Below, one piece after another: positions 1 to 57,529 of a stretch of 57,529 nucleotides of DNA. The stretch spans positions 1 to 57,529 of the forward strand of contig VGLU01000007.1 in assembly GCA_016882195.1 (NCBI GenBank). Reading direction: 5' to 3'. Positions within the stretch are counted from its first letter, which is position 1, and every line of letters starts with the position of its first letter. Position numbers and translations under genes: made by a program. This DNA comes from Thermoproteota archaeon. GTDB taxonomy: Archaea > Thermoproteota > Methanomethylicia > Methanomethylicales > Methanomethylicaceae. The notes under the pieces were generated by a model, which saw nothing but the letters and a program-made list of their open reading frames with translations, was not told the origin of the DNA and ran no database searches.

Positions 1-63
1 CACCTGGTAGCCAGAGTTGATGAGGGCGTCGTATGCAGACTTGAGAGACCCCACTGGAGACAC
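1..63 (-). CDS. Possible 5' end of an unidentified gene running off the left edge
   Basis: Read on the minus strand, a GTG at 63 opens a frame of 21 codons that continues past the left edge. The predicted start (Ser-Pro-Val-Gly-Ser-Leu-Lys-Ser-Ala-Tyr) looks protein-like. The frame is also open upstream of the GTG, with no ATG and no clear Shine-Dalgarno site. The competing plus-strand frame ends at a TGA at 67-69 and reads less like a protein. No family can be named from so few residues. If real, it is divergent from the phoU-like gene and shares its intergenic region. Confidence 0.3.
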   Translation of the reverse strand, partial: MSPVGSLKSAYDALINSGYQV

Positions 64-108
64 CTGTGAAAAAGTAGGTTGGAGGTCTCTCTTATCGCTT
101 TTTGAGCC

Positions 109-133
109 TTTCCTAAGACCCTTTTTTAGGAAA
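109..133. promoter_or_regulatory. Inverted repeat upstream of the phoU-like gene
   Basis: An 8-bp perfect inverted repeat (TTTCCTAA at 109-116, TTAGGAAA at 126-133) with a 9-nt T-rich spacer lies 45 bases before the phoU-like start. It could be an operator for the AbrB-type DNA-binding domain encoded by that gene, or a hairpin ahead of a T-run acting as a terminator. The sequence alone does not decide. Confidence 0.35.
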
Positions 134-178
134 ACCTTAATGAAAGAAGCGGGATAACAGGATTTGAGGGTCCCAGAG

Positions 179-1162
179 ATGGATTATAGAAGGTTGCAGA
201 TGAGCAAGGGCGGGTCCTTCCTTCTCTCGCTGCCAAAAGAGTGGGTCTTGAAGAACGGACTGGAGGGAGGGGCAGTCCTAAGGTTGGTGGAGGGGGAGGG
301 TGGAGCCCTTACAATAAAGGCAGAGGGTGTGGCGGAGGCTGAGAAGGGCGTTACCGCCGTGATAAGGGAGCCGGAGGGGTTAGAGCGGCAGATCAGGGCG
401 AACTATCTCGCCGGAACGGACACAATGGTTATTGACCTCGGGAGGAGGATGACACCTGCCATGAGGGAGCAGGTGAAGACTGCCATACACAAGCTGATAG
501 GCCTAGAGATAGTGGAGGAGGAGGCGAACAGCATGACCATCCAGTGCCTCCTTCAGCCAACGTCGATGCCCGTAAAGAGCACGCTTAAGAGGGCGTACGT
601 CCTGGCCGCGGGCATGCACAAGGAGGCGGAACAGGCGCTCGTTAATGGGGACATCGAGCTGGCGGAGGCTGTTAGTAGAAGGGACGACGAGGTGGACAGG
701 CTCTACTTCTTGATGGTGAGGCAGCTGAGGCTCGCCCTTCGAAATCTAAGCGTCGCGGAGAAGCTCGGGGTTGGACCCGCAGAGTGCCTCGACCTGAGGA
801 TGGCGGCAAAGTACGTGGAGACCATTGCAGACTACTCTGGGGCGGTTGCGGATTCGGTGCCGAGGCTGAGCCGAAAGGAGGTTGGCAGGGACATCATGGA
901 GGCGCTCTCCGAGTTGAGCGGGGAGGCGTACAGGATCCACGAGGAGGCGGCGCAGGCACTATTCAAGCAGGACGTCAAGCTAGCTGAGGGCGTTATGATG
1001 AAGAGCACCAAGCTAACGGAGGGGCTGGTCTCGGTCGACGAACTTCTGATGAGCAGGCAGCCCAGGATGGCCGCTCTGCTGGACTCCATAGCCATGTACT
1101 TCTACCAGATAGGGTCGCACGGGATAGACCTGGCAGAGCTTGTGAGCGGGGCAAAGGTCTAG
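179..1162 (+). CDS. phoU: PhoU-family phosphate regulator with N-terminal AbrB-like domain
   Basis: The first ~45 residues form an AbrB/MazE-like swapped-hairpin segment (K-G-G-S-F-L-L-S-L-P-K-E-W), a DNA-binding module. The rest is an all-helical PhoU-type region with two antiparallel bundles, from about residue 130 to the end. This AbrB-PhoU architecture is the usual archaeal form of the phosphate-uptake regulator. I chose the ATG at 179 because a GAGGG site lies 8 bases before it; a TTG at 164 is the alternative. No pst transporter genes are in view, so the regulated target must lie elsewhere or left of the window. An inverted repeat just upstream may be its own operator. Confidence 0.85.
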   Translation: MDYRRLQMSKGGSFLLSLPKEWVLKNGLEGGAVLRLVEGEGGALTIKAEGVAEAEKGVTAVIREPEGLERQIRANYLAGTDTMVIDLGRRMTPAMREQVKTAIHKLIGLEIVEEEANSMTIQCLLQPTSMPVKSTLKRAYVLAAGMHKEAEQALVNGDIELAEAVSRRDDEVDRLYFLMVRQLRLALRNLSVAEKLGVGPAECLDLRMAAKYVETIADYSGAVADSVPRLSRKEVGRDIMEALSELSGEAYRIHEEAAQALFKQDVKLAEGVMMKSTKLTEGLVSVDELLMSRQPRMAALLDSIAMYFYQIGSHGIDLAELVSGAKV

Positions 1163-1242
1163 TTTTGAGGGAAGGCAGGGCAGAACAGAAAAAGGGATAA
1201 GCGACGCAAGGTTACGGTAGAGTTCGGAAGGGGTTTTGACTT

Positions 1243-1605
1243 ATGAGGGAGTTGGGAAGACACTTCGTGTTCGAGATGTTCGGCTGCGACAGGAAGGCGC
1301 TTAACGATCTGAGGGCGATCGAGGATGCCATGGAGAAGGGGGCGGTGGACGCGGGGGCGACGGTCGTCGGCAAGGTCTTTCACAAGTTTGCCCCACAAGG
1401 GGTAACGGGCGTCGTCATAATAGCGGAGTCCCACCTCTCGATCCACACTTGGCCCGAACTGGGCTACGCCGCGGTGGACGTCTTCACGTGCAACACCGCC
1501 ACGGATCCCATGAAGGCATACGACAGGATCGCCGATCTGCTAAAGCCCAAGTCTTCCTCGATAATGGAGCTGAAGCGCGGGCTTCTAACGGAGGGTAAGG
1601 ATTGA
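1243..1605 (+). CDS. speD: S-adenosylmethionine decarboxylase proenzyme (SpeD)
   Basis: This 120-residue protein is a short class-1B AdoMet decarboxylase. It self-cleaves to create a pyruvoyl cofactor and makes decarboxylated AdoMet, the aminopropyl donor for polyamines. The cleavage motif E-S-H-L-S-I-H-T-W-P-E is at 62-72, which makes Ser63 the pyruvoyl precursor. His68 and Cys83, the processing and proton-donor residues of the family, are both present. The stop overlaps the start of the aminopropyltransferase gene, so the two are probably translationally coupled. Some archaeal SpeD paralogues decarboxylate arginine instead; adjacency to speE favours the AdoMet activity. Confidence 0.9.
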   Translation: MRELGRHFVFEMFGCDRKALNDLRAIEDAMEKGAVDAGATVVGKVFHKFAPQGVTGVVIIAESHLSIHTWPELGYAAVDVFTCNTATDPMKAYDRIADLLKPKSSSIMELKRGLLTEGKD

Positions 1606-2513
1606 GCCTCGGCTGGAAGTGGTTTGTGGAGTATCAGACGCCGCACAGCGCGCACATGCACGGCATAAAGAGGACGCTCCACAGCAGGAGGACGAAGCTC
1701 CAGCAGATCGATATCGTGGAGACACACGAGTACGGGAGGATGCTGGTGCTCGACGGCAAGGTCCAGTCCACGGTGAGGGACGAGTACATCTACCACGAGT
1801 CTCTGGTCCATCCGGTTATGTTTGCGCACCTAAACCCGAGGGACGTACTGATAATAGGTGGTGGCGAGGGCGGGACGCTGAGGGAGGTCCTGAGGCATCC
1901 CGGCGTAAGGAGGGCAGTGATGGTGGACATCGACGCAGGGGTTATCGAAAGCTCCAAGAAGTACATGCCGGAGCTCTCCGCAGGCGCCTTCGAGGATAAG
2001 AGGACGGAGCTTGTTATTGAGGACGGAAGGAAGTATGTTGAGGACTGCGGAAGAAAGTTCGACGTAATAATTATGGACGTTACAGATCCATTAGAGGACA
2101 GACCGGGGCAACTGCTCTATACTAGAGAGTTCTACGAGGCGGCGCACAATATCCTGAGGGAGAACGGGATATTGGTTACGCAAGCCACATCCACTTATTA
2201 TAGCACTTACTGCTTCGCGACTATTTACAGGACAATAGGGAAGGTCTTTGGTAAGGCTGGAGGGTACCACGTATGGGTGCCGGCGTACGACTCGATGTGG
2301 GGGTTCGCCTACGGGACGAAGGGACCGGACCCAAAAGAGATGCAGGTAGAGCGTTTGGGGAAGGAGATTAAAAAGAAGGGGGTGAAGGGGCTCAGGTATT
2401 ACAGCGGCGAGATCCATGGTTCACTCTTTACGCTCCCCAAGGAAGTTGTGAAGAGTATGAAAGAAAAGGGCGAGATCGCCACGGATTCGAAGCCGACTTT
2501 TATGCCCATATAA
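1602..2513 (+). CDS. speE: Polyamine aminopropyltransferase (spermidine/thermospermine synthase type)
   Basis: Transfers the aminopropyl group of decarboxylated AdoMet to a polyamine acceptor. The 303-residue protein has the N-terminal beta domain, the G-G-G-E-G-G dcAdoMet loop at 86-91, and acidic catalytic positions in M-D-V-T-D-P (Asp159, Asp162) followed by L-E-D-R-P-G-Q-L-L-Y-T. That segment resembles thermospermine synthases and the broad-specificity thermophile enzymes (D-x-x-D-P-x-E) more than the D-S-S-D-P of classical spermidine synthases, so the product may be spermidine or a longer/branched amine. It starts at a TTG that overlaps the speD stop (ATTGA), which implies coupled translation. 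Confidence 0.88.
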   Translation: MSLGWKWFVEYQTPHSAHMHGIKRTLHSRRTKLQQIDIVETHEYGRMLVLDGKVQSTVRDEYIYHESLVHPVMFAHLNPRDVLIIGGGEGGTLREVLRHPGVRRAVMVDIDAGVIESSKKYMPELSAGAFEDKRTELVIEDGRKYVEDCGRKFDVIIMDVTDPLEDRPGQLLYTREFYEAAHNILRENGILVTQATSTYYSTYCFATIYRTIGKVFGKAGGYHVWVPAYDSMWGFAYGTKGPDPKEMQVERLGKEIKKKGVKGLRYYSGEIHGSLFTLPKEVVKSMKEKGEIATDSKPTFMPI

Positions 2514-2549
2514 AAACATTTAGATAGCTACTTGACATAATCTTCTTGA

Positions 2550-2651
2550 GCCGGGGTGGCTGAGTGGTTAAGGCGCCGGCCTTGAGATGATAAACGGGAG
2601 AGCCGGTTCCTCTTCGGGGGAGCAAGGGTTCAAATCCCTTCCCCGGCGCCA
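2550..2651 (+). tRNA. tRNA-Ser(UGA) with a 14-nt intron and encoded CCA
   Basis: Acceptor GCCGGGG (2550-2556) pairs with CCCCGGC (2641-2647), then G discriminator and encoded CCA. The anticodon stem CCGGC (2576-2580) pairs with GCCGG (2602-2606). The interruption after position 37 is a 14-nt intron at 2587-2600, the canonical archaeal site. The spliced loop is C-U-U-G-A-G-A with anticodon UGA at 2583-2585. A long variable arm (CCUC-UUCG-GGGG) and the G discriminator fit serine and not leucine. The T arm is AAGGG-UUCAAAU-CCCUU. Confidence 0.9.
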
Positions 2652-2729
2652 TGTTGTATCATAATTTGCAAGGTTAAGGATGTCAATCATTTATTAACTC
2701 GTTAGGGGATATATACCAGGGAAAAAACT

Positions 2730-2960
2730 ATGGTTTCAGCATGCGTCTTGATCTCTTGCGAGCCTGGGAAGTTCCCGGAAATTGCCAAGAAGATCAAGGA
2801 GATAAAGGGCGTAGCGAGGGCTTTCTCCGCCAGTGGCAGGTGGGACGTGATCGCCGAGGTTGAAGTGGCGGATGTGAAGACTTTGACGAGGGTTGCACTC
2901 AGCATAAATGGCCTGTCCGGTGTAAAGGCGACGGAGACGCTTGTGGAGTCTGTGCTTTAG
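2730..2960 (+). CDS. Stand-alone RAM-domain protein (Lrp/AsnC ligand-binding type), copy 1
   Basis: The 76 residues make a single alpha/beta RAM domain (regulation of amino-acid metabolism) with no DNA-binding helix-turn-helix. The recognisable features are an N-terminal strand V-S-A-C-V-L-I, the loop E-P-G-K, a G-x-W-D-V-I-A-E-V strand, and a terminal T-E-T-L-V strand. In full-length Lrp proteins this domain oligomerises and binds amino acids. Free-standing versions can form mixed oligomers with full-length regulators. A second copy follows 11 bases downstream. A T/A-rich element (gggatatatacc, about 2706) sits upstream as a possible TATA box. Confidence 0.85.
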   Translation: MVSACVLISCEPGKFPEIAKKIKEIKGVARAFSASGRWDVIAEVEVADVKTLTRVALSINGLSGVKATETLVESVL

Positions 2961-2971
2961 GAGGGAGGAAT

Positions 2972-3193
2972 ATGCATGCATGTGTTTTAATTAGGGCCAT
3001 GCCCGGCAAGGTAGCGGAGTCGCTTAAAGATGTTAAGAAAATTAAGGGCGTCGTCAAGGCCTTCCCGGTATTCGGAAGATACGACGTCGTCGCCTTCGCC
3101 CAGGCACCAGACTTCAACTCGGTGATGAAGATCTCAAAGCAAATCAACGCAATAAGGGGTATAAGAGGTACAGAGACTGCTATTGAAGGATAA
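2972..3193 (+). CDS. Stand-alone RAM-domain protein, copy 2
   Basis: This 73-residue paralogue of the preceding gene has the same fold order: a short strand M-H-A-C-V-L-I-R, the P-G-K loop, G-R-Y-D-V-V-A-F, and the C-terminal G-T-E-T. The ATG follows a GGAGG at 2964-2968 with good spacing. The two copies differ through much of their length, so the duplication is old. They probably form a hetero-oligomer or sense different effectors. No Lrp-type DNA-binding partner is encoded in this window. Confidence 0.85.
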   Translation: MHACVLIRAMPGKVAESLKDVKKIKGVVKAFPVFGRYDVVAFAQAPDFNSVMKISKQINAIRGIRGTETAIEG

Positions 3194-3206
3194 GCTCCAA
3201 ATCTCC

Positions 3207-3213
3207 TTTTTTT
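3207..3213 (+). terminator. T-run downstream of the RAM gene pair
   Basis: Seven consecutive T residues, followed by ctctttc, lie 14 bases after the second RAM gene stop. This is the form of archaeal intrinsic terminator that needs no hairpin. It overlaps the space before the decayed radical SAM gene. Confidence 0.4.
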
Positions 3214-3234
3214 CTCTTTCAGTAATGAACATGC

Positions 3235-3992
3235 TTGGAGAATTCGTTAGTTTTTCTGAGTTTCTTCGCAGATTCTCTGTCGGCGAAGGCAAATGCTCCA
3301 GAACTTTTGGAAAAAGAACTCTCAATAAGGGCAAGGAAAAGGGAGTATGGAATCATGTGCATAGCCTCGCAGGAGGGATACATCCCCATCGAAAAGGAAG
3401 TTAAGATGACGAGAAGGCTGCTCGAGATAATTTTGAGGTATAGGTTTCCCGTTCATAACGGAACAAAATCAACACTGATACTGAGAGACCTAGACCTCTT
3501 GAAAGAGATCGACAGGAGCGCAATTTTGCCGGAGGATTTAAGACAAAAACTGGGGCGTGGCGTGATAATCTCATTCTCCTTCTCAACTTTGGATGAGGGA
3601 TTGGCAAAGATCTTCGAGACGAAAGCACCAACGCCAAGGGAGAGATTGGAGACGATGAGGGAATGCAAAAGGGAAGGGTTTCTAGTTGGGGCGAACCTTA
3701 TTCCCGTTCTGCCCTTCTTGTCAGATTCTGATGAGCGACTTGAAGAGATGATTAAGGCTGCAAAAGGTTATGGAGCCGACTTTGTCCTAGTTGGCAGTTT
3801 AACCTTATATGGTGAGGGAAAGGAACTTTTCTACAGGATGTTAGAGAGGCATTTTCCGGAGTTTGTGCCAAGATATAAGAGTTTATTTGGAATTTTTTTG
3901 CACCACCAAGGGAATATCAAAGGGAACTAGAAGCGAGGGCAAAGAGGGCATGTGAAAAATACGGAATAAGACATGGGATTTTGCAATCATGA
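3235..3992 (+). pseudogene. Decayed SplB-like (spore photoproduct lyase family) radical SAM gene
   Basis: The reading frame matches the interior of the SplB/COG1533 radical SAM family: I-P-I-E-K-E-V-K-M-T-R-R, then a F-P-V-H-x-x-T-K-S strand, then I-I-S-F-S-F-S-T-L-D-E. The N-terminal Cys motif that binds the 4Fe-4S cluster is absent; the frame begins at the family's N-A-P-E-L-L-E-K-E-L segment with only a TTG start. Near the 3' end the frame breaks in a run of seven T at 3893-3899. Adding one T gives G-I-F-F-A-P-P-R-E-Y-Q-R-E-L and a natural end at 3990-3992. A 5' truncation plus a 3' frameshift indicates a pseudogene, although the T-run could be a sequencing error. Confidence 0.75.
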
Positions 3993-4003
3993 TATTGAAT
4001 TAT

Positions 4004-5119
4004 TTATGATAGCAGATGTACGTTCCCTATCCTAACGTTCTCTAAGTGCTTCTTTGCTGCCTTTTGGCAGTCTATTGCTTGCCTTCGGCTAGTTGTTGGC
4101 AGATCGTGCACGACGTAGCACGAGTAGAACGCCAGCAGAGTATAAGGAATATTGGGGTCTATTTCGCTTACGAATTTGGCTATGTTCTCAACCTCTTCAA
4201 CATCTATGTAGCCAGGGACGAGGAGCGTACTGGCGGAGAGCACGGGCAGTTCTGATCGTTTTTTATAGAATTTCTCGCCTATCATCCTGAAGTTGGCTAA
4301 TGTCGGCTTGTTCGAGACCCCGCATAGGGCAATGTTGAGGTTTTCTCCCCAAGTCTTCAGATCAAATTTTATGTTGCCCCCGCTCTCCAAGGCATACTCT
4401 GCGGCCCTCTCCGCCAGTTTCGGGTTCATGTAGCCATTGGTCTCCCAGCAGATGCGGAGGATGCGCCTCTCGGTCTTTGCCCTCTCCAAGGCGAGGCGGC
4501 TCACCTCAAGGCTGTGCGGCATCTGGGGCGAGGGGTCGCCGCCGAAGAAGCAGACGCAGGAGACGCGCCTATCATCAGCCTTGGAGGCTAAAGCCTCGGT
4601 ACTAAAAACTGGTTTATGCAACACGGACAGGTTGCGGTAGCGCCAGTTCTGGCAGAAGAGGCAGTCATAACTGCAGGCGCCATAGAAGACAGCCAGATTT
4701 GAATGGCCACGCTCCGCCTCTGGCTTGTAAGCGTATTTGGGATAGCCGCTTCCGGTACAGCCGGGGCAGAACCACCAAGACACGCAGTTGGTTGGCAGGC
4801 CGTCATAATACCACTCCAAGACACCCTTGTCGGTGGTTCCACCATGACGAATAAGGCGTCCCCCAACATTCCAAACAAGACCGCAGAAACCACTTTTGTC
4901 CGTACCAATTAGACAGTTGTTGGCGCAGACTTCACAGGGCAATCCGTCTGAGTCCCTGGGCGGATCGGGAGGCAGACCGAAGCCGGCACGACTCTTCGCA
5001 TGCACCTGTCTTGTAACTTCAAGGGCCTTTTCAGGCACCTCCCTTATGCACCTTAAACAGACGCCAAGCCCGTCCGAGATTGTGGGGGCGCTCCCGCCGC
5101 AGATTAGACATTTCCCCAT
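4004..5119 (-). CDS. PflA-like radical SAM protein with N-terminal zinc-ribbon cysteines
   Basis: The 371-residue protein starts with C-L-I-C-G and C-L-R-C pairs, followed by C-E-V-C-A-N-N-C and C-P-G-C, so the N-terminal third probably binds zinc or extra Fe-S. The radical SAM motif is C-S-Y-D-C-L-F-C-Q-N-W around residue 150, followed by the G-G-D-P-S-P glycine-rich SAM site. This is the arrangement of pyruvate formate-lyase activating enzyme-like proteins. No glycyl radical enzyme is encoded nearby, so the substrate is unknown. Other radical SAM enzymes of this group act on small molecules or tRNA. The gene is convergent with the decayed SplB-like gene. Confidence 0.8.
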   Translation of the reverse strand: MGKCLICGGSAPTISDGLGVCLRCIREVPEKALEVTRQVHAKSRAGFGLPPDPPRDSDGLPCEVCANNCLIGTDKSGFCGLVWNVGGRLIRHGGTTDKGVLEWYYDGLPTNCVSWWFCPGCTGSGYPKYAYKPEAERGHSNLAVFYGACSYDCLFCQNWRYRNLSVLHKPVFSTEALASKADDRRVSCVCFFGGDPSPQMPHSLEVSRLALERAKTERRILRICWETNGYMNPKLAERAAEYALESGGNIKFDLKTWGENLNIALCGVSNKPTLANFRMIGEKFYKKRSELPVLSASTLLVPGYIDVEEVENIAKFVSEIDPNIPYTLLAFYSCYVVHDLPTTSRRQAIDCQKAAKKHLENVRIGNVHLLS

Positions 5120-5282
5120 AAGCCGATCGCAATAAAGATTAACAGCCTGTAGGATATAACTCTTCCAAGCCGCCAGCGCCTGTAACCTCAGATGGCTTAA
5201 GGAAATCAGTTAAATGCAAGTTTAAAAATCCAGCTTAAATTACCGAAGGCGCATCTCAAAAAAGCCTTCTGCCATTTGACAT

Positions 5283-5312
5283 AATGTAATTGTGACTACG
5301 TCGAGTTACATT
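5283..5312. promoter_or_regulatory. Inverted repeat upstream of the GyrI-like gene
   Basis: A 7-bp perfect inverted repeat, AATGTAA (5283-5289) and TTACATT (5306-5312), with a 16-base spacer, sits about 47 bases before the start of the GyrI-like gene. The size and symmetry suit a dimeric regulator, but no regulator is encoded next door. Confidence 0.35.
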
Positions 5313-5358
5313 AACTATTTATCTGTAGGCGAATTGATGATTCGTGGAGGGTATTTGT

Positions 5359-5817
5359 GTGGAGATTAAATTGCAGAAAACTGAACCAATGCAGGCGGCT
5401 GTCGTTGGTCATGTTGGGCCGTACAGTGAAGTTGGCAAACTCTATGAAGAGATCGCAAAGTGGTTGATACAAAAAGGGCTGAAGATTGCAGGTCCTCCCT
5501 TTGGGTGGTTTTATGACAGCCCCGCAGAGGTCTCGGCGCACAAGTTGAGAAGCGAGGTGGGATTTCCCTTCAAGGGCGAGGCAAAACCAGAAGGCAATAT
5601 AAAAATCAGGAAAATCCCTGCACAGGAGGTGCTCTACATAATACACAAAGGTCCATACAGGGAGGTAGGATCTGCTTACACAGCATTGTTCCAACATGCT
5701 CAGGAAAAGGGCTACATCCCCCTAATGTGCCCAATGGAAATCTACCTAAACGACCCAGCCATGGTTCAAGAAACAGAACTACTAACAGAATTACAACTGC
5801 CAATAAGGAAAAAATGA
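5359..5817 (+). CDS. GyrI-like small-molecule-binding protein
   Basis: The protein has about 152 residues and carries the GyrI-like (AraC effector-binding) fold made of two SHS2 halves. The signature pieces are V-G-H-V-G-P-Y near the N-terminus, G-P-P-F-G-W-F-Y mid-way, and Y-I-I-H-K-G-P-Y-R-E-V in the second half. Such stand-alone domains bind cationic or hydrophobic ligands, and some hydrolyse cyclopropanoid toxins. No DNA-binding domain is attached. The GTG at 5359 is preferred because GGAGG lies 8 bases before it; a GTG at 5344 is in frame. The operator-like inverted repeat upstream suggests regulated expression. Confidence 0.82.
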   Translation: MEIKLQKTEPMQAAVVGHVGPYSEVGKLYEEIAKWLIQKGLKIAGPPFGWFYDSPAEVSAHKLRSEVGFPFKGEAKPEGNIKIRKIPAQEVLYIIHKGPYREVGSAYTALFQHAQEKGYIPLMCPMEIYLNDPAMVQETELLTELQLPIRKK

Positions 5818-5940
5818 ATAGCTTCCATCTTTTTATGCAGGCAACGTTGACCGAGAATTTAAACCAAGGCTTAACTATTTCCCGGCACCACCGGGCATAA
5901 TAGCTTTTATCCGAAATTTGCCATAAATTAAGCGAGTGGT

Positions 5941-7047
5941 ATGCCCGCCAGAAGTATCACCGCCGTGGTTATCTTACTATTCTTAGTGGTCTTCGTATCG
6001 CAGGCACAGCTGGTGCTCGGAGACGTGTATCTTGGGCAGCCCACCGAGAGGCACGCGGTGATATGCAATACCGGGAACGACTTCCCTGATTATTATCTGG
6101 AGGAAGTTGATTCCTTCCCCGCGCAGTCGATCCAGGCCTATCTGGCATTGAAGAAGTTAGGTTACCAAGACGACCAGATAACGCTGATGGTGTATCACAC
6201 GAATGATGACCTTGTTGACGTTGACGGGGATAATAATAATGACCTCGGCAAGGCTGTAATTGATTATGAAAACAGTGCAGTTACTAAGGAGAATTTGAGA
6301 ACTGAGCTTATGAGGATGGCAAGTACTGCGGGCGGCGATTCTGAGGTCGTGATATATATCGTGGGGCACGGCGGTTATGCCGAGGGGAATGTCGTCTTCG
6401 CCTTTGAGGAGGGCACCCATGTCTCTTATGAGGAGCTGATAAGCTGGTTGGAAGGGCTGAGGTCCAACAGGGTCGTACTGCTCTTGGACTTCTGCTACAG
6501 CGGAGGTTTTTTGGGGTCCAAATTCCCCTTTACTGGAACCTATATCACCTCAGCCAGTGACGGTAACGTTGCATTATTCTATTGGAATTGGGTCAATTTG
6601 ACTGCTGCGGATAAGGCAATATTTGGCGCCTCTGGGTCGGTGTTTTTCCATCCTTTTTGGAATAAGGTTGCGGAGGGGAGAAGTTTAAGGGAGGCTTATG
6701 ACTATGCGAGGGCGCAACTCCTACGCTGGGCGGATATCGACCCCACCATGTACAGGGACTTTAGGGTTGCCAGGGACGTGGTCAAGCGCCAGCAGCCCCT
6801 CATGTACGTGAAGGAGGCGGGCGTTATTGATCTCGCGCCGATAGTTGGTGCCTTATCCACGGCGGTGGCAGTATTGATAGTTGCGGTTGCTGTGTTTTAC
6901 GCCGCGGTCCTAGTCTTTGCGTTGAGGAGGCAGACTAAAGGACAGATCTCATCCTACGGAGTAGCCACTCCCGGTCCAGGGCCATCAGGAGCGGGGCGAG
7001 CCTCGGTCCCCTCTCAGAGCCGAGGAGGATCCTGTACATCACGCTGA
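5941..7047 (+). CDS. Membrane-anchored legumain-fold (C13-like) cysteine protease
   Basis: The predicted 368-residue protein begins with a signal peptide (hydrophobic 7-27). A caspase/legumain fold follows, with the catalytic His143 in Y-I-V-G-H-G-G and Cys185 in L-D-F-C-Y-S-G-G-F. A transmembrane helix lies near 298-328, followed by a short basic, Gly/Pro/Ser-rich tail. The enzyme would sit outside the cell, tethered at its C-terminus. This is the layout of the C13 family that includes legumain and the GPI-transamidase subunit Gpi8, so protein processing or transpeptidation is possible. The last 113 bases overlap the 3' end of lysS on the other strand; the tail encoded there may be the result of a lost stop. 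Confidence 0.82.
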   Translation: MPARSITAVVILLFLVVFVSQAQLVLGDVYLGQPTERHAVICNTGNDFPDYYLEEVDSFPAQSIQAYLALKKLGYQDDQITLMVYHTNDDLVDVDGDNNNDLGKAVIDYENSAVTKENLRTELMRMASTAGGDSEVVIYIVGHGGYAEGNVVFAFEEGTHVSYEELISWLEGLRSNRVVLLLDFCYSGGFLGSKFPFTGTYITSASDGNVALFYWNWVNLTAADKAIFGASGSVFFHPFWNKVAEGRSLREAYDYARAQLLRWADIDPTMYRDFRVARDVVKRQQPLMYVKEAGVIDLAPIVGALSTAVAVLIVAVAVFYAAVLVFALRRQTKGQISSYGVATPGPGPSGAGRASVPSQSRGGSCTSR

Positions 7048-8551
7048 AGGCCTCTCCGATCTCCATTCCGAGCGATCTGGCGGTGTTGAATATCTCGTTC
7101 TGGAGGTCGCCCTCCGGAAGGCCCCTCTCAAGCAGGGCGATTACTGCGGTGATAAAGGACCTCTCGGCCTCGGTCTTGGGCTTGTAAGACGGTGCCTCGG
7201 TGGATATCTGGAACTTCAGGCTCTGCGGTGCATAGGAAGCCACCCAGTTCTTTGCCATGGATAGGCGCTTCTTCAGATCACCAAGTTCACCATCTTTGAG
7301 GGTTTTCTTGCCCGATAGCTTGGAGAGGTACTCCACGGACTTTGAAAGCACCTTCTTTTGACCGAAGAGGGCCTCGAGCTGGACCATGTAGACGCAGAAC
7401 CGATAGGGGAGGCGGGCTGGCAGTTCCTTCGGCGGAGTGCCAACGGCGCAGATCTCGTAGAGGTCGTGGAGGTACTCTCTGCTCTCGTTCCCCGAGGGCT
7501 CCTCAACGCCAAAGTAGATCCGCTCGATCCTGTCGAAGTTGTCGACGATGTCCGGGATCCTGTCCGGGAGAAACGCGATGTGGCGCATAGGATCAACGCT
7601 CAGGATCATGTACCTGAGGGGTTCCGGCGGCGCGATCCTCAGCCACCCCACTGGAGTAAATGTAATGCCCTTGTGGGTCTTCATGGCATGCGCCCCGAGA
7701 GTCAGCCACTCGTAGGGAACGCGGAGGGGTCCGCGGTAACCGAAGATCCTCGAGCAGACCTCCAGACCCATGTCGTAGGCACCGTCCTTTACGCAGTGGT
7801 CCTTGCCGGCGGGCTCGCACGTCACCTTGAAGACCGCCCACTTCGCTGCCCAGTCAACCCGCCAGCTGAGCTTGAGCCTCGTATCGGCTATCTTGCCTTC
7901 ACCCTCGTAGCCGCAGCTCGTGCAGGTGTAGTCTACCTCGTCCTTGCTGAGGTCCCAAGAGGTGACCCTGTTCGGCGCCACCTCCTTCCTCTTGGAGGCG
8001 AGCTTGCCGCACCTGCTGCAGATGACCATCACGGGGTTCCAGTCGTCCGTGCTGATCTCATCGTCCTCTTGGATGTACCTCTTCCTGATCTCCCTCAGAT
8101 CGTCCAAGCGGCGGAGAACCGTCCTGATGGTGTCCTTCATCTCCTTCTGCTGGTAGAGCTCGTGGGAGTAGATGATGTTGGGCGAGAGCCCCAGCCTCTG
8201 CTGGCAGCCCACGAACTCCTCGGCGAAGTGGACGGCGTAGCTCTCGTGGCACCCGAAGGGGTCCGGCACATCCGACAATGGTTTACCTATGTGCTCCTCA
8301 AAGCCCTTTGGGACCTCAAGACCGGCGGGCACGGACTTTATGGGATCGTAAGAGTCTATGATGAAGTTGAAGGTAGAGTCCACGCCCCGCCTCCTCAGCT
8401 CCCTCTGGATGGCGCTGCAGATGAACTGCTCGCGCTCGGCGCCGATGTGGATGGGGCCGGATGGGGTCTTTCCCGTATGGATCACTATGCGGTCGTCCTT
8501 TCTGGCTAGGATCTCGTCGGCTATCCCCCTTATCCAGTGCCCCTCAGCCAT
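6935..8551 (-). CDS. lysS: Lysyl-tRNA synthetase, class I
   Basis: Charges tRNA-Lys with a Rossmann-fold (class I) enzyme typical of many archaea. The HIGH-equivalent is H-I-G-A at 35-38 and the KMSKS-equivalent is K-T-H-K-G at 291-295. A zinc-binding insertion has Cys pairs at 178/181 and 210/213. The C-terminal part is the alpha-helical anticodon-binding domain. Length (538) is normal for the family. The start is an ATG closely followed by an H-W-I-R-G-I-A-D segment. It lies 14 bases downstream of the HD-domain gene on the same strand and is probably cotranscribed with it. Confidence 0.95.
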   Translation of the reverse strand: MAEGHWIRGIADEILARKDDRIVIHTGKTPSGPIHIGAEREQFICSAIQRELRRRGVDSTFNFIIDSYDPIKSVPAGLEVPKGFEEHIGKPLSDVPDPFGCHESYAVHFAEEFVGCQQRLGLSPNIIYSHELYQQKEMKDTIRTVLRRLDDLREIRKRYIQEDDEISTDDWNPVMVICSRCGKLASKRKEVAPNRVTSWDLSKDEVDYTCTSCGYEGEGKIADTRLKLSWRVDWAAKWAVFKVTCEPAGKDHCVKDGAYDMGLEVCSRIFGYRGPLRVPYEWLTLGAHAMKTHKGITFTPVGWLRIAPPEPLRYMILSVDPMRHIAFLPDRIPDIVDNFDRIERIYFGVEEPSGNESREYLHDLYEICAVGTPPKELPARLPYRFCVYMVQLEALFGQKKVLSKSVEYLSKLSGKKTLKDGELGDLKKRLSMAKNWVASYAPQSLKFQISTEAPSYKPKTEAERSFITAVIALLERGLPEGDLQNEIFNTARSLGMEIGEAFSVMYRILLGSERGPRLAPLLMALDREWLLRRMRSVL

Positions 8552-8565
8552 TTTAACACCTCATA

Positions 8566-9252
8566 TTAGATTAGGGAGGCGAACCGCCTCCTGACAGCGT
8601 CGCAACCGCCCTCCTTCTTGGCGAGTATTATCTGGAAGGGCGAGACATCCTTGGGGAGCGTCAGGACCTCTTTGGCTAGGCACTCCCTTATTATGTCCTT
8701 TGCTGCGAAGAACGCCTTGTCGTTGATCTCGGCGTCGGTTCTGTCCGCCATGTGTACCAGTAGCGCCTCTATCGTCCTTGGCTCTATTGGGCTCCCATCC
8801 CCGTGGTGAGCAACCACGGCGTGGATGACGTCAAGCGGGAACTTTCTGGTGTAGAGCTCCCCTGTGATGAGGGAGAGGTGGTCGAGCCTCTCGCCGAGCT
8901 TCGAACGGCCGTACTTTCCGGGGTATATCTCTGTGTAGGTGATGTACTTGAAGAGGTCGTGGAGGAGCGAGGCCGCGATTACCACGTCCCGGTCCGCCCT
9001 TACCCCGTAGATCTCCTCCAGTATATCGGAGAGGTTGAGTGCGAGTTTGGTCATGGCCACTGTATGGATTATGAGCCCCTTCTCGTAGGAGTGGTGCCTC
9101 CTCTTGCTGGCCGGCGAGTCCTTGAACCCGGTGGACTTGTCGGGAGCCTCGAGCATGGACAGTCTCGGTTCCTTGATTAAAGAGATTACCTTCTCCCTGA
9201 GATTTTGGTCCTTGATATCGTTGGCGATCTTCAACAGGGCGTCTTCCTTCAT
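8566..9252 (-). CDS. HD-domain phosphohydrolase
   Basis: The 228-residue protein has the full HD metal-site series: an early H-S-Y-E-K-G-L-I-I-H-T, the H-D doublet in A-S-L-L-H-D-L-F-K, V-A-H-H-G-D-G, and D in H-M-A-D-R-T-D-A. This arrangement resembles the HD module of YhaM-type 3'-5' exoribonucleases and of uncharacterised archaeal HD proteins. The likely activity is phosphodiester or nucleotide hydrolysis; the substrate cannot be read from the sequence. It lies upstream of lysS in the same operon. Confidence 0.8.
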   Translation of the reverse strand: MKEDALLKIANDIKDQNLREKVISLIKEPRLSMLEAPDKSTGFKDSPASKRRHHSYEKGLIIHTVAMTKLALNLSDILEEIYGVRADRDVVIAASLLHDLFKYITYTEIYPGKYGRSKLGERLDHLSLITGELYTRKFPLDVIHAVVAHHGDGSPIEPRTIEALLVHMADRTDAEINDKAFFAAKDIIRECLAKEVLTLPKDVSPFQIILAKKEGGCDAVRRRFASLI

Positions 9253-9351
9253 GAACAGTACCCGCTTAAATGGAATGGGTCAGGGAAGTATTTAAATGTA
9301 AAATGGAGGGCGGTACATTTTTAAAAGTAAGCGTGATAAGAGTTAGTGCGA

Positions 9352-9470
9352 GCGGGGATTCCCAAGCCAGGTCAAAGGGGTAGGACTGAGTGGTTGTGGG
9401 CGAGAGCCTGCCGCCCAGTAAGCTCCTATGTCGAAGGACTTCGTGGGTTCGAATCCCACTCCCCGCACCA
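9352..9470 (+). tRNA. tRNA-Leu with a 31-nt intron (most likely anticodon GAG)
   Basis: Acceptor GCGGGGA (9352-9358) pairs with TCCCCGC (9460-9466), then A discriminator and encoded CCA. The D arm and the long variable arm (CGAAG/CTTCG) are typical leucine. Anticodon stem TAGGA (9381-9385) pairs with TCCTA (9424-9428); the interruption is an intron. A four-base pairing ACTG/CAGT with three-base bulges places the cuts after GAG (9388-9390) and before G at 9422. This leaves the loop C-U-G-A-G-G-C with a purine at 37. Cutting after position 33 would give UAA, also leucine. The 3' end was used as an integration site. Confidence 0.85.
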
Positions 9471-10382
9471 AACTTTTTGGGAAAAAGTTCCATCAAAAAA
9501 CCATCAGCCCCGAGTTTGGATGTTCCAATTACGGTAAATTTTCTTACCGTAATTTTGATTTTACGGTAATCCAGGACTTTAGGGAGTTCTGCCTGTTCGA
9601 GAGGAGGCTGGCCAGGGGCTCGTCAGACCATTATTCCAACACTGTTTCAAGGCTGCTCGCCTTCACCAAGAGAGGTGCAAATGAGGTCACGGTGAAGGAT
9701 ATCCGGCAATTCCTGTCATTATACAGAAATAACTGGTCTTATGCGAACCAGCTCAAGGCCCTGAAGCTCTTCTTCAGAGAGTACCTTAAGAAAGACCTTA
9801 TGGACGGCTTCGTATTCTCCCCAAGACAGTTCAATTTCAACCGATACTTGCCCAAGAAAGAGGACTTTCGGACTTTCTTTGAAACCCTTGAAAAAATAGA
9901 CGATAAGGCCCTGTTCCTCTTCTTCGCCTCTAGTGGACTTAGGCGGAATGAGGTTCTCAATTTACAGATAACCGATATCGATCTTGAAAAAGGGATTTGC
10001 TACCCTAACCACCAATCGCAAACCAAAAGCGCAATCTACGGATTCTTCAACAATGAGACTAAGAAATACCTCAAAGAGTGACTAAGTTGTAAGAGCGTCA
10101 GATCTCTAAGAGTATTCGCTATATCCTCAGAAAGAAGGCACATGCCTTTCAAACATGCAAGATTGAGGACCAGACTTGAGATAGCCCCCAAGGTGCTACG
10201 GTTCTGGTTCGCCAACGAGATGGCTCGCCTAGGAGTCCCGGACAGGTTCATAGACGCATTTCAGGGGAGGATTCTGCGCTCTCTTGGCGAGACACTACAC
10301 TGACTACTCGTTAGAGAACCTGAGGCAGACATACGATAGGGCTAGGCCGAAGGCCTTAAGTTTGACCAATGCGCTTATTTGA
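9428..10382 (+). pseudogene. int: Tyrosine recombinase (archaeal integrase), inactivated
   Basis: The frame opens inside the tRNA-Leu T arm and encodes a SAM-like core-binding domain (Y-S-N-T-V-S-R-L-L-A-F-T-K-R) and the first catalytic Arg region (F-A-S-S-G-L-R-R-N-E-V-L-N-L). A TGA at 10079-10081 interrupts the frame, which then continues unchanged with H-A-R-L-R-T-R and F-W-F-A-N-E-M-A-R-L-G-V-P. A frameshift near 10270-10280 separates this from A-R-H-Y-T-D-Y, which contains the catalytic Tyr, and from the natural end at 10382. One nonsense mutation plus one indel inactivate it. Translation through the tRNA 3' end means the integrase gene overlaps its own attachment site. Confidence 0.85.
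9445..9470 (+). repeat. Left attachment site (3' end of tRNA-Leu)
   Basis: The last 26 bases of the tRNA gene, covering T loop to CCA, differ from 11636-11661 at only three positions. This copy keeps the tRNA functional. Confidence 0.7.
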
Positions 10383-10411
10383 GGGTTTAAAGATAGGAGT
10401 TAGTGGTGCAT

Positions 10412-10495
10412 ATGCCAAGATTTGTGTCAAGAATTATAACGTTCCTCATCATCTTAGTAATATTCTACATAATTTTAATCGCCCTCGGATATTAA
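10412..10495 (+). CDS. 27-residue single-helix membrane microprotein
   Basis: ATG at 10412 opens a 27-codon frame. A basic N-terminus (P-R-F-V-S-R) is followed by one strongly hydrophobic helix rich in Ile and Leu, with a short G-Y end. A GGAG lies at 10396-10399, about 12 bases before the start. Codon-by-codon conservation of hydrophobicity is unlikely by chance, and the competing 60-codon frame across the same bases looks random. Function unknown. It lies just after the integrase pseudogene inside the decayed element. Confidence 0.5.
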   Translation: MPRFVSRIITFLIILVIFYIILIALGY

Positions 10496-10583
10496 AAAAG
10501 GTAAGGCTAAAGCATTGCAAGCTTGAGCCCTGCGAACAAAACCGATATTAAATGAGGCGCGAAGATTTTATAGCGGTAATGCA

Positions 10584-10892
10584 ATGTCGAGACGTAGTTT
10601 TTTCCTGTTCGTAGCCATCTTCAGTGCGCTTTTCATCGCCACTTCCTTCTACGGTGTTGTAAAGCCTTCCATCTCAGAGATAAGGGTAGTCGAATACGGC
10701 CTTCCTGCACCGTGGCTGAGCGTAACGACGTCATTAGTCAGCAACGCCTTCTGCGTCAGTGCTTTCTGCATTCCTGAAACTCATTTTAGTGTGATCTGGG
10801 CAGGCCTGATAATAGACGTCTTTTCCTGCGGCATAGTTGCCCTTGCTCTTGCATTTATGATAGGAAGAGTGGCGCGAACGAGTCGAAAGTGA
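10584..10892 (+). CDS. Small two-helix membrane protein, unknown function
   Basis: The 102-residue frame starts M-S-R-R-S with a hydrophobic helix at about 6-26 and a second at about 70-94, ending R-V-A-R-T-S-R-K. The loop between contains Cys57, Cys62 and Pro/Trp residues and would face outward if both ends are cytoplasmic (both ends are basic). I do not recognise a family. It is cargo of the tRNA-Leu element or a host gene trapped by it. Confidence 0.5.
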   Translation: MSRRSFFLFVAIFSALFIATSFYGVVKPSISEIRVVEYGLPAPWLSVTTSLVSNAFCVSAFCIPETHFSVIWAGLIIDVFSCGIVALALAFMIGRVARTSRK

Positions 10893-11098
10893 GGGAAGGG
10901 GTTATCGGTTCTGAAAAGAAACTCCCAGGCTTGCATCCTAAACCAAGCTCAATCATAATCAGCGACCCCGTCCTTACCCTCTACACCATTTCTTGACTGT
11001 GCATAGCTATTGGGGTTGGGGCGGTAAGATCCGCGCGATCTAACTATTAATCAGATTGCTATAACCTAAAATTAGATATCAGAGAACAAAAAATGGAA

Positions 11099-11416
11099 TT
11101 ATGAGCTTCGCTCCTTCTTTTCTTCCTTCTTCTCTGTAACAGCTTCCTTTGCTCCCTTTCCAAAGGCCTTTGCCACTCCAAAGCCCTTCTTGAGCCCCTT
11201 TCCAACGACCTCTCCTGTCTTTTCAGCAGCCTCTTCAGCCTTACCTTTTTCTTCCTTGGATTCGCCTGACAAAATGGAAGCTCCTAAAAACAGTACGGGC
11301 AATTTAATATGAAAAATTAACCAAAGAAACTTAGGATATGTTACAGCTGGTTTCCTAAAAACTCTTTTTTTATAAGCGATTGTTGAGACCTTTATCCCCC
11401 ATTCAATGGTGCCCAC
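11099..11416 (-). CDS. Lys/Glu-rich small protein with hydrophobic N-terminal part
   Basis: Up to 105 residues. The C-terminal 55 residues are a low-complexity, strongly charged helix (repeated G-K and E-K-K-E) that reads like a coiled-coil or nucleic-acid-associated tail. The central L-P-V-L-F-L-G-A-S-I-L stretch is hydrophobic. The long N-terminus before it may be non-coding, because no well-placed start with a Shine-Dalgarno site is visible. It is on the opposite strand from the integrase in the same element. No family recognised. Confidence 0.4.
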   Translation of the reverse strand: MGTIEWGIKVSTIAYKKRVFRKPAVTYPKFLWLIFHIKLPVLFLGASILSGESKEEKGKAEEAAEKTGEVVGKGLKKGFGVAKAFGKGAKEAVTEKKEEKKERSS

Positions 11417-11517
11417 ACACTAATGGTTCAAATTCTCATGGGTGCAAAATAAATCTGGTTCTTATCCCTTTTTCTAAATTTTGAAGGAAAAACTTTTGCA
11501 TCACTCAACGACATAGT

Positions 11518-11586
11518 ATGGACCGGCTGGGCGTCCCGGACAGGTTCATAGACGCATTTCAGGGGAGGATTCGTGGAGGTAGTTAG
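11518..11586 (+). pseudogene. Second integrase fragment (C-terminal piece)
   Basis: Forty bases (11533-11572) are identical to 10235-10274 of the integrase pseudogene, encoding V-P-D-R-F-I-D-A-F-Q-G-R-I. The flanking codons M-D-R-L-G differ at several bases from A-R-L-G in the first copy. The frame stops 4 codons after the identity ends. It lies 64 bases before the right attachment copy. It is a remnant of a second, related integrase or of a partial duplication. Confidence 0.7.
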
Positions 11587-11635
11587 AAGGTCTAAAAACG
11601 CCTGATCATGCGATACTACTTATGATTAACCTAAT

Positions 11636-11661
11636 GAGTTCGAGTCCCACTCCCTGCACCA
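11636..11661 (+). repeat. Right attachment site (tRNA-Leu 3' end copy)
   Basis: A 26-base copy of the tRNA-Leu 3' end including CCA, with three mismatches to 9445-9470 and no tRNA body upstream. It marks the distal boundary of the element. Confidence 0.7.
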
Positions 11662-11766
11662 TAAATTTTACTCTCAATATTGAAGTTGCATTTATGCCCA
11701 TAGACTCGATGGCAACTAACGTTGGTATTAAAAAACTATTTAGCATCATGCCTCCAAGTTATAACC

Positions 11767-12231
11767 ATGCCTGATGAAGAGGGACTCCGTCTAGTTACCT
11801 ATTGTGGCTTGTACTGCGGTCTGTGCGCCCAGTACAGCCGGATCCCGAAGCAGGCACAGCAGTTAAGGCAGACGCTTCATGAGGAGGGCTTCGACGATTT
11901 CTATCAGTACGAGCCGGATATGGAGGATGTCTATCCAGTCTTCTCGCAATTCCTGCATAAACTGGCGGAGCTCGAGTGCACCTGCAGGACGGGCAAGGGC
12001 GGCCCGCCGGATTGCAAGATAAGAGAGTGCGCCAAGCAGAGAAACATCAAGGTCTGCCCGCTGTGCAAGGAATATCCATGCCAGCACATCATCTCGCTTG
12101 CGGAGCGCTACCCCCTGCTCATCCAAGATGGAAGGCGGATGCAGAAGGTAGGGGTGAGGAGATGGGTGAGGGAGCAGGAGGATAGGGCGAGACGCGGTTT
12201 CGTCTATTCAGACATCCGGTCGCCTATATGA
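11767..12231 (+). CDS. DUF3795-like cysteine-rich protein
   Basis: From ATG 11767 the protein has 154 residues and opens with Y-C-G-L-Y-C-G-L-C, the hallmark of the DUF3795 family. It continues with C-T-C-R, C-K-I-R-E-C-A and C-P-L-C-K-E-Y-P-C. The spacing suggests two metal sites, either zinc or an Fe-S cluster. The function of the family is unknown. The start at 11767 removes a 15-residue extension that has no family match. It is the first gene outside the right boundary of the tRNA-Leu element. Confidence 0.8.
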   Translation: MPDEEGLRLVTYCGLYCGLCAQYSRIPKQAQQLRQTLHEEGFDDFYQYEPDMEDVYPVFSQFLHKLAELECTCRTGKGGPPDCKIRECAKQRNIKVCPLCKEYPCQHIISLAERYPLLIQDGRRMQKVGVRRWVREQEDRARRGFVYSDIRSPI

Positions 12232-12241
12232 GAGTTTGCGC

Positions 12242-12373
12242 ATGTTCGAGGTAATAGACCATAAGCATTGGCTCTTAATAAAAATAGAGACGGAGCAAGA
12301 TTTCAATGATGCCCAGCAGCTACTCATGGTCAAATCACGCTGCGTTGAATGGACAAGGCAGATCCTGACCTGA
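12242..12373 (+). CDS. Possible 43-residue orphan ORF
   Basis: ATG at 12242 opens a 43-codon frame with a balanced composition (V-I-D-H-K-H-W-L-L-I-K-I near the N-terminus) ending at TGA 12371-12373. There is no convincing Shine-Dalgarno site or known domain. It may be a small gene or a gene fragment. Confidence 0.25.
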   Translation: MFEVIDHKHWLLIKIETEQDFNDAQQLLMVKSRCVEWTRQILT

Positions 12374-12486
12374 TCGGGATGGCAATGTTAATATGATAGT
12401 TGTATGGTTTATGTGATTCAGGCAGGAATCAAGAGTCTGAAAAGAGTCTCGTTCTTGTCATCAAAAAATAAGGAGGCGAAACGAGA

Positions 12487-12624
12487 ATGGCATATCGCGA
12501 GATGCATAAGGCAGTTTGCGCAGACTGCGGCAAGGAATGCGAGGTCCCGTTCAAGCCGGACGGAACAAGACCAGTCTACTGCCGCGAGTGTTTTGCTAAG
12601 AGAAGGCCGCCCCGCAGGTATTAG
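12487..12624 (+). CDS. CxxC-x17-CxxC zinc-ribbon protein
   Basis: This 45-residue protein has the pattern C-A-D-C-G-K-E-C-x-V-P-F-K-P then R-P-V-Y-C-R-E-C-F, ending in a basic R-R-P-P-R-R-Y tail. It matches the small CxxC-CxxC family found in bacteria and archaea, often near ribosome or RNA genes. It probably binds one zinc ion and nucleic acid. The start ATG is preceded by AGGAGG at about 12470. Its frame differs from the longer overlapping frame that starts at 12404, which lacks coding character. Confidence 0.8.
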   Translation: MAYREMHKAVCADCGKECEVPFKPDGTRPVYCRECFAKRRPPRRY

Positions 12625-12658
12625 GCGTAGTATCTAGCAGAGTTCGAGAAATTTAGTA

Positions 12659-12678
12659 ATTTTTTTATCATTTTTTTT
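12659..12678 (+). terminator. Double T-run after the zinc-ribbon gene
   Basis: Two T-runs (12661-12666 region and 12671-12678) lie 35 bases downstream of the zinc-ribbon stop and before the next gene. This is typical of archaeal intrinsic termination. Confidence 0.45.
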
Positions 12679-12713
12679 GACCTTTACGTTAGTTTAAAAG
12701 GGAACCGAGATTA

Positions 12714-13259
12714 TTGGATCTTGGGGGCCTGCGCTTGAGGATAAATACCCTTGAGGAGACCGTGAAGGAGATCCTTGACGGCTACAACAGGAAGCCCAAG
12801 GGCTGGCATATCGCGTCAGACTTCAGAGGGAACTCTCTAGTCCTGGGTCCCGGCAGAGGCTACAGGCTGAAGCTCATGATGATCAACCCTCAGGAGAGCC
12901 TGGGCGTGGGTGTAAGGATTGACGACGTTGGGGAGCTGAGGCGATCCATGGGGGAGGGGGCATCCAGCGGCTTCAGGCCTCTCAACATCGACATTGCCAA
13001 GGAGGTATTTTCAGTCCTGTCCAGCGCGGAGGAGGTAAAAAAACAGGAGGTCATCAGGAGGGTCCTCGATATTGATCCCGTACCCACCTGGGAGTTACAG
13101 GGCAACAACCTGGGGGCGGTGATGGGCGGCCCGTTCATAGCACACCCAGACCTCAGGGCGATATCTAGGAAGCAGTCAGAGCTGGACGAGAGGCTCGCCG
13201 CCGAATTAGATAAACTATTCAGGTTAAAGCACCCGATGCGGGCCTCGATATACAGGTAG
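12714..13259 (+). CDS. Conserved-looking protein of unknown function
   Basis: A 181-residue protein starting at TTG 12714 (no ATG is available nearby). It has an amphipathic N-terminal helix (L-E-E-T-V-K-E-I-L-D-G-Y), a G-P-G-R-G-Y turn, a beta strand L-K-L-M-M-I, a central E-V-F-S-V-L-S-S-A-E-E helix and a C-terminal long helix of Ser/Glu/Leu. It looks like a real coding frame by composition, with codon use like its neighbours. I do not recognise a domain. Confidence 0.6.
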   Translation: MDLGGLRLRINTLEETVKEILDGYNRKPKGWHIASDFRGNSLVLGPGRGYRLKLMMINPQESLGVGVRIDDVGELRRSMGEGASSGFRPLNIDIAKEVFSVLSSAEEVKKQEVIRRVLDIDPVPTWELQGNNLGAVMGGPFIAHPDLRAISRKQSELDERLAAELDKLFRLKHPMRASIYR

Positions 13260-13307
13260 GCAGCCTCGGTCAAAAGGTTTAATTTTTCTGCGGACATTCT
13301 ATAGTCG

Positions 13308-13601
13308 GTGAGGGCTTTGGAGAAGATACTGCTCTACAAGGCGGAGTCGTGCACAAGGTGCCCCATCGCCAAGTTCATCCTCAACAGGGTGTTATCGACG
13401 AGGGGGCTGAGCTACTCCGAGACGGTGGAGGAGAGGGACACCGAGAGGGACAGCGACGCCATGGCCGAACTCCTCATGCTGGACTCGGTCAACACGCCCG
13501 TTCTTGTTGCCGGAGACGTTGTCCTGAGGGAGGAGGAGGCGCTGAAAGAGAGGCTTGTCAGAGAGGCTGTCGAGAGGTGGGCCTCCAGCAAGGGTCTTTA
13601 G
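13308..13601 (+). CDS. Glutaredoxin/thioredoxin-fold protein
   Basis: The 97-residue protein has the C-T-R-C-P-I-A-K active site at about 16-23 after an I-L-L-Y-K-A-E strand. The cis-Pro loop is N-T-P-V-L-V-A-G-D. Thr-Arg between the cysteines and the downstream Pro-Ile are unlike canonical glutaredoxin (C-P-Y-C). It could reduce disulfides or carry metal. The start is a GTG at 13308. It sits in a run of small Cys-rich proteins. Confidence 0.75.
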   Translation: MRALEKILLYKAESCTRCPIAKFILNRVLSTRGLSYSETVEERDTERDSDAMAELLMLDSVNTPVLVAGDVVLREEEALKERLVREAVERWASSKGL

Positions 13602-13677
13602 AATGTAAAAAGTAAAGATTTTAGAGGCTAAATGACGGGGGTAGGGCGGTGTCTTGTTGGAAAGGGGTGGAGAGACG

Positions 13678-13839
13678 ATGAGGTGCAAGAACTGCGAGAA
13701 GTGGTATGGGGCAGAGGACGACGACTACGGCCCCTGCAGCATAAAGCACGCCAGAGGGGACAGGAAGTACATCACGTACGGGGAGCACAGGTGCGACGAG
13801 ATCTATAAGGATCTGCCAGAGTCAACTGCCCACGTCTGA
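13678..13839 (+). CDS. Small cysteine-rich protein
   Basis: The 53-residue protein starts at ATG 13678 behind a GGTGGAGAG site. It has Cys pairs in R-C-K-N-C-E-K-W and Cys residues in G-P-C-S-I and H-R-C-D-E. This fits a single metal-binding knot. A start at 13654 would add 8 residues without a Shine-Dalgarno site. Function unknown; similar short proteins are common in anaerobic archaea. Confidence 0.6.
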   Translation: MRCKNCEKWYGAEDDDYGPCSIKHARGDRKYITYGEHRCDEIYKDLPESTAHV

Positions 13840-13877
13840 AGAGCGCGGGCTTCCTTACGACGGAGTAGTGATGATTG

Positions 13878-14648
13878 ATGGATTTCAGGCCTGCCGGCCC
13901 AAAGGATTACGACGAACTGGTTGCTTTGACAGGTCAGGAGGACTGGAACTACAGGCCCGAGGACTTTGATCTCATGGAGAGGACCGGATGCGCGAGGACC
14001 TTGGTTGCCACCAACGACAGGATCTTGGGCATGATAACGGTTCTGGACTACGGGGAGATCGGGTGGATCTCCAACGTCCTCGTGGAAAGGGAGATGAGGG
14101 GGAGGGGCATCGGCAGGGACCTCATAAACGCCGGTATCCAGCACCTGGAGGCGAAGAGGACGGTGGCCCTCTTCTCCACACAGGAGGCAAAGGCGTTCTA
14201 CCTGAGGGAGGGATTCAAGTTCGACAGGGACTTTTACTTCGTCAGGTATGTGGGGGGCGTGAAAGGGGCTGCCAAGGACTTCCGGTGGCTGGATAATGCC
14301 TTCGAGATGGATCGGGAGTGCTTCGGGTACAGGAGGGCGAGGCTACTAAGGACGCTGATGGGAGCGGGGAGGGCGCTAGCGCCACTTCGGGGGAGGGGGT
14401 TCGCGTTGCTGAGGCATGATCCCAAGGAGGCGGCAGTTGGACCGGTGGTTGCTGACGACAGGGGCGCCGGACTGAGGCTGCTTTACGCCGCCTTCAACGC
14501 CCTCGGAGTAGGGTGCACTGCGGTCCTGCCCGACGCCGGCATTGATGGCGTCGAGGAGATATTCCCAGTAAGCAGGGCATATTTAGGGGAGAAACCTCCT
14601 ACGGATTATGGCAGGGTCTTCGCCTTCGCAGGGCTCGAGTTCGGGTGA
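13878..14648 (+). CDS. GNAT-family N-acetyltransferase with C-terminal extension
   Basis: The N-terminal ~130 residues are a GNAT domain: I-S-N-V-L-V-E strand, acetyl-CoA loop R-G-R-G-I-G-R, then T-Q-E-A-K-A-F-Y. The remaining ~120 residues form a second, weaker alpha/beta domain with no clear acetyl-CoA loop, as in tandem-GNAT proteins. The acceptor is unknown. The start is the ATG at 13878. The gene ends 4 bases before the cysS start, so the two are probably cotranscribed. Confidence 0.8.
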   Translation: MDFRPAGPKDYDELVALTGQEDWNYRPEDFDLMERTGCARTLVATNDRILGMITVLDYGEIGWISNVLVEREMRGRGIGRDLINAGIQHLEAKRTVALFSTQEAKAFYLREGFKFDRDFYFVRYVGGVKGAAKDFRWLDNAFEMDRECFGYRRARLLRTLMGAGRALAPLRGRGFALLRHDPKEAAVGPVVADDRGAGLRLLYAAFNALGVGCTAVLPDAGIDGVEEIFPVSRAYLGEKPPTDYGRVFAFAGLEFG

Positions 14649-14652
14649 CCGT

Positions 14653-15852
14653 ATGCTTATCTATAATTCCAGAAGCCAGACGAAAGAGGAGCTCATAACG
14701 CAGGAGCCGAACAAGGTAAGGGCATACGTGTGCGGACCGACCGTCTACGATTACTGCCACATAGGGCATGCCAGGACCTACGTAAACTTCGACGTTCTGA
14801 GGAGGTACCTCGAGGCCCAAGGGTACGAGGTCTTGCACGTCCAGAACTTTACGGACGTTGACGACAAGATAACGATGAGGGCGAGGGAGGAGGGTGTCGA
14901 GCCCATGGAGCTTGCGGATCGCTTCATAGCAAAGTGCTTCCAGGACATAGACGCGCTGAACATTAAGAGGGCAACCAAGTACACGAGGGCTTCAGAATAC
15001 GTCCCAAAGATCATCAAGATCACGCAGAGGCTCCTTGAGAAGGGCTGTGCATACAGGGCAGGCGATGCCATATACTTCGATGTGGAGAGGGCAGGAGGGT
15101 TTGGGGAGCTGGTCAAGGACCTGAAGGGTGCGGTTGTGGACATGCTGGAGGCCGGAGCCAAGAGGGGGCCCTTCGATTTTGTCCTATGGAGGGAGGCGAG
15201 GGAGGGGGAGGAGTCCTACAGCAGTCCGTGGGGAATGGGTCGACCAGGCTGGCACACCGAATGCGTTGCCATGTCCATGGACAACCTCGGCGAGGTTCTT
15301 GACATCCACTGGGGAGGAAGGGACCTGATATACCCCCACCACGAGTGCGAGGCGCTGATGGCAAAGGCCCTGACGGGCAAGACCTTTGTGAGGTACTGGA
15401 TGCACAACGACTTCATCCTCCTGGGAGGGGAGAAGATGTCCAAGTCCACCGGCAGGACGGTTCTCATACGCGATGTCCTTAAGAGGCATCCCGGAGAGGT
15501 TCTCAGGACCCTTCTCCTCTCCAAGAATTACAGGGAGCAGCTGGAGTTCTCTGAGGAGGAACTGGAGGACTCCAAGGAGAGGTACGATAGGATGAGGATG
15601 GCCGCGCGGGAGGCGAGGAGGGCAGGACCAACCAATGAAATTAGCCCCTGCGTCAAGGACTATGTGGACATGTTTTTTGGTGCAATGGACGATAATTTGG
15701 AGACCGGGCAGGCTCTGGCTGCCGTGGAAAACATGTCGCTGGAGCTGCTGAGCAGTTACTCGGAGAAGGACTTTGCCGGCGCCTCGCGTATCTTCGACGC
15801 CGTTGAGAACATCCTAGGAATAAAACTGGGTCACTCGATGTCCACCCAATAG
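14653..15852 (+). CDS. cysS: Cysteinyl-tRNA synthetase
   Basis: A class I synthetase that charges tRNA-Cys. C-G-P-T-V-Y-D, H-I-G-H-A and K-M-S-K-S-T are all present, with the zinc ligands in C-G-P-T, W-H-T-E-C and H-H-E-C-E. At 399 residues it is shorter than the usual ~460, because the C-terminal anticodon-recognition region is reduced. The start is ATG 14653, just after the GNAT stop; the longer frame from 14608 lies inside that gene. The 3' end overlaps moaE on the other strand by 22 bases. Confidence 0.93.
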   Translation: MLIYNSRSQTKEELITQEPNKVRAYVCGPTVYDYCHIGHARTYVNFDVLRRYLEAQGYEVLHVQNFTDVDDKITMRAREEGVEPMELADRFIAKCFQDIDALNIKRATKYTRASEYVPKIIKITQRLLEKGCAYRAGDAIYFDVERAGGFGELVKDLKGAVVDMLEAGAKRGPFDFVLWREAREGEESYSSPWGMGRPGWHTECVAMSMDNLGEVLDIHWGGRDLIYPHHECEALMAKALTGKTFVRYWMHNDFILLGGEKMSKSTGRTVLIRDVLKRHPGEVLRTLLLSKNYREQLEFSEEELEDSKERYDRMRMAAREARRAGPTNEISPCVKDYVDMFFGAMDDNLETGQALAAVENMSLELLSSYSEKDFAGASRIFDAVENILGIKLGHSMSTQ

Positions 15853-16280
15853 CTCCCGTTCGTGGTGTGCTCCTTCTTCCAGATGGGTATCTCGTGCTTC
15901 GCCCTCGTCACGGCCAGTCTCAGTGTCTCCAAGGCAACGTTGCTCCTCTCCGTGGCTATCACGACGTAGAGAACCTCCTCGCCGGGCGAGAATGTTCCGT
16001 ACCTGTGGCATATGGCGGCCTCCAGGACGCCGTTGAGGAGGGTTAGGGTCCTTGCCATGTTCTCGATGGACCTGCGTGCGGCCTCCTCGAAGACCTCGTA
16101 CTCCAGGCGGTCCACCTTCTTGCCTTCATGGGTTCTGCCGCGCACGATGCCGGTGAAGGTGACTATAGAGCCGCAGTTCTTATCCTTGACGGACCCCCTC
16201 ACCTCGGCTATAAGCCTAACGAGGTCTATGGGATCATCCTTCTTCAGAAGCATGCCTATTGGCATAGGTACCACGATCAT
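15831..16280 (-). CDS. moaE: Molybdopterin synthase catalytic subunit
   Basis: MoaE makes the dithiolene of molybdopterin with sulfur from thiocarboxylated MoaD. The 149-residue protein has the family's F-T-G-I-V-R-G strand, the E-Y-E-V-F helix, H-R-Y-G-T-F-S-P-G-E, and the active-site lysines in I-P-I-W-K-K-E-H. The ATG at 16280 is chosen; the upstream 23 residues lack family similarity. No moaD or other cofactor genes are nearby. The 3' end overlaps cysS in convergent orientation. Confidence 0.9.
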   Translation of the reverse strand: MIVVPMPIGMLLKKDDPIDLVRLIAEVRGSVKDKNCGSIVTFTGIVRGRTHEGKKVDRLEYEVFEEAARRSIENMARTLTLLNGVLEAAICHRYGTFSPGEEVLYVVIATERSNVALETLRLAVTRAKHEIPIWKKEHTTNGSYWVDIE

Positions 16281-16324
16281 GTAGTCCCAGCGGGTATTAA
16301 AAAAGCTGTGTCGAATCGGCCGAG

Positions 16325-16897
16325 TTACGTCCAGAACCTCAGGCGCCACCTCGAAGACCTTTGGGAGGGCCTCTCGAATGCCGCCGGCGCCACGTAAAGG
16401 TATATTTTGTGCCCCTCGAAACTCTCAACCTTGGCGGGATTCCAGCCTTCCATGCCGAAGTCGTGGCTCACTATTCTGGTCCCTGGCCTGACCTCCTCCT
16501 CGAACTTGAACCTTAGCCTGTCGTTGGCGGTGCCGGTGAGGTAAATGAAGATGACGGTTGCCTCGGAGAGGTCTGCATCCATGAGGTCCCCCTTCACCAG
16601 CATCACCCGATCCTGGAGGTTGAGCGACTCGAGGCGCTCGTGGGCACTTTTGATGAGATCCTCGCGCAGCTCGTACCCTATCGCCATCCTCGCGCCGAAG
16701 TCCTTGACCGCTGACAGCAGCACCCGACCGTCCCCGGAGCCCAGGTCCATCACCACATCGGAGGGGCCGACGCGGGCAAGCTCGAGCATCCTGCGAACGA
16801 CCTTAGGCGGCGTGACCAGGAACGGGAGGCAGCCCCAGAAGAACTCCCTCTCGCCGCCTCCCGACGAGAGCCTTAGAGCACTTGAGGGTAGATTCAT
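16325..16897 (-). CDS. SAM-dependent methyltransferase (Rossmann fold)
   Basis: The protein has about 190 residues. The SAM-binding motif I is V-M-D-L-G-S-G-D-G-R, and a motif-II-like acidic loop is G-Y-E-L-R-E-D. There is no N-P-P-Y/F motif, so base-amino methylation is not indicated. The class resembles small-molecule or protein-Lys methyltransferases with a D-L-G-S-G-D-G-R signature, found in archaea and bacteria. The start ATG at 16897 fits the shared TATA element upstream. It is divergent from the rRNA/tRNA m5C methyltransferase gene. Confidence 0.75.
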   Translation of the reverse strand: MNLPSSALRLSSGGGEREFFWGCLPFLVTPPKVVRRMLELARVGPSDVVMDLGSGDGRVLLSAVKDFGARMAIGYELREDLIKSAHERLESLNLQDRVMLVKGDLMDADLSEATVIFIYLTGTANDRLRFKFEEEVRPGTRIVSHDFGMEGWNPAKVESFEGHKIYLYVAPAAFERPSQRSSRWRLRFWT

Positions 16898-16935
16898 TTG
16901 GTCCAACACCCAGCGGCTCCCACCCACCATTATTG

Positions 16936-16953
16936 GAGTATAATATATTATAT
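16936..16953. promoter_or_regulatory. TATA-rich divergent promoter
   Basis: The stretch agtataatatattatatg between the divergent methyltransferase genes contains TATA elements readable on both strands. On the minus strand it is 40 bases from the start codon at 16897, the usual distance. On the plus strand it is too close to an ATG at 16952, so either transcripts begin downstream or translation starts at the GTG at 17003. Confidence 0.45.
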
Positions 16954-18190
16954 GCCTTGGCGTGATCATTACTGCGCCGATCACCCTGCGGAGGTCATCG
17001 CTGTGTCGCTCGAGAGGGTCGCCAAGGAGATCCGGTACAGGAGGGACCTTCTGGAACTTTTGGTCAAGGCCTACGGCGATAGAACTCTGAGGGTGCTGGA
17101 GGCGGTGAGAAGGTCCCCAAAGGAGTACGCGGTAAGGGTGAACACCCTCAGGACCGACGCCGAGGAGGTTATGGAGCACCTCTACCGGATGGGCGTGGTT
17201 TGCAGGAGGTCGGAGGTTTTGGAGGAGGCGGTCCTCATCGAGGTGCAGGGCCCCTTCACGGTGGAAAGAATGGGCAAGCAGGTCGTGGCGGAGAAGGGCG
17301 CCGCGGAGAGCGTGATGATGGGGAGCAAGCTCTACGCCCCCGGCATCCTAAGGACTGATAATTATAGGGTCGGGGGACCGGTTTACATAACGGACATTTA
17401 CGACCACGTTGTAGGCAGGGGCATCGCCCTAATCCCACCGAAGGTGGACGATAAAAAGGGCAGGGGGCTTGCCGTTGACACCAGTGAGACGGTGTACAGA
17501 CTGCCGCCATTCAGGGAGGGCGAGCTTTACAACAAGGGGATGATAAGGGAGCAGAGCCTGCCGGCAATGATCACGTCGAGGGTCCTGGAGCCGCAGGGGG
17601 GCGAGACCATAGTGGACATGTGCGCAGCTCCTGGAGGAAAGGCCCTGCACATGGCGCAGCTGATGGGGGACAAAGGAACCATATACGCCTTCGACCACTC
17701 GGACAAGAGGCTTAATGCGCTGAGGGGGGACGCGGAACGCCTCGGTGTGCACAGTATTAGGGTATTCTGCGCCGACGCGAGGTACCTGGACAGGGACTTC
17801 CCCACGTTGAAGGCTGACAGGGTCCTTGTCGACCCTCCGTGCTCGGCGCTGGGGGTAAGACCGAAGCTGTACGAGGATGCAACGGTGGAGGAGGTGTTGG
17901 GCTGTGCCAGGTATCAGAGGCAGTTCCTTAGGGTCGCGAGCGCCATCGTGAAGGGTGGAGGGACCGTGGTCTACTCCACCTGCACACTCACCACCGAGGA
18001 GAACGAGGATGTGGTCAGGTTTGCTGTGGAGGAGCTTGGTCTGGAGCTGGAGGATCAAAGGATCAGGGTGGGCGAGCCGGGCTTTGGCGACCCAATCTTC
18101 AGGAGGGCACAGAGGTTCAGCCCGGATCTCTTGGAGATGCCGGGATACTTCATAGCCAAGTTTAGGAGGAGTGGTGGGAGTCAGGCTTGA
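16952..18190 (+). CDS. NSUN-type RNA m5C methyltransferase with PUA domain
   Basis: A NOL1/NOP2/Sun family enzyme that methylates cytosine C5 in RNA. A PUA-like domain (V-Y-I-T-D-I-Y-D-H-V-V-G-R-G-I-A) precedes the catalytic core. SAM motif I is C-A-A-P-G-G-K, and both catalytic cysteines are present: P-P-C-S-A-L-G and S-T-C-T-L-T-T-E-E-N. The PUA layout resembles NSUN6-like archaeal tRNA m5C enzymes. The start is ATG 16952, or GTG 17003 if the promoter above is correct. The stop overlaps the archaemetzincin start. Confidence 0.88.
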   Translation: MPWRDHYCADHPAEVIAVSLERVAKEIRYRRDLLELLVKAYGDRTLRVLEAVRRSPKEYAVRVNTLRTDAEEVMEHLYRMGVVCRRSEVLEEAVLIEVQGPFTVERMGKQVVAEKGAAESVMMGSKLYAPGILRTDNYRVGGPVYITDIYDHVVGRGIALIPPKVDDKKGRGLAVDTSETVYRLPPFREGELYNKGMIREQSLPAMITSRVLEPQGGETIVDMCAAPGGKALHMAQLMGDKGTIYAFDHSDKRLNALRGDAERLGVHSIRVFCADARYLDRDFPTLKADRVLVDPPCSALGVRPKLYEDATVEEVLGCARYQRQFLRVASAIVKGGGTVVYSTCTLTTEENEDVVRFAVEELGLELEDQRIRVGEPGFGDPIFRRAQRFSPDLLEMPGYFIAKFRRSGGSQA

Positions 18191-18759
18191 CGAAGGTTGG
18201 TATAGGGATCATTCCTACAAGCGGCCTCCCTCGGGCTGACCTGGATTTCGCCCTGGGCGTGTATATGAGACGTTTCAAGGATTATGCCCACACGAGGGTG
18301 TCGGATAAGAAACTAAACCTAGAGGAATTTCCATATAGAACGACTGCTTTTGGAAGACAGTATCTGGCAGATGCCCTCCTCCAGGCGGGGCTCCAACAAA
18401 GGGAGGGGGGCATAGCTGTTGTATTAACATCGGCCGACATCTATACTGGCGGGACCAACTACATCTTCGGCTTGGCCACACTCGGGTCAGCCCTGGTATC
18501 ATCGGCAAGGATAGACCCGGTTTTTTGGAAGGGGATCCAAGAGATCTTTCGCTATACAAGCGAGGGAAGACCGTTCTTCGAAAGGCAGTACGCGAAGGTC
18601 CTCGTTCACGAGCTGGGTCACGCCATCGGTCTGCCGCATTGTGAGGACTGGGATTGCGCCATGCGTTACTCCAACTCTCCCATGGAGCTTTACAGAAAGG
18701 GAGAGGACTACTGCGATGTGTGCCATGGGAGGTTTCACTCGAACATGCGAGAGGTGTAG
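18187..18759 (+). CDS. amzA: Archaemetzincin metalloprotease
   Basis: The 190-residue protein has the extended metzincin zinc site H-E-L-G-H-A-I-G-L-P-H (141-151) and the archaemetzincin cysteines C152, C157 and C176/C179, which bind a second structural zinc. Met159, the met-turn, follows at the expected place. Small proteases of this type are conserved in archaea; their natural substrate is unknown. The start is a TTG that overlaps the stop of the preceding gene, so translation is coupled. Confidence 0.93.
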   Translation: MTKVGIGIIPTSGLPRADLDFALGVYMRRFKDYAHTRVSDKKLNLEEFPYRTTAFGRQYLADALLQAGLQQREGGIAVVLTSADIYTGGTNYIFGLATLGSALVSSARIDPVFWKGIQEIFRYTSEGRPFFERQYAKVLVHELGHAIGLPHCEDWDCAMRYSNSPMELYRKGEDYCDVCHGRFHSNMREV

Positions 18760-18799
18760 GGAGGTGCTCGCCGTAGGACCTTCGCATCTCAGGTTCTTT

Positions 18800-19336
18800 T
18801 CAAGCATTGGTTATCTGCTTCTTGCTGTAGACCTTCCGTTTTAGGGTATGTCCGCAGACCTGGCAGATGTTGGACTTGAAGGACTGCTTGTAGGTTGCTC
18901 CGCAGGCGGGACAGTAAAGGAACCACCAGAACTCCTGCGAGATGCCCTTTGTCATCATTGGCTTGAAGCCTATATTGAGTTGGGTGCAGACATTCTGCAG
19001 GCTGTAGTCGTCGCTGATCACTGTGGGATCTGCGCCCTCGTCCTTGAGCTCCAGCGCCAGGGCTACGACCTCCAAGTCGGTCTCGGAGAGGACGGAGATG
19101 TCTCCACTCGAGCCCGCGCGTGTCCGCGCGACCTCTTTGAAGAATTCCTTGGGGGCGCGAACCTTCAGGCGTCCTGAGGATACGGAGAGGTCGGTTATGG
19201 TCTTGGTCTTCCTCCCGAGGAGCTCTGACATGACGCGGGGGGTGATGTAGTGGTCGCCGTCCACAAGCTGGGGGTTGAAGCCGTATATTATAGCAGAGGA
19301 GTCCAGGACAAAGGTCGGACGCTTTTCCACGGGCAT
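18800..19336 (-). CDS. nob1: Nob1-like PIN endonuclease (16S rRNA 3' maturation)
   Basis: The 178-residue protein has an N-terminal PIN domain (V-L-D-S-S-A-I-I-Y-G, then acidic S-E-T-D-L-E and I-S-D-D-Y) and a C-terminal zinc ribbon (Y-C-P-A-C-G and I-C-Q-V-C-G-H). This is the architecture of Nob1, which cuts the 3' end of small-subunit rRNA. It is linked to the NAD kinase gene, with 2 bases between the stop of one and the start of the other. Confidence 0.88.
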   Translation of the reverse strand: MPVEKRPTFVLDSSAIIYGFNPQLVDGDHYITPRVMSELLGRKTKTITDLSVSSGRLKVRAPKEFFKEVARTRAGSSGDISVLSETDLEVVALALELKDEGADPTVISDDYSLQNVCTQLNIGFKPMMTKGISQEFWWFLYCPACGATYKQSFKSNICQVCGHTLKRKVYSKKQITNA

Positions 19337-19338
19337 TG

Positions 19339-20175
19339 TCAGACCTCTAGGCCCAGCTTTATCTTTTCTCTTATGCGTTTGTAGAACTCTGGCGGATTGA
19401 CCTTGACGAATACCGCAGACTTTTCCGACCTCTCTACGAGGACTGGAACGTCGTGGTCCACGGGTATAGTGGTCTGCCCGTCAAGCACAACAATGCCGGG
19501 GGCGGCATCAGGGGATGTCCTTACCTCGATGCTGCTTGAGGACGGGAATATGATGGGCCTCAGCCCTGCGGAGAGCGGGCATATGAAGATGACCTCCATG
19601 ACGTCCAGCCGTGGATCGATGATAGGCCCTCCAGCCGAAAGGGCGTATGCGGTGGATCCCGTTGTCGTCGAGATGATTACCCCATCTGCCTTCCCCCGGT
19701 GCAACGGTGCCCCGTCCTTTAAGACTGAGAGGGAGAGGATCCTTGATGGCTTTGAGGTCGTTACGAGAACCTCATTAAGTACGTCCGGGAGGTTCAGGTC
19801 CTTGTACTTTACTCTCAGCTTGGTCTTGTGCTCCAGATAGAACCTGCCGGAGAGGACCCTTTCCAATGCATCCCTCACCGTCTCGGGCGTGGTCTCGCAG
19901 AGGAATCCCAGCGCACCAACCTTCACCCCTAAGATCGGGGTCTCGCCGACCTTCTGTGCGGTGCGCATGACCGTGCCGTCTCCCCCCACTGCCAGAACGA
20001 GGTCTACTGCCATTTTTTCTATCGGAGTTGGCCTCCTCCCGGCCATGTGGGCTAGATCGCCGGTATAGAGGACCTCAACCCCCTTTGATTTCAAGAACTT
20101 TCCGCTGTCCAGAGACACCCTGGAGGCTTCTGGGGAGTTTAATTTTGCAACCACTCCAACGCGAGATATCTTCAA
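19339..20175 (-). CDS. nadK: NAD kinase
   Basis: Phosphorylates NAD to NADP. The G-G-D-G-T motif is at 64-68 and a later N-E-V-L-V-T-T strand, a G-S-T-A-Y-A-L-S-A-G-G-P glycine loop and an I-C-P-L-S-A block follow. Length (278) is normal. A second NAD-kinase-fold gene of a different subfamily lies at about 42-43 kb. It is probably cotranscribed with nob1. Confidence 0.92.
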   Translation of the reverse strand: MKISRVGVVAKLNSPEASRVSLDSGKFLKSKGVEVLYTGDLAHMAGRRPTPIEKMAVDLVLAVGGDGTVMRTAQKVGETPILGVKVGALGFLCETTPETVRDALERVLSGRFYLEHKTKLRVKYKDLNLPDVLNEVLVTTSKPSRILSLSVLKDGAPLHRGKADGVIISTTTGSTAYALSAGGPIIDPRLDVMEVIFICPLSAGLRPIIFPSSSSIEVRTSPDAAPGIVVLDGQTTIPVDHDVPVLVERSEKSAVFVKVNPPEFYKRIREKIKLGLEV

Positions 20176-20335
20176 GAGTAGCCCACCATGTTCCTGAAAA
20201 CCGAGTTATACGCTTCAATATATCTCCCTTTGTTTTAAATAATTACTTATCGCTTCATCGTGGAGGGTGCGTAGGTGATGTGGCGCCTCGTAGGCGTGCC
20301 CCTTCAAAAAGCAAGCTACGTCGACCATTTGCTGA

Positions 20336-20347
20336 TAAGATTTATTT
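20336..20347 (+). promoter_or_regulatory. TATA box upstream of the aIF5A gene
   Basis: The element taagatttattt ends 39 bases before the aIF5A ATG. With a start about 25 bases downstream, this gives a short leader, as in archaeal translation-factor genes. Confidence 0.45.
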
Positions 20348-20386
20348 ACCTAATCCTGTTTACAGTCTTGAAAGGATGGATAAGCG

Positions 20387-20782
20387 ATGTCAACCAAACC
20401 AGTGGAGATCGGCGACCTGAAGGAGGGCAGCTTTGTGGTTATAGACAACGTGCCATGCAGGGTCGTCTCGATGGACAAGTCAAAGACGGGCAAGCACGGA
20501 TCTGCCAAGGCCAGGGTTGTGGCGATAGGCATCTTTGACGGCGTAAAGAGGAACATTATGGCACCGGCGGACCAGAGGGTCGACGTGCCGATCGTGGAGA
20601 AGAAGTCGGCTCAGGTGATCGCGATCATGCCGGATACGATCCAGTTGATGGATCTTGGGACCTATGAGACCTTCGAGATTAGAAGGCCGAAGGAGGAAGA
20701 GATCGCCGCAAAGCTGGCATCGGGCGTAGAGGTCGAGTACTGGGACATCCTCAACGAGAAGCACATAGTAAGGGTCAAGTGA
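20387..20782 (+). CDS. Translation initiation factor aIF5A
   Basis: aIF5A helps ribosomes through difficult peptide bonds. The hypusination loop [10 protein letters not shown] is at 32-41 with Lys36 as the modified residue. The C-terminal OB domain follows. A length of 131 is normal. It heads the run of translation and protein-targeting genes. A deoxyhypusine synthase is not in this window, but the polyamine genes at 1.2-2.5 kb would supply the spermidine substrate. Confidence 0.95.
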
Positions 20783-20869
20783 CGACTATTAAGAGCCCAT
20801 TCCAGATTTTTATTTCATGATAGAATTTTAGGGAGCATGCCCAGATTCTCTTCTGATTGGGTGTGTTAG

Positions 20870-22213
20870 ATGGTCCTGGACAGCCTGAGCGGCTCCATTA
20901 GCAACGCCATCAAGAAGCTCCTCAAGGCTCCTGTGGTGGACGAGAAGGTCGTCAAGGAGCTGGTGAGGGACATCCAGAGGGCCCTCCTTCAGTCGGACGT
21001 GAATGTCAAGCTGGTCTTTGAGCTCTCCAAGAACATCGAGAGTAAGATCCTCGAGGAGGAGCTGCCGCCAGGGATAACGAGGAGGGAGCTGGCCGTCAAG
21101 GCCGTTTATGATGAGCTGACGGCGTTATTGGGCGGTGAGAAGGCGCACCCACCAAAATATGCAAAGGGCAAGACGACCGTGGTCATGCTGGTGGGGATAC
21201 AGGGATCGGGAAAGACCACCACCGCCTCCAAGCTGACGTGGTACTTCAAGAGGCAGGGGTTCTCGGTGGGGCTTGTGTGCGCGGATAACTTCAGGGCCGG
21301 GGCATACGACCAGCTGAGCCAGCTCGCGGGGAAGGCCGGGGCCGAGTTCTACGGCGAGAGGGACAACAAGAGCTCCGTTGAGATCGCCAGGAACGGCATG
21401 AGGAAGTTCAAGGAGAAGGGAATTGAGCTGATTCTGGTCGACACTGCCGGAAGGCACAAGAACGAGAGCGACCTGATGGATGAGATGCGCCAGATAGCCG
21501 AGGCTATCAACCCCGACGAGATAATGCTTGTGCTGGACGGCACCATAGGGCAGCAGGCCATGCAGCAGGCGGAGGCGTTCAACCAGTCGACGAGGATAGG
21601 TACCATATTCCTGACCAAGCTTGACGGCTCTGCGAGGGGAGGAGGTGCGCTCTCGGCGGTCGCTGCCACCAAGGCGCCCATAAGGTTCATAGGAACCGGG
21701 GAGGGGATCGAGGAGGTAGAGGTGTTCAACCCGCCCAGGTTCGTGGGAAGGCTGCTGGGCATGGGGGACATCGAGGCGCTTGTGGAGAAGGTAAAGGAGC
21801 TGCAGATCGCCGCCCCGAGCAAGGAGACCGTGAGCGCCATGGTCTCGGGGAGGTTCACGCTCAAGGACCTCTACGCGCAGATGCAGACGATCAGAAAGAT
21901 GGGCCCCTTCAGCAAGATCCTCCAGTCGTTGCCAGGACTCGGGATGAGCCTACCGAAGGAGGCGATGGACGTTACAGAGGAGAGGATGAAGAGGTGGATG
22001 GTCATAATGCAGTCCATGACGGAGGAGGAGCTGACGGAGCCACACATAATAGACGGGTCGAGGGCCAGGAGGATAGCCAGGGGCTCCGGGACCAAGCCCA
22101 AGGACCTTAAGGAACTTCTGGACCAGTACAAGATGAGCAAGAAGTACATAAAGCAGATAGTTACGAAGCAGAAGAGGCTTCCGGGAATCAAGGGCAGGTC
22201 CTTCACGAGGTAG
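20870..22213 (+). CDS. srp54: Signal recognition particle GTPase SRP54
   Basis: Targets nascent membrane and secreted proteins to the translocon. The N domain is at 1-90, and the G domain has G-I-Q-G-S-G-K-T-T (109-117), D-T-A-G-R, T-K-L-D-G-S and the inserted I-B-D box. The Met-rich M domain is C-terminal. The length (447) is typical. Expressed downstream of aIF5A. Confidence 0.96.
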   Translation: MVLDSLSGSISNAIKKLLKAPVVDEKVVKELVRDIQRALLQSDVNVKLVFELSKNIESKILEEELPPGITRRELAVKAVYDELTALLGGEKAHPPKYAKGKTTVVMLVGIQGSGKTTTASKLTWYFKRQGFSVGLVCADNFRAGAYDQLSQLAGKAGAEFYGERDNKSSVEIARNGMRKFKEKGIELILVDTAGRHKNESDLMDEMRQIAEAINPDEIMLVLDGTIGQQAMQQAEAFNQSTRIGTIFLTKLDGSARGGGALSAVAATKAPIRFIGTGEGIEEVEVFNPPRFVGRLLGMGDIEALVEKVKELQIAAPSKETVSAMVSGRFTLKDLYAQMQTIRKMGPFSKILQSLPGLGMSLPKEAMDVTEERMKRWMVIMQSMTEEELTEPHIIDGSRARRIARGSGTKPKDLKELLDQYKMSKKYIKQIVTKQKRLPGIKGRSFTR

Positions 22214-22218
22214 GGTCC

Positions 22219-22764
22219 TTGCGAGAGATCGTACTCTTAACACCCTCGTCTTCACTCTCTTCGGAAGAGGGCGGAATAGTAACGAGGTTTGTTGTGGGGG
22301 CTTTGCTCCTCTCGCATGGCGCCAGGACGGACGTGAGGGTTATCGTCTTCTTTGATGGTGAGAAGTGCGTCAACTTTGAGGGCAACAGTATGAGAAACGT
22401 CAGACCGGATGAGCAGTCCCTCTCAGGCATCCTCAGGGCAGGGCTGAAGAGACTCGGGGGCGCAGGATCAGGGAGGGTGATGCAGGGGATAAACGCCTAC
22501 TCGAAGCCATTTGAGGAGTACATAAAGGAGGCGAGGCACACCAAACTCTTCTACGGGGGCGCCGGTGGGAAGGTTACCAATTTCAGTTCGGACTTCGTTG
22601 CGGTCTTCCAGTACCCGACCATGAGCAGGCAGAGGGAAGATGAGCTGCGCAGGCATGGGTTCTCGTCCGTGCGTCTCTCCGAGAGGACGTTATCCCCCGA
22701 CCAAGCGGTCATCATACTCAACAACATAGTTGATAAAAGGGCGACCGCCAGTCATAGGCACTAG
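22219..22764 (+). CDS. trmY: TrmY-like tRNA (pseudouridine54-N1)-methyltransferase
   Basis: SPOUT-fold methyltransferase that converts pseudouridine 54 of tRNA to N1-methylpseudouridine. The 181-residue protein has the family's S-L-S-G-I-L-R-A-G-L segment next to R-N-V-R-P-D-E, and a C-terminal knot region with L-S-P-D-Q-A-V-I-I-L-N-N. The start is a TTG 5 bases after the SRP54 stop. It lies directly upstream of Pus10, the enzyme that makes its substrate base, which supports the call. Confidence 0.85.
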   Translation: MREIVLLTPSSSLSSEEGGIVTRFVVGALLLSHGARTDVRVIVFFDGEKCVNFEGNSMRNVRPDEQSLSGILRAGLKRLGGAGSGRVMQGINAYSKPFEEYIKEARHTKLFYGGAGGKVTNFSSDFVAVFQYPTMSRQREDELRRHGFSSVRLSERTLSPDQAVIILNNIVDKRATASHRH

Positions 22765-22821
22765 AACAGAAGATCACTTTTAAGTAGGGTCGTTCCTTCC
22801 CTTCTTAGGGCGCTTCGTTGG

Positions 22822-24150
22822 GTGGTAACGTTGCTCTTGGACGACGTCAAGAAGATTCTGTCAAAATACCCCCTTTGCGACAACTGCCTAGGTAGACAGT
22901 TCGGGGGGCTCGCCAGGGGTGTCACCAACAAGGAGAGGGGGTACGCCCTTAAGCTGGCTCTGACGCTTGAGGCGCACATGGTCTCGAGGAGGGGGGACAG
23001 CAAGGGCGAGGCGCTTCTCAAGATTCTCGCATCCAATGGGGGGCACATGCCCGCCGCCAACGTTGTGGGCGGGGAGGTAAAAAAGAAGCACTGCTACCTC
23101 TGCGGGGACATGCTGGCGGAGATTCAGGGGTACGCCAAAGAGGTGGCAAAGAGCCTTGGAGAGTACAACTTCAACAACTTTCTGATTGGAGTGAAGATCG
23201 CTGGAGAGGTCGCGGAGAGGGAGGACAGGCTCAGGTCTGAGTTCGCCATAGAATACGGCGAGTCCCTGAAGATGGAGTGCAGCAGGGAGATAGGCAAGGA
23301 GGTCTCGAGGCTTACCGGCAAGGAGGTCGAGTTCAACAGACCAGACATCGTGGTGACCGTGGACCTTCCGGATCCCAAGATACACGTGAGATCCATGCCA
23401 CTCTACATCCTGGGCAGGTACAGGAAGATGGTCAGAGGCATCCCACAGTCGAGGTGGGACTGTGTCCACTGCGGAGGCAAGGGCTGTGAGGTCTGCCACG
23501 GTACAGGAAAGATCTACCCCGTCTCGGTGGAGGAGATCATAACGGGGCCGGTATTGGCTGCCACTAGCGGGATCTCCACCAAGTTCCATGGTGCTGGGAG
23601 GGAGGACGTGGACGCCATAGTCACCGGAAATGGCAGACCCTTCGTTGTGGAGGTGAAGGAGGCCAAGAACAGGAACCCGGACCTGAAGGCGTTGGAGGCC
23701 ACCATCAATGAGAGCGGAGAGGGAAGGGTAGAGGTAACGAAGCTGATGTTCTCGGACAAGAAGACCGTCAGGAGCCTGAAGGAGAGGGCGAAGATCGCCG
23801 AGAAGACCTACAGGGCGTTGGTGGAGACCGACAGCAAGATCACTAAGAGGGACCTGGCGAGGCTAGAGAAAAGCTTTAATGGATGTCTTATAAATCAATA
23901 CACTCCTAAAAGGGTACTGCATCGGCGCGCCGATAAACTGAGGCTCAAGAGGGTATACGAGATGCTGGCAAGGAAGATCGGTGATAAAAGGATAGAGCTG
24001 GTGGTTCGTTGCCAGGGCGGGCTCTACGTGAAGGAGCTCATATCTGGCGATGAGGGAAGGACGAAGCCAAGCGTCTCGGATGCCCTAGGTTTTGGCGCAC
24101 GGTGCATAGAGCTGGATGTAACTTCCGTAAATGAGGCGACTGAGAGATGA
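22822..24150 (+). CDS. pus10: tRNA pseudouridine synthase Pus10
   Basis: Makes pseudouridine at tRNA positions 54 and 55 in archaea. It has an N-terminal zinc-binding THUMP-like region (C19, C22, C91, C94, with further CxxC pairs at 214 and 217, and 222 and 225). The catalytic aspartate is in G-R-E-D-V-D (Asp262). Length 442 is normal. Start at GTG 22822. Its stop overlaps the L21e start (ATGA), so translation is coupled. Confidence 0.93.
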   Translation: MVTLLLDDVKKILSKYPLCDNCLGRQFGGLARGVTNKERGYALKLALTLEAHMVSRRGDSKGEALLKILASNGGHMPAANVVGGEVKKKHCYLCGDMLAEIQGYAKEVAKSLGEYNFNNFLIGVKIAGEVAEREDRLRSEFAIEYGESLKMECSREIGKEVSRLTGKEVEFNRPDIVVTVDLPDPKIHVRSMPLYILGRYRKMVRGIPQSRWDCVHCGGKGCEVCHGTGKIYPVSVEEIITGPVLAATSGISTKFHGAGREDVDAIVTGNGRPFVVEVKEAKNRNPDLKALEATINESGEGRVEVTKLMFSDKKTVRSLKERAKIAEKTYRALVETDSKITKRDLARLEKSFNGCLINQYTPKRVLHRRADKLRLKRVYEMLARKIGDKRIELVVRCQGGLYVKELISGDEGRTKPSVSDALGFGARCIELDVTSVNEATER

Positions 24151-24443
24151 AGCATTCGGTTGGGTATAGAAGCAGAACGAGGTCTCTGCTCAGCAAGAGG
24201 TCCAGGGAGGCGGGGCTCTCCCCGATAAACAGGATACTCAGGGACTACGCCGAGGGGGAGAAGGTGACCGTGAAGATCGACCCCTCCACCCTGAAGGGCA
24301 TGCCGCACAGGAGGTTCCAAGGCAGAACCGGCGTTGTGGTCGGCAAGAGGGGCAGGGCGTACGTTGTAAAGATGTACATGGGCGGATATGAGAAGACAAT
24401 AATAACAAGACCCGAACATATACGTCCTCTAGAGGGGCAGTAG
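24147..24443 (+). CDS. rpl21e: Ribosomal protein L21e
   Basis: The 98-residue protein has the basic N-terminus (R-S-R-T-R) and V-V-G-K-R-G-R-A-Y of archaeal/eukaryal L21e. The start overlaps the Pus10 stop. The operon order with Rpo4 downstream is the usual archaeal one. Confidence 0.95.
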   Translation: MKHSVGYRSRTRSLLSKRSREAGLSPINRILRDYAEGEKVTVKIDPSTLKGMPHRRFQGRTGVVVGKRGRAYVVKMYMGGYEKTIITRPEHIRPLEGQ

Positions 24444-24776
24444 ATGCCAAGGGAGATTGTTAAAGAGGAGGAGGTAACCCTCCCCCAGGTCAAGAAGTTA
24501 TTGGAGCAGAGGCAGAAGGAGGGGGAGCTCAGCTACCTGCAGAGGCTGACCTTTGACTACACGGTAAAGTTCTCCAAGCTGAGCGCCGAGAAGGCCGAAG
24601 GACTGCTGAAGAGGCTGAAGGAGGATGGGATCTCCCCCTCGGTGGCGTCCCAGATTGTGAACATAATGCCGACCAGCGTGGATGAGCTGAGGGCCGTCTT
24701 CGCGGGGGAGAGCAAGCCTGTTCTTCCCTCGGAGCTTGAGAAGATTCTGAGCGTAGTGAACTCCTTCAGAGAATAA
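24444..24776 (+). CDS. rpoF: RNA polymerase subunit Rpo4 (RpoF)
   Basis: Homologue of eukaryotic Rpb4, forms the stalk of RNA polymerase with Rpo7. The 110 residues are nearly all helical, with a C-terminal HRDC-like region (L-P-S-E-L-E-K-I-L). No space separates it from L21e. Rpo7 is not in this window. Confidence 0.92.
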   Translation: MPREIVKEEEVTLPQVKKLLEQRQKEGELSYLQRLTFDYTVKFSKLSAEKAEGLLKRLKEDGISPSVASQIVNIMPTSVDELRAVFAGESKPVLPSELEKILSVVNSFRE

Positions 24777-24833
24777 GAATTTTTAACCTAACTTAATATA
24801 GTGTATTCCATCTAATTTAGAGCGGTGGAGCCC

Positions 24834-25427
24834 ATGATGCCTGAAAACAGGGAGCCCCAGAGGAAGTTTGAGGAGTTCGCCTACGTGCTGGAGAACCTGC
24901 AATACGGGCATCCAAGGGACACTAGGCCGCTCTACAAGAGGGAGCCTGTGGTTCAGGCGGTGGGCGAGGACTTCTTCACGCTGCTGGAGCTCATACCCGT
25001 CCCAGGGGCGCCCCTCCAGGCCGGGGAGAGGATCGCCATAGGGAAGTGGGGGAGGGACAAGATAGACCACGTTAAGAGAAGGATAGACTACGAGGACTTG
25101 ACGCAGAATGCCAAGGACGAGCTCCAGATTGTTGTGGAGGATCTGGTCAGCAAGAACGAGGGCAGGTTTGTCTTCTTCTTCAACAACTCTGGACCGGTCA
25201 CCACGAGGATGCACTCGCTGGAACTGCTGCCGGGCATCGGCAAGAAGGCGATGTGGCAGATACTGGAGGAGAGGAAGAGGGGGCCCTTCACGAGTCTTGC
25301 GGATATACAGAGCAGGACCCACATAGCAGACCCAAAGAAGATAATAGTGAAGAGGATCTTCGTGGAGATAAGGAACGAGGACAAGTACTACATCTTCTGC
25401 AAACCTCCGGTAAAGAAGGAGATCTGA
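24834..25427 (+). CDS. DUF655 protein, predicted RNA-binding (helix-hairpin-helix)
   Basis: The protein has a beta-rich N-terminal domain and a C-terminal helix-hairpin-helix (L-P-G-I-G-K-K-A-M-W-Q-I-L). This fixed archaeal neighbour of Rpo4 and KsgA is thought to act in RNA metabolism; no activity has been established. The ATG at 24834 is preceded by GGTGG at proper spacing. Confidence 0.88.
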   Translation: MMPENREPQRKFEEFAYVLENLQYGHPRDTRPLYKREPVVQAVGEDFFTLLELIPVPGAPLQAGERIAIGKWGRDKIDHVKRRIDYEDLTQNAKDELQIVVEDLVSKNEGRFVFFFNNSGPVTTRMHSLELLPGIGKKAMWQILEERKRGPFTSLADIQSRTHIADPKKIIVKRIFVEIRNEDKYYIFCKPPVKKEI

Positions 25428-25430
25428 TGG

Positions 25431-26267
25431 TTGAGCGGGCAAGGTCTTCTCGACAAAACCCTCCGAATACTTGAAGAGTACGGCATAAGACCCAGCCGGA
25501 GGCTGGGGCAGTGCTATGTTATTGACCCAGAGCTGATGGCTTGCATCCTGGATGCTGCCAAGATAGAGCCAGAGGATGTCGTCCTAGAGATCGGTGCAGG
25601 GACGGGCACCCTCACGGCAAGACTGGCGGAGGTCGCGAAGAGAGTGATAGCTGTCGAGAAGGACGGCAACGCCGCAAGGGCTCTGCGAGATCTATTCTCG
25701 GGAAGAAGTAACGTCGAAGTTGTTAACGACGACATCCTTCTCATGGATCTGCCCTGCGTCGACAGGATTGTCTCCAACCTCCCCTACTCCATCTCGACGC
25801 CCATCACCTTCAAGCTTCTCCTTTATGGGGATTTTGGGTCGGCGGTGCTGACCTACCAGAAGGAGGTTGCTGACAGGTTGGTGGCTAGACCGGGGGGAAG
25901 AGACTACTCCAGACTGAGCGTGACGGCGTCACTCCTAGCAGAAATAGAGAAGGTCAGGAACTTTCCACCCGATTCGTTCTATCCCAAACCTATGGTCGAG
26001 AGCACCGTCGTGGTCGTGAGGAGGAAGGGCAGGGGGGAGTTTGACTGGAGGTTCTTAGACGGCACCTTGAAGACGCTCTTCTCTCAGCGCAGGAGGACTT
26101 TAAGGAAGGCGATGGCGACCTATTCCAAGATAAAAAAGGTGGAGTTTGAGGACATAGCAAAGGTCATTGATGAGGGGCTGATGGATACACGCGTCTTTGA
26201 GATCCAGCCCTCAGATTTTGTGCGGATCAGCGAGAGCCTGAAGAAGGTGAGCGGGGCGCCCGCCTAG
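25431..26267 (+). CDS. ksgA: 16S rRNA dimethyladenosine transferase KsgA/Dim1
   Basis: Dimethylates two adjacent adenines near the 3' end of 16S rRNA as a late quality check of small subunit assembly. SAM motif I is G-A-G-T-G-T-L (55-61), and the substrate-binding N-L-P-Y is at about 117-120. The C-terminal helical domain is present. Start at TTG 25431, immediately after the DUF655 stop; length 278 is normal. Confidence 0.94.
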   Translation: MSGQGLLDKTLRILEEYGIRPSRRLGQCYVIDPELMACILDAAKIEPEDVVLEIGAGTGTLTARLAEVAKRVIAVEKDGNAARALRDLFSGRSNVEVVNDDILLMDLPCVDRIVSNLPYSISTPITFKLLLYGDFGSAVLTYQKEVADRLVARPGGRDYSRLSVTASLLAEIEKVRNFPPDSFYPKPMVESTVVVVRRKGRGEFDWRFLDGTLKTLFSQRRRTLRKAMATYSKIKKVEFEDIAKVIDEGLMDTRVFEIQPSDFVRISESLKKVSGAPA

Positions 26268-26318
26268 GATTGTTCCTAAGGGGGTGGCGCTGACCGAACA
26301 TGAGATGGAGGGCGTCAG

Positions 26319-26924
26319 ATGAGCAGACTGAGGGTCGATGGGAAGGACGTGGTCGTGTTCCAGGGAGTCTACCCTCCATCAGAGGACACCTTTCTGTTGA
26401 TTGACGCCTTGAGGTCAGGGGCGGCGGGCGGGGCACTGGAGCTCTGCTGTGGTACAGGGGCCGTAGGGTTGAGCATCGCGGATAAATTGGACTCAATAAC
26501 GGCGCTGGACATAAACCCGATTGCGGTCAAGAATGCGCGACAGAACTACATGAACAACGGCCTCTCAGGGAGGCTAGACGCCGTCGTGGGTGACCTATTT
26601 TCCCCGCTGAAGAAGCAGAGCTTCGATCTGATATTTATGAACCCACCTTATCTGCTCGACGAGGAGGGAGGGCCGGAGGATCTCTCTTGGAGCGGCGGTG
26701 AGGGAGGGAGGAGAATAATTGACAGATTTATTGAGGGTTTGGGAGGGTTTCTGGGGGAGGAGGGGAGGGCCCTCTTCGTGCAATCAACACTGAATGGCAT
26801 TGATGAGAGCCTTGATATGATCAATGGAGAGGGTATGGTTGGAAGGGTCGTCAGTAAGGTGAATTTTCAGTTCGAGGGTCTGGTGGTAATCGAGGTTAGG
26901 CACCGTCCCCCTCAGAAAGACTAA
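26319..26924 (+). CDS. HemK/Mtq2-type glutamine methyltransferase
   Basis: Methylates the glutamine of the GGQ motif in release factor aRF1 in the Mtq2 branch. The V-Y-P-P-S-E-D-T-F-L-L entry motif and the catalytic N-P-P-Y are clear, with motif I E-L-C-C-G-T-G-A-V-G. The length (201) is normal for archaeal Mtq2. It follows KsgA as in other archaea. The partner Trm112 is not seen. Confidence 0.88.
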   Translation: MSRLRVDGKDVVVFQGVYPPSEDTFLLIDALRSGAAGGALELCCGTGAVGLSIADKLDSITALDINPIAVKNARQNYMNNGLSGRLDAVVGDLFSPLKKQSFDLIFMNPPYLLDEEGGPEDLSWSGGEGGRRIIDRFIEGLGGFLGEEGRALFVQSTLNGIDESLDMINGEGMVGRVVSKVNFQFEGLVVIEVRHRPPQKD

Positions 26925-26971
26925 AATACCAATGTCATTATCTCCATCTGGAAGCAGACGGAGGGAGGGAG

Positions 26972-27487
26972 ATGCCAGAGCGACCGGCTAGCTGCTACCG
27001 ACGCTTCGATACGCCACCGTACACTAGGAAGGAGTACATTAGAGGAGTTCCAGGATCCAAGATAACAAAGTTTGATTTCGGCAACACCAAGGGAGACTTC
27101 CCTGTGAAGTTGACGTTGGTTCCCCTAGAGGCAGGGCAGATCAGGCACAATGCCCTTGAGGCGGCGAGGGTCATCGCCACGAAGCACCTCTCAGCCGTGC
27201 TGGGCGAGACCGGCTATCACCTTAAGGTCAGGGTGTATCCTCACCAGGTATTGAGGGAGAACAAGATGATGGCCTTCGCGGGCGCGGACCGTCTTCAGGA
27301 CGGCATGAGAAAGTCCTTCGGGAAACCGGCCGGGACTGCCGCAAGGCTCAGGTTCTTGCAGCCCATAATGGATGTGTATGTGCCGGCCGACAAGAAAGAG
27401 GTCGCGAAGACGGCCCTGAAGCTGGTCATGGCTAAGGTGCCCATGCCGACTAGGATACTGGAAGAGAGTAACGCGTGCTTACGATGA
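26972..27487 (+). CDS. rpl10e: Ribosomal protein L10e (L16 family)
   Basis: The 171-residue protein has the N-terminal R-P-A-S-C-Y-R-R and G-V-P-G-S-K-I of L10e, and the family's central R-V-Y-P-H-Q-V-L-R-E-N-K block. The loop residues that reach the peptidyl transferase centre are conserved. It ends this operon. Confidence 0.95.
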   Translation: MPERPASCYRRFDTPPYTRKEYIRGVPGSKITKFDFGNTKGDFPVKLTLVPLEAGQIRHNALEAARVIATKHLSAVLGETGYHLKVRVYPHQVLRENKMMAFAGADRLQDGMRKSFGKPAGTAARLRFLQPIMDVYVPADKKEVAKTALKLVMAKVPMPTRILEESNACLR

Positions 27488-27644
27488 TTTCTTCCATATT
27501 TTTCATGTACGCAGTTATGGGTGGCAACCGGCAGATTTCAGGATCACGGACCATATGCTGAGAATCATGCAGAACGCTACCAGATACGGCAGACATATTT
27601 GGCGGGATTCTGAAATTGAGGGTTAGCGACTTGACGGGCCGGCG

Positions 27645-28619
27645 GTGTCTCCTTTGAGTTCGTATGAATATGATTTAGAGGTGGAGAGGGTCGTCAAGGA
27701 GGTCAAGTCCAGAGGTGCGAGACGTGTGTTGATTCAAGCCCCTGACGGGATCAAACAGTACCTCAAGGACCTCCATGAGAGGTTGGTCAGGGAGGGCATC
27801 GCCGTCGTCTTGTCTGCAGACCCTTGTTACGGCGGTTGCGACCTAGCGGATGAGGAGGCAGCATTTATGGGAGCCGAACTCCTGATACATGTAGGGCACC
27901 TCAAGTTCATCGATGCTGAGGAGAAGATCCCTACGATATACCTGCCCGCGAAACACCTCACGAAAATGAGCGTCCTGTCAGCAAAGACGGCAGAGTTCCT
28001 CAAGGCAAAGGGGATTAAGAGGGCTGGGTTGGTTGCAAATGCCCAGCATCAGGGATACCTTCAAGATTTCAAGAGGGCGCTCTCCAAGGTGGGAATAGAG
28101 GCTGCCGTGGACGAGGCAACAGGCGGACTGATCCTTGGCTGCAGAGTGGCGGCGGCTAAGAATATAGAGGATGGCGTGGACGCAGTGGTCTACATAGGCG
28201 GAGGCAACTTCCACGCCCTTGGCGTTGCGCTCGCCCTTGAGAGAAAGGTTTACATAGCCGACCCCTACCGCAATGAGGTTCGCGATGTTGAGGGACTCAA
28301 GAAGAAGGTCCTGGCGAGGCGGTGGTGGTCCATTGCGGAGGCGGCAAAAGCCAAGGCGTTCGGCATCATATTAGTCACGAAGCTTGGCCAATTAAACAGG
28401 GAGGCGGCCATGCGCCTAAAGGGCGCGCTTGAAGAGCGAGGAAGAGAGGTCGTGCTCATCGCGGCGGACGACGTCAATTGGGAGAGGATGGCAGCATTCC
28501 CCTTCATTGAGGCGTTCATTGTGACCGGCTGTCCTAGGATCACATTGGACAACCAGGAGAGCTTTGGTAAGCCAGTCCTCAATGAGGAGGACGCCTACGA
28601 CCTGCTGAAGAGGGTGTAG
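27645..28619 (+). CDS. dph2: Diphthamide biosynthesis enzyme Dph2
   Basis: A noncanonical radical SAM enzyme that adds the 3-amino-3-carboxypropyl group to a histidine of elongation factor 2. It has three homologous domains with the cluster cysteines in D-P-C-Y-G-G-C, L-I-L-G-C and V-T-G-C-P-R. The archaeal form is a homodimer. The start is a GTG at 27645. It begins a new operon of RNA processing, transcription and replication genes, and ends 4 bases before the methyltransferase. Confidence 0.93.
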   Translation: MSPLSSYEYDLEVERVVKEVKSRGARRVLIQAPDGIKQYLKDLHERLVREGIAVVLSADPCYGGCDLADEEAAFMGAELLIHVGHLKFIDAEEKIPTIYLPAKHLTKMSVLSAKTAEFLKAKGIKRAGLVANAQHQGYLQDFKRALSKVGIEAAVDEATGGLILGCRVAAAKNIEDGVDAVVYIGGGNFHALGVALALERKVYIADPYRNEVRDVEGLKKKVLARRWWSIAEAAKAKAFGIILVTKLGQLNREAAMRLKGALEERGREVVLIAADDVNWERMAAFPFIEAFIVTGCPRITLDNQESFGKPVLNEEDAYDLLKRV

Positions 28620-28623
28620 GAGG

Positions 28624-29250
28624 TTGATCAGGTCAAAGAGCGAGCTGGAGATACTCCTCGAGAGGATAGAGGGATTCAGATCTCCAAAGCTCCAGCTGGA
28701 ACAGTACAGGCTCCCGGCGCCCGTGGCGGCAGAGATCCTTTGGTACATCGGGCTGCGCCACAAAGACCTTGAGAACCTCATAGTGGCGGATCTAGGGTGC
28801 GGAACAGGCATGCTCACGGCTGGAGCGGCGCTCATGGGGGCGGATTACACAATCGGGGTGGACTTGGATGCTGACGCTCTCAGCGACGCAAAGAGGTGGA
28901 TCAGGAGGCTCCATCTCAAGGGCAGGGTGGACTTTTTGAGGGGCGCCGTGGAGGAGCTGTGTTTGAGGGCGGATGTTGTTATCCAAAATCCCCCCTTCGG
29001 CGTCAGGAAGAGGGAGGCGGACAGGATCTTCTTGAGGGCAGGGCTCAGGACCGCGCAGACGGTCTACTCTTTACATAAAGGGGGGGATGATGTCCGCAGG
29101 TTTATGAGGGGATTTGTGAAGGAGTGCGGAGGCAAGATCGATGAGGTCCTTCCGTTAAAGATAAAACTACCCCCTACATACCAGTTCCATAAAAGGAAGT
29201 TTCACGTGTTTGATGTTGATCTTTATAGAGTTGTGAGGGGAACGGAATGA
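28624..29250 (+). CDS. METTL5-like RNA N6-adenine methyltransferase
   Basis: Motif I is A-D-L-G-C-G-T-G-M-L and the catalytic tetrad is N-P-P-F. The length (208) and early L-E-Q-Y-R-L-P segment match METTL5, which methylates an adenine in small-subunit rRNA of eukaryotes. In archaea the function is probably similar. The stop overlaps the Csl4 start (ATGA). Confidence 0.88.
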   Translation: MIRSKSELEILLERIEGFRSPKLQLEQYRLPAPVAAEILWYIGLRHKDLENLIVADLGCGTGMLTAGAALMGADYTIGVDLDADALSDAKRWIRRLHLKGRVDFLRGAVEELCLRADVVIQNPPFGVRKREADRIFLRAGLRTAQTVYSLHKGGDDVRRFMRGFVKECGGKIDEVLPLKIKLPPTYQFHKRKFHVFDVDLYRVVRGTE

Positions 29251-29813
29251 ACAAAGAGAAGAAAGCAGTGGCGGTGCCCGGCGAGCAGTTGGGGGTTGAG
29301 GAGGAGTACATGCCCGGGGCTGGTGTTTATCTAGAGGATGGCAAGCTTTATTCCAGCACTGTGGGCACTCTTGACATAGACACAAAGAACAGGAGGATCG
29401 GGATCAGAGCCGGAAACATAGTCGCCATTCCCGAGGTCGGTGATATCGTGGAGGGGGTGGTTATCAGCCCTCTGAAGGAGGACTCTGCCATGATAAAGAT
29501 AATCGCGATAAGGGGGAAGAAGAATCTAACCGGAACCTTCACTGGGATCCTTCATGTGTCCCAAGCGGCGAAGAGTTATGTCAACACCATATATGATGTG
29601 CTGAACCTGAGCGACAGGATTCTTGCAAAGGTGGTCACCTCTTGGACCCCCTACCAGCTTTCCACGGCCGATGACGATCTGGGGGTAATCTATGCCACCT
29701 GTACGAAGTGTGGCGAGGAACTGGTGCTGAAGAGGGGGAGGCTGTTCTGTAACAGGGACAAGATTTTTGAGAGGAAAAAGGTATCCCGTTTATACCTGCT
29801 GAGGGAGGAGTAG
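29247..29813 (+). CDS. csl4: Exosome subunit Csl4
   Basis: RNA-binding cap subunit of the archaeal exosome. It has an N-terminal domain, an S1 domain (V-V-I-S-P-L-K-E-D-S) and a C-terminal zinc ribbon (C-T-K-C-G then C-N-R-D). Length 188 is normal. It precedes Rpo11, a common archaeal arrangement. Confidence 0.93.
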   Translation: MNKEKKAVAVPGEQLGVEEEYMPGAGVYLEDGKLYSSTVGTLDIDTKNRRIGIRAGNIVAIPEVGDIVEGVVISPLKEDSAMIKIIAIRGKKNLTGTFTGILHVSQAAKSYVNTIYDVLNLSDRILAKVVTSWTPYQLSTADDDLGVIYATCTKCGEELVLKRGRLFCNRDKIFERKKVSRLYLLREE

Positions 29814-29815
29814 AG

Positions 29816-30091
29816 ATGGTAATTAAGATTCTTAAAGAGGAGAAGGATAGGTTAGAGATTGAGATTTCAAATGAGGATCATACGATCGGAAACCTCTTAC
29901 GGACGGCATTATTGGCGGACAAGCACGTAAAGTATGCAGGGTATCAGATCGTCCATCCTCTGACGGGGGGCATAAGGCTGGTGGTCCAGACCGAGGGAGG
30001 GACCAAGCCGAGGGAGGCGCTCGTAAAGGCGCTCTCAAAGATCGAGACGGAGACCAAAGAGTTTCGTGACAAGTTCAAAAAGGCCCTTTAG
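29816..30091 (+). CDS. rpoL: RNA polymerase subunit Rpo11 (RpoL)
   Basis: The 91-residue alpha-like subunit that pairs with Rpo3. The conserved N-E-D-H-T-I-G-N-L-L-R segment and H-P-L-T-G-G are present. It starts 3 bases after Csl4. Confidence 0.95.
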   Translation: MVIKILKEEKDRLEIEISNEDHTIGNLLRTALLADKHVKYAGYQIVHPLTGGIRLVVQTEGGTKPREALVKALSKIETETKEFRDKFKKAL

Positions 30092-30105
30092 CAGAGGAAG
30101 GAAAA

Positions 30106-30519
30106 GTGGATGACGGACAGAAGGGCAGGATGAGGAGCATTCTGAGAGACAAGGATCTCGCCCGCTTAGGGGACTCTTTTGTAAATTTGATCTACTCCAC
30201 GGCGAAGACCAAGGCCAGCGGGAAACCTGTTGGAGAGAAGGTGCCGGACAGGGTTCTCTCACAGGCACTCGAGATCGCAAAACTGCCAGTTCAAATGAGG
30301 CTGACCCACGGAGAGAGGGGAGACGCCGTAGAGGCCGTGCTGGCTTATGCTTGGATGCACAACCTGCTACCCCTAGAGGAGGCCGTGACGATTCTTTATA
30401 CAACGATCTCCGGGGCGGAGTACGAGAGCAGATCGTTGGAGAGGGAGATCTCCGCGAAGGCCTTTTCAAGGCTCATCAGGGTAGCAGTTGACAGGATAGA
30501 GGGAGCAGACTGTGGGTAG
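30106..30519 (+). CDS. RNase III-like helical protein
   Basis: The 137-residue protein resembles the all-helical fold of the RNase III/MrnC type: L-G-D-S-F-V-N-L-I-Y-S near the N-terminus and R-G-D-A-V-E-A-V-L-A-Y, which carries a conserved Asp/Glu set. It lacks a double-stranded RNA-binding domain. The catalytic acids are partly conserved, so hydrolysis is possible but not certain. Start at GTG 30106 or ATG 30109. The end overlaps the next gene by 8 bases. Confidence 0.7.
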   Translation: MDDGQKGRMRSILRDKDLARLGDSFVNLIYSTAKTKASGKPVGEKVPDRVLSQALEIAKLPVQMRLTHGERGDAVEAVLAYAWMHNLLPLEEAVTILYTTISGAEYESRSLEREISAKAFSRLIRVAVDRIEGADCG

Positions 30520-30865
30520 AGGACGCCTGAAAAGAGAGGCAAGGGTCGCCTATATCGAGGCAATACCCAGAGGGCGCGTATTCCTGATAGCCATAGTCTT
30601 TAGAGGATGTTGGATTGACGGCATAATGATAAGAGGGGGCTACGAGGCCGTTGGGGAGTTAGAGGCCTGGCTCGCTGGCTCGGATTACTTCGAGGAGCTG
30701 TCAGGAATAGCTCTTGGTCTCGAGATGATGAATGTTCTTGGCGGTGCAGGAGTAAGAGACGTGGAGAGGTGGGCAGAGGGCAAGGGCAAGATGGTACTAC
30801 CCCTTGGCGCCAGGAATAGACAACAAGCACAGGTCATAATTGATGGTTTGAAACAGGCCCTTTGA
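30512..30865 (+). CDS. Short DUF99-like protein
   Basis: This 117-residue protein has a strand V-F-R-G-C-W-I-D-G-I and a later I-A-L-G-L-E-M-M-N-V-L-G-G-A-G-V-R-D-V-E-R segment. These are reminiscent of DUF99/endonuclease dU (V-x-F-R-G-G-x-x-x-x-G-V and I-x-F-x-G-F-N-x-V-D-I-x-x-L). The protein is shorter than that family (~190). The similarity is by eye only. It overlaps both neighbours, so it is part of the operon. Confidence 0.5.
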   Translation: MGRGRLKREARVAYIEAIPRGRVFLIAIVFRGCWIDGIMIRGGYEAVGELEAWLAGSDYFEELSGIALGLEMMNVLGGAGVRDVERWAEGKGKMVLPLGARNRQQAQVIIDGLKQAL

Positions 30866-31266
30866 GTAGAAAGGTTAAAATCGCCCAACTGATTTTGAGA
30901 GGCGGGGAATGGATCTTGGAGTACTGCCCTAAATGTGGAAGAATACTCAAAGAGGATCGGAAAAGGAAGCTATTAATTTGTACGGGGAAAATCAGCAAAG
31001 ACAGAAACTGCGATTATGAAAAGGCGTCGAGCGGAAAGGATGGCCAGCGATTTGTGGAGAACTTCAGCAGAAATAGAGAAACCGTCATAGTCAGGGACGG
31101 CGACAGGGCAAAGGAGGCTACGCTGCCAGTAACGAAGGCAGAGTGTCGGAGGTGCGGGAACATGCGGGCGTATTACTGGATGATGCAGACGAGGGGCGCG
31201 GACGAGCCGTCAACCAGGTTCTACAGGTGCACCAAATGCAACCTCACTTGGAGAGAGTACGAATAG
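30862..31266 (+). CDS. tfs: Transcription factor S (TFS)
   Basis: Induces RNA cleavage in stalled RNA polymerase. The N-terminal zinc ribbon is Y-C-P-K-C-G and the C-terminal ribbon C-R-R-C-G then C-T-K-C. The cleavage pair is Asp-Glu in R-G-A-D-E-P-S. Start at TTG 30862 gives a slightly long N-terminus; a start nearer the first zinc ribbon is possible. Confidence 0.92.
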   Translation: MSRKVKIAQLILRGGEWILEYCPKCGRILKEDRKRKLLICTGKISKDRNCDYEKASSGKDGQRFVENFSRNRETVIVRDGDRAKEATLPVTKAECRRCGNMRAYYWMMQTRGADEPSTRFYRCTKCNLTWREYE

Positions 31267-31323
31267 GGCAGTAGATTTTAAGTATCCCGACATAATATAG
31301 AGTTTAGCCGCGGAGGAGGTTTT

Positions 31324-32076
31324 GTGTTTAAAGCAGTACTTGCAGACAGCAGGATTTGGAAGAATGTGATAGATTCTATCTCCACACTTGTGGAGGAGGG
31401 CGTGTTCATTGCCGACCCCTCAGGCATAAGGCTGAGGGCGATGGATCCCTCGAGGGTAGCCATGGTGGACATGGAACTTCCCAAGGCCGCCTTCGAGTCG
31501 TACGACTGTGCCCAGGAGATGCCCATCGGGGTAAATTTCGATGACATGAAGAACATCATGAAGAGGACCGGCTCCAATGAGAAGCTGGAGCTGGAGAAGC
31601 TGGATGAAGAGGCAAGGCTGAAGATAAGGTTCAAGGGCAAGTCATCCAGAACCTTCTCGTTGCCACTTTTGGACCTGGGCAAGGAGGAGCTCTCAGCGCC
31701 CAGAATATCCTTCAATGCAACCTTGAAGATCCCTGCCAACACCTTGATGGAGGCTATAAAGGACGCAGAGGTGGTAAGCGACTTCGTTAAGATTACGGCC
31801 GAGGACAATCAGATGAAGATCGCCGCCAGCGGAGACAGAGGGGAGGTGGACGTCGTAATAACAAAAGAGAGCGGCGAGTTACTATCGGTAGAACAAAAGG
31901 AGGGCGCCCACGCACTCTACAGCCTGACGTACCTTAGCAAGATGATGGCGGCCTCCTCGCTGTCCGAGATCGCTGTGCTGATGTTCTCGACGGATATGCC
32001 AATGAGGCTTGATTTCAACCCCTCAAGCGGCGGGAAGATCGTCTACTATCTTGCCCCAAGAATGGAGGCGGAGTGA
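31324..32076 (+). CDS. pcn: Sliding clamp PCNA
   Basis: Trimeric clamp for polymerases, ligase and nucleases. The 250-residue length, N-terminal F-K-A-V-L-A-D, the R-L-R-A-M-D-P-S-R-V-A-M-V-D strand and the C-terminal V-Y-Y-L-A-P-R-M-E segment are typical. Start at GTG 31324. Only one PCNA gene is in view, so a homotrimer is the simplest reading. Confidence 0.95.
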   Translation: MFKAVLADSRIWKNVIDSISTLVEEGVFIADPSGIRLRAMDPSRVAMVDMELPKAAFESYDCAQEMPIGVNFDDMKNIMKRTGSNEKLELEKLDEEARLKIRFKGKSSRTFSLPLLDLGKEELSAPRISFNATLKIPANTLMEAIKDAEVVSDFVKITAEDNQMKIAASGDRGEVDVVITKESGELLSVEQKEGAHALYSLTYLSKMMAASSLSEIAVLMFSTDMPMRLDFNPSSGGKIVYYLAPRMEAE

Positions 32077-32140
32077 CGGGGGCTCCTAAAGGAATCTCCT
32101 TCACTACTGTTAATACCATCTTCTCCCACCTTTTTATTGG

Positions 32141-33220
32141 ATGAGGGAAATGCTGACAAGAGAGGATCTGGCCAAGTACCCCTTTCTCAGGAAGGCATCC
32201 TCTTTTATAGAAGGGTACGGGCTGACCCTCAGGGACTTGGCGGCTCCCGAGTATTCAGGCATAGTAAGGAGGGCCGTCGAGAGGGTGAGAGACAGCATAG
32301 AGGGAAGGAGGATCGTGACGGATTGGAAGGACCCCGAGACGGAGATCTTGGCGTACCCTCTGGCCCTGGCTTTTGCATACGGTCTGAAGGCAGGGTGGGT
32401 GATAAGAAGGTTTGCAACCGCCGAGTCAAAGAGGTGCTATGAACTGCTGAAGATGGAGGACGGCCAGAGGTTGATAGAGGTGGCCGAGGACGGCTTTGGC
32501 TGGAGGTTGGAACAAAATGACGTGAATGTGGAGGGCAGGAGGTTTGACTTCGCGCTGGGGGTCACGGAGTACCTTGAGGTCGCGCCGCAGTTTCACTCTG
32601 CCAACTGGAAGCTCGTAAACAGGTACCTCCTCAGGGGGAGGGTCCACCTCAAGCAGAGTGAGGTTGCCAGGCTCCTATCAGAGTCCGTCAAGAATAAGAT
32701 AGTAAAGAGGGCTGCGGCGGAGGAGGTCAGGAGGTTTGAGGTTCCCGAGGCCTTCGGTCTCTACCTTGAGGAGGTCAGGAGGTTGGTGGAGAAGAAGGGG
32801 AGGTTCTATGACGAGGAGGCGCCAGTCGGGCTGGTAGAGGAGGCCAAACCTCCTTGTATAATGGCAATAATCAGCGATCTGGCAGCAGGCAAGAGCCTCT
32901 CGCATATGGCTAGGTTCACGATCACGACATTCATGATTAATGTTGGAGAGAACGTGGACAACGTTTTGAAACTCTTCAGAAGTGTTGCAGATTTTGATGA
33001 AGGAAAGGCCAGATACCAGATTGAGCACATAGCGGGCAGGATAGGATCGAGGACGAAATACGCGCCGCCAAAATGCGATGTGCTCAGGTCTTTTGGATTG
33101 TGCGTTGGGGTGAATGCGCTCTGCGAGAGGGTTAGGCACCCATTGCAGTACTACAAGATAAGGGCGCGGGAGATCGCTAGAGGGGCGGTAAGGGCGAGGG
33201 GGGGCAGGAAGGTTGCATAG
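32141..33220 (+). CDS. priL: DNA primase large subunit PriL
   Basis: Regulates and anchors primer synthesis. The conserved Fe-S cluster cysteines are in P-P-C-I-M, P-P-K-C-D-V-L and F-G-L-C-V-G with C-E-R-V-R-H-P-L. Length 359 fits. The stop overlaps the PriS start by 8 bases. Confidence 0.93.
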   Translation: MREMLTREDLAKYPFLRKASSFIEGYGLTLRDLAAPEYSGIVRRAVERVRDSIEGRRIVTDWKDPETEILAYPLALAFAYGLKAGWVIRRFATAESKRCYELLKMEDGQRLIEVAEDGFGWRLEQNDVNVEGRRFDFALGVTEYLEVAPQFHSANWKLVNRYLLRGRVHLKQSEVARLLSESVKNKIVKRAAAEEVRRFEVPEAFGLYLEEVRRLVEKKGRFYDEEAPVGLVEEAKPPCIMAIISDLAAGKSLSHMARFTITTFMINVGENVDNVLKLFRSVADFDEGKARYQIEHIAGRIGSRTKYAPPKCDVLRSFGLCVGVNALCERVRHPLQYYKIRAREIARGAVRARGGRKVA

Positions 33221-34445
33221 TATTGTTGTAGACGAGTTCAGGAACTACTACAGCCAGCTGGGATCCAAGGACCTGGAGGTGACTGATCTGGCGTGCAGGG
33301 AACTTGCGTTCCTCCAGTTTGGGGAGCAGATGATGATAAGGCATACGCGGTTCTTGGACGAGGTCTCGCTGAGGGATCACCTGATACACAAAACGCCCGC
33401 ACACCTGTACTACTCCTCTGCCTACTATAAGGAGCCTCAGGCACCAGACATGAACAGGAAGGGGTGGCTTGGAGCGGATCTCGTATTTGATGTTGATGCG
33501 GATCACATACCCACGACGTGCAAAGCCGACCATGACAGGTGGAGGTGCCTCGAGTGCGGCTCAGAGGGCGCAGGTTTTCCGCCCGAGAGCTGCCTGAGCT
33601 GCGGAAGGAAGAGGATCGAGACGACCACCTGGGTCTGTGAGAAATGTCTGGACGTTACAAAAAATGAGGTTCTCAAACTCCTTGACGAGTACCTCATACC
33701 AGACTTTGGGATATCCCTGAATGATGTTGAGATCTGCTTCTCGGGCCACAGGGGCTACCACCTACACGTCCTCACGGAGAGTTTGAGGGGGCTTGCCAGC
33801 GACGGCAGAAGGGAGATCGCAGACTATGTCAGGGGGATAGGACTGGATCAAAGACTCCACGGTTTTATGGTCTTGAACAGGAATGGCCCCTTGATCGGTC
33901 CAGACATCAGGGACGGCGGTTGGCGGGGCAGAATTGCCAGGTCCATTTACGCATACATAAGCAGGTGTAACGTTGAGGATTTGAGGGCTGTCGTAGGCTC
34001 TGGGAGCGCAGCGGATACGATCTGCCGAAACAAGGACAGGATCTTGGGCGGGATAACAAAGTCACCCCCGTCGTGGGTCGGGTTGAGGGGAGTCGGAATC
34101 GAGAGGCTCAACAGGATAGCAGGGGCATCAATAAAGGACATCCTGTGCAACATCGACGAGAGGGTCACCTTGGACACAAAGAGGCTGATAAGGTATCCGA
34201 ATAGCCTCCATGGAAAATCCGGGCTAAAGGCCAGCAGGATCACGTACAATGACCTTGAGAAGTTTGACCCCCTGAGGGATGCGGTCGCGTTTAAAGATGG
34301 AGAAATAAAAGTATATGTAAGGGAGGCTCCACGAGTTAGGATAGGGAATCATGAAATCGGACCCCTGAAGAATGTAGAGGTGGTAGTGCCCAAGGCCTTG
34401 GGCATTTATCTCATATGCAAAGGGGCGGCGGAACCTAGGTCGTGA
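33213..34445 (+). CDS. priS: DNA primase catalytic subunit PriS
   Basis: Synthesises RNA/DNA primers. The metal-binding D-V-D-A-D is at 93-97, the G-H-R-G-Y-H-L-H motif is near the middle, and a zinc knob with C-L-E-C-G, C-L-S-C-G and C-E-K-C is inserted. Length 410 is normal. PriS and PriL are cotranscribed and form a complex. Confidence 0.94.
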   Translation: MHSIVVDEFRNYYSQLGSKDLEVTDLACRELAFLQFGEQMMIRHTRFLDEVSLRDHLIHKTPAHLYYSSAYYKEPQAPDMNRKGWLGADLVFDVDADHIPTTCKADHDRWRCLECGSEGAGFPPESCLSCGRKRIETTTWVCEKCLDVTKNEVLKLLDEYLIPDFGISLNDVEICFSGHRGYHLHVLTESLRGLASDGRREIADYVRGIGLDQRLHGFMVLNRNGPLIGPDIRDGGWRGRIARSIYAYISRCNVEDLRAVVGSGSAADTICRNKDRILGGITKSPPSWVGLRGVGIERLNRIAGASIKDILCNIDERVTLDTKRLIRYPNSLHGKSGLKASRITYNDLEKFDPLRDAVAFKDGEIKVYVREAPRVRIGNHEIGPLKNVEVVVPKALGIYLICKGAAEPRS

Positions 34446-34449
34446 TCTT

Positions 34450-34932
34450 ATGTACAAGAGGATTCTGGAGTTCTGGCTGAACGAGAAGGAGTCGAGGGAG
34501 CTCCAGAGACCACCACCGGGCTTTAAAGACGACGTGAAGAGATACATGGAGGATCTTGCCCGCATGGAGAATGGCGTACCCTCCAAGCTGAGGTTGGCTG
34601 AGGCAGAGAGGGCAAAACGCATAATTAACGAGATCGCGGTCCTGAGGAAGGAGAAGATCTGCAGGACCGCCGTGGCTGGGACCCTGTCTGACGACATGTT
34701 GTTTGATGATGAGATGGGGCTATTCAGGCCCCTCAAGGAGCCGGAGAAGGTAACGGACGACAGTGCGAAAAAGATATTAGTTAGGGTGCTCCGAGATGTT
34801 CCATCGTTCGTAGGGACAGATTTAAAAACGTATGGCCCCTACAAGACCGAAGACATCGTGCTGCTACCGGCACAAAATGCGGAGGCCCTCATAAAGAGGG
34901 GGGTAGCAACAGAGATACAAAGGAGGATATAG
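34450..34932 (+). CDS. GINS complex subunit
   Basis: Part of the CMG-like replicative helicase. The 160-residue protein has an N-terminal helical A domain (Y-K-R-I-L-E-F-W-L-N-E-K-E-S-R-E-L) and a C-terminal beta B domain with V-L-R-D-V-P-S-F-V-G and a G-P-Y-K-T-E-D-I-V-L-L-P. This A-B order is the Gins51 type. It starts 5 bases after PriS. Confidence 0.88.
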   Translation: MYKRILEFWLNEKESRELQRPPPGFKDDVKRYMEDLARMENGVPSKLRLAEAERAKRIINEIAVLRKEKICRTAVAGTLSDDMLFDDEMGLFRPLKEPEKVTDDSAKKILVRVLRDVPSFVGTDLKTYGPYKTEDIVLLPAQNAEALIKRGVATEIQRRI

Positions 34933-34937
34933 GGAAA

Positions 34938-35213
34938 ATGAAGGCTCCAAAGGAGATAAACACGTACTGTCCTAAGTGTAAGGCTTACACCGTTCACAGC
35001 GTCACGCTTTACAAGAAGGGTAAGGAGAGGGGTCTTGCAGAGGGTACTAGGAGGTACGAGCGCAAGAAGAAGGGATACGGCAGCTCGAGAAAGCCTGTTC
35101 AAAAACGAACAGCCAAGACCACCAAGAAGATGAGCCTGAAGCTGAAGTGCAAGAAGTGCGGCTACCAAAACCAGAGAAGGGGTCTAAGGCTTAAGAAGCT
35201 AGAGATAGTCTGA
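34938..35213 (+). CDS. rpl44e: Ribosomal protein L44e
   Basis: The 91-residue zinc-ribbon ribosomal protein has C-P-K-C-K and K-C-K-K-C-G and is very basic. It lies near the E site. It starts 6 bases after the GINS gene. Confidence 0.95.
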   Translation: MKAPKEINTYCPKCKAYTVHSVTLYKKGKERGLAEGTRRYERKKKGYGSSRKPVQKRTAKTTKKMSLKLKCKKCGYQNQRRGLRLKKLEIV

Positions 35214-35214
35214 G

Positions 35215-35421
35215 GTGAGCTTATTGAAGAGAAAGGAGATGCTAACGCCCGTGCCAAGAAGCAAGTTCTTCAGGGTGCAGTGCCCAGAGTGCGGCAATGA
35301 GCAGACCGTCTTCTCCAACGTGGCTTCGGTCGTTAAATGCACGATCTGCGGCAAGGATCTGGCGCTGCCAACCGGCGGGAAGACCAAGATCCTTTCGGAC
35401 AACGTCAAGGAGATAAGTTAG
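35215..35421 (+). CDS. rps27e: Ribosomal protein S27e
   Basis: The 68-residue protein has the zinc site C-P-E-C-G and C-T-I-C-G-K and the P-R-S-K-F-F-R-V-Q motif of S27e. Start at GTG 35215 or TTG 35224. Confidence 0.94.
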   Translation: MSLLKRKEMLTPVPRSKFFRVQCPECGNEQTVFSNVASVVKCTICGKDLALPTGGKTKILSDNVKEIS

Positions 35422-35488
35422 CCGCCTTTTTTCAAAGGATCAGCCAATTTTTGGCACAATAACCTTTACCATTTTTGATGAACCCAAT

Positions 35489-35498
35489 ATACTTATAA
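35489..35498 (+). promoter_or_regulatory. TATA-like element upstream of aIF2 alpha
   Basis: The sequence atacttataa lies 77 bases before the aIF2 alpha start in a 153-base gap. The leader would be about 50 bases long. It is the most TATA-like element in the gap. Confidence 0.35.
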
Positions 35499-35574
35499 CC
35501 CATTTCCTATTTATCCATCACAAAAGACCGTCGTGGTCAAGGGGTCATATTCATAAAGGGTTGGAGGGGCGCAG

Positions 35575-36360
35575 ATGGTTTTGAGAAGGAAGGATTATCC
35601 AGAGATAGGAGAATACGTGATAGCCACGGCAGTTAAGCTGCAGGAGCACGGTGTATACGTCAATCTTGATGAGTTTGAGAAGAACGGATACATCCCCATA
35701 GGTGAGATAGCATCCACATGGGTAAAGAACATCAAGGATTTCGTTAAGGAAGGGCAGAAACTTGTCCTTAAGGTAATCAGGATAGATGACAGGAAGGGTC
35801 ATATCGATTTATCCTTGAGGAAGGTCACTGAGAGGGAGAAGAAGGAAAAACTGATACAGTGGAAGAAGTCGAAGAGGGCGGAGAAGCTCCTGGAGGGTGC
35901 CGCAAAGTCCCTAAACAAGGATTATGCCGAGGCGGTAAAGAGCGTAGGAATGCCCTTGGAGGACTATTTTGGGGATCTGTACGCAGCTCTAGAGGCTGTG
36001 GCTACCAGAGGGCCCGACGCCCTAAAGCCGGCAGGGACGCCTGAGAGCTGGTCCAAGGCAATTTACGAGACCGCCAAGGATCACATAGAGACGCCGGCGG
36101 TCCAGGTAACAGGGATAATTCAACTCAACTCCCCCAAACCGAGAGGGGTAGAGGAGATAAAGAGGGCCCTTCTGGAGGGCAAGAAGGCAACCCCTAAGAA
36201 CGGCGGGAGTGTGGAGATTACGTACCTCGGTGCGCCACGTTACAGGATAGAGGTAACGGCAAAGGACTACAAGATCGCCGAGGAGACCATGAAGGAAACG
36301 GCCGACAGGATAATCTCGAAAATAACTTCTGCCGGCGGATCCGGATCATTCGTAAGGTGA
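35575..36360 (+). CDS. Translation initiation factor aIF2 alpha
   Basis: Part of the ternary complex that brings initiator tRNA. It has an N-terminal S1 domain (G-E-Y-V-I-A-T-A-V and I-D-L-S-L-R-K-V), a helical domain and a C-terminal alpha/beta domain. Length 261 is normal. The stop precedes nop10 directly, as is common in archaea. Confidence 0.95.
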   Translation: MVLRRKDYPEIGEYVIATAVKLQEHGVYVNLDEFEKNGYIPIGEIASTWVKNIKDFVKEGQKLVLKVIRIDDRKGHIDLSLRKVTEREKKEKLIQWKKSKRAEKLLEGAAKSLNKDYAEAVKSVGMPLEDYFGDLYAALEAVATRGPDALKPAGTPESWSKAIYETAKDHIETPAVQVTGIIQLNSPKPRGVEEIKRALLEGKKATPKNGGSVEITYLGAPRYRIEVTAKDYKIAEETMKETADRIISKITSAGGSGSFVR

Positions 36361-36366
36361 TGCTAT

Positions 36367-36540
36367 TTGAGGGGAATGATCAGGAAGTGCGTGGCGTGCG
36401 GAGAGTACACTTTGAAAAGAGACGCCTGCCCCTACTGCGGCGGAACCCTAAGGACCCCACACCCAGCAAAGTTCTCGCCGGAGGACAAGTACAGCAGGTT
36501 CAGGCTCGCCCTCAAGTTGAGGGAGAAGGCTGCAAGCTGA
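36367..36540 (+). CDS. nop10: H/ACA ribonucleoprotein Nop10
   Basis: This 57-residue protein has the zinc ribbon C-V-A-C-G and C-P-Y-C-G-G and the T-P-H-P-A-K-F-S-P-E-D-K-Y-S-R-F-R motif of Nop10, which stabilises the pseudouridine synthase Cbf5 in H/ACA RNPs. The TTG at 36367 has GGTGA before it; an ATG at 36376 is in frame. A longer overlapping frame (36357-36557) has no coding character. Confidence 0.93.
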   Translation: MRGMIRKCVACGEYTLKRDACPYCGGTLRTPHPAKFSPEDKYSRFRLALKLREKAAS

Positions 36541-36614
36541 ACCGCTACAATTTTTAATCGTCACAGTGTCAAGTAGATAATGTATTTTTCGTTGGATAAT
36601 ACCGCTTGAGAGAT

Positions 36615-38642
36615 TTAGGCAGGGTAGTTGATCTTATAGACCAATACCCAGAGATTGCTTGATGAGTAGACCAGTTGGAAGTGTTGGGGTGCTGTAATGT
36701 TTATTTGAAGAGTGCTGCTGTAGCCATCAATGAACGGGTAGAAGAGCAGCTGGTACAGTGTGGTGTTTGAGGCTTTTGGACCTGCGGGCAGCGGATAGTT
36801 GATGGTGCCGCTGCTCGTGCTTAATGGGACGCCGCTGATGTAGTCTGAGGAGTTGTAACCGGCTATCGCCATCATGGCTGTGGACTTCTCGAAGTCTCCG
36901 ATGGTTGTCCACGGAGGCAACGCTATCAACGGGTTCTGAGAGACTATGATCCAAGGTTCGTAGACGACCACGTAGTCCACCTTCATGGTTTTGAATACGT
37001 CGAGGGCATACGTCTCATCATTGAGGAAGGCCTGGGCAACGAGCTCTATCTGGGTTCCGTTGGTGGTGGAGTTGTCATCGATTACGGACCTGTTTGCCAT
37101 CACGTTTATCCAGTACCCATAGTCCCACCAGCATCCTACAATGGCGTCCTGAGGCAGGTTATCCCTCATCCAGGCCAGCGCCTCCATCCAATCTGGGATC
37201 TCAGTGGCATAGCCGCTTGAGGCGGAAACGATCATAGCGGGTCGATTAGCCGACCTCAGGTTATATATCAACGGAACCATGGCGACTATGACGATCGCTA
37301 TTATTAGAATGCCGTAACCTTTGCCCAACAAGGTGGCACGGCTCTTCTTATCAGGCTGTTGTCTTACGACTAAGGAGACGTTGCTTAGTATTGTAGTTAA
37401 TGCGAAGCCACCTAGTATGCCAATAGCAGGGGCAACAACTGCCATTAGACGGATATAAGTCCCGGCGCCGTAAAGTGCGGCGAGGGCGAATAGCACCATG
37501 AATAGATCCTTGTATTTCAGCCGTTTCAGCGCATAATACAGGCCCACAGGTGCAAGAATAATTAGTATGTGGTAATTAATGAAGAAGTTGGTCCATACGG
37601 CAGGGAACTGCTCTCCCACAGTCCCTATTATGGGGGTCCCTGCGCGGGACAGAGGGTTGACGAAGGTGAGGAACTTGCCCGTGATGGGACCAAATGCACC
37701 ACCGAGGGTTAGACCACCAAAGACTACGATTATGCCGAGAACTGCGCCGATGGAGAGTTTTTTCCTTTTTACAGGATCCTGTACATATTGAGCGAAAGAC
37801 ATCACCAAGCAGATCATGAACGCTATTATGGGAAGGGCAGTTGAGGGAGAGATTGCACTGTAAAGCCCGTAGTTCGGTGTCACTGCCAAGGTAAATATGG
37901 TGATGGCGGAGACAACAGTGAAGGATATGGAGAGTTGTCTGCTCCATCTACCGATGAGGGTCATAATAATAACGAACATGGCGAAAAGATTTAGCGGGTA
38001 TAAGTACGCCCCCCAAGCCATTGTCATATACGCCAGACCGAGACCAGAGATGATGGAGTATGGGACAGTCCTGGTCTTGAGAGACTTTATGAAGAAGAGG
38101 ATTGAGATCAACATCCCCAACATGCCGACAGACTCCGTATCAAAGAAGCCCAGCGAGGTCCTTTGAATGGCTGTCGGGTCAACGGCGAAGATGAATGCAG
38201 AGAGCAGCCCAACACCCCGGTTAACCAACTCCCTCCCGAGTGCAAAGATCAGGACGACCATTATGGCTCCGGCAAAGACGGGATAGAAAACCGCGACATC
38301 AAAAAGCTGGACGTTGAGTCCTATAAAACTTAGAAACAGGTAGATGGCGGCACCCGTAAATGGCACGCCCATTTGGGCCTCATACGGCACGCTTGATCCC
38401 CAAGGCGCCCACCTCGTGGGATCGAACCAGGTGTACCATGCATTGAAACCGTTTTCAACTATGTACTTGGCGCTTTTATACTGGAAGTAGGGGTCAAATT
38501 CATCAAGGTAAATCCCCCATTGCATTGGGAGCAGACGGATAGCAACCGCCAGCAGGACTATTGTGAACAGGGTCGCGTAGACCAGCAGGTTCATATTCGC
38601 GATCCTCAGGCCTTTTAGTGAGTCTGGGACCTTCAGGTTCAT
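36615..38642 (-). CDS. aglB: Oligosaccharyltransferase AglB (STT3)
   Basis: Transfers an oligosaccharide from a lipid carrier to Asn in N-glycosylation, with its catalytic side facing outwards. The 675-residue protein has about a dozen N-terminal membrane helices with the catalytic D-E-F-D-P-Y-F segment near residue 47, and the C-terminal soluble domain has W-W-D-Y-G at about 505. No glycan-assembly genes are nearby. The gene diverges from ileS. Confidence 0.95.
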   Translation of the reverse strand: MNLKVPDSLKGLRIANMNLLVYATLFTIVLLAVAIRLLPMQWGIYLDEFDPYFQYKSAKYIVENGFNAWYTWFDPTRWAPWGSSVPYEAQMGVPFTGAAIYLFLSFIGLNVQLFDVAVFYPVFAGAIMVVLIFALGRELVNRGVGLLSAFIFAVDPTAIQRTSLGFFDTESVGMLGMLISILFFIKSLKTRTVPYSIISGLGLAYMTMAWGAYLYPLNLFAMFVIIMTLIGRWSRQLSISFTVVSAITIFTLAVTPNYGLYSAISPSTALPIIAFMICLVMSFAQYVQDPVKRKKLSIGAVLGIIVVFGGLTLGGAFGPITGKFLTFVNPLSRAGTPIIGTVGEQFPAVWTNFFINYHILIILAPVGLYYALKRLKYKDLFMVLFALAALYGAGTYIRLMAVVAPAIGILGGFALTTILSNVSLVVRQQPDKKSRATLLGKGYGILIIAIVIVAMVPLIYNLRSANRPAMIVSASSGYATEIPDWMEALAWMRDNLPQDAIVGCWWDYGYWINVMANRSVIDDNSTTNGTQIELVAQAFLNDETYALDVFKTMKVDYVVVYEPWIIVSQNPLIALPPWTTIGDFEKSTAMMAIAGYNSSDYISGVPLSTSSGTINYPLPAGPKASNTTLYQLLFYPFIDGYSSTLQINITAPQHFQLVYSSSNLWVLVYKINYPA

Positions 38643-38684
38643 CGAAACTACCTCTACAAGACAAACTCCTCTCTGAAGAGAAAC

Positions 38685-38734
38685 ATTTAAACTCTATGGT
38701 TAAGGCATAATGCTTAATATTGAAGATTGAGTAG
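38685..38734. promoter_or_regulatory. Divergent promoter region of aglB and ileS
   Basis: On the minus strand tttaaat at 38685-38691 is 43 bases from the aglB start, the usual TATA distance. On the plus strand gcttaatattg at 38711-38721 is close to the ileS ATG at 38735, which would give a leaderless or nearly leaderless transcript. Confidence 0.4.
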
Positions 38735-41700
38735 ATGCCCTTTAACCTGAGGCTGAAGATGATGCCGTTCGTCGGTGGGATGCCCAAGGATTACAACAGC
38801 AAAGTCGTCGAGGAGGAGGCCTTCAAGTTCTGGCAGAGCGAGGGGGTACTGGAGAAGGTCAGGGCACGCGGAGGCAAGAAGAAGTTCTATTTTCTGGACG
38901 GCCCTCCCTACGTAACGAACCCAATTCATGTCGGCACGGCATGGAATAAGACGCTCAAGGATGCGTACATCAGATACTTCAGGATGAATGGCTATGACGT
39001 GAGGGATCAGCCTGGATTTGATATGCACGGACTGCCCATAGAGGTGATGGTTGAGAAGAGGCTGGGGATCAAGTCAAAGAAGGAGATCGAGACCCTGGGG
39101 ATAGAGAAATTCATCGGGGCCTGCAAGAGCTTCGCCATAGATAACCTGAAGATCGCCACCGACCAGTTCAAGAACCTTGGGGTCTGGATGGACTGGGAGG
39201 CCCCTTACAGGACGCTTGATGATTATTACATCGAGTCAGTATGGTGGCTGATAAAGAGGGCCGAGAAGAGGAGGTTGCTCGGCAAAGGGAAGAAGATCGT
39301 TCACTGGTGCCCCAGATGCGAGACGGTGCTGGCTGGGTATGAGGCAACGGACGAGTACAGGGATGTGGAGGAGGAGTCCATTTACGTCAAGTTCAGGCTC
39401 GAGGGGAGGGGGAACGAGTACATAATGATATGGACGACGACCCCCTGGACACTGCCTGCCAACGTCGCGGTGATGGTTCACCCGGACTTTACCTACGCGA
39501 GGGTCAGGGCAGGGAAGGAGACCTACATAGTTGCGGAGGGGAGGGCGGAGGTGGTCTTTAAGGATCTTGGCGCCGCTTACGAGGTCGTTGAGACCTTTCC
39601 GGGTACAGACCTGAAGGGGTTGAGGTACGTTCCGCCTCTGCTGGAGGAGGTGCCCAAACAGAAGGAGCTCCAGCCGGCGCATGTGGTCGTGCTGAGCGAA
39701 CAGTATGTGACCCTTGAGGAGGGCACCGGGTGCGTCCACACCGCCCCCGGGCACGGGGAGGAGGACCATGAGGTAGGAGGACTTTACGGGTTGCCTGACT
39801 TCTGCCCGGTGGACGAGGGTGGGCGCTTCACCGAGGATGGGGGCAAATACGCTGGTAAAGACGTCAGGGAGGCGAACGACACCATAACCCAGGATCTGAG
39901 GAGAAAAGGCCTACTCTTCAAGACGGAGGTGACCGTGCATAGGTACCCCCACTGCTGGAGGTGCAAGACCCCACTGATACTGAGGATAGCCTCGCAATGG
40001 TTCATAAAGGTCACAGAACTCAAGGAACTCCTGCTGGAGGAGAACGAGAGGGTTGGCTGGGTGCCAGAGTGGGCAGGGAGGGCAAGGTTCGGGAACTGGA
40101 TAAAGAACGCAAAGGACTGGGTCATCTCCAGACAGAGGTACTGGGGGATCCCGCTGCCCATCTGGGTCTGTGAGAGGTGCGGCAGGTACGAAGTTATTGG
40201 ATCGGCATCCGAGCTGAAGGAGAGGGCGGTCTCAGGACTCAAAGGGTTGGAGCTTCACAGACCTTGGGTCGACTACGTGAGGATAGGATGTGGTTGCGGC
40301 GGCATGATGGATAGAGTTAGTGATGTGGCTGACGTCTGGATGGACTCTGGATCGGCCTCATTCGCGGCGCTGCACTACCCGTCCGACGAGAGGGCATACC
40401 GGTACTGGTGGCCCGTGGATATGGTGCTGGAGGGGCACGATCAGACGAGGGGATGGTTCTACACGCTCATGGTTTGCGGAATTATTGCGTTTAATGCCGC
40501 CCCCTACAGGCGAGTGCTGATGCACGGGTTCACCATTGATCAGGAGGGGAGGGCCATGCACAAGTCCTTGGGGAATGTGGTCTATCCTGAGGAGGTCATC
40601 GAGAAGTTCGGCAGGGACACCCTGAGGTGGTACGAACTCGGCTGCACCACCTGGGAGGACCTGAAGTTCACCTGGAAGTCGGTGGAGGAGACATCAAGAT
40701 TTGTGGGCATCCTGTGGAGCACCTACTACTTCGCGAGCCTCTACATGAGCCTTGACAAGTTTTCGCCGGAGAAATATCCGCTGGAGAGCCTGACCGGCGC
40801 GCTCAGACCCGAGGACAGGTGGATACTCTCAAGATTTGAGAGGGTGGTTAAGAGCGTAACGGAGACCATGAGCGGACTCAAGGTCTTTGAGGGCGTGAGG
40901 GATCTGGAGGACTTCATGAGGGAGGAGCTGAGCAGGTGGTACGTGAGGCTCATCAGGAAGAGGACTTGGTCGGAGGCGGAGGACCCCGACAAGATGGCGG
41001 TATACGCCACGCTCTACCACGTTCTACTGAATTACCTGAAGATGGCCGCTCCAATCATCCCATTCGCCACAGAGAAGATCTACAGAGGCATGTTCCGGGG
41101 GCTACCAGGAATGCCCGAGAGCGTGCATATGCTGGGCTGGCCGAGGCCAGAGAGCAGGTGGCTGGACGAGGAGATCGAGGGGGATATGGAGATAGTAAAA
41201 GAACTGATAGAGGCGTCGTACAGCGCCAGACAGTCGGTCCGGATAAAGATCAGGCAGCCGCTCCTCAGGCTGAGGGTGGTTTCGGATGACGAGAAGGTAA
41301 GGCAGGCAGTCTCTAGGCTGAGAGGCGTCGTCTTGGAACAGACGAACGTGAAGGAGGTCGAGGTCATAACGGCGAAGGAGGAGAAGGAGATGAAGGGGGT
41401 GCTCCTTTCGGCCAATCGCTCTGTTTTGGGACCCATATTCAGGAGTAAGAGCGGGAGGCTCGCGGAGCTGATAACGGCTATTGATAGCAAGTCGCTCCTC
41501 GAGTCCTTCAAGCAGGGGCGACCCTTCATCGTGGAACTCGACGGGGAGAGGATCGAGCTGAAGAAGGAGTACGTCACGATCCAGGAAAAACTTCCGGAGA
41601 ACTTCAAGGGGGCACAATCGCGGCATGGTATGGTGTACGTGGACACGACAAAGAGTAAAGAGTTGATCTCCGAGGGGCTCATGCGGGACATGATAAGAAG

Positions 41701-41935
41701 GGTTCAGGAGATGAGGAAGAGGGCGGACCTGAAGGTCGACGCGTACATAAAGGTCGCAATATCGGCCCCAACTGAGGAGAGTAAGGAACTCCTAGTCAGC
41801 AGATCGAGGGACATAGCGGTCGAGGTGAGGGCAAAGGAGATCACGATAACCACCAAGAAGGGCATCAAGCTCGGCCTCAAGGAAGAATGGGAGGTTGAGG
41901 GGGAGAGGTTCGTAATAGGGATCGAGGAGCTGTGA
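38735..41935 (+). CDS. ileS: Isoleucyl-tRNA synthetase
   Basis: The 1066-residue class I enzyme has the HIGH-equivalent H-V-G-T at 65-68 and an editing domain with T-W-T-T-P-W-T-L-P-A-N. The KMSKS loop is altered: A-M-H-K-S-L-G-N at about 605-612. C-terminal zinc-like and anticodon-binding domains are present. The catalytic Lys is kept, so activity is expected. Confidence 0.94.
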   Translation: MPFNLRLKMMPFVGGMPKDYNSKVVEEEAFKFWQSEGVLEKVRARGGKKKFYFLDGPPYVTNPIHVGTAWNKTLKDAYIRYFRMNGYDVRDQPGFDMHGLPIEVMVEKRLGIKSKKEIETLGIEKFIGACKSFAIDNLKIATDQFKNLGVWMDWEAPYRTLDDYYIESVWWLIKRAEKRRLLGKGKKIVHWCPRCETVLAGYEATDEYRDVEEESIYVKFRLEGRGNEYIMIWTTTPWTLPANVAVMVHPDFTYARVRAGKETYIVAEGRAEVVFKDLGAAYEVVETFPGTDLKGLRYVPPLLEEVPKQKELQPAHVVVLSEQYVTLEEGTGCVHTAPGHGEEDHEVGGLYGLPDFCPVDEGGRFTEDGGKYAGKDVREANDTITQDLRRKGLLFKTEVTVHRYPHCWRCKTPLILRIASQWFIKVTELKELLLEENERVGWVPEWAGRARFGNWIKNAKDWVISRQRYWGIPLPIWVCERCGRYEVIGSASELKERAVSGLKGLELHRPWVDYVRIGCGCGGMMDRVSDVADVWMDSGSASFAALHYPSDERAYRYWWPVDMVLEGHDQTRGWFYTLMVCGIIAFNAAPYRRVLMHGFTIDQEGRAMHKSLGNVVYPEEVIEKFGRDTLRWYELGCTTWEDLKFTWKSVEETSRFVGILWSTYYFASLYMSLDKFSPEKYPLESLTGALRPEDRWILSRFERVVKSVTETMSGLKVFEGVRDLEDFMREELSRWYVRLIRKRTWSEAEDPDKMAVYATLYHVLLNYLKMAAPIIPFATEKIYRGMFRGLPGMPESVHMLGWPRPESRWLDEEIEGDMEIVKELIEASYSARQSVRIKIRQPLLRLRVVSDDEKVRQAVSRLRGVVLEQTNVKEVEVITAKEEKEMKGVLLSANRSVLGPIFRSKSGRLAELITAIDSKSLLESFKQGRPFIVELDGERIELKKEYVTIQEKLPENFKGAQSRHGMVYVDTTKSKELISEGLMRDMIRRVQEMRKRADLKVDAYIKVAISAPTEESKELLVSRSRDIAVEVRAKEITITTKKGIKLGLKEEWEVEGERFVIGIEEL

Positions 41936-41958
41936 TCTCTTTAAGATAAAGGGTGCGG

Positions 41959-43071
41959 ATGTTGAGAAAAGTCGGCCTCATGATAAACCCAATAGCGGGA
42001 ATGGGAGGGGCGGTTGGGTTAAAGGGAACCGACGGGACCGAGATCGTTAAAAGAGCCCGTGCGCTAGGCGCAGAGAAGGTATCGGCGGACAGGGCCAAGG
42101 CATTTTTGAGATCCTTTGGGGCGCTGTCGAACACCATAGAGTTCCTCACGTGCCCGGGCGAGATGGGGGAGGGGGTGTTTCGAGAGCTCAAGATACCTTG
42201 CAGGGTGATTCCCGGAAGGACCAGGGAGACCTCGGCAGAGGACACCAAGTCAGCCGCCAAGTTCATGCAGAAGTCCGGCGTTGCGATCATAGCATTTTGC
42301 GGCGGAGACGGCACCGCGAGGGACATCCTTGATGCGGTCGAGCAGAGGGTACCGGTGATAGGCATCCCCTCAGGGGTCAAGATGCACAGCGGGGTCTTTG
42401 CCGTGAACCCCAAGGCTGCCGCGGAGATCGTGACGAAGTTTCTGTGGGACGAGCTGCCACTCGAGCAGGCAGAGGTCGCCGACGTGGACGAGGAGGCGTT
42501 CAGGGAGGGAAGGTTGTCCGCCAGACTATACGGTTATTTAATTACACCATATGAGCCGACCGGCATTCAGGGGATGAAGGTGCCTACGCCCATAACGGAC
42601 GAGGTCGGTGAGAATAGAAGGGCCATAGCCAAGTGGGTGGTTGAGAACATGGAAGACGGAGTCCTCTACATACTCGGTCCTGGAAGCACGGTAAAAACGA
42701 TCAACGATGCCCTCAATATAGGAGGGATGCTTCTGGGTGTTGATCTGGTGCTTGATAAAAAGATGCTGCACAGCGATGTCAACGAAGGAGAGATACTTGA
42801 GGCAATCTCGAAGAGACCGGCACGCGTCGTTGTCTCCCCAATTGGTAGGCAGGGGTTCATATTCGGGCGCGGAAACCAGCAGATAAGCAGCAGAATTTTG
42901 AAGAAGTTGGGTAAGGAGGCGGTGATGATTGTGTCAACGCGTGAGAAGCTCGAAGGGATCGGGGTTCTGAGGGTGGACACCGGTGACCCTGATGCAGACG
43001 CCCTCTTCAGGGGGACCATGAGGGTTCTAATAGACTATGGCATGTTCAGGGCTATGAAGGTCGAGAGTTAG
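41959..43071 (+). CDS. NAD-kinase-fold protein (ATP-NAD kinase/COG3199 type)
   Basis: The N-terminal N-P-I-A-G-M-G-G and C-G-G-D-G-T motifs identify an ATP-NAD kinase/diacylglycerol-kinase-like fold. A length of 370 and the long C-terminal half (G-P-G-S-T and V-V-V-S-P-I-G-R-Q-G) are typical of the COG3199/AcoX-like family and not of NadK. The substrate is not established. ATG 41959 is preferred to the GTG at 41953. Confidence 0.85.
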   Translation: MLRKVGLMINPIAGMGGAVGLKGTDGTEIVKRARALGAEKVSADRAKAFLRSFGALSNTIEFLTCPGEMGEGVFRELKIPCRVIPGRTRETSAEDTKSAAKFMQKSGVAIIAFCGGDGTARDILDAVEQRVPVIGIPSGVKMHSGVFAVNPKAAAEIVTKFLWDELPLEQAEVADVDEEAFREGRLSARLYGYLITPYEPTGIQGMKVPTPITDEVGENRRAIAKWVVENMEDGVLYILGPGSTVKTINDALNIGGMLLGVDLVLDKKMLHSDVNEGEILEAISKRPARVVVSPIGRQGFIFGRGNQQISSRILKKLGKEAVMIVSTREKLEGIGVLRVDTGDPDADALFRGTMRVLIDYGMFRAMKVES

Positions 43072-43475
43072 AGCTGCTTCTTTACCACCTCGGCATATGC
43101 CTCAGGGGTGAGCAGGGAGTCGCCACCGCCCTTTACGCTGACCTTGACCAACCATCCCTCGCCGTACGGATCTTTGTTTATGAGTTCGGGTTTCTCCGAG
43201 AGGGCGTCGTTCACCTCGACCACCGTGCAGTCCACCGGCGCGTATACCTCTGCCACCGCCTTGATCGACTCCAGACTGCAGAGGGTCGCCCCTTTCTTAA
43301 AGGACTGCCCAACCTTGGGGAGTTCGACATAAACCAGGTCGTGGAGGGTTCTCTGCGCGTAATCGGATATCCCCACCCGGGGGGACCTCTCCTGCAGGTT
43401 TATCCATTCATGGGTTGGGGCATAGCGAAGGCCGGCCTTTATGACGTTGTCACCCACTTTGATAGTCGCGGGCAT
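43068..43475 (-). CDS. gcvH: Glycine cleavage system H protein
   Basis: Lipoyl carrier of glycine cleavage, and in many archaea of lipoylation more generally. The 135-residue protein has the lipoyl lysine in L-E-S-I-K-A-V-A-E-V (Lys72) and the G-I-S-D-Y-A-Q segment. No gcvP or gcvT is in this window. It overlaps the preceding gene tail by 4 bases in convergent orientation. Confidence 0.94.
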   Translation of the reverse strand: MPATIKVGDNVIKAGLRYAPTHEWINLQERSPRVGISDYAQRTLHDLVYVELPKVGQSFKKGATLCSLESIKAVAEVYAPVDCTVVEVNDALSEKPELINKDPYGEGWLVKVSVKGGGDSLLTPEAYAEVVKKQL

Positions 43476-43584
43476 ATGAAATCAACCTAAGGGATTCTAT
43501 AGATCAGGATATTTAACCTTTTACGACCCTATGGAACTTTGTAGGTCGTCGTCAAACCGTGATCTCGACGCCATCCGTTATGGG

Positions 43585-43770
43585 TTACTTCTGGAATAGC
43601 CTTAGGAGGCCCTTTCGTTCCTCGGTGTTCACGGATATCATGAGGCTTTGGGGATCGAAGTTGAGGGGTGTGGAACATTTCGGGCACTTCGAGTCGTGCT
43701 TATCGAGGATCTCCCTCGGCGAAATAAGTTCTGGATCCTCGTAAAGAACAGACTTACATTGACGGCACAT
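43585..43770 (-). CDS. Small zinc-ribbon protein
   Basis: From ATG 43770 the protein has 61 residues with C-R-Q-C and C-P-K-C pairs. It overlaps the upstream membrane-protein gene by 17 bases. It may be a rubrerythrin-like or transcript-related zinc ribbon; no family is certain. An in-frame upstream ATG (43794) would add 8 residues. Confidence 0.65.
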   Translation of the reverse strand: MCRQCKSVLYEDPELISPREILDKHDSKCPKCSTPLNFDPQSLMISVNTEERKGLLRLFQK

Positions 43771-44320
43771 GATTTTTACCGGCAAACAGGTCACCCAAAT
43801 TCACATTGGCGAACATTTCACCCAGCAGGTTGAGCCCCTTCTTGGTCAGGGACTCACGCCAGATCTCGGTGGCAAATACCAAATAACACTCGGTGGCTTT
43901 TAAAGAATTCTCGCCGGCGAGGGTTTGGGACTGGTTGACCAGCCCCTCTATGAGGGATGAGGATTGTTTGGTGTCTGAGAGGATGCAGAGGGCAGTCCCC
44001 CGAGAGCCTAAAACCTCCCACGACTCCTTTAGGTTAAATGCGATGCTTATCCTCCCCCTCCAGCTGCCTGCCAGGAAGAGGGATAGCCCGATGAGTATCA
44101 GTAGGTCGGATGTGGGGTAGAGGGTCGCAGAGAAGAGGAGCCTGTCCACGGCGTATATGATGGCGGAGAATCCCGTGATGAAGATGCCCAGCACACCAAT
44201 GGAGGCCCTCTTGAGATCCGGATCCGTCCATATCCTACTGACAAACGCCACATCGTAGAAAAGGGAGAGGGCGAGCAGCAGAAACCTCGCCTTTACTGCT
44301 TTGAGCGAGAGCGAGATCAC
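43754..44320 (-). CDS. Membrane protein of unknown function
   Basis: The 188 residues contain three likely membrane helices (about 10-27, 40-60 and 70-85), followed by a soluble C-terminal half with L-C-I-L-S-D-T-K and a helical end. It probably has a small regulatory or sensing role. It lies upstream of the zinc-ribbon gene and overlaps it, which suggests coupling. Confidence 0.6.
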   Translation of the reverse strand: MISLSLKAVKARFLLLALSLFYDVAFVSRIWTDPDLKRASIGVLGIFITGFSAIIYAVDRLLFSATLYPTSDLLILIGLSLFLAGSWRGRISIAFNLKESWEVLGSRGTALCILSDTKQSSSLIEGLVNQSQTLAGENSLKATECYLVFATEIWRESLTKKGLNLLGEMFANVNLGDLFAGKNHVPSM

Positions 44321-44352
44321 AGGATTTAATATTTTGGGAGGGGTAATAAGTT

Positions 44353-46443
44353 TTGAGCCGACTTATGCCCCACCAGCTGATTATCTGCGAGAAGCCCGGC
44401 GCCGCTTGGAAGATCGCCTATGCCTTGGGCGGAGGGAGGGCCAAGAGGAGGTCAGTGAAGGGGGTGCCCATATACAGATTCGAGAGGGGCGGGAGGGAGG
44501 TGACCGTCGTTCCTGCCCTAGGGCACCTCTATGCGGTGAGCCAACAAAGTGTCGGTTGGAGCTTCCCCGTCTTCAACCTGGGCTGGGTGCCCATTTATGA
44601 GGTGAGCAGGAAGCGGGGCAGGAGGATGCGCGTTTGGATAGAGGTAATATCCAGACTTGCCGAGGATGCGGATTCGTTCGTGAGCGCCTGCGATTTCGAT
44701 ACGGAGGGCAGCCTTATAGCGTATATGATCCTAAAGCATGCCTGCGGCGGGGCGGACGCAAAGGCAGGAAGAATGAAGTTTTCCACGCTGACAAGAACCG
44801 ATCTTGTGGCGGCATACGACAACATGATGGGCAGGTTGGACCTCGAGAGGATAGGCGCCGGCAAGACGAGGCATGAGCTCGACTGGATCTTCGGCGTTAA
44901 CGTGTCGAGGGCGCTGATGGACTCTCTCAGCAGGAGCAGCGGAAAGTTCGAGGTGCTCAGTGCCGGAAGGGTGCAGAGCCCCACGCTTTACATCCTGTAC
45001 AGAAGGGAGGTTGCAGTAAACCTGCACGTGCCGGATCCGTTCTGGACTATCGGAGCGGAGGTCGGCATTAAGGGCAGGCTCTTCCCGGCCGCGTATGAGC
45101 TGAAGGCAATCCTCTCGCGCGGCGATGCCGAGGGTGTGGCAGACAGGTGCGATGGTCGCACGGGGACGGTAAAGGACATTAAGAGTGGAAAGAAAGTGAT
45201 CCCCCCGCCGCCGCCGTTTGATCTGGGAGGGCTGCAGAGCGAGGCTTACAGGCTCTTCGGCTACACACCCTCGAAGACGCAGAGGGTAGCCGAGAGGCTT
45301 TACCTGAACGCGCTCATCTCGTATCCTAGAACGTCCAGCCAGAAGCTCCCACGCTCCCTTGACTTTGAGGGACTGATACGCAATCTGGGTAGAAATCCCA
45401 ATTATAGAGAGCTTGCGGATGAACTCCTTTCGTCCGGGAGGCCGCTCAGACCGAGGGAGGGGAGCAAGATGGATCCAGCCCACCCCGCCATCCACCCCAC
45501 TGGAAACGTATTTGGCGGAGGGCATGACAGGGACGAGTTCAGGGTGTACGACCTGATAGTCAAGAGGTTTCTTGCCACGTTCGGGGAGTGGGCGTCCAAG
45601 AAGATAACGGAGATAATAATAGTCTGCGGAGAAGGGGATCTCTTCAAGGTGAGGGGGGAGAACGTGGTGGAGGCGGGCTGGATGAGGTACTACCACCCCT
45701 ACGCCTCGCTGAGGGACTCCAGCATCCCCGAGGTAGCCGTCGGCGAGGAGGTCGAGATGGGGAGGGTATGGGTCGAGGACAGGTTCACGAGCCCGCCGCC
45801 GAGGTTTAACCCTAGCAGTATCCTGAGATGTATGGAACGGAACGGACTTGGCACCAAGGCCACTAGGGCAGAGATCCTTGACACAATGTACAGGCGCGGC
45901 TACATACAGGGGTTAAAGATCGGCGTAACGGATCTTGGTTTCGCGGTGGTCTCTATACTGAAGAGGTTCTTCCCGGAGCTGATATCGGTAGAGCTGACGA
46001 GGAGGATGGAGGGCGAGATGGAGGGGCTTGAGGCCGGCACCAAGAGGATAGACGAGGTCGTGACGAGGGCAATTGACGAGGTTAAGCCAGTATTCGAGAA
46101 GATAATATCCGAGTACGATAGGGTCGGGGAAGAGCTCGTCAAGGTGATGGACCTTCTGAGGGAGGGCAGGAGGACTCTGGGCAAGTGCCCTGGCTGCAGG
46201 GAGGGCAACCTGGTAGTAATATACTCAAGGAAGACCGGGAAGAGGTTCGTGGGCTGTACCAACTACTCCAACGGCTGCAGGTTCTCTCTCCCGCTCCCGC
46301 AGAGGGGAAGGATCACACCGGCAGGGAGGGTCTGCAGAGCGTGCGGATATCCGATAGTTGAGGTTAGGGGTTTGAGCGCGAGGGTATGGAGGTTGTGCAT
46401 AAATGACAGGTGCCCTTCGAAGGAGAAAAGAGAGCAGGTGTGA
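44353..46443 (+). CDS. topA: DNA topoisomerase I (type IA)
   Basis: Relaxes negative supercoils and resolves single-strand links. The N-terminal Toprim-like domain (I-C-E-K-P-G-A-A and F-D-T-E-G-S-L-I) and the active-site Tyr near residue 325 (L-I-S-Y-P-R-T-S-S) are clear. C-terminal zinc fingers are C-P-G-C, C-T-N-Y and C-R-A-C-G. Length 696 is normal. Start at TTG 44353 or ATG 44365. Confidence 0.95.
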   Translation: MSRLMPHQLIICEKPGAAWKIAYALGGGRAKRRSVKGVPIYRFERGGREVTVVPALGHLYAVSQQSVGWSFPVFNLGWVPIYEVSRKRGRRMRVWIEVISRLAEDADSFVSACDFDTEGSLIAYMILKHACGGADAKAGRMKFSTLTRTDLVAAYDNMMGRLDLERIGAGKTRHELDWIFGVNVSRALMDSLSRSSGKFEVLSAGRVQSPTLYILYRREVAVNLHVPDPFWTIGAEVGIKGRLFPAAYELKAILSRGDAEGVADRCDGRTGTVKDIKSGKKVIPPPPPFDLGGLQSEAYRLFGYTPSKTQRVAERLYLNALISYPRTSSQKLPRSLDFEGLIRNLGRNPNYRELADELLSSGRPLRPREGSKMDPAHPAIHPTGNVFGGGHDRDEFRVYDLIVKRFLATFGEWASKKITEIIIVCGEGDLFKVRGENVVEAGWMRYYHPYASLRDSSIPEVAVGEEVEMGRVWVEDRFTSPPPRFNPSSILRCMERNGLGTKATRAEILDTMYRRGYIQGLKIGVTDLGFAVVSILKRFFPELISVELTRRMEGEMEGLEAGTKRIDEVVTRAIDEVKPVFEKIISEYDRVGEELVKVMDLLREGRRTLGKCPGCREGNLVVIYSRKTGKRFVGCTNYSNGCRFSLPLPQRGRITPAGRVCRACGYPIVEVRGLSARVWRLCINDRCPSKEKREQV

Positions 46444-46672
46444 AATCTGCGGCAGGGCCAGTGATGGCGAGCTGTGCCACTACCACAGGGAGGCGAGCAG
46501 AAGGCTGATCAAGCATTACGGAGTGTGGAGAGAGAGAACTCGCTTGGATTGGAGAGGGTACCTGGACGAGATCTGCCGCAACGAGTTGGCGGGTGCCTGG
46601 ATCAGGGAGGTCGCGGGGTTCATGATAAAGAAGGGAGAGGTGCCTACAGAGCTGAAAGGGCAGAGTACATAG
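46403..46672 (+). CDS. Small zinc-binding protein overlapping topA
   Basis: The 89-residue protein starts within the topA 3' end (41-base overlap) and has C-E-I-C-G-R and C-H-Y-H, then a helical basic region with W-R-E-R-T-R-L-D-W-R-G-Y-L. This fits a zinc finger that binds nucleic acid. The 3' end overlaps argH on the other strand by 29 bases. It may be a TopA partner. No family is certain. Confidence 0.7.
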   Translation: MTGALRRRKESRCEICGRASDGELCHYHREASRRLIKHYGVWRERTRLDWRGYLDEICRNELAGAWIREVAGFMIKKGEVPTELKGQST

Positions 46673-48122
46673 ACGCCTTCCGTTTCTCCATCAGCCGGGA
46701 GATCTCCGACAGCCTTTCTTCAGCAGCGGCGAAGGAGCGCTTCCTTACGGCGATCATCCGTCTGACCTCTTTAAAGGCAGGGCCGCCTGTGGTCGACCTG
46801 ATGTTGACGTTCTTGGTCGGGTCGACGGCAAGTTTGATCGGCTCAGGCTTTACCCTTACTCCAGCCTTCTTGAAGATCGTGTCCGCAAGGCGTTCGGGTT
46901 TCTGCTCGGACAGGGACGAGGAGGAGGCGTACAGCTCGCGCACAATCTCGCCGACCACCTGGTGCGCCCTTCTGAAGGGCAGACCGCCCTCCCTGACGAG
47001 CGCATCAGCCAATTCAGTAGCCACCGAGAAGCCCTTCCTTACGACCTCCTTGAGCCGATCCTCGTTGAACCTCACCTTTACCACGAGATCGGCCAATACC
47101 CTCAGGGAGAGGGAGGACGACTCGCAGGCGCGCCAGAGGTGCGGCGTCACCTCCTGCATATCAAGATTGTAGGTCAAGGGGAGGGACTTCATTATTGTCA
47201 GCATTGAGGTCAGTTCGCCAAGGACGTCGCCGCACCTTGCCCGGAGAACCTCGGCCGTAACGGGGTTCTTCTTCTGCGGCATTATGCTGCTCGTGGAGGA
47301 GTGGTCGTCTGGTAGCTCGATGTAGCCGAACTCCTGGGATGCCCATACCACGATCTCCTCGGCGAACCGGCTGACATCCACCATAAGGATGGAGAGTGAG
47401 GAGACCGCCTCTAATGCAAAGTCCCTGGATGCGACCCCGTCAAGGGTATTCTCGACGAGCCCGTCAAAGCCCAGATATTCGGCTAGGAGACGCCTGTCTA
47501 GCTTGTATCCAGTCCCAGCCAGTGCTGCTGATCCCATGGGAGACAGATTGACTCTAGAGTAGCATGCAAGCAGCCTGTCCAGATCCCTATTGAGCATATC
47601 AAAGTAAGCAAGGAGGTAATGTGCGACGGTTATGGGTTGTGCGTGCTGCAGGTGCGTGAAGCCAGGCATGACCACCTCAACGTTGGAGGATGCCTTCTCG
47701 AGCAAGACCTTCTGGAGCTTTATGAGGTTCAAGCAGATCTCGATCAGGAACTCCCTGAGGCGCATGCGGAGCGCGGTGGCGACCTGATCGTTCCTGCTCT
47801 TGCCGGTGTGGATCTTTCCGCCGACATCAGCCCCTACTCTTTTGATAACTGCATCCTCAACGACCATGTGAACGTCCTCCATCTTGGGCGGGATAGACTT
47901 GATCTTGCCCAACATCTCCTTCAGCGCCACAGCGAGCGACCCTCCCTCAGCTTTGGAGATGATCCCGCCCTTCACAAGCGCCAGGACATGGGCGAGGTTT
48001 ATCTCCACCACGTCGTCGGCTATATACACGTCGTGCCCCGAGGACGACGTGAACTTGGCTACATCCTCTGTAAGGTCTCCGGCGAGGCGGCCCCCACGTG
48101 TCAGTTTCAAGGTATGCACCAC
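46644..48122 (-). CDS. argH: Argininosuccinate lyase
   Basis: Last step of arginine synthesis. The 492-residue protein has the signature S-S-I-M-P-Q-K-K-N-P near 276. It follows argG in the same direction with a 5-base gap. Confidence 0.95.
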   Translation of the reverse strand: MVHTLKLTRGGRLAGDLTEDVAKFTSSSGHDVYIADDVVEINLAHVLALVKGGIISKAEGGSLAVALKEMLGKIKSIPPKMEDVHMVVEDAVIKRVGADVGGKIHTGKSRNDQVATALRMRLREFLIEICLNLIKLQKVLLEKASSNVEVVMPGFTHLQHAQPITVAHYLLAYFDMLNRDLDRLLACYSRVNLSPMGSAALAGTGYKLDRRLLAEYLGFDGLVENTLDGVASRDFALEAVSSLSILMVDVSRFAEEIVVWASQEFGYIELPDDHSSTSSIMPQKKNPVTAEVLRARCGDVLGELTSMLTIMKSLPLTYNLDMQEVTPHLWRACESSSLSLRVLADLVVKVRFNEDRLKEVVRKGFSVATELADALVREGGLPFRRAHQVVGEIVRELYASSSSLSEQKPERLADTIFKKAGVRVKPEPIKLAVDPTKNVNIRSTTGGPAFKEVRRMIAVRKRSFAAAEERLSEISRLMEKRKASMYSALSAL

Positions 48123-48127
48123 TACTG

Positions 48128-49339
48128 CTACTTCTTCTTGGACATCTTGGACATTACCTTTCTGGAGACGACTGTCTGGAGACCCCAGAGCGGTACGAAG
48201 CCGTTGGAGAGCGTCTGATCAAAAGTGGAGGAGGAGTCGTAGGTTGCCGTCTTGAAGTCGTAGACCGAGTAGGGGGACTCCCTTCCAACGACTATCATGG
48301 AGCCCTTGTACAGCTTTACCTTTACCTTTCCGTCCATGCGCTCGCTCGTCTTGTCAATGAAGGCGTCCAGGTCCTCCCTTAGCGGGTCGTCCCAGAGCCC
48401 AGCGTAGACCATGAACGACCACTGCTCGTCCACGAGCCTCTTGAAGGTCAGTTCCCTCCGGTTGAGGATCAGCTTCTCCAGGTCCTTGTGTGCCTCGAGT
48501 ATCGTGACGGCGGCTGGGCACTCGTAGGTCTCCCGCGACTTTATCCCCACTATCCTGTCCTCCATGTGGTCGATTCTTCCGACGCCGTTCTCCCCCGCGA
48601 CCCTGTTGACGTGCTCGATGAGGGATACCGGGTCGAGCTTCTTCCCGTCGATCGCCACGGGCGCGCCGCCCTTGAAGGTGATCTCCATGACGGTGGGCTT
48701 CTTCGGCGCCTCCTCTGGCGACATAGTCCACTCCCAGACGTCATCCTCGGGGGCGTTCCACGGGTTCTCCAGGGGACCGCTCTCTATGGACCTTCCCCAT
48801 AGGTTTTGGTCTATGCTGTACTTCTTGGCAGCCTTGGAGACCGGTATGCCGTGCTTGTTGGCGTACTCCACCTCCTGGTCCCTGCTCATCCCCCAGTTCC
48901 TCGTGGGTGCCAGGACCGTGAGGTTTGGATCCAGAGCCTTCGTGGAGGTCTCAATGCGCAGTTGGTCGTTCCCCTTGCCTGTGCAGCCGTGGGCCACCGC
49001 GTCGGCACCCTCCTTGTGCGCGACCTCCACCAGCTTCTTTGCTATTAGGGGTCTGCCGAGAGAGGTGGATATCGGGTACTTGCCCTCGTATAGACCGTTT
49101 GCCTTTATTGAGGGGAAGATGTAGTTTTTGGCGAACTCGTCCTTGGCGTCTATGGTGTAGTGATTCTCCGCGCCGACCTTCAGCGCCTTCTCACCTATGA
49201 ACTTGAAGTCCTCGCCTTGACCGAGGTCTACCGTGCAGGTAACGATCTTAGCGTGATACTTGTCGCCCAGCCACTTTATGGCAACCGATGTGTCAAGACC
49301 GCCAGAGTATGCGAGGACAATCTTCTTTATTGAGGACAT
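48128..49339 (-). CDS. argG: Argininosuccinate synthase
   Basis: Makes argininosuccinate from citrulline and aspartate. The P-loop-like A-Y-S-G-G-L-D-T-S-V-A is at 9-19. Length 403 is normal. Upstream (49340-49526) is a T/A-rich region that could hold its promoter; I see no gene in it. Confidence 0.95.
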   Translation of the reverse strand: MSSIKKIVLAYSGGLDTSVAIKWLGDKYHAKIVTCTVDLGQGEDFKFIGEKALKVGAENHYTIDAKDEFAKNYIFPSIKANGLYEGKYPISTSLGRPLIAKKLVEVAHKEGADAVAHGCTGKGNDQLRIETSTKALDPNLTVLAPTRNWGMSRDQEVEYANKHGIPVSKAAKKYSIDQNLWGRSIESGPLENPWNAPEDDVWEWTMSPEEAPKKPTVMEITFKGGAPVAIDGKKLDPVSLIEHVNRVAGENGVGRIDHMEDRIVGIKSRETYECPAAVTILEAHKDLEKLILNRRELTFKRLVDEQWSFMVYAGLWDDPLREDLDAFIDKTSERMDGKVKVKLYKGSMIVVGRESPYSVYDFKTATYDSSSTFDQTLSNGFVPLWGLQTVVSRKVMSKMSKKK

Positions 49340-49526
49340 TTAAAACCACCCATTTAGGTTTCCTTATTTTTTTGCAGAAAAATAGATGATTATTGTCCTC
49401 TAATAAGGATTTCCTTCATAATAGTGAATTAAAGCTTTAAAAAAGTAAGGAATCCAAACCCTGAGGTTGGGGCATCCTAAACTGTGCCTGTCTCGACCTG
49501 GCAATTGAGCCGAGTCGTCTCCACGG

Positions 49527-49811
49527 TCACCGGCGCCTCTTGCTCCTCTGCGCCTCTATCTCACGCATTACGTCCTCTTCTGTCAGGGGACCGAACTTCC
49601 TGTTCCTCTCCTCTATGATCTGGCTTATGCGCGCCCATTCGTCCCGGATGTCCGGCAGGCGGATCCTCCTCATGATCACCGTGTCCCCCTCGCCGTAGAC
49701 CAAGAGTTTTGTCCTTGGCGCCAACCGCAGTCTCTTGCGTATGGACTGGGGTATGACGACCTGCCCCTTGGGGCTCACGGTTGTGATCTCCGGTTCAGCC
49801 GTCTGCATCAC
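49527..49811 (-). CDS. AbrB-family DNA-binding protein
   Basis: The 94-residue protein has the AbrB/MazE swapped-hairpin V-S-P-K-G-Q-V-V-I-P-Q-S-I-R-K-R and a C-terminal helix (I-S-Q-I-I-E-E-R-N-R-K). Such proteins are antitoxins (VapB-like) or global regulators. No PIN toxin is next to it: the nearest vapC has its own vapB. It may be an orphan antitoxin or a regulator. The TATA-like tttattagtatgaaa lies upstream on its strand (about 49840). Confidence 0.75.
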   Translation of the reverse strand: MMQTAEPEITTVSPKGQVVIPQSIRKRLRLAPRTKLLVYGEGDTVIMRRIRLPDIRDEWARISQIIEERNRKFGPLTEEDVMREIEAQRSKRRR

Positions 49812-49940
49812 CCTCTCAGTAAAATAGTTTTACTTTCATACTAATAAATGCGACTGGTGAGGGGCGGGCCAGCCGCGGGCGCCATGGGCTCTCTGCTGCC
49901 GTCGCAGGATGCTCTCCTTGTTTGTCAGTTGTTAAGTCTG

Positions 49941-50060
49941 GAGCCTCAGCCCCTCATACGCCCTCTTATTTAATATCAGCATGGGTCCGGGCGGGTGTAG
50001 TCGCCGAAGTAGCCGTACGCTCTCGCCCTGCAGCCCCCGCAGACGTACTTGTACTCGCAG
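49941..50060 (-). pseudogene. Radical SAM/SPASM C-terminal tail remnant
   Basis: Bases 49984-50060 are identical to 51282-51358 in the C-terminal SPASM region of the intact radical SAM gene. The encoded residues include [20 protein letters not shown]. The frame then breaks, but the shifted frame gives I-L-N-K-R-A-Y-E-G-L-R-L, like the intact protein's end. It is a gene remnant; the 12 preceding exons of the protein are absent. Confidence 0.8.
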
Positions 50061-50092
50061 GGCGGTAAATCGTTCATTTCACGTAGGCTTGA

Positions 50093-50150
50093 GGTGGACC
50101 AGGAGGATTTGAACCCTCGTCCAGTGGAGGTGGTGCCCGCAGTCTCGAAT
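50093..50150 (-). pseudogene. tRNA-like 3'-half remnant
   Basis: On the minus strand the sequence reads GAGGG-TTCAAAT-CCTCC, then TGGTCCACC, preceded by TTCGAGACTGCG. This resembles a T arm and acceptor 3' end with an anticodon-loop-like start. The T stem and acceptor spacing is off by one base and there is no 5' half. It is probably a leftover of an integration into a tRNA gene, not a functional tRNA. Confidence 0.4.
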
Positions 50151-50187
50151 TTTTACATTCCTGAAAGGCAAATGAAAGGGCATGGCA

Positions 50188-50613
50188 TTAAAAACGCAAT
50201 TCTTTTAAAGTTCTGGCTCTGACCTCCGTTATCGTCTTGAAATGGGGATCTTCGGTGACCACATAGTCGGCTCCGTGAAGAAAAGCTGTGGCTGCGATAA
50301 TGCAGTCGCCCCAAGGTATGTCTTCTTTATACTTGAGTCTGAAGACGCCGGCCTGCTTAGCGATATCGGACGTGATTTCGATTACGCTAAGTCCGGAATT
50401 GATGATTTCGGCATAGACCCTTTCGGCGACGTCTCTGCCCGCCATCTTCTGGGATATCGCATAAAACTCTCCCAAGACAATTGTGGGGATCAGTCCTTTG
50501 TTGCCGATCTTCCTGCACTGGGTGAGGATGAGCCGCGTCTTTGTCGAGGCATCATCTTTTGAAAAATAGTGCAGTACGAAGAAATTAGTGTCCAAGACCA
50601 CCTTCATTGGCAA
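50188..50613 (-). CDS. vapC: PIN-domain toxin VapC
   Basis: The PIN ribonuclease has Asp8 in V-V-L-D-T-N, Glu in V-L-G-E-F, Asp in W-G-D-C-I-I-A-A and a C-terminal T-E-D-P-H. All four metal ligands are visible, so it should be active. The length is 141. It lies directly downstream of vapB. Confidence 0.9.
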   Translation of the reverse strand: MPMKVVLDTNFFVLHYFSKDDASTKTRLILTQCRKIGNKGLIPTIVLGEFYAISQKMAGRDVAERVYAEIINSGLSVIEITSDIAKQAGVFRLKYKEDIPWGDCIIAATAFLHGADYVVTEDPHFKTITEVRARTLKELRF

Positions 50614-50618
50614 GACCT

Positions 50619-50849
50619 TCAGCGGAATGATTCCTTTCTGCCTTTCATGAGATCCGCAATGATCTCGCGGGCATTGCCGAACTTTGCCAAGGAGCCGGCG
50701 GAATCGCTGATATCCGGTACCGGTTCAATGACTAGACCCGCGTCGGTCTCCTTGAATACCACGGTAGAACCCTCTCTCAACCGGTACCTTCTCCTGTAAT
50801 GCGCGGGGATTGTTGTTTGCCCCTTTTTGGTGATCTTAGAGCAGTACAT
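50619..50849 (-). CDS. vapB: AbrB-type antitoxin VapB
   Basis: The 76-residue protein has the AbrB hairpin I-T-K-K-G-Q-T-T-I-P-A-H-Y-R-R and a C-terminal helix likely to cover VapC. It is upstream of the toxin gene with a 5-base gap, as expected for a vapBC operon. Confidence 0.9.
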   Translation of the reverse strand: MYCSKITKKGQTTIPAHYRRRYRLREGSTVVFKETDAGLVIEPVPDISDSAGSLAKFGNAREIIADLMKGRKESFR

Positions 50850-50902
50850 TAACGTCTCCCTTACGAATATAGAAGTATTACATAGATAAAAGTATTACGT
50901 TA

Positions 50903-51034
50903 TCAATAAGTGACCGGAAGGTCCGGGAAGTTCTCGAGTTCCTTCAGCCTCTCCTTAAGCTGCCCCTTAACCTTGGAATTCGATGATTTCAGGAATCTCT
51001 CGGCCCTCTTATTGAGGAAGACCCTAAACTTCAT
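50903..51034 (-). pseudogene. RelE/ParE-like toxin N-terminal fragment
   Basis: The 43-residue frame (M-K-F-R-V-F-L-N-K-R-A-E-R-F-L-K-S) matches the N-terminal helix region of RelE/ParE-type toxins. It stops at TGA 50903-50905, half the usual length (~85-90), so the catalytic beta sheet is missing. It overlaps the short upstream antitoxin frame by 11 bases. Confidence 0.6.
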
Positions 51035-51113
51035 CGAGAGGCTTCAACTCGTCAAGCTTCTTGTTAATCTTATCGATCTTCACGAGGACCGGTTCCTTCA
51101 AAAGGCTCACCAT
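51024..51113 (-). CDS. Short RelB-like antitoxin
   Basis: A 29-residue helical frame (E-P-V-L-V-K-I-D-K-I-N-K-K-L-D-E-L) lies just upstream of and overlapping the truncated RelE-like frame. The position and charged helix fit an antitoxin C-terminal or truncated antitoxin. With the toxin broken it may be inactive. Confidence 0.5.
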   Translation of the reverse strand: MVSLLKEPVLVKIDKINKKLDELKPLDEV

Positions 51114-51228
51114 AAAAAATAGGCACATCCTCCCTTAAAAAAGGGATACAATTTATAGTCGATTTCTGATAGCCATCAAGAAATTTTTACCGATCAGCCA
51201 CAACGGCTTCGCTATTTCCAACTGTGAT

Positions 51229-52674
51229 CTATGCTGGAACTCGTATCTCCTCATATGCACTTTTATTTAGTATGCAGCCGAGGTCCGGGCGGGTGTAGTC
51301 GCCGAAGTAGCCGTACGCTCTCGCCCTGCAGCCCCCGCAGACGTACTTGTACTCGCAGACGCCGCAGTGCGCCTTGAGAGACCCCCTGTCCCGTAGCTCG
51401 CGGAACTCCTTGAGGTTGACCCAGAGTTTGCTTGGATCATCCTTCAGTATGTTGCCAACCACAAGGGGGAAGAACACGCAGGGGGTTATGTCGCCGTTGG
51501 TGTTCATGGCTACGTAGAACCTGCCGGCGCCGCAGCCGCCGATGAAGTCGGACAGGGAGTGGAGCTGACCCGGGACCTCGCTGTTTGAGAAGTGTGCGGG
51601 TATGATGTTGCAGGACATCCCCTCCGTCTGAAGGGCGACACGGGCAAATTGAGGTGCAGTTGAGAGGACGTTTACCTTGCTACTCTTGAGCCGCCCCCAC
51701 ATGGATTTTAGCAGATCCTCTCTCTCCTCGGGAGTCAGATCGTTGGCCTCTATGAGCCTTCCCCGACCGGTCGGGACGAAGTTGTACATCATGAACCACT
51801 TGACGCCCAGATTCTCGCAGAGATCGATGATCTGGGGCACCTCAGCCAAGTTGAGCTTAGTGACGGTTGTGGCAATATTGACGAAGAACCCTTCTGCGAC
51901 CGCATTCTTTATTCCCTGAACAGTCCTCTCGAACATGCCCTTGACGCCGCGGAAGTTGTCGTGGGTCTCGGGCCTTGCCCCGTCCAGGCTGATCTGGAGG
52001 TACTCCACGCCTGCCGCCCTGAGCTCCTTGCACGTCTCCTCGGTGAGCATGGCGCCGTTTGTCGCGATGGCTACATAGATGCCGCGGTCTGTGGCGTACC
52101 TCGCCAGCTCCAAGATGTCCAGCCTCACCAGCGGCTCGCCACCGGAGAATGCCAGAACCACCACGCCCCACTTTGCGAGCTTGTCGATGCAGACCTTTGC
52201 CTCGGCGGTGCTCATTTCGCGATGATTCGGACCACCGGCGTTTGCATAGCAGTGCCTGCAGCGGAGGTTGCAACTGGAGGTAATGTTCCAGACTACCTGA
52301 AACGGTGCGCTGGGAACGAAAGGCTTTGCAACCCCGAAGTAGGCAAGCCCCTTTATGACGCTGGCGAGACCCTTTCTCCAGTACGGATCCTTGAACCTTT
52401 CATGGATCTCCTCCATGCTGGCACCGAAGGTCCTACCACCAAGGCTCAGCAGCGTGGCGAGGGACTTCTCCGCAAGCTTGCAACGCACGCAGGCGTTGTT
52501 CCTTATGCCGAGGTAAAGTTCAAGCGCGACCTCGACGCGAGGCTTGCCGTCCTTCTTGCAGTTTGACGCAAGGTCCTTCAGGATGGAACGGGCTCCGGGG
52601 GCCTCGACGATCATCTTGAACAGCTGTATTGTGGACTTTGCCTCCAATGCCCAGACCCCCGAAAATCCCCGCAA
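51229..52674 (-). CDS. Radical SAM/SPASM protein
   Basis: The 481-residue protein has the radical SAM motif C-N-L-R-C-R-H-C (C135, C139, C142). The G-G-E-P SAM-binding motif follows, and the C-terminal SPASM region includes [13 protein letters not shown]. An N-terminal ~120-residue extension has its own C-V-R-C pair. Such enzymes modify peptides or heme precursors (anSME- or AhbD-like). No peptide substrate is obvious next to it. The start may be TTG 52674 or a later TTG at about 52648. Confidence 0.85.
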   Translation of the reverse strand: MRGFSGVWALEAKSTIQLFKMIVEAPGARSILKDLASNCKKDGKPRVEVALELYLGIRNNACVRCKLAEKSLATLLSLGGRTFGASMEEIHERFKDPYWRKGLASVIKGLAYFGVAKPFVPSAPFQVVWNITSSCNLRCRHCYANAGGPNHREMSTAEAKVCIDKLAKWGVVVLAFSGGEPLVRLDILELARYATDRGIYVAIATNGAMLTEETCKELRAAGVEYLQISLDGARPETHDNFRGVKGMFERTVQGIKNAVAEGFFVNIATTVTKLNLAEVPQIIDLCENLGVKWFMMYNFVPTGRGRLIEANDLTPEEREDLLKSMWGRLKSSKVNVLSTAPQFARVALQTEGMSCNIIPAHFSNSEVPGQLHSLSDFIGGCGAGRFYVAMNTNGDITPCVFFPLVVGNILKDDPSKLWVNLKEFRELRDRGSLKAHCGVCEYKYVCGGCRARAYGYFGDYTRPDLGCILNKSAYEEIRVPA

Positions 52675-52787
52675 AGACCAAAATTTACACTCACGACGTG
52701 GATTTAAGGTTTGTTCCTAAACCCACACAACTGATTGGTAGTGTGCTTCTGTTGCATTAGGTGGGTCAGTTTATTCCTTGGCGAGGA

Positions 52788-52909
52788 TTATTGGTCTAAT
52801 CTATAGGCAACTAAACCAACTATGCCGATTAGAACAACCAGTACGACAACAGTAATGGTAAAGGTAGTTTTGCTTATTTTTTCCCAGCTTTTTTATCGAT
52901 ATTGCTCAT
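52788..52909 (-). pseudogene. One-helix membrane microprotein with frameshift in an A-run
   Basis: ATG 52909 opens M-S-N-I-D-K-K and then hits a stop. A one-base shift at a run of six A (52890-52895 on the plus strand as T) continues as S-W-E-K-I-S-K-T-T-F, then a long Val/Ile/Leu helix, A-Y-R-L-D-Q and TAA at 52788. A 40-residue single-helix protein would result. The break could be a sequencing error, true decay or programmed slippage. Confidence 0.45.
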
Positions 52910-53087
52910 CCGCCGCCCGCCCCCATTAAACGGTTTGCACTGATTATTTACAGGTATTATAGGGTTTAGGTTTGGGGTTAAAATTTAATCCCCCTCGTGT
53001 TCATCATTTGCGATAACTTATTTGTATAACTTGTTTTCAAATTAATGCAACTTCGAATGGAAAGGTCAGGGGTAAGGAGGTGACAGA

Positions 53088-53414
53088 ATGACCGTTTTTT
53101 TGGTAGACTCATATGTTATAAAGCCAGATAAACTAAGCGAGTTCACGGCATTCCTCAAGAAATACACTGAACGGTTAAAAAAGCGTCCAGACCTGACTAA
53201 GGAGGTAAAATCGCACAAAATATTCAGTCTCATGCTTGGTGGAAAGGGGTGCGAGTACGTTGAAATGTGGGAGTTTGAGAACCTGGCGGAGTTTGAAAAG
53301 TTTTTCAACAGAATAATGCAAGACAAAGAATTCACGACGACACTTAATTTAGAGTCTGCGAGGCTTATAGTGCCCGCTTCAGAATCGATAGAAATATGGA
53401 GCTCTGTCCCATAA
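53088..53414 (+). CDS. Dimeric alpha-beta barrel (ABM-like) protein
   Basis: The 108-residue protein has the pattern of antibiotic-biosynthesis-monooxygenase/NIPSNAP-type dimeric barrels: a first strand V-F-L-V-D-S-Y-V-I, a helix K-L-S-E-F-T-A-F-L-K-K-Y, then M-W-E-F-E-N-L-A-E-F-E-K. The ligand is unknown. AAGGAGGTGA at 53073-53082 is a strong Shine-Dalgarno site. Confidence 0.7.
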   Translation: MTVFLVDSYVIKPDKLSEFTAFLKKYTERLKKRPDLTKEVKSHKIFSLMLGGKGCEYVEMWEFENLAEFEKFFNRIMQDKEFTTTLNLESARLIVPASESIEIWSSVP

Positions 53415-53540
53415 ACCAAGCACGCGCGCCTTCCAATTTTTTTCTTGTTCACTCATGGGGTTTGGGATTAAATTTTATTGAGGACGGTCGGATAGAACTC
53501 TGCATCGGATGTTAGAGTCTTAAATCGTCGGATAATAGGA

Positions 53541-54117
53541 TTACGGAACCCATTTTAGCGGCACAATATCGGCTTCAGTCAGTTTATGTTTTTCTGAACA
53601 GGCCTTGATCAGATCTCTACTTGTTTGTGCATGACCTATCTCGGCATAAGCCAATCTTATTATGGTACCAGCATCTCTTGCTACCTCAACGGCGGGTAGA
53701 AGGTCTTTATCGCCCGCCACCAAGATGATCTTTTTTATTTTTTCGGAGCATGCCAATGATACCAATCTAACGGATATCTTAACATCGACTAGCTTTTGTA
53801 CAGGAACATAAAATTGCGTGCCGCATTTTGGGCATTTTGCCCATTTCGGCCTCACGTCCCCAAGTTCAACTCTGATGCGTTCGGCATATTGCATTGCGGT
53901 TATGAAACCTTTCTTCTTTGAATGTCTTTCCATTTCCTCTGGGGTCTTACTTGGGCTGACGTAGGGCAATGCATCAAAGTAATAGGTCATATAATGCTCT
54001 TCAGCCTCTCAAGAGAACTTTCGGCAGCCGCCGGATATCGATCTGTTCGATTCCGTATTCCTTTGCAACATGTTGCAAATACATGCTATCAACAAGAATT
54101 GCGGTCGAAACTGGCAT
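53541..54117 (-). pseudogene. NYN (LabA/DUF88) domain protein, frameshifted
   Basis: The 5' part encodes I-L-V-D-S-M-Y-L-Q-H, a NYN first strand with the catalytic Asp. A one-base shift near 53998-54003 separates it from the 3' part, which contains T-Y-Y-F-D-A-L-P-Y, a C-P-K-C-G zinc knuckle and I-I-L-V-A-G-D-K-D-L-L-P-A-V-E-V-A. Joined, they form a normal NYN-family RNase. Each half alone lacks catalytic residues. Confidence 0.8.
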
Positions 54118-54149
54118 TTTTAACAATTGAGCCGCCCAAAATAGAAAAC

Positions 54150-54170
54150 CATCACCATATTTTGGTGATG
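54150..54170. promoter_or_regulatory. Inverted repeat upstream of the NYN gene
   Basis: CATCACC (54150-54156) and GGTGATG (54164-54170) form a perfect 7-bp inverted repeat with a 7-base AT-rich loop. It is 33 bases before the NYN start on the minus strand. It could be an operator or a transcript hairpin. Confidence 0.4.
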
Positions 54171-54367
54171 GGATCTGTAAACATCTAGTATACCCACTAT
54201 ACCCCAAAATATATAAAAATTACGACCGATGGACGACCTTTGCCCGCAGAATAAGATTGAAATTATTTATTTATTTGATGAATGACCCGCATTTTAAAAT
54301 AATGTTTTCCCTTTTTTTAAAGAGGCTCGATGACTATCTCCCCATCGTCAAAAATCGTTTGGTTAGA

Positions 54368-54793
54368 TCATTTTTCTAAGCTTACCTTTCTTTTTTTGAA
54401 AAAGTGAAGGTCATATCTTGATAATATATCTCTTCCTAGCAAGTTGAAGAGCACCATTGCGCGTTCCCGTTCTTCTGGAAGTTCACTTTTATGCCTTAAG
54501 AATGAAATTTCATCCAGGTTTTCCACGCACAGTGAGCCATCGTCACATGTAAAGACGAGAGCCGCATTATTTGCAATGCGTGTTTCACAGTTACCTCCAA
54601 CGCCTGTGGCAATTCCTCTACGTAACCTATTCCAATTAATATGAAAGGTTTCGACTGCCAAATCAGATATTGTTGTGAAGGATGCGCCTGTGTCTATAAC
54701 AAATGGAATTACTTCATTGATGTGAAGATATCCAATGATGAGTCTTGCGGAAACAAATCCCGTATTGCCCCGAATGAAACCAGTTATCCGCAT
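54368..54793 (-). CDS. Retropepsin-like aspartic protease
   Basis: The 141-residue protein has the active-site motif F-V-I-D-T-G-A-S (Asp34), then T-G-V-G-G, and the C-terminal N-L-L-G-R-D-I-L, which is the typical hydrophobic-Gly-Arg motif of clan AA proteases. There is no membrane helix. It would be active as a dimer. It is downstream of the DUF5678 gene. Confidence 0.85.
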   Translation of the reverse strand: MRITGFIRGNTGFVSARLIIGYLHINEVIPFVIDTGASFTTISDLAVETFHINWNRLRRGIATGVGGNCETRIANNAALVFTCDDGSLCVENLDEISFLRHKSELPEERERAMVLFNLLGRDILSRYDLHFFKKRKVSLEK

Positions 54794-54821
54794 ATGCCTT
54801 TCATCGCTTAATATAAAGCAT

Positions 54822-55130
54822 TTAGAACACTGAAGAAGGAAGAAGTAGTCTGGGACGCTTTTTTGTTATGTAGCTAATCGCAGCAACTTTACGGTAAGGC
54901 TTGTCTTTTAGTTTGACGAGAAGCTCTGGCAAGGTGTTGGCAGATTCCACAATTCTTCCATTGTGCGCTGCAACAAATTTGCTCCCATATTCTTTCCTTA
55001 TTTTATCGTATTGCGACGTTAACCATGCCATGTTCTTTTGGTTGGTGATAATACTTTTACGCACTTCGTTCTTACTGTCCTCTGACTTCATTATCTGTCT
55101 GATTATCTGTTTTGTGGTTGACATCTTCAT
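54822..55130 (-). CDS. DUF5678-like protein
   Basis: The ~102-residue protein has an N-terminal helix rich in charged residues and the Y-G-S-K-F-V-A-A-H-N-G-R-I-V-E-S-A core of DUF5678. The function is unknown. The pairing with a retropepsin-like gene recurs in archaea in my memory, but I cannot verify it here. Confidence 0.7.
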   Translation of the reverse strand: MKMSTTKQIIRQIMKSEDSKNEVRKSIITNQKNMAWLTSQYDKIRKEYGSKFVAAHNGRIVESANTLPELLVKLKDKPYRKVAAISYITKKRPRLLLPSSVF

Positions 55131-55189
55131 CAACAAATTCGCTATATTTCGATATAAACTAGGAAGACATTCATATTAAAGATTTCTGA

Positions 55190-55316
55190 TTGCCATCGGG
55201 GCGCAATATAAAAGCAACGGCTTCGCTATTTCTAACTGTAATCGAAGCCAGAACTCGCATTTCTTCATGCTGGCGTTTGCTCAGTATGCAACTGGGGTCC
55301 GGGCGCGTGCAGTCAC
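55190..55316 (-). pseudogene. Second radical SAM tail remnant
   Basis: The frame D-C-T-R-P-D-P-S-C-I-L-S-K-R-Q-H-E-E-M-R-V corresponds to the end of the intact radical SAM protein (D-Y-T-R-P-D-L-G-C-I-L-N-K-S-A-Y-E-E-I-R-V). The downstream bases also resemble those after the intact gene (acggcttcgctattt...). It abuts the ECF gene stop. Confidence 0.75.
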
Positions 55317-55924
55317 TAAGGCTTATTGAGAATGGTTGGATAGAACCTCTTCAGCGCCGCGACGACCGCTCCCGAGAGGACCGCGTTGGCGACGATCGAG
55401 GCGGTTATCGCCGGGATCATGGCGACCCAGACCATCGCGATGTTGGAGAGCAGGGGCGGGAGACCCACCGGGGAAAACCAGGGGGCGGCGGAGGTGATCT
55501 TGGAGAAGAGCAGGGATGCGCCCGGTAGGGAGAGGTCGACGGACACGGCTGTTCCCAGCACGAGGGCGATCATGCCGGAGGTGAAGAGGTACCTTGAGAC
55601 CTGGCCTATGACGACCGCGACCACGGCGTTTATTTTCTTTGAAAGCCAGAGGGTGAAGAGCGCCATGATGCCGTCGCCTATGCCGGCTGGGAACTCAAGG
55701 AGGGCCTGACCGGTCCAGAGGGAGACGCCGAGCCCCTTTATTATCCCCACTATGAAGGCGACAGCGCCGGGGGTCGTGACGCCTGCTATGGAGACCGGGG
55801 TCGAGCCCAGGTTCGGGTTGCCGAGCGGGAAGGAGACCCTTATGGTGCTGAGGACTATGGAGAGGGCGCCCAGGATCGCGGTGTAGACAAGCAGTATTGA
55901 GCGTCTCTGGGAGCCGGCCTTCAC
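55316..55924 (-). CDS. ECF-transporter S-component-like membrane protein
   Basis: The 202-residue protein has five to six membrane helices and a P-V-S-I-A-G-V loop with an early Ala-rich helix, in the style of vitamin ECF S components. It is 5 bases after phosphopantothenate synthetase in the same operon as pantoate kinase, so a pantothenate precursor (pantoate or beta-alanine) is a plausible substrate. No energising module is in view. Confidence 0.7.
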   Translation of the reverse strand: MKAGSQRRSILLVYTAILGALSIVLSTIRVSFPLGNPNLGSTPVSIAGVTTPGAVAFIVGIIKGLGVSLWTGQALLEFPAGIGDGIMALFTLWLSKKINAVVAVVIGQVSRYLFTSGMIALVLGTAVSVDLSLPGASLLFSKITSAAPWFSPVGLPPLLSNIAMVWVAMIPAITASIVANAVLSGAVVAALKRFYPTILNKP

Positions 55925-55928
55925 GGTT

Positions 55929-56699
55929 TCACTCCCTCGAGAGGGCTGCGAGCCGCTCCCTGATGTACAGGATGGTCTCCGAGAGGTTCCTGCGGTTGTC
56001 GAACCTGCCCAAAATGAGTTTGAGCTCCGCCTTTTCGAGCCTTTTGAGGTCCTCCACGGCTGCCAGGATGTTTGGAAGCGCCCTAACGATGTTGTCCACG
56101 ATGGTGATGTCGGCGGTCTGGGCGGTCCTCGAGAGCGGGTTCAGGTCGATGGCTATCACGAACTTGCCGGTCCTCTTTAATGAAAGAGTTCTGTCGCCGT
56201 CCTCCAGCGGGACGAGGACCACGTCGGCGGAGTATATGCCCCGGGGGTCGACCTTCCGCCTCTCGCTGAAGAGCTCCGGTATCCTGGCACTGGCGGACCT
56301 GCCGACTCCCAGTACTTTTTTGGCGCCCGCCTTAATCAGGATCGACTTTACAGCCTCCTCCCGGCGCCTGCTCCTGTAGAAGAGGTTGACCTCGAGGTCG
56401 GCGGGCACGGACTTTGAAAGACGGACGAGGAGGTCTGGAACGAGCGCTGCCGCATTGCCGTTAACGGAGATCACCGGGTGCTCCGCGAGTAAAAGGGAGG
56501 CGGCGGCTGCCCTGGCTGCGAAAAGAGCGGGAGGGATGGTCTTTTCTCCTAAGAGGTAGTCGAAGGCCTCGCCCCTGCCATGGGCTATGAGACCCGCCTT
56601 TGCCACCACGCCTTTTTCTTCTCCTTTTATTAGTTCTTCCCTCTTTTTCAAGGAATCCGCCCTCGGATGAATCCTCGGTATTTTTAATCGGATACCCAT
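55929..56699 (-). CDS. Phosphopantothenate synthetase (archaeal)
   Basis: Joins 4-phosphopantoate with beta-alanine. The 256-residue protein has H-P-R-A-D-S-L, A-H-G-R-G-E-A-F-D-Y-L-L-G and A-I-D-L-N-P-L-S-R-T-A. It is the DUF137 family. The start overlaps the pantoate kinase stop by one base (TGATG). Confidence 0.93.
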   Translation of the reverse strand: MGIRLKIPRIHPRADSLKKREELIKGEEKGVVAKAGLIAHGRGEAFDYLLGEKTIPPALFAARAAAASLLLAEHPVISVNGNAAALVPDLLVRLSKSVPADLEVNLFYRSRRREEAVKSILIKAGAKKVLGVGRSASARIPELFSERRKVDPRGIYSADVVLVPLEDGDRTLSLKRTGKFVIAIDLNPLSRTAQTADITIVDNIVRALPNILAAVEDLKRLEKAELKLILGRFDNRRNLSETILYIRERLAALSRE

Positions 56700-57529
56700 C
56701 AGCAGGCACCTCTCGATGATATTTCTGAAAGGATGACCGTTAGATTCTTGGCAGAATCGTGGATGACGGGAGGCAGTTCTTCGCCCAGCTTGGATGCACC
56801 GGGGAGCAGACGCCTTACGACTTTTTTGAGATCGTCTTTTGGAACCACGCCGAAGACCACCCCCTTCTTCGCTGAGGGCGAGGGTATGCCGGCTGACTCG
56901 AAAAGCTTGATTACCCTGCGGACATGATCGTCGGCTATCCCGACCCCGTCCCAGAAGATCCTGGATTGGCGCATAAAGTTATCGATGGTGGGAGATGACA
57001 AGAAAGAGCAAAATGCGTCGTTCCCCAAGGGGTTTATTTTCTTGACGTACTTTTCTTCGGTGATCATCCTGCTCGTCGGGAAGGGGAAAACGGGGGAGGT
57101 TATGACGATGTGATCGGGCGGGAACGGAAGACGCTTTACCTCGCCAATGCCGGGGGCGCCGGGCTTTGACCTGACTACGAGACCGCCCACCAGTTGCGCG
57201 GACACGTCCCCCAGACCGGTAAGGTTCTCGACCTCGGCTGCGTGCGCTATTTGACCCGCCTCCTCGTCGGATAGGTTCAGGTCCAGGGCTTCGTTGAGGG
57301 CAATGGCAAGGCTGAGGGCAGAGGCACCGCTGACGCCGTAGCCGTAGTTTGCCGGGAGGTTTGAGGACTGCTTGGCGGTGACCCTCATCGGTTTGCCGGA
57401 CAGCAGGCGCTTCAGCACGGACTCGCAGGTCGGGAAGGAATTGAGGGGCACGTTGTTCGACTCCATCGCCAGCTCGGTCCTGTCGCTTTCGACGGCGGTT
57501 ACCTCGGTGATTACACCCTCCTTGAGGCA
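56699..57529 (-). CDS. Pantoate kinase, 5' end off the right edge
   Basis: GHMP-fold kinase that makes 4-phosphopantoate. The ATP-binding glycine loop is Y-G-Y-G-V-S-G-A-S-A-L-S, and E-N-L-T-G-L-G-D-V follows. The frame is open to the last base, so the N-terminus is outside the window. It is the first gene of the CoA operon seen here. Confidence 0.92.
   Translation of the reverse strand, partial: CLKEGVITEVTAVESDRTELAMESNNVPLNSFPTCESVLKRLLSGKPMRVTAKQSSNLPANYGYGVSGASALSLAIALNEALDLNLSDEEAGQIAHAAEVENLTGLGDVSAQLVGGLVVRSKPGAPGIGEVKRLPFPPDHIVITSPVFPFPTSRMITEEKYVKKINPLGNDAFCSFLSSPTIDNFMRQSRIFWDGVGIADDHVRRVIKLFESAGIPSPSAKKGVVFGVVPKDDLKKVVRRLLPGASKLGEELPPVIHDSAKNLTVILSEISSRGAC

Follow-up and report, generated by a model that had tools for sequence, protein, structure and literature searches.

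The window analysed here is a 57,529-nucleotide stretch of archaeal DNA from the Methanomethyliaceae group, lying on contig C7 of a 41-contig, 1.45-Mb genome. At positions 9352–9470 of its forward strand, there is a tRNA-Leu gene with a 31-nt intron, the integration target, which was found by ARAGORN with introns allowed but not in the default tRNA scan, and which keeps its place behind a LysRS gene and an HD gene in relatives. ARAGORN proposed the anticodon TAA, yet this call depends on the intron cut, whose placement may be off by a few bases. Most orthologues at this position are called Leu(GAG), which makes GAG the probable isoacceptor. The 26-bp 3′ end of the tRNA (attL core, 9445–9470) recurs 2.19 kb downstream on the same strand at 11636–11661 (probable attR), with 23 of 26 bases identical by direct count. 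A 25-mer of this tRNA end, allowing at most three mismatches, occurs at two places in the window and at none in 100 shuffles, which bears out the repeat noted in the preliminary description. Directly after att, an inverted repeat, AACTTTTT-GGG-AAAAAGTT, can be read from the sequence at 9471–9489 (+ strand), and, as judged by reading the flanks, a similar T-run/A-run follows att in relatives. The G+C content is 39%–47% across the interval versus 53%–57% in the surroundings. An Rfam search gave only a chance-level match.

Out of this tRNA runs a pseudogene (9428–10378, + strand) encoding the SAM-like and catalytic domains of a tyrosine integrase, as identified by Pfam, by alignment and by a profile, A1, made from the alignment of intact relatives. 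Its frame is open from inside the tRNA (9428) to a TGA at 10079–10081, goes on in the same frame, and is shifted near 10277–10283, ahead of the catalytic Tyr region (RHYTDY). Profile A1 matches it with an E-value of 5.3e-73 and one stop. The Pfam matches are Phage_int_SAM_4, Phage_integrase and Phage_integr_3 (PF16795); the last scores 12.9 and 22.2 on the two broken pieces, below the cut-off of 27, and 38.4 and 40.2 in two intact relatives, in which Phage_integrase scores somewhat higher. The window integrase corresponds to IntC, the C-terminal half of a tyrosine integrase of the suicidal (self-splitting, SSV-type) kind. The nonsense codon and frameshift described earlier in an integrase gene starting within the tRNA are thus real, but the gene is only the IntC half rather than a whole integrase.

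The original cargo of the interval is mostly unreadable. The two small membrane-protein ORFs that had been pointed out are indeed present, both on the + strand. The first, at 10403–10495, encodes a single-pass membrane peptide of about 28–30 aa and was recognised by blastn against a second relic of the same genome, at a tRNA-His on contig C6 (85% over 327 nt spanning this ORF and the end of IntC); this roughly 28-aa peptide is the only cargo common to another element. The second, a 102-aa membrane-type ORF at 10584–10892, has no Pfam match and is an orphan, found in one of the 40 genomes of our class sample, namely the own genome; it was dropped as a recognisable viral gene. On the opposite strand, a small Lys/Gly/Ala-rich gene at 11099–11416, whose conserved part spans 11099 to about 11280, has homologues in 10 of the 40 class genomes, own included. 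In two genomes of group g5, G009 and G004, its homologue stands divergently beside the homologue of the 181-aa window gene 12714 (at a distance of 372 bp in G009); several g2 genomes have it near the zinc-finger gene and a tRNA-Pro. Given these neighbours, this gene looks chromosomal and is probably not cargo of the element, as which it was rejected; its position beside the 12714 homologue in the two g5 genomes suggests that backbone DNA lies inside the presumed element. Shortly before the second att copy, at 11518–11572 (+ strand; 11515–11571 as matched by profile A1), there is a further IntC fragment of 55 nt (91%). It is a mosaic, in that the left 35 nt read as the IntC of the C6 relic and the right 40 nt as the local IntC, which suggests recombination between related elements or a second related insertion. 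Recombination between elements has been proposed for suicidal integrases by Badel et al. (2021; PMC8371274).

We compared the site with 18 oriented loci of relatives carrying the orthologous tRNA, four of which have only about 0.4–1.4 kb downstream. The LysRS and HD genes precede the tRNA in nearly all of them. The 12714 homologue follows it in 6 of the 18, at gaps of 0.96 kb to 4.9 kb whose content varies among the six; the shortest gap, in G021, holds no integrase. The zinc-finger gene 12487 (zf_Tbcl_2) is also kept there in G003 only, such that the shared downstream backbone starts at this treble-clef gene (G003) or at 12714 (6 of the 18 loci). The family name DUF1122 was dropped for the 12714 gene, which has no Pfam match. 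Three g5 loci differ from the others, the entire block from 12714 to cysS lying before LysRS in G004 and cysS lying before LysRS in the other two. An integrase relic abuts the orthologous tRNA in G009 (47% over 57 aa), and in G002 a different integrase match is found 2 kb from it. Since such a relic adjoins the tRNA in only 1 of the 18 loci, with a different integrase near one more, the insertion is not an ordinary conserved gene, and the variable occupancy of the tRNA-Leu site supports an insertion. These data, with the broken integrase leading out of the tRNA, agree with the earlier proposal of a decayed element at this position.

The arrangement previously suggested as the empty site, tRNA-Leu followed directly by a DUF3795 gene, failed as a check. 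It occurs in none of the 18 loci, and the DUF3795 gene is found in none of the other 21 genomes of our family sample (22 genomes of the Methanomethyliaceae group, own included) and in 3 of the other 39 genomes of the class sample; it was thus discarded as a backbone marker. The DUF3795 gene itself, at 11722–12231 of the window, matches DNA of G040, from another class, at 71% and was probably acquired laterally. An exact empty site for the host genus was not found among the genomes compared, in which the own genome is the only one of its genus.

Profile A1 has matches in 17 of the 22 family genomes (the own genome among them), usually immediately after a tRNA. Across the phylum, 82 of 300 genomes have matches with E-values up to 1e-10, and the weaker ones may be general tyrosine recombinases. 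The tRNA targets are Leu in the window, His on contig C6, and Arg, Val, Ala, Gly, Glu and Thr in relatives. The frame is open from the tRNA into IntC in 10 of the 15 family loci and broken in the other five. Downstream of IntC, a second att copy was found at 21.3 kb in G021, 4.8 kb in G002 (L082), 3.2 kb in G007 (L083) and 2.15 kb on the own contig C6, most other loci ending too soon for this search. IntC alone is no proof of a whole element nearby, as G012 has an intact IntC without attR within 59 kb. The integrase matched six records in a phage collection, all of them SSV, and two peptide patterns retrieved no relative from IMG/VR.

G021, L082 and L083 share a short ORF, here termed IntN (MPRKG..SITLP...), immediately ahead of attR. 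The G021 copy continues across att in frame with IntC, and IntN and IntC lie at opposite ends of the element; the copies of L082 and L083 are interrupted ahead of att, so that the frame across att is kept in only one of the three paired elements. An att inside the gene, with separate IntN and IntC after integration, is accordingly seen for the family in G021, and the window has IntC and att only. A search with IntN yielded 10 matches in 7 of the 22 family genomes and none in the phage collection; seven aligned sequences (A3) are 53%–70% identical to the first, and five of them are open through the tRNA-like end.

Several further insertions were observed in the course of this comparison. The second relic of the own genome (C6:31604–33849; L008:7605–9850), at tRNA-His(GTG), retains the last ~60 residues of IntC and a wHTH gene like one in the G021 element, with its att copy 2.15 kb on. 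The G021 element itself (contig C123, about 3030–24360; L062, L072) occupies 21.3 kb in tRNA-Arg(TCT) and encodes surface-type membrane proteins, a phrog_1979 protein, an Eco57I/N6-type restriction–modification methylase, a wHTH protein and a second short integrase; an exact-looking stretch of ~4.1 kb occurs twice in it, perhaps by an assembly fault. Elsewhere in G021 (contig C54; L123, about 1917–2058), an integrase N-terminal remnant behind tRNA-Pro(GGG) represents another eroded insertion.

From a profile match and predicted helices, IntN is modelled as a ribbon-helix-helix (RHH)-like domain. RHH_1 matches the IntN of L138 above the Pfam cut-off (22.6 versus 20.5 bits), RHH_5 stays below the cut-off for L134, L135, L137 and L138, L136 has a weak VAPB/PutA match, and the G021 IntN has no Pfam match to RHH models. 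The AlphaFold model of IntN has helices at residues 13–26 and 30–39 with a mean pLDDT of 78.7, the strand not being formed in the monomer. Foldseek with the 46-aa model returned as its first four matches what we take to be RHH proteins, all with E-values above 1. A PDB sequence search gave mostly designed or repeat proteins matching the helix residues, and weakly AvtR (E of 0.058).

A pattern scan of the window revealed three palindromes behind the tRNA, TTACGGTAA at 9529–9537 (+59 from the tRNA end), TTACCGTAA at 9544–9552 (+74) and again TTACGGTAA at 9561–9569 (+91). Palindromes with the core TACNGTA lie at about +70 and +93 in most members of the family, and at about +95 to +104 in the tRNA-Ala ones; 15 of 18 sites have at least one within 260 nt. 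Between +41 and +125, there are 24 palindromes in 14 of 16 loci, where resampling yields 0.10 on average and never more than 2, though the 24 are not independent events, as the loci are related. This count leaves out the tRNA-Leu locus of G015 (no site, no IntC) and the tRNA-Arg locus of G014 (two sites), and the two loci devoid of palindromes are the own C6 relic, in which this stretch is deleted, and the tRNA-Glu member of G002. Each of the seven IntN sequences also contains one palindrome, at nt 74–75 and always as TAC GGT, so that TACNGTA palindromes flank att on both the IntN and the IntC side. Behind the tRNA, members translate the palindromic bases in different frames (YGT, TV), which argues that the palindromes are under constraint as DNA. 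We infer that the RHH domain of IntN binds the palindromes flanking att, GTACGGTAC being the candidate binding sequence. The att is read in the sense of the tRNA in all 15 family loci. Among 15 outside sequences, it is antisense in six (SSV-RH, L165, and five more distant relatives from other lineages, L152, L154, L159, L161 and L081), undetected in eight and sense in one, L160, which also carries palindromes; the SSV-RH integrase has no TACNGTA palindromes.

These findings enable us to propose a putative history, in which the locus is, with good probability, the scar of an element integrated into the tRNA-Leu 3′ end by a suicidal integrase and since eroded. It builds on the observed IntC, att repeat and palindromes and on the split integrase genes of relatives. 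In the free state of the element, IntN (with its RHH domain), att and IntC would form one gene in this order. RHH dimers might attach to the TACNGTA palindromes flanking att and aid assembly of the recombinase. Strand exchange with the tRNA 3′ end would then restore the tRNA with IntC following it and place IntN at the other att copy, and the integrated element, unable to excise easily, would erode. In the window, IntC presumably gained its stop and frameshift while IntN and almost all cargo were lost.

The right end of this scar is less certain than the preliminary description had it. A right boundary at 11661 is probable rather than proven, given the chromosomal-type gene inside the interval and the missing IntN, which an IntN search located neither at the right att copy nor elsewhere in the own genome. 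A real though lesser possibility is that the IntC relic has lost its own attR and is followed by chromosomal DNA, the copy at 11636–11661 and the 55-nt IntC fragment belonging to a different, older insertion. The mosaic make-up of that fragment, the presence of IntC rather than IntN sequence before the copy, and the pairing of the 11099–11416 and 12714 homologues in G009 and G004 would all fit such a history. Against it, the copy matches attL in orientation and in codon phase within a local open frame, low G+C persists to 11634, and the own C6 relic and three relatives show comparable relics running from IntC to att over 2.15 to 21.3 kb.

Two further explanations concern the integrase and the element themselves. 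If the integrase were of the ordinary, non-splitting pNOB8 type, the gene would be whole after integration and its frame through the tRNA incidental; tblastn does reach pNOB8-type plasmid integrases at 26%–29%, and the Phage_int_SAM_4 domain is present. We regard this as improbable, however, in view of the conserved IntN ORFs ending at the far att site, the open frame in two-thirds of the family loci, the Phage_integr_3 match and the exclusively SSV matches in the phage collection. It is more improbable still that there was no element, and that the region is a chromosomal pseudogene stretch whose repeat arose by chance or as a tRNA-derived duplicate. Other tRNAs of the genome have nearly the same 3′ end and part of the interval is chromosomal-type DNA, but the repeat exceeds chance in the shuffles, integrase remnants adjoin two tRNAs of the own genome and many in relatives, and complete elements with the same integrase are found at tRNAs in relatives.

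The scar of a suicidal integrase thus preferred here is an ordinary, heavily eroded relic, which matters little beyond having led to the integrase variant. The chances are about even that this variant represents a distinct suicidal-integrase clade of Methanomethyliaceae-group archaea, with att in the opposite orientation to that of SSV, which places the catalytic half behind an intact tRNA, and with an RHH N-terminal half that would bind palindromes on both sides of att within the coding sequence. Once integrated, such an element might keep its IntN in use, either as a free-standing RHH repressor or as a factor for immunity or directionality that acts against additional copies, and its IntC would depend on transcription of the tRNA. 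In the open-access literature searched, we found no description of a suicidal integrase with an RHH IntN and no paper on mobile elements of this kind in this methanogen-related host group. Site recognition by suicidal integrases becomes directly testable with such a clade, in which a DNA-binding head and candidate sites on both sides of att can be pointed out, and IntN, att and IntC are markers for finding mobile elements in this archaeal group.

Suicidal (type I) integrases, known from the SSV, pTN3 and pT26-2 families and described as exclusively archaeal, carry att inside a gene that integration separates into int(N) and int(C) (Badel et al. 2021; PMC8371274). They share with the present family the att inside the gene, the tRNA targets, a catalytic domain of the Phage_integr_3 type and several tRNA specificities per family; neither 'ribbon' nor 'arm-type' is used in that review. 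The family differs from the SSV family proper (fusellovirus integrases) in that IntN has no PF07935 and att is not antisense. Compared with SSV-RH, IntN is RHH-like where SSV-RH has PF07935 (E of 4.7e-16), att is sense to the tRNA with IntC behind an intact tRNA rather than antisense, and palindromes flank att, which SSV-RH lacks. Cryptic integrated elements of Thaumarchaeota, among them NitEve-E3 with its split SSV1-like integrase (PMC6563490), likewise combine a split integrase with few recognisable genes, but belong to another host group, and an RHH IntN is not reported in the portion of that paper used here. With the pNOB8-type (type II) integrases, the family has in common the SAM-like and Phage_integrase domains, the tRNA targets and a weak sequence similarity; the pNOB8-type gene, however, is whole after integration, whereas G021 has IntN and IntC at opposite ends. 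Lambda-type integrases carry arm-binding N-terminal domains, of a fold unrelated to RHH. The present family would resemble them by analogy if its RHH domain binds the palindromes flanking attP, and it differs from them in that its integrase gene is split by att.
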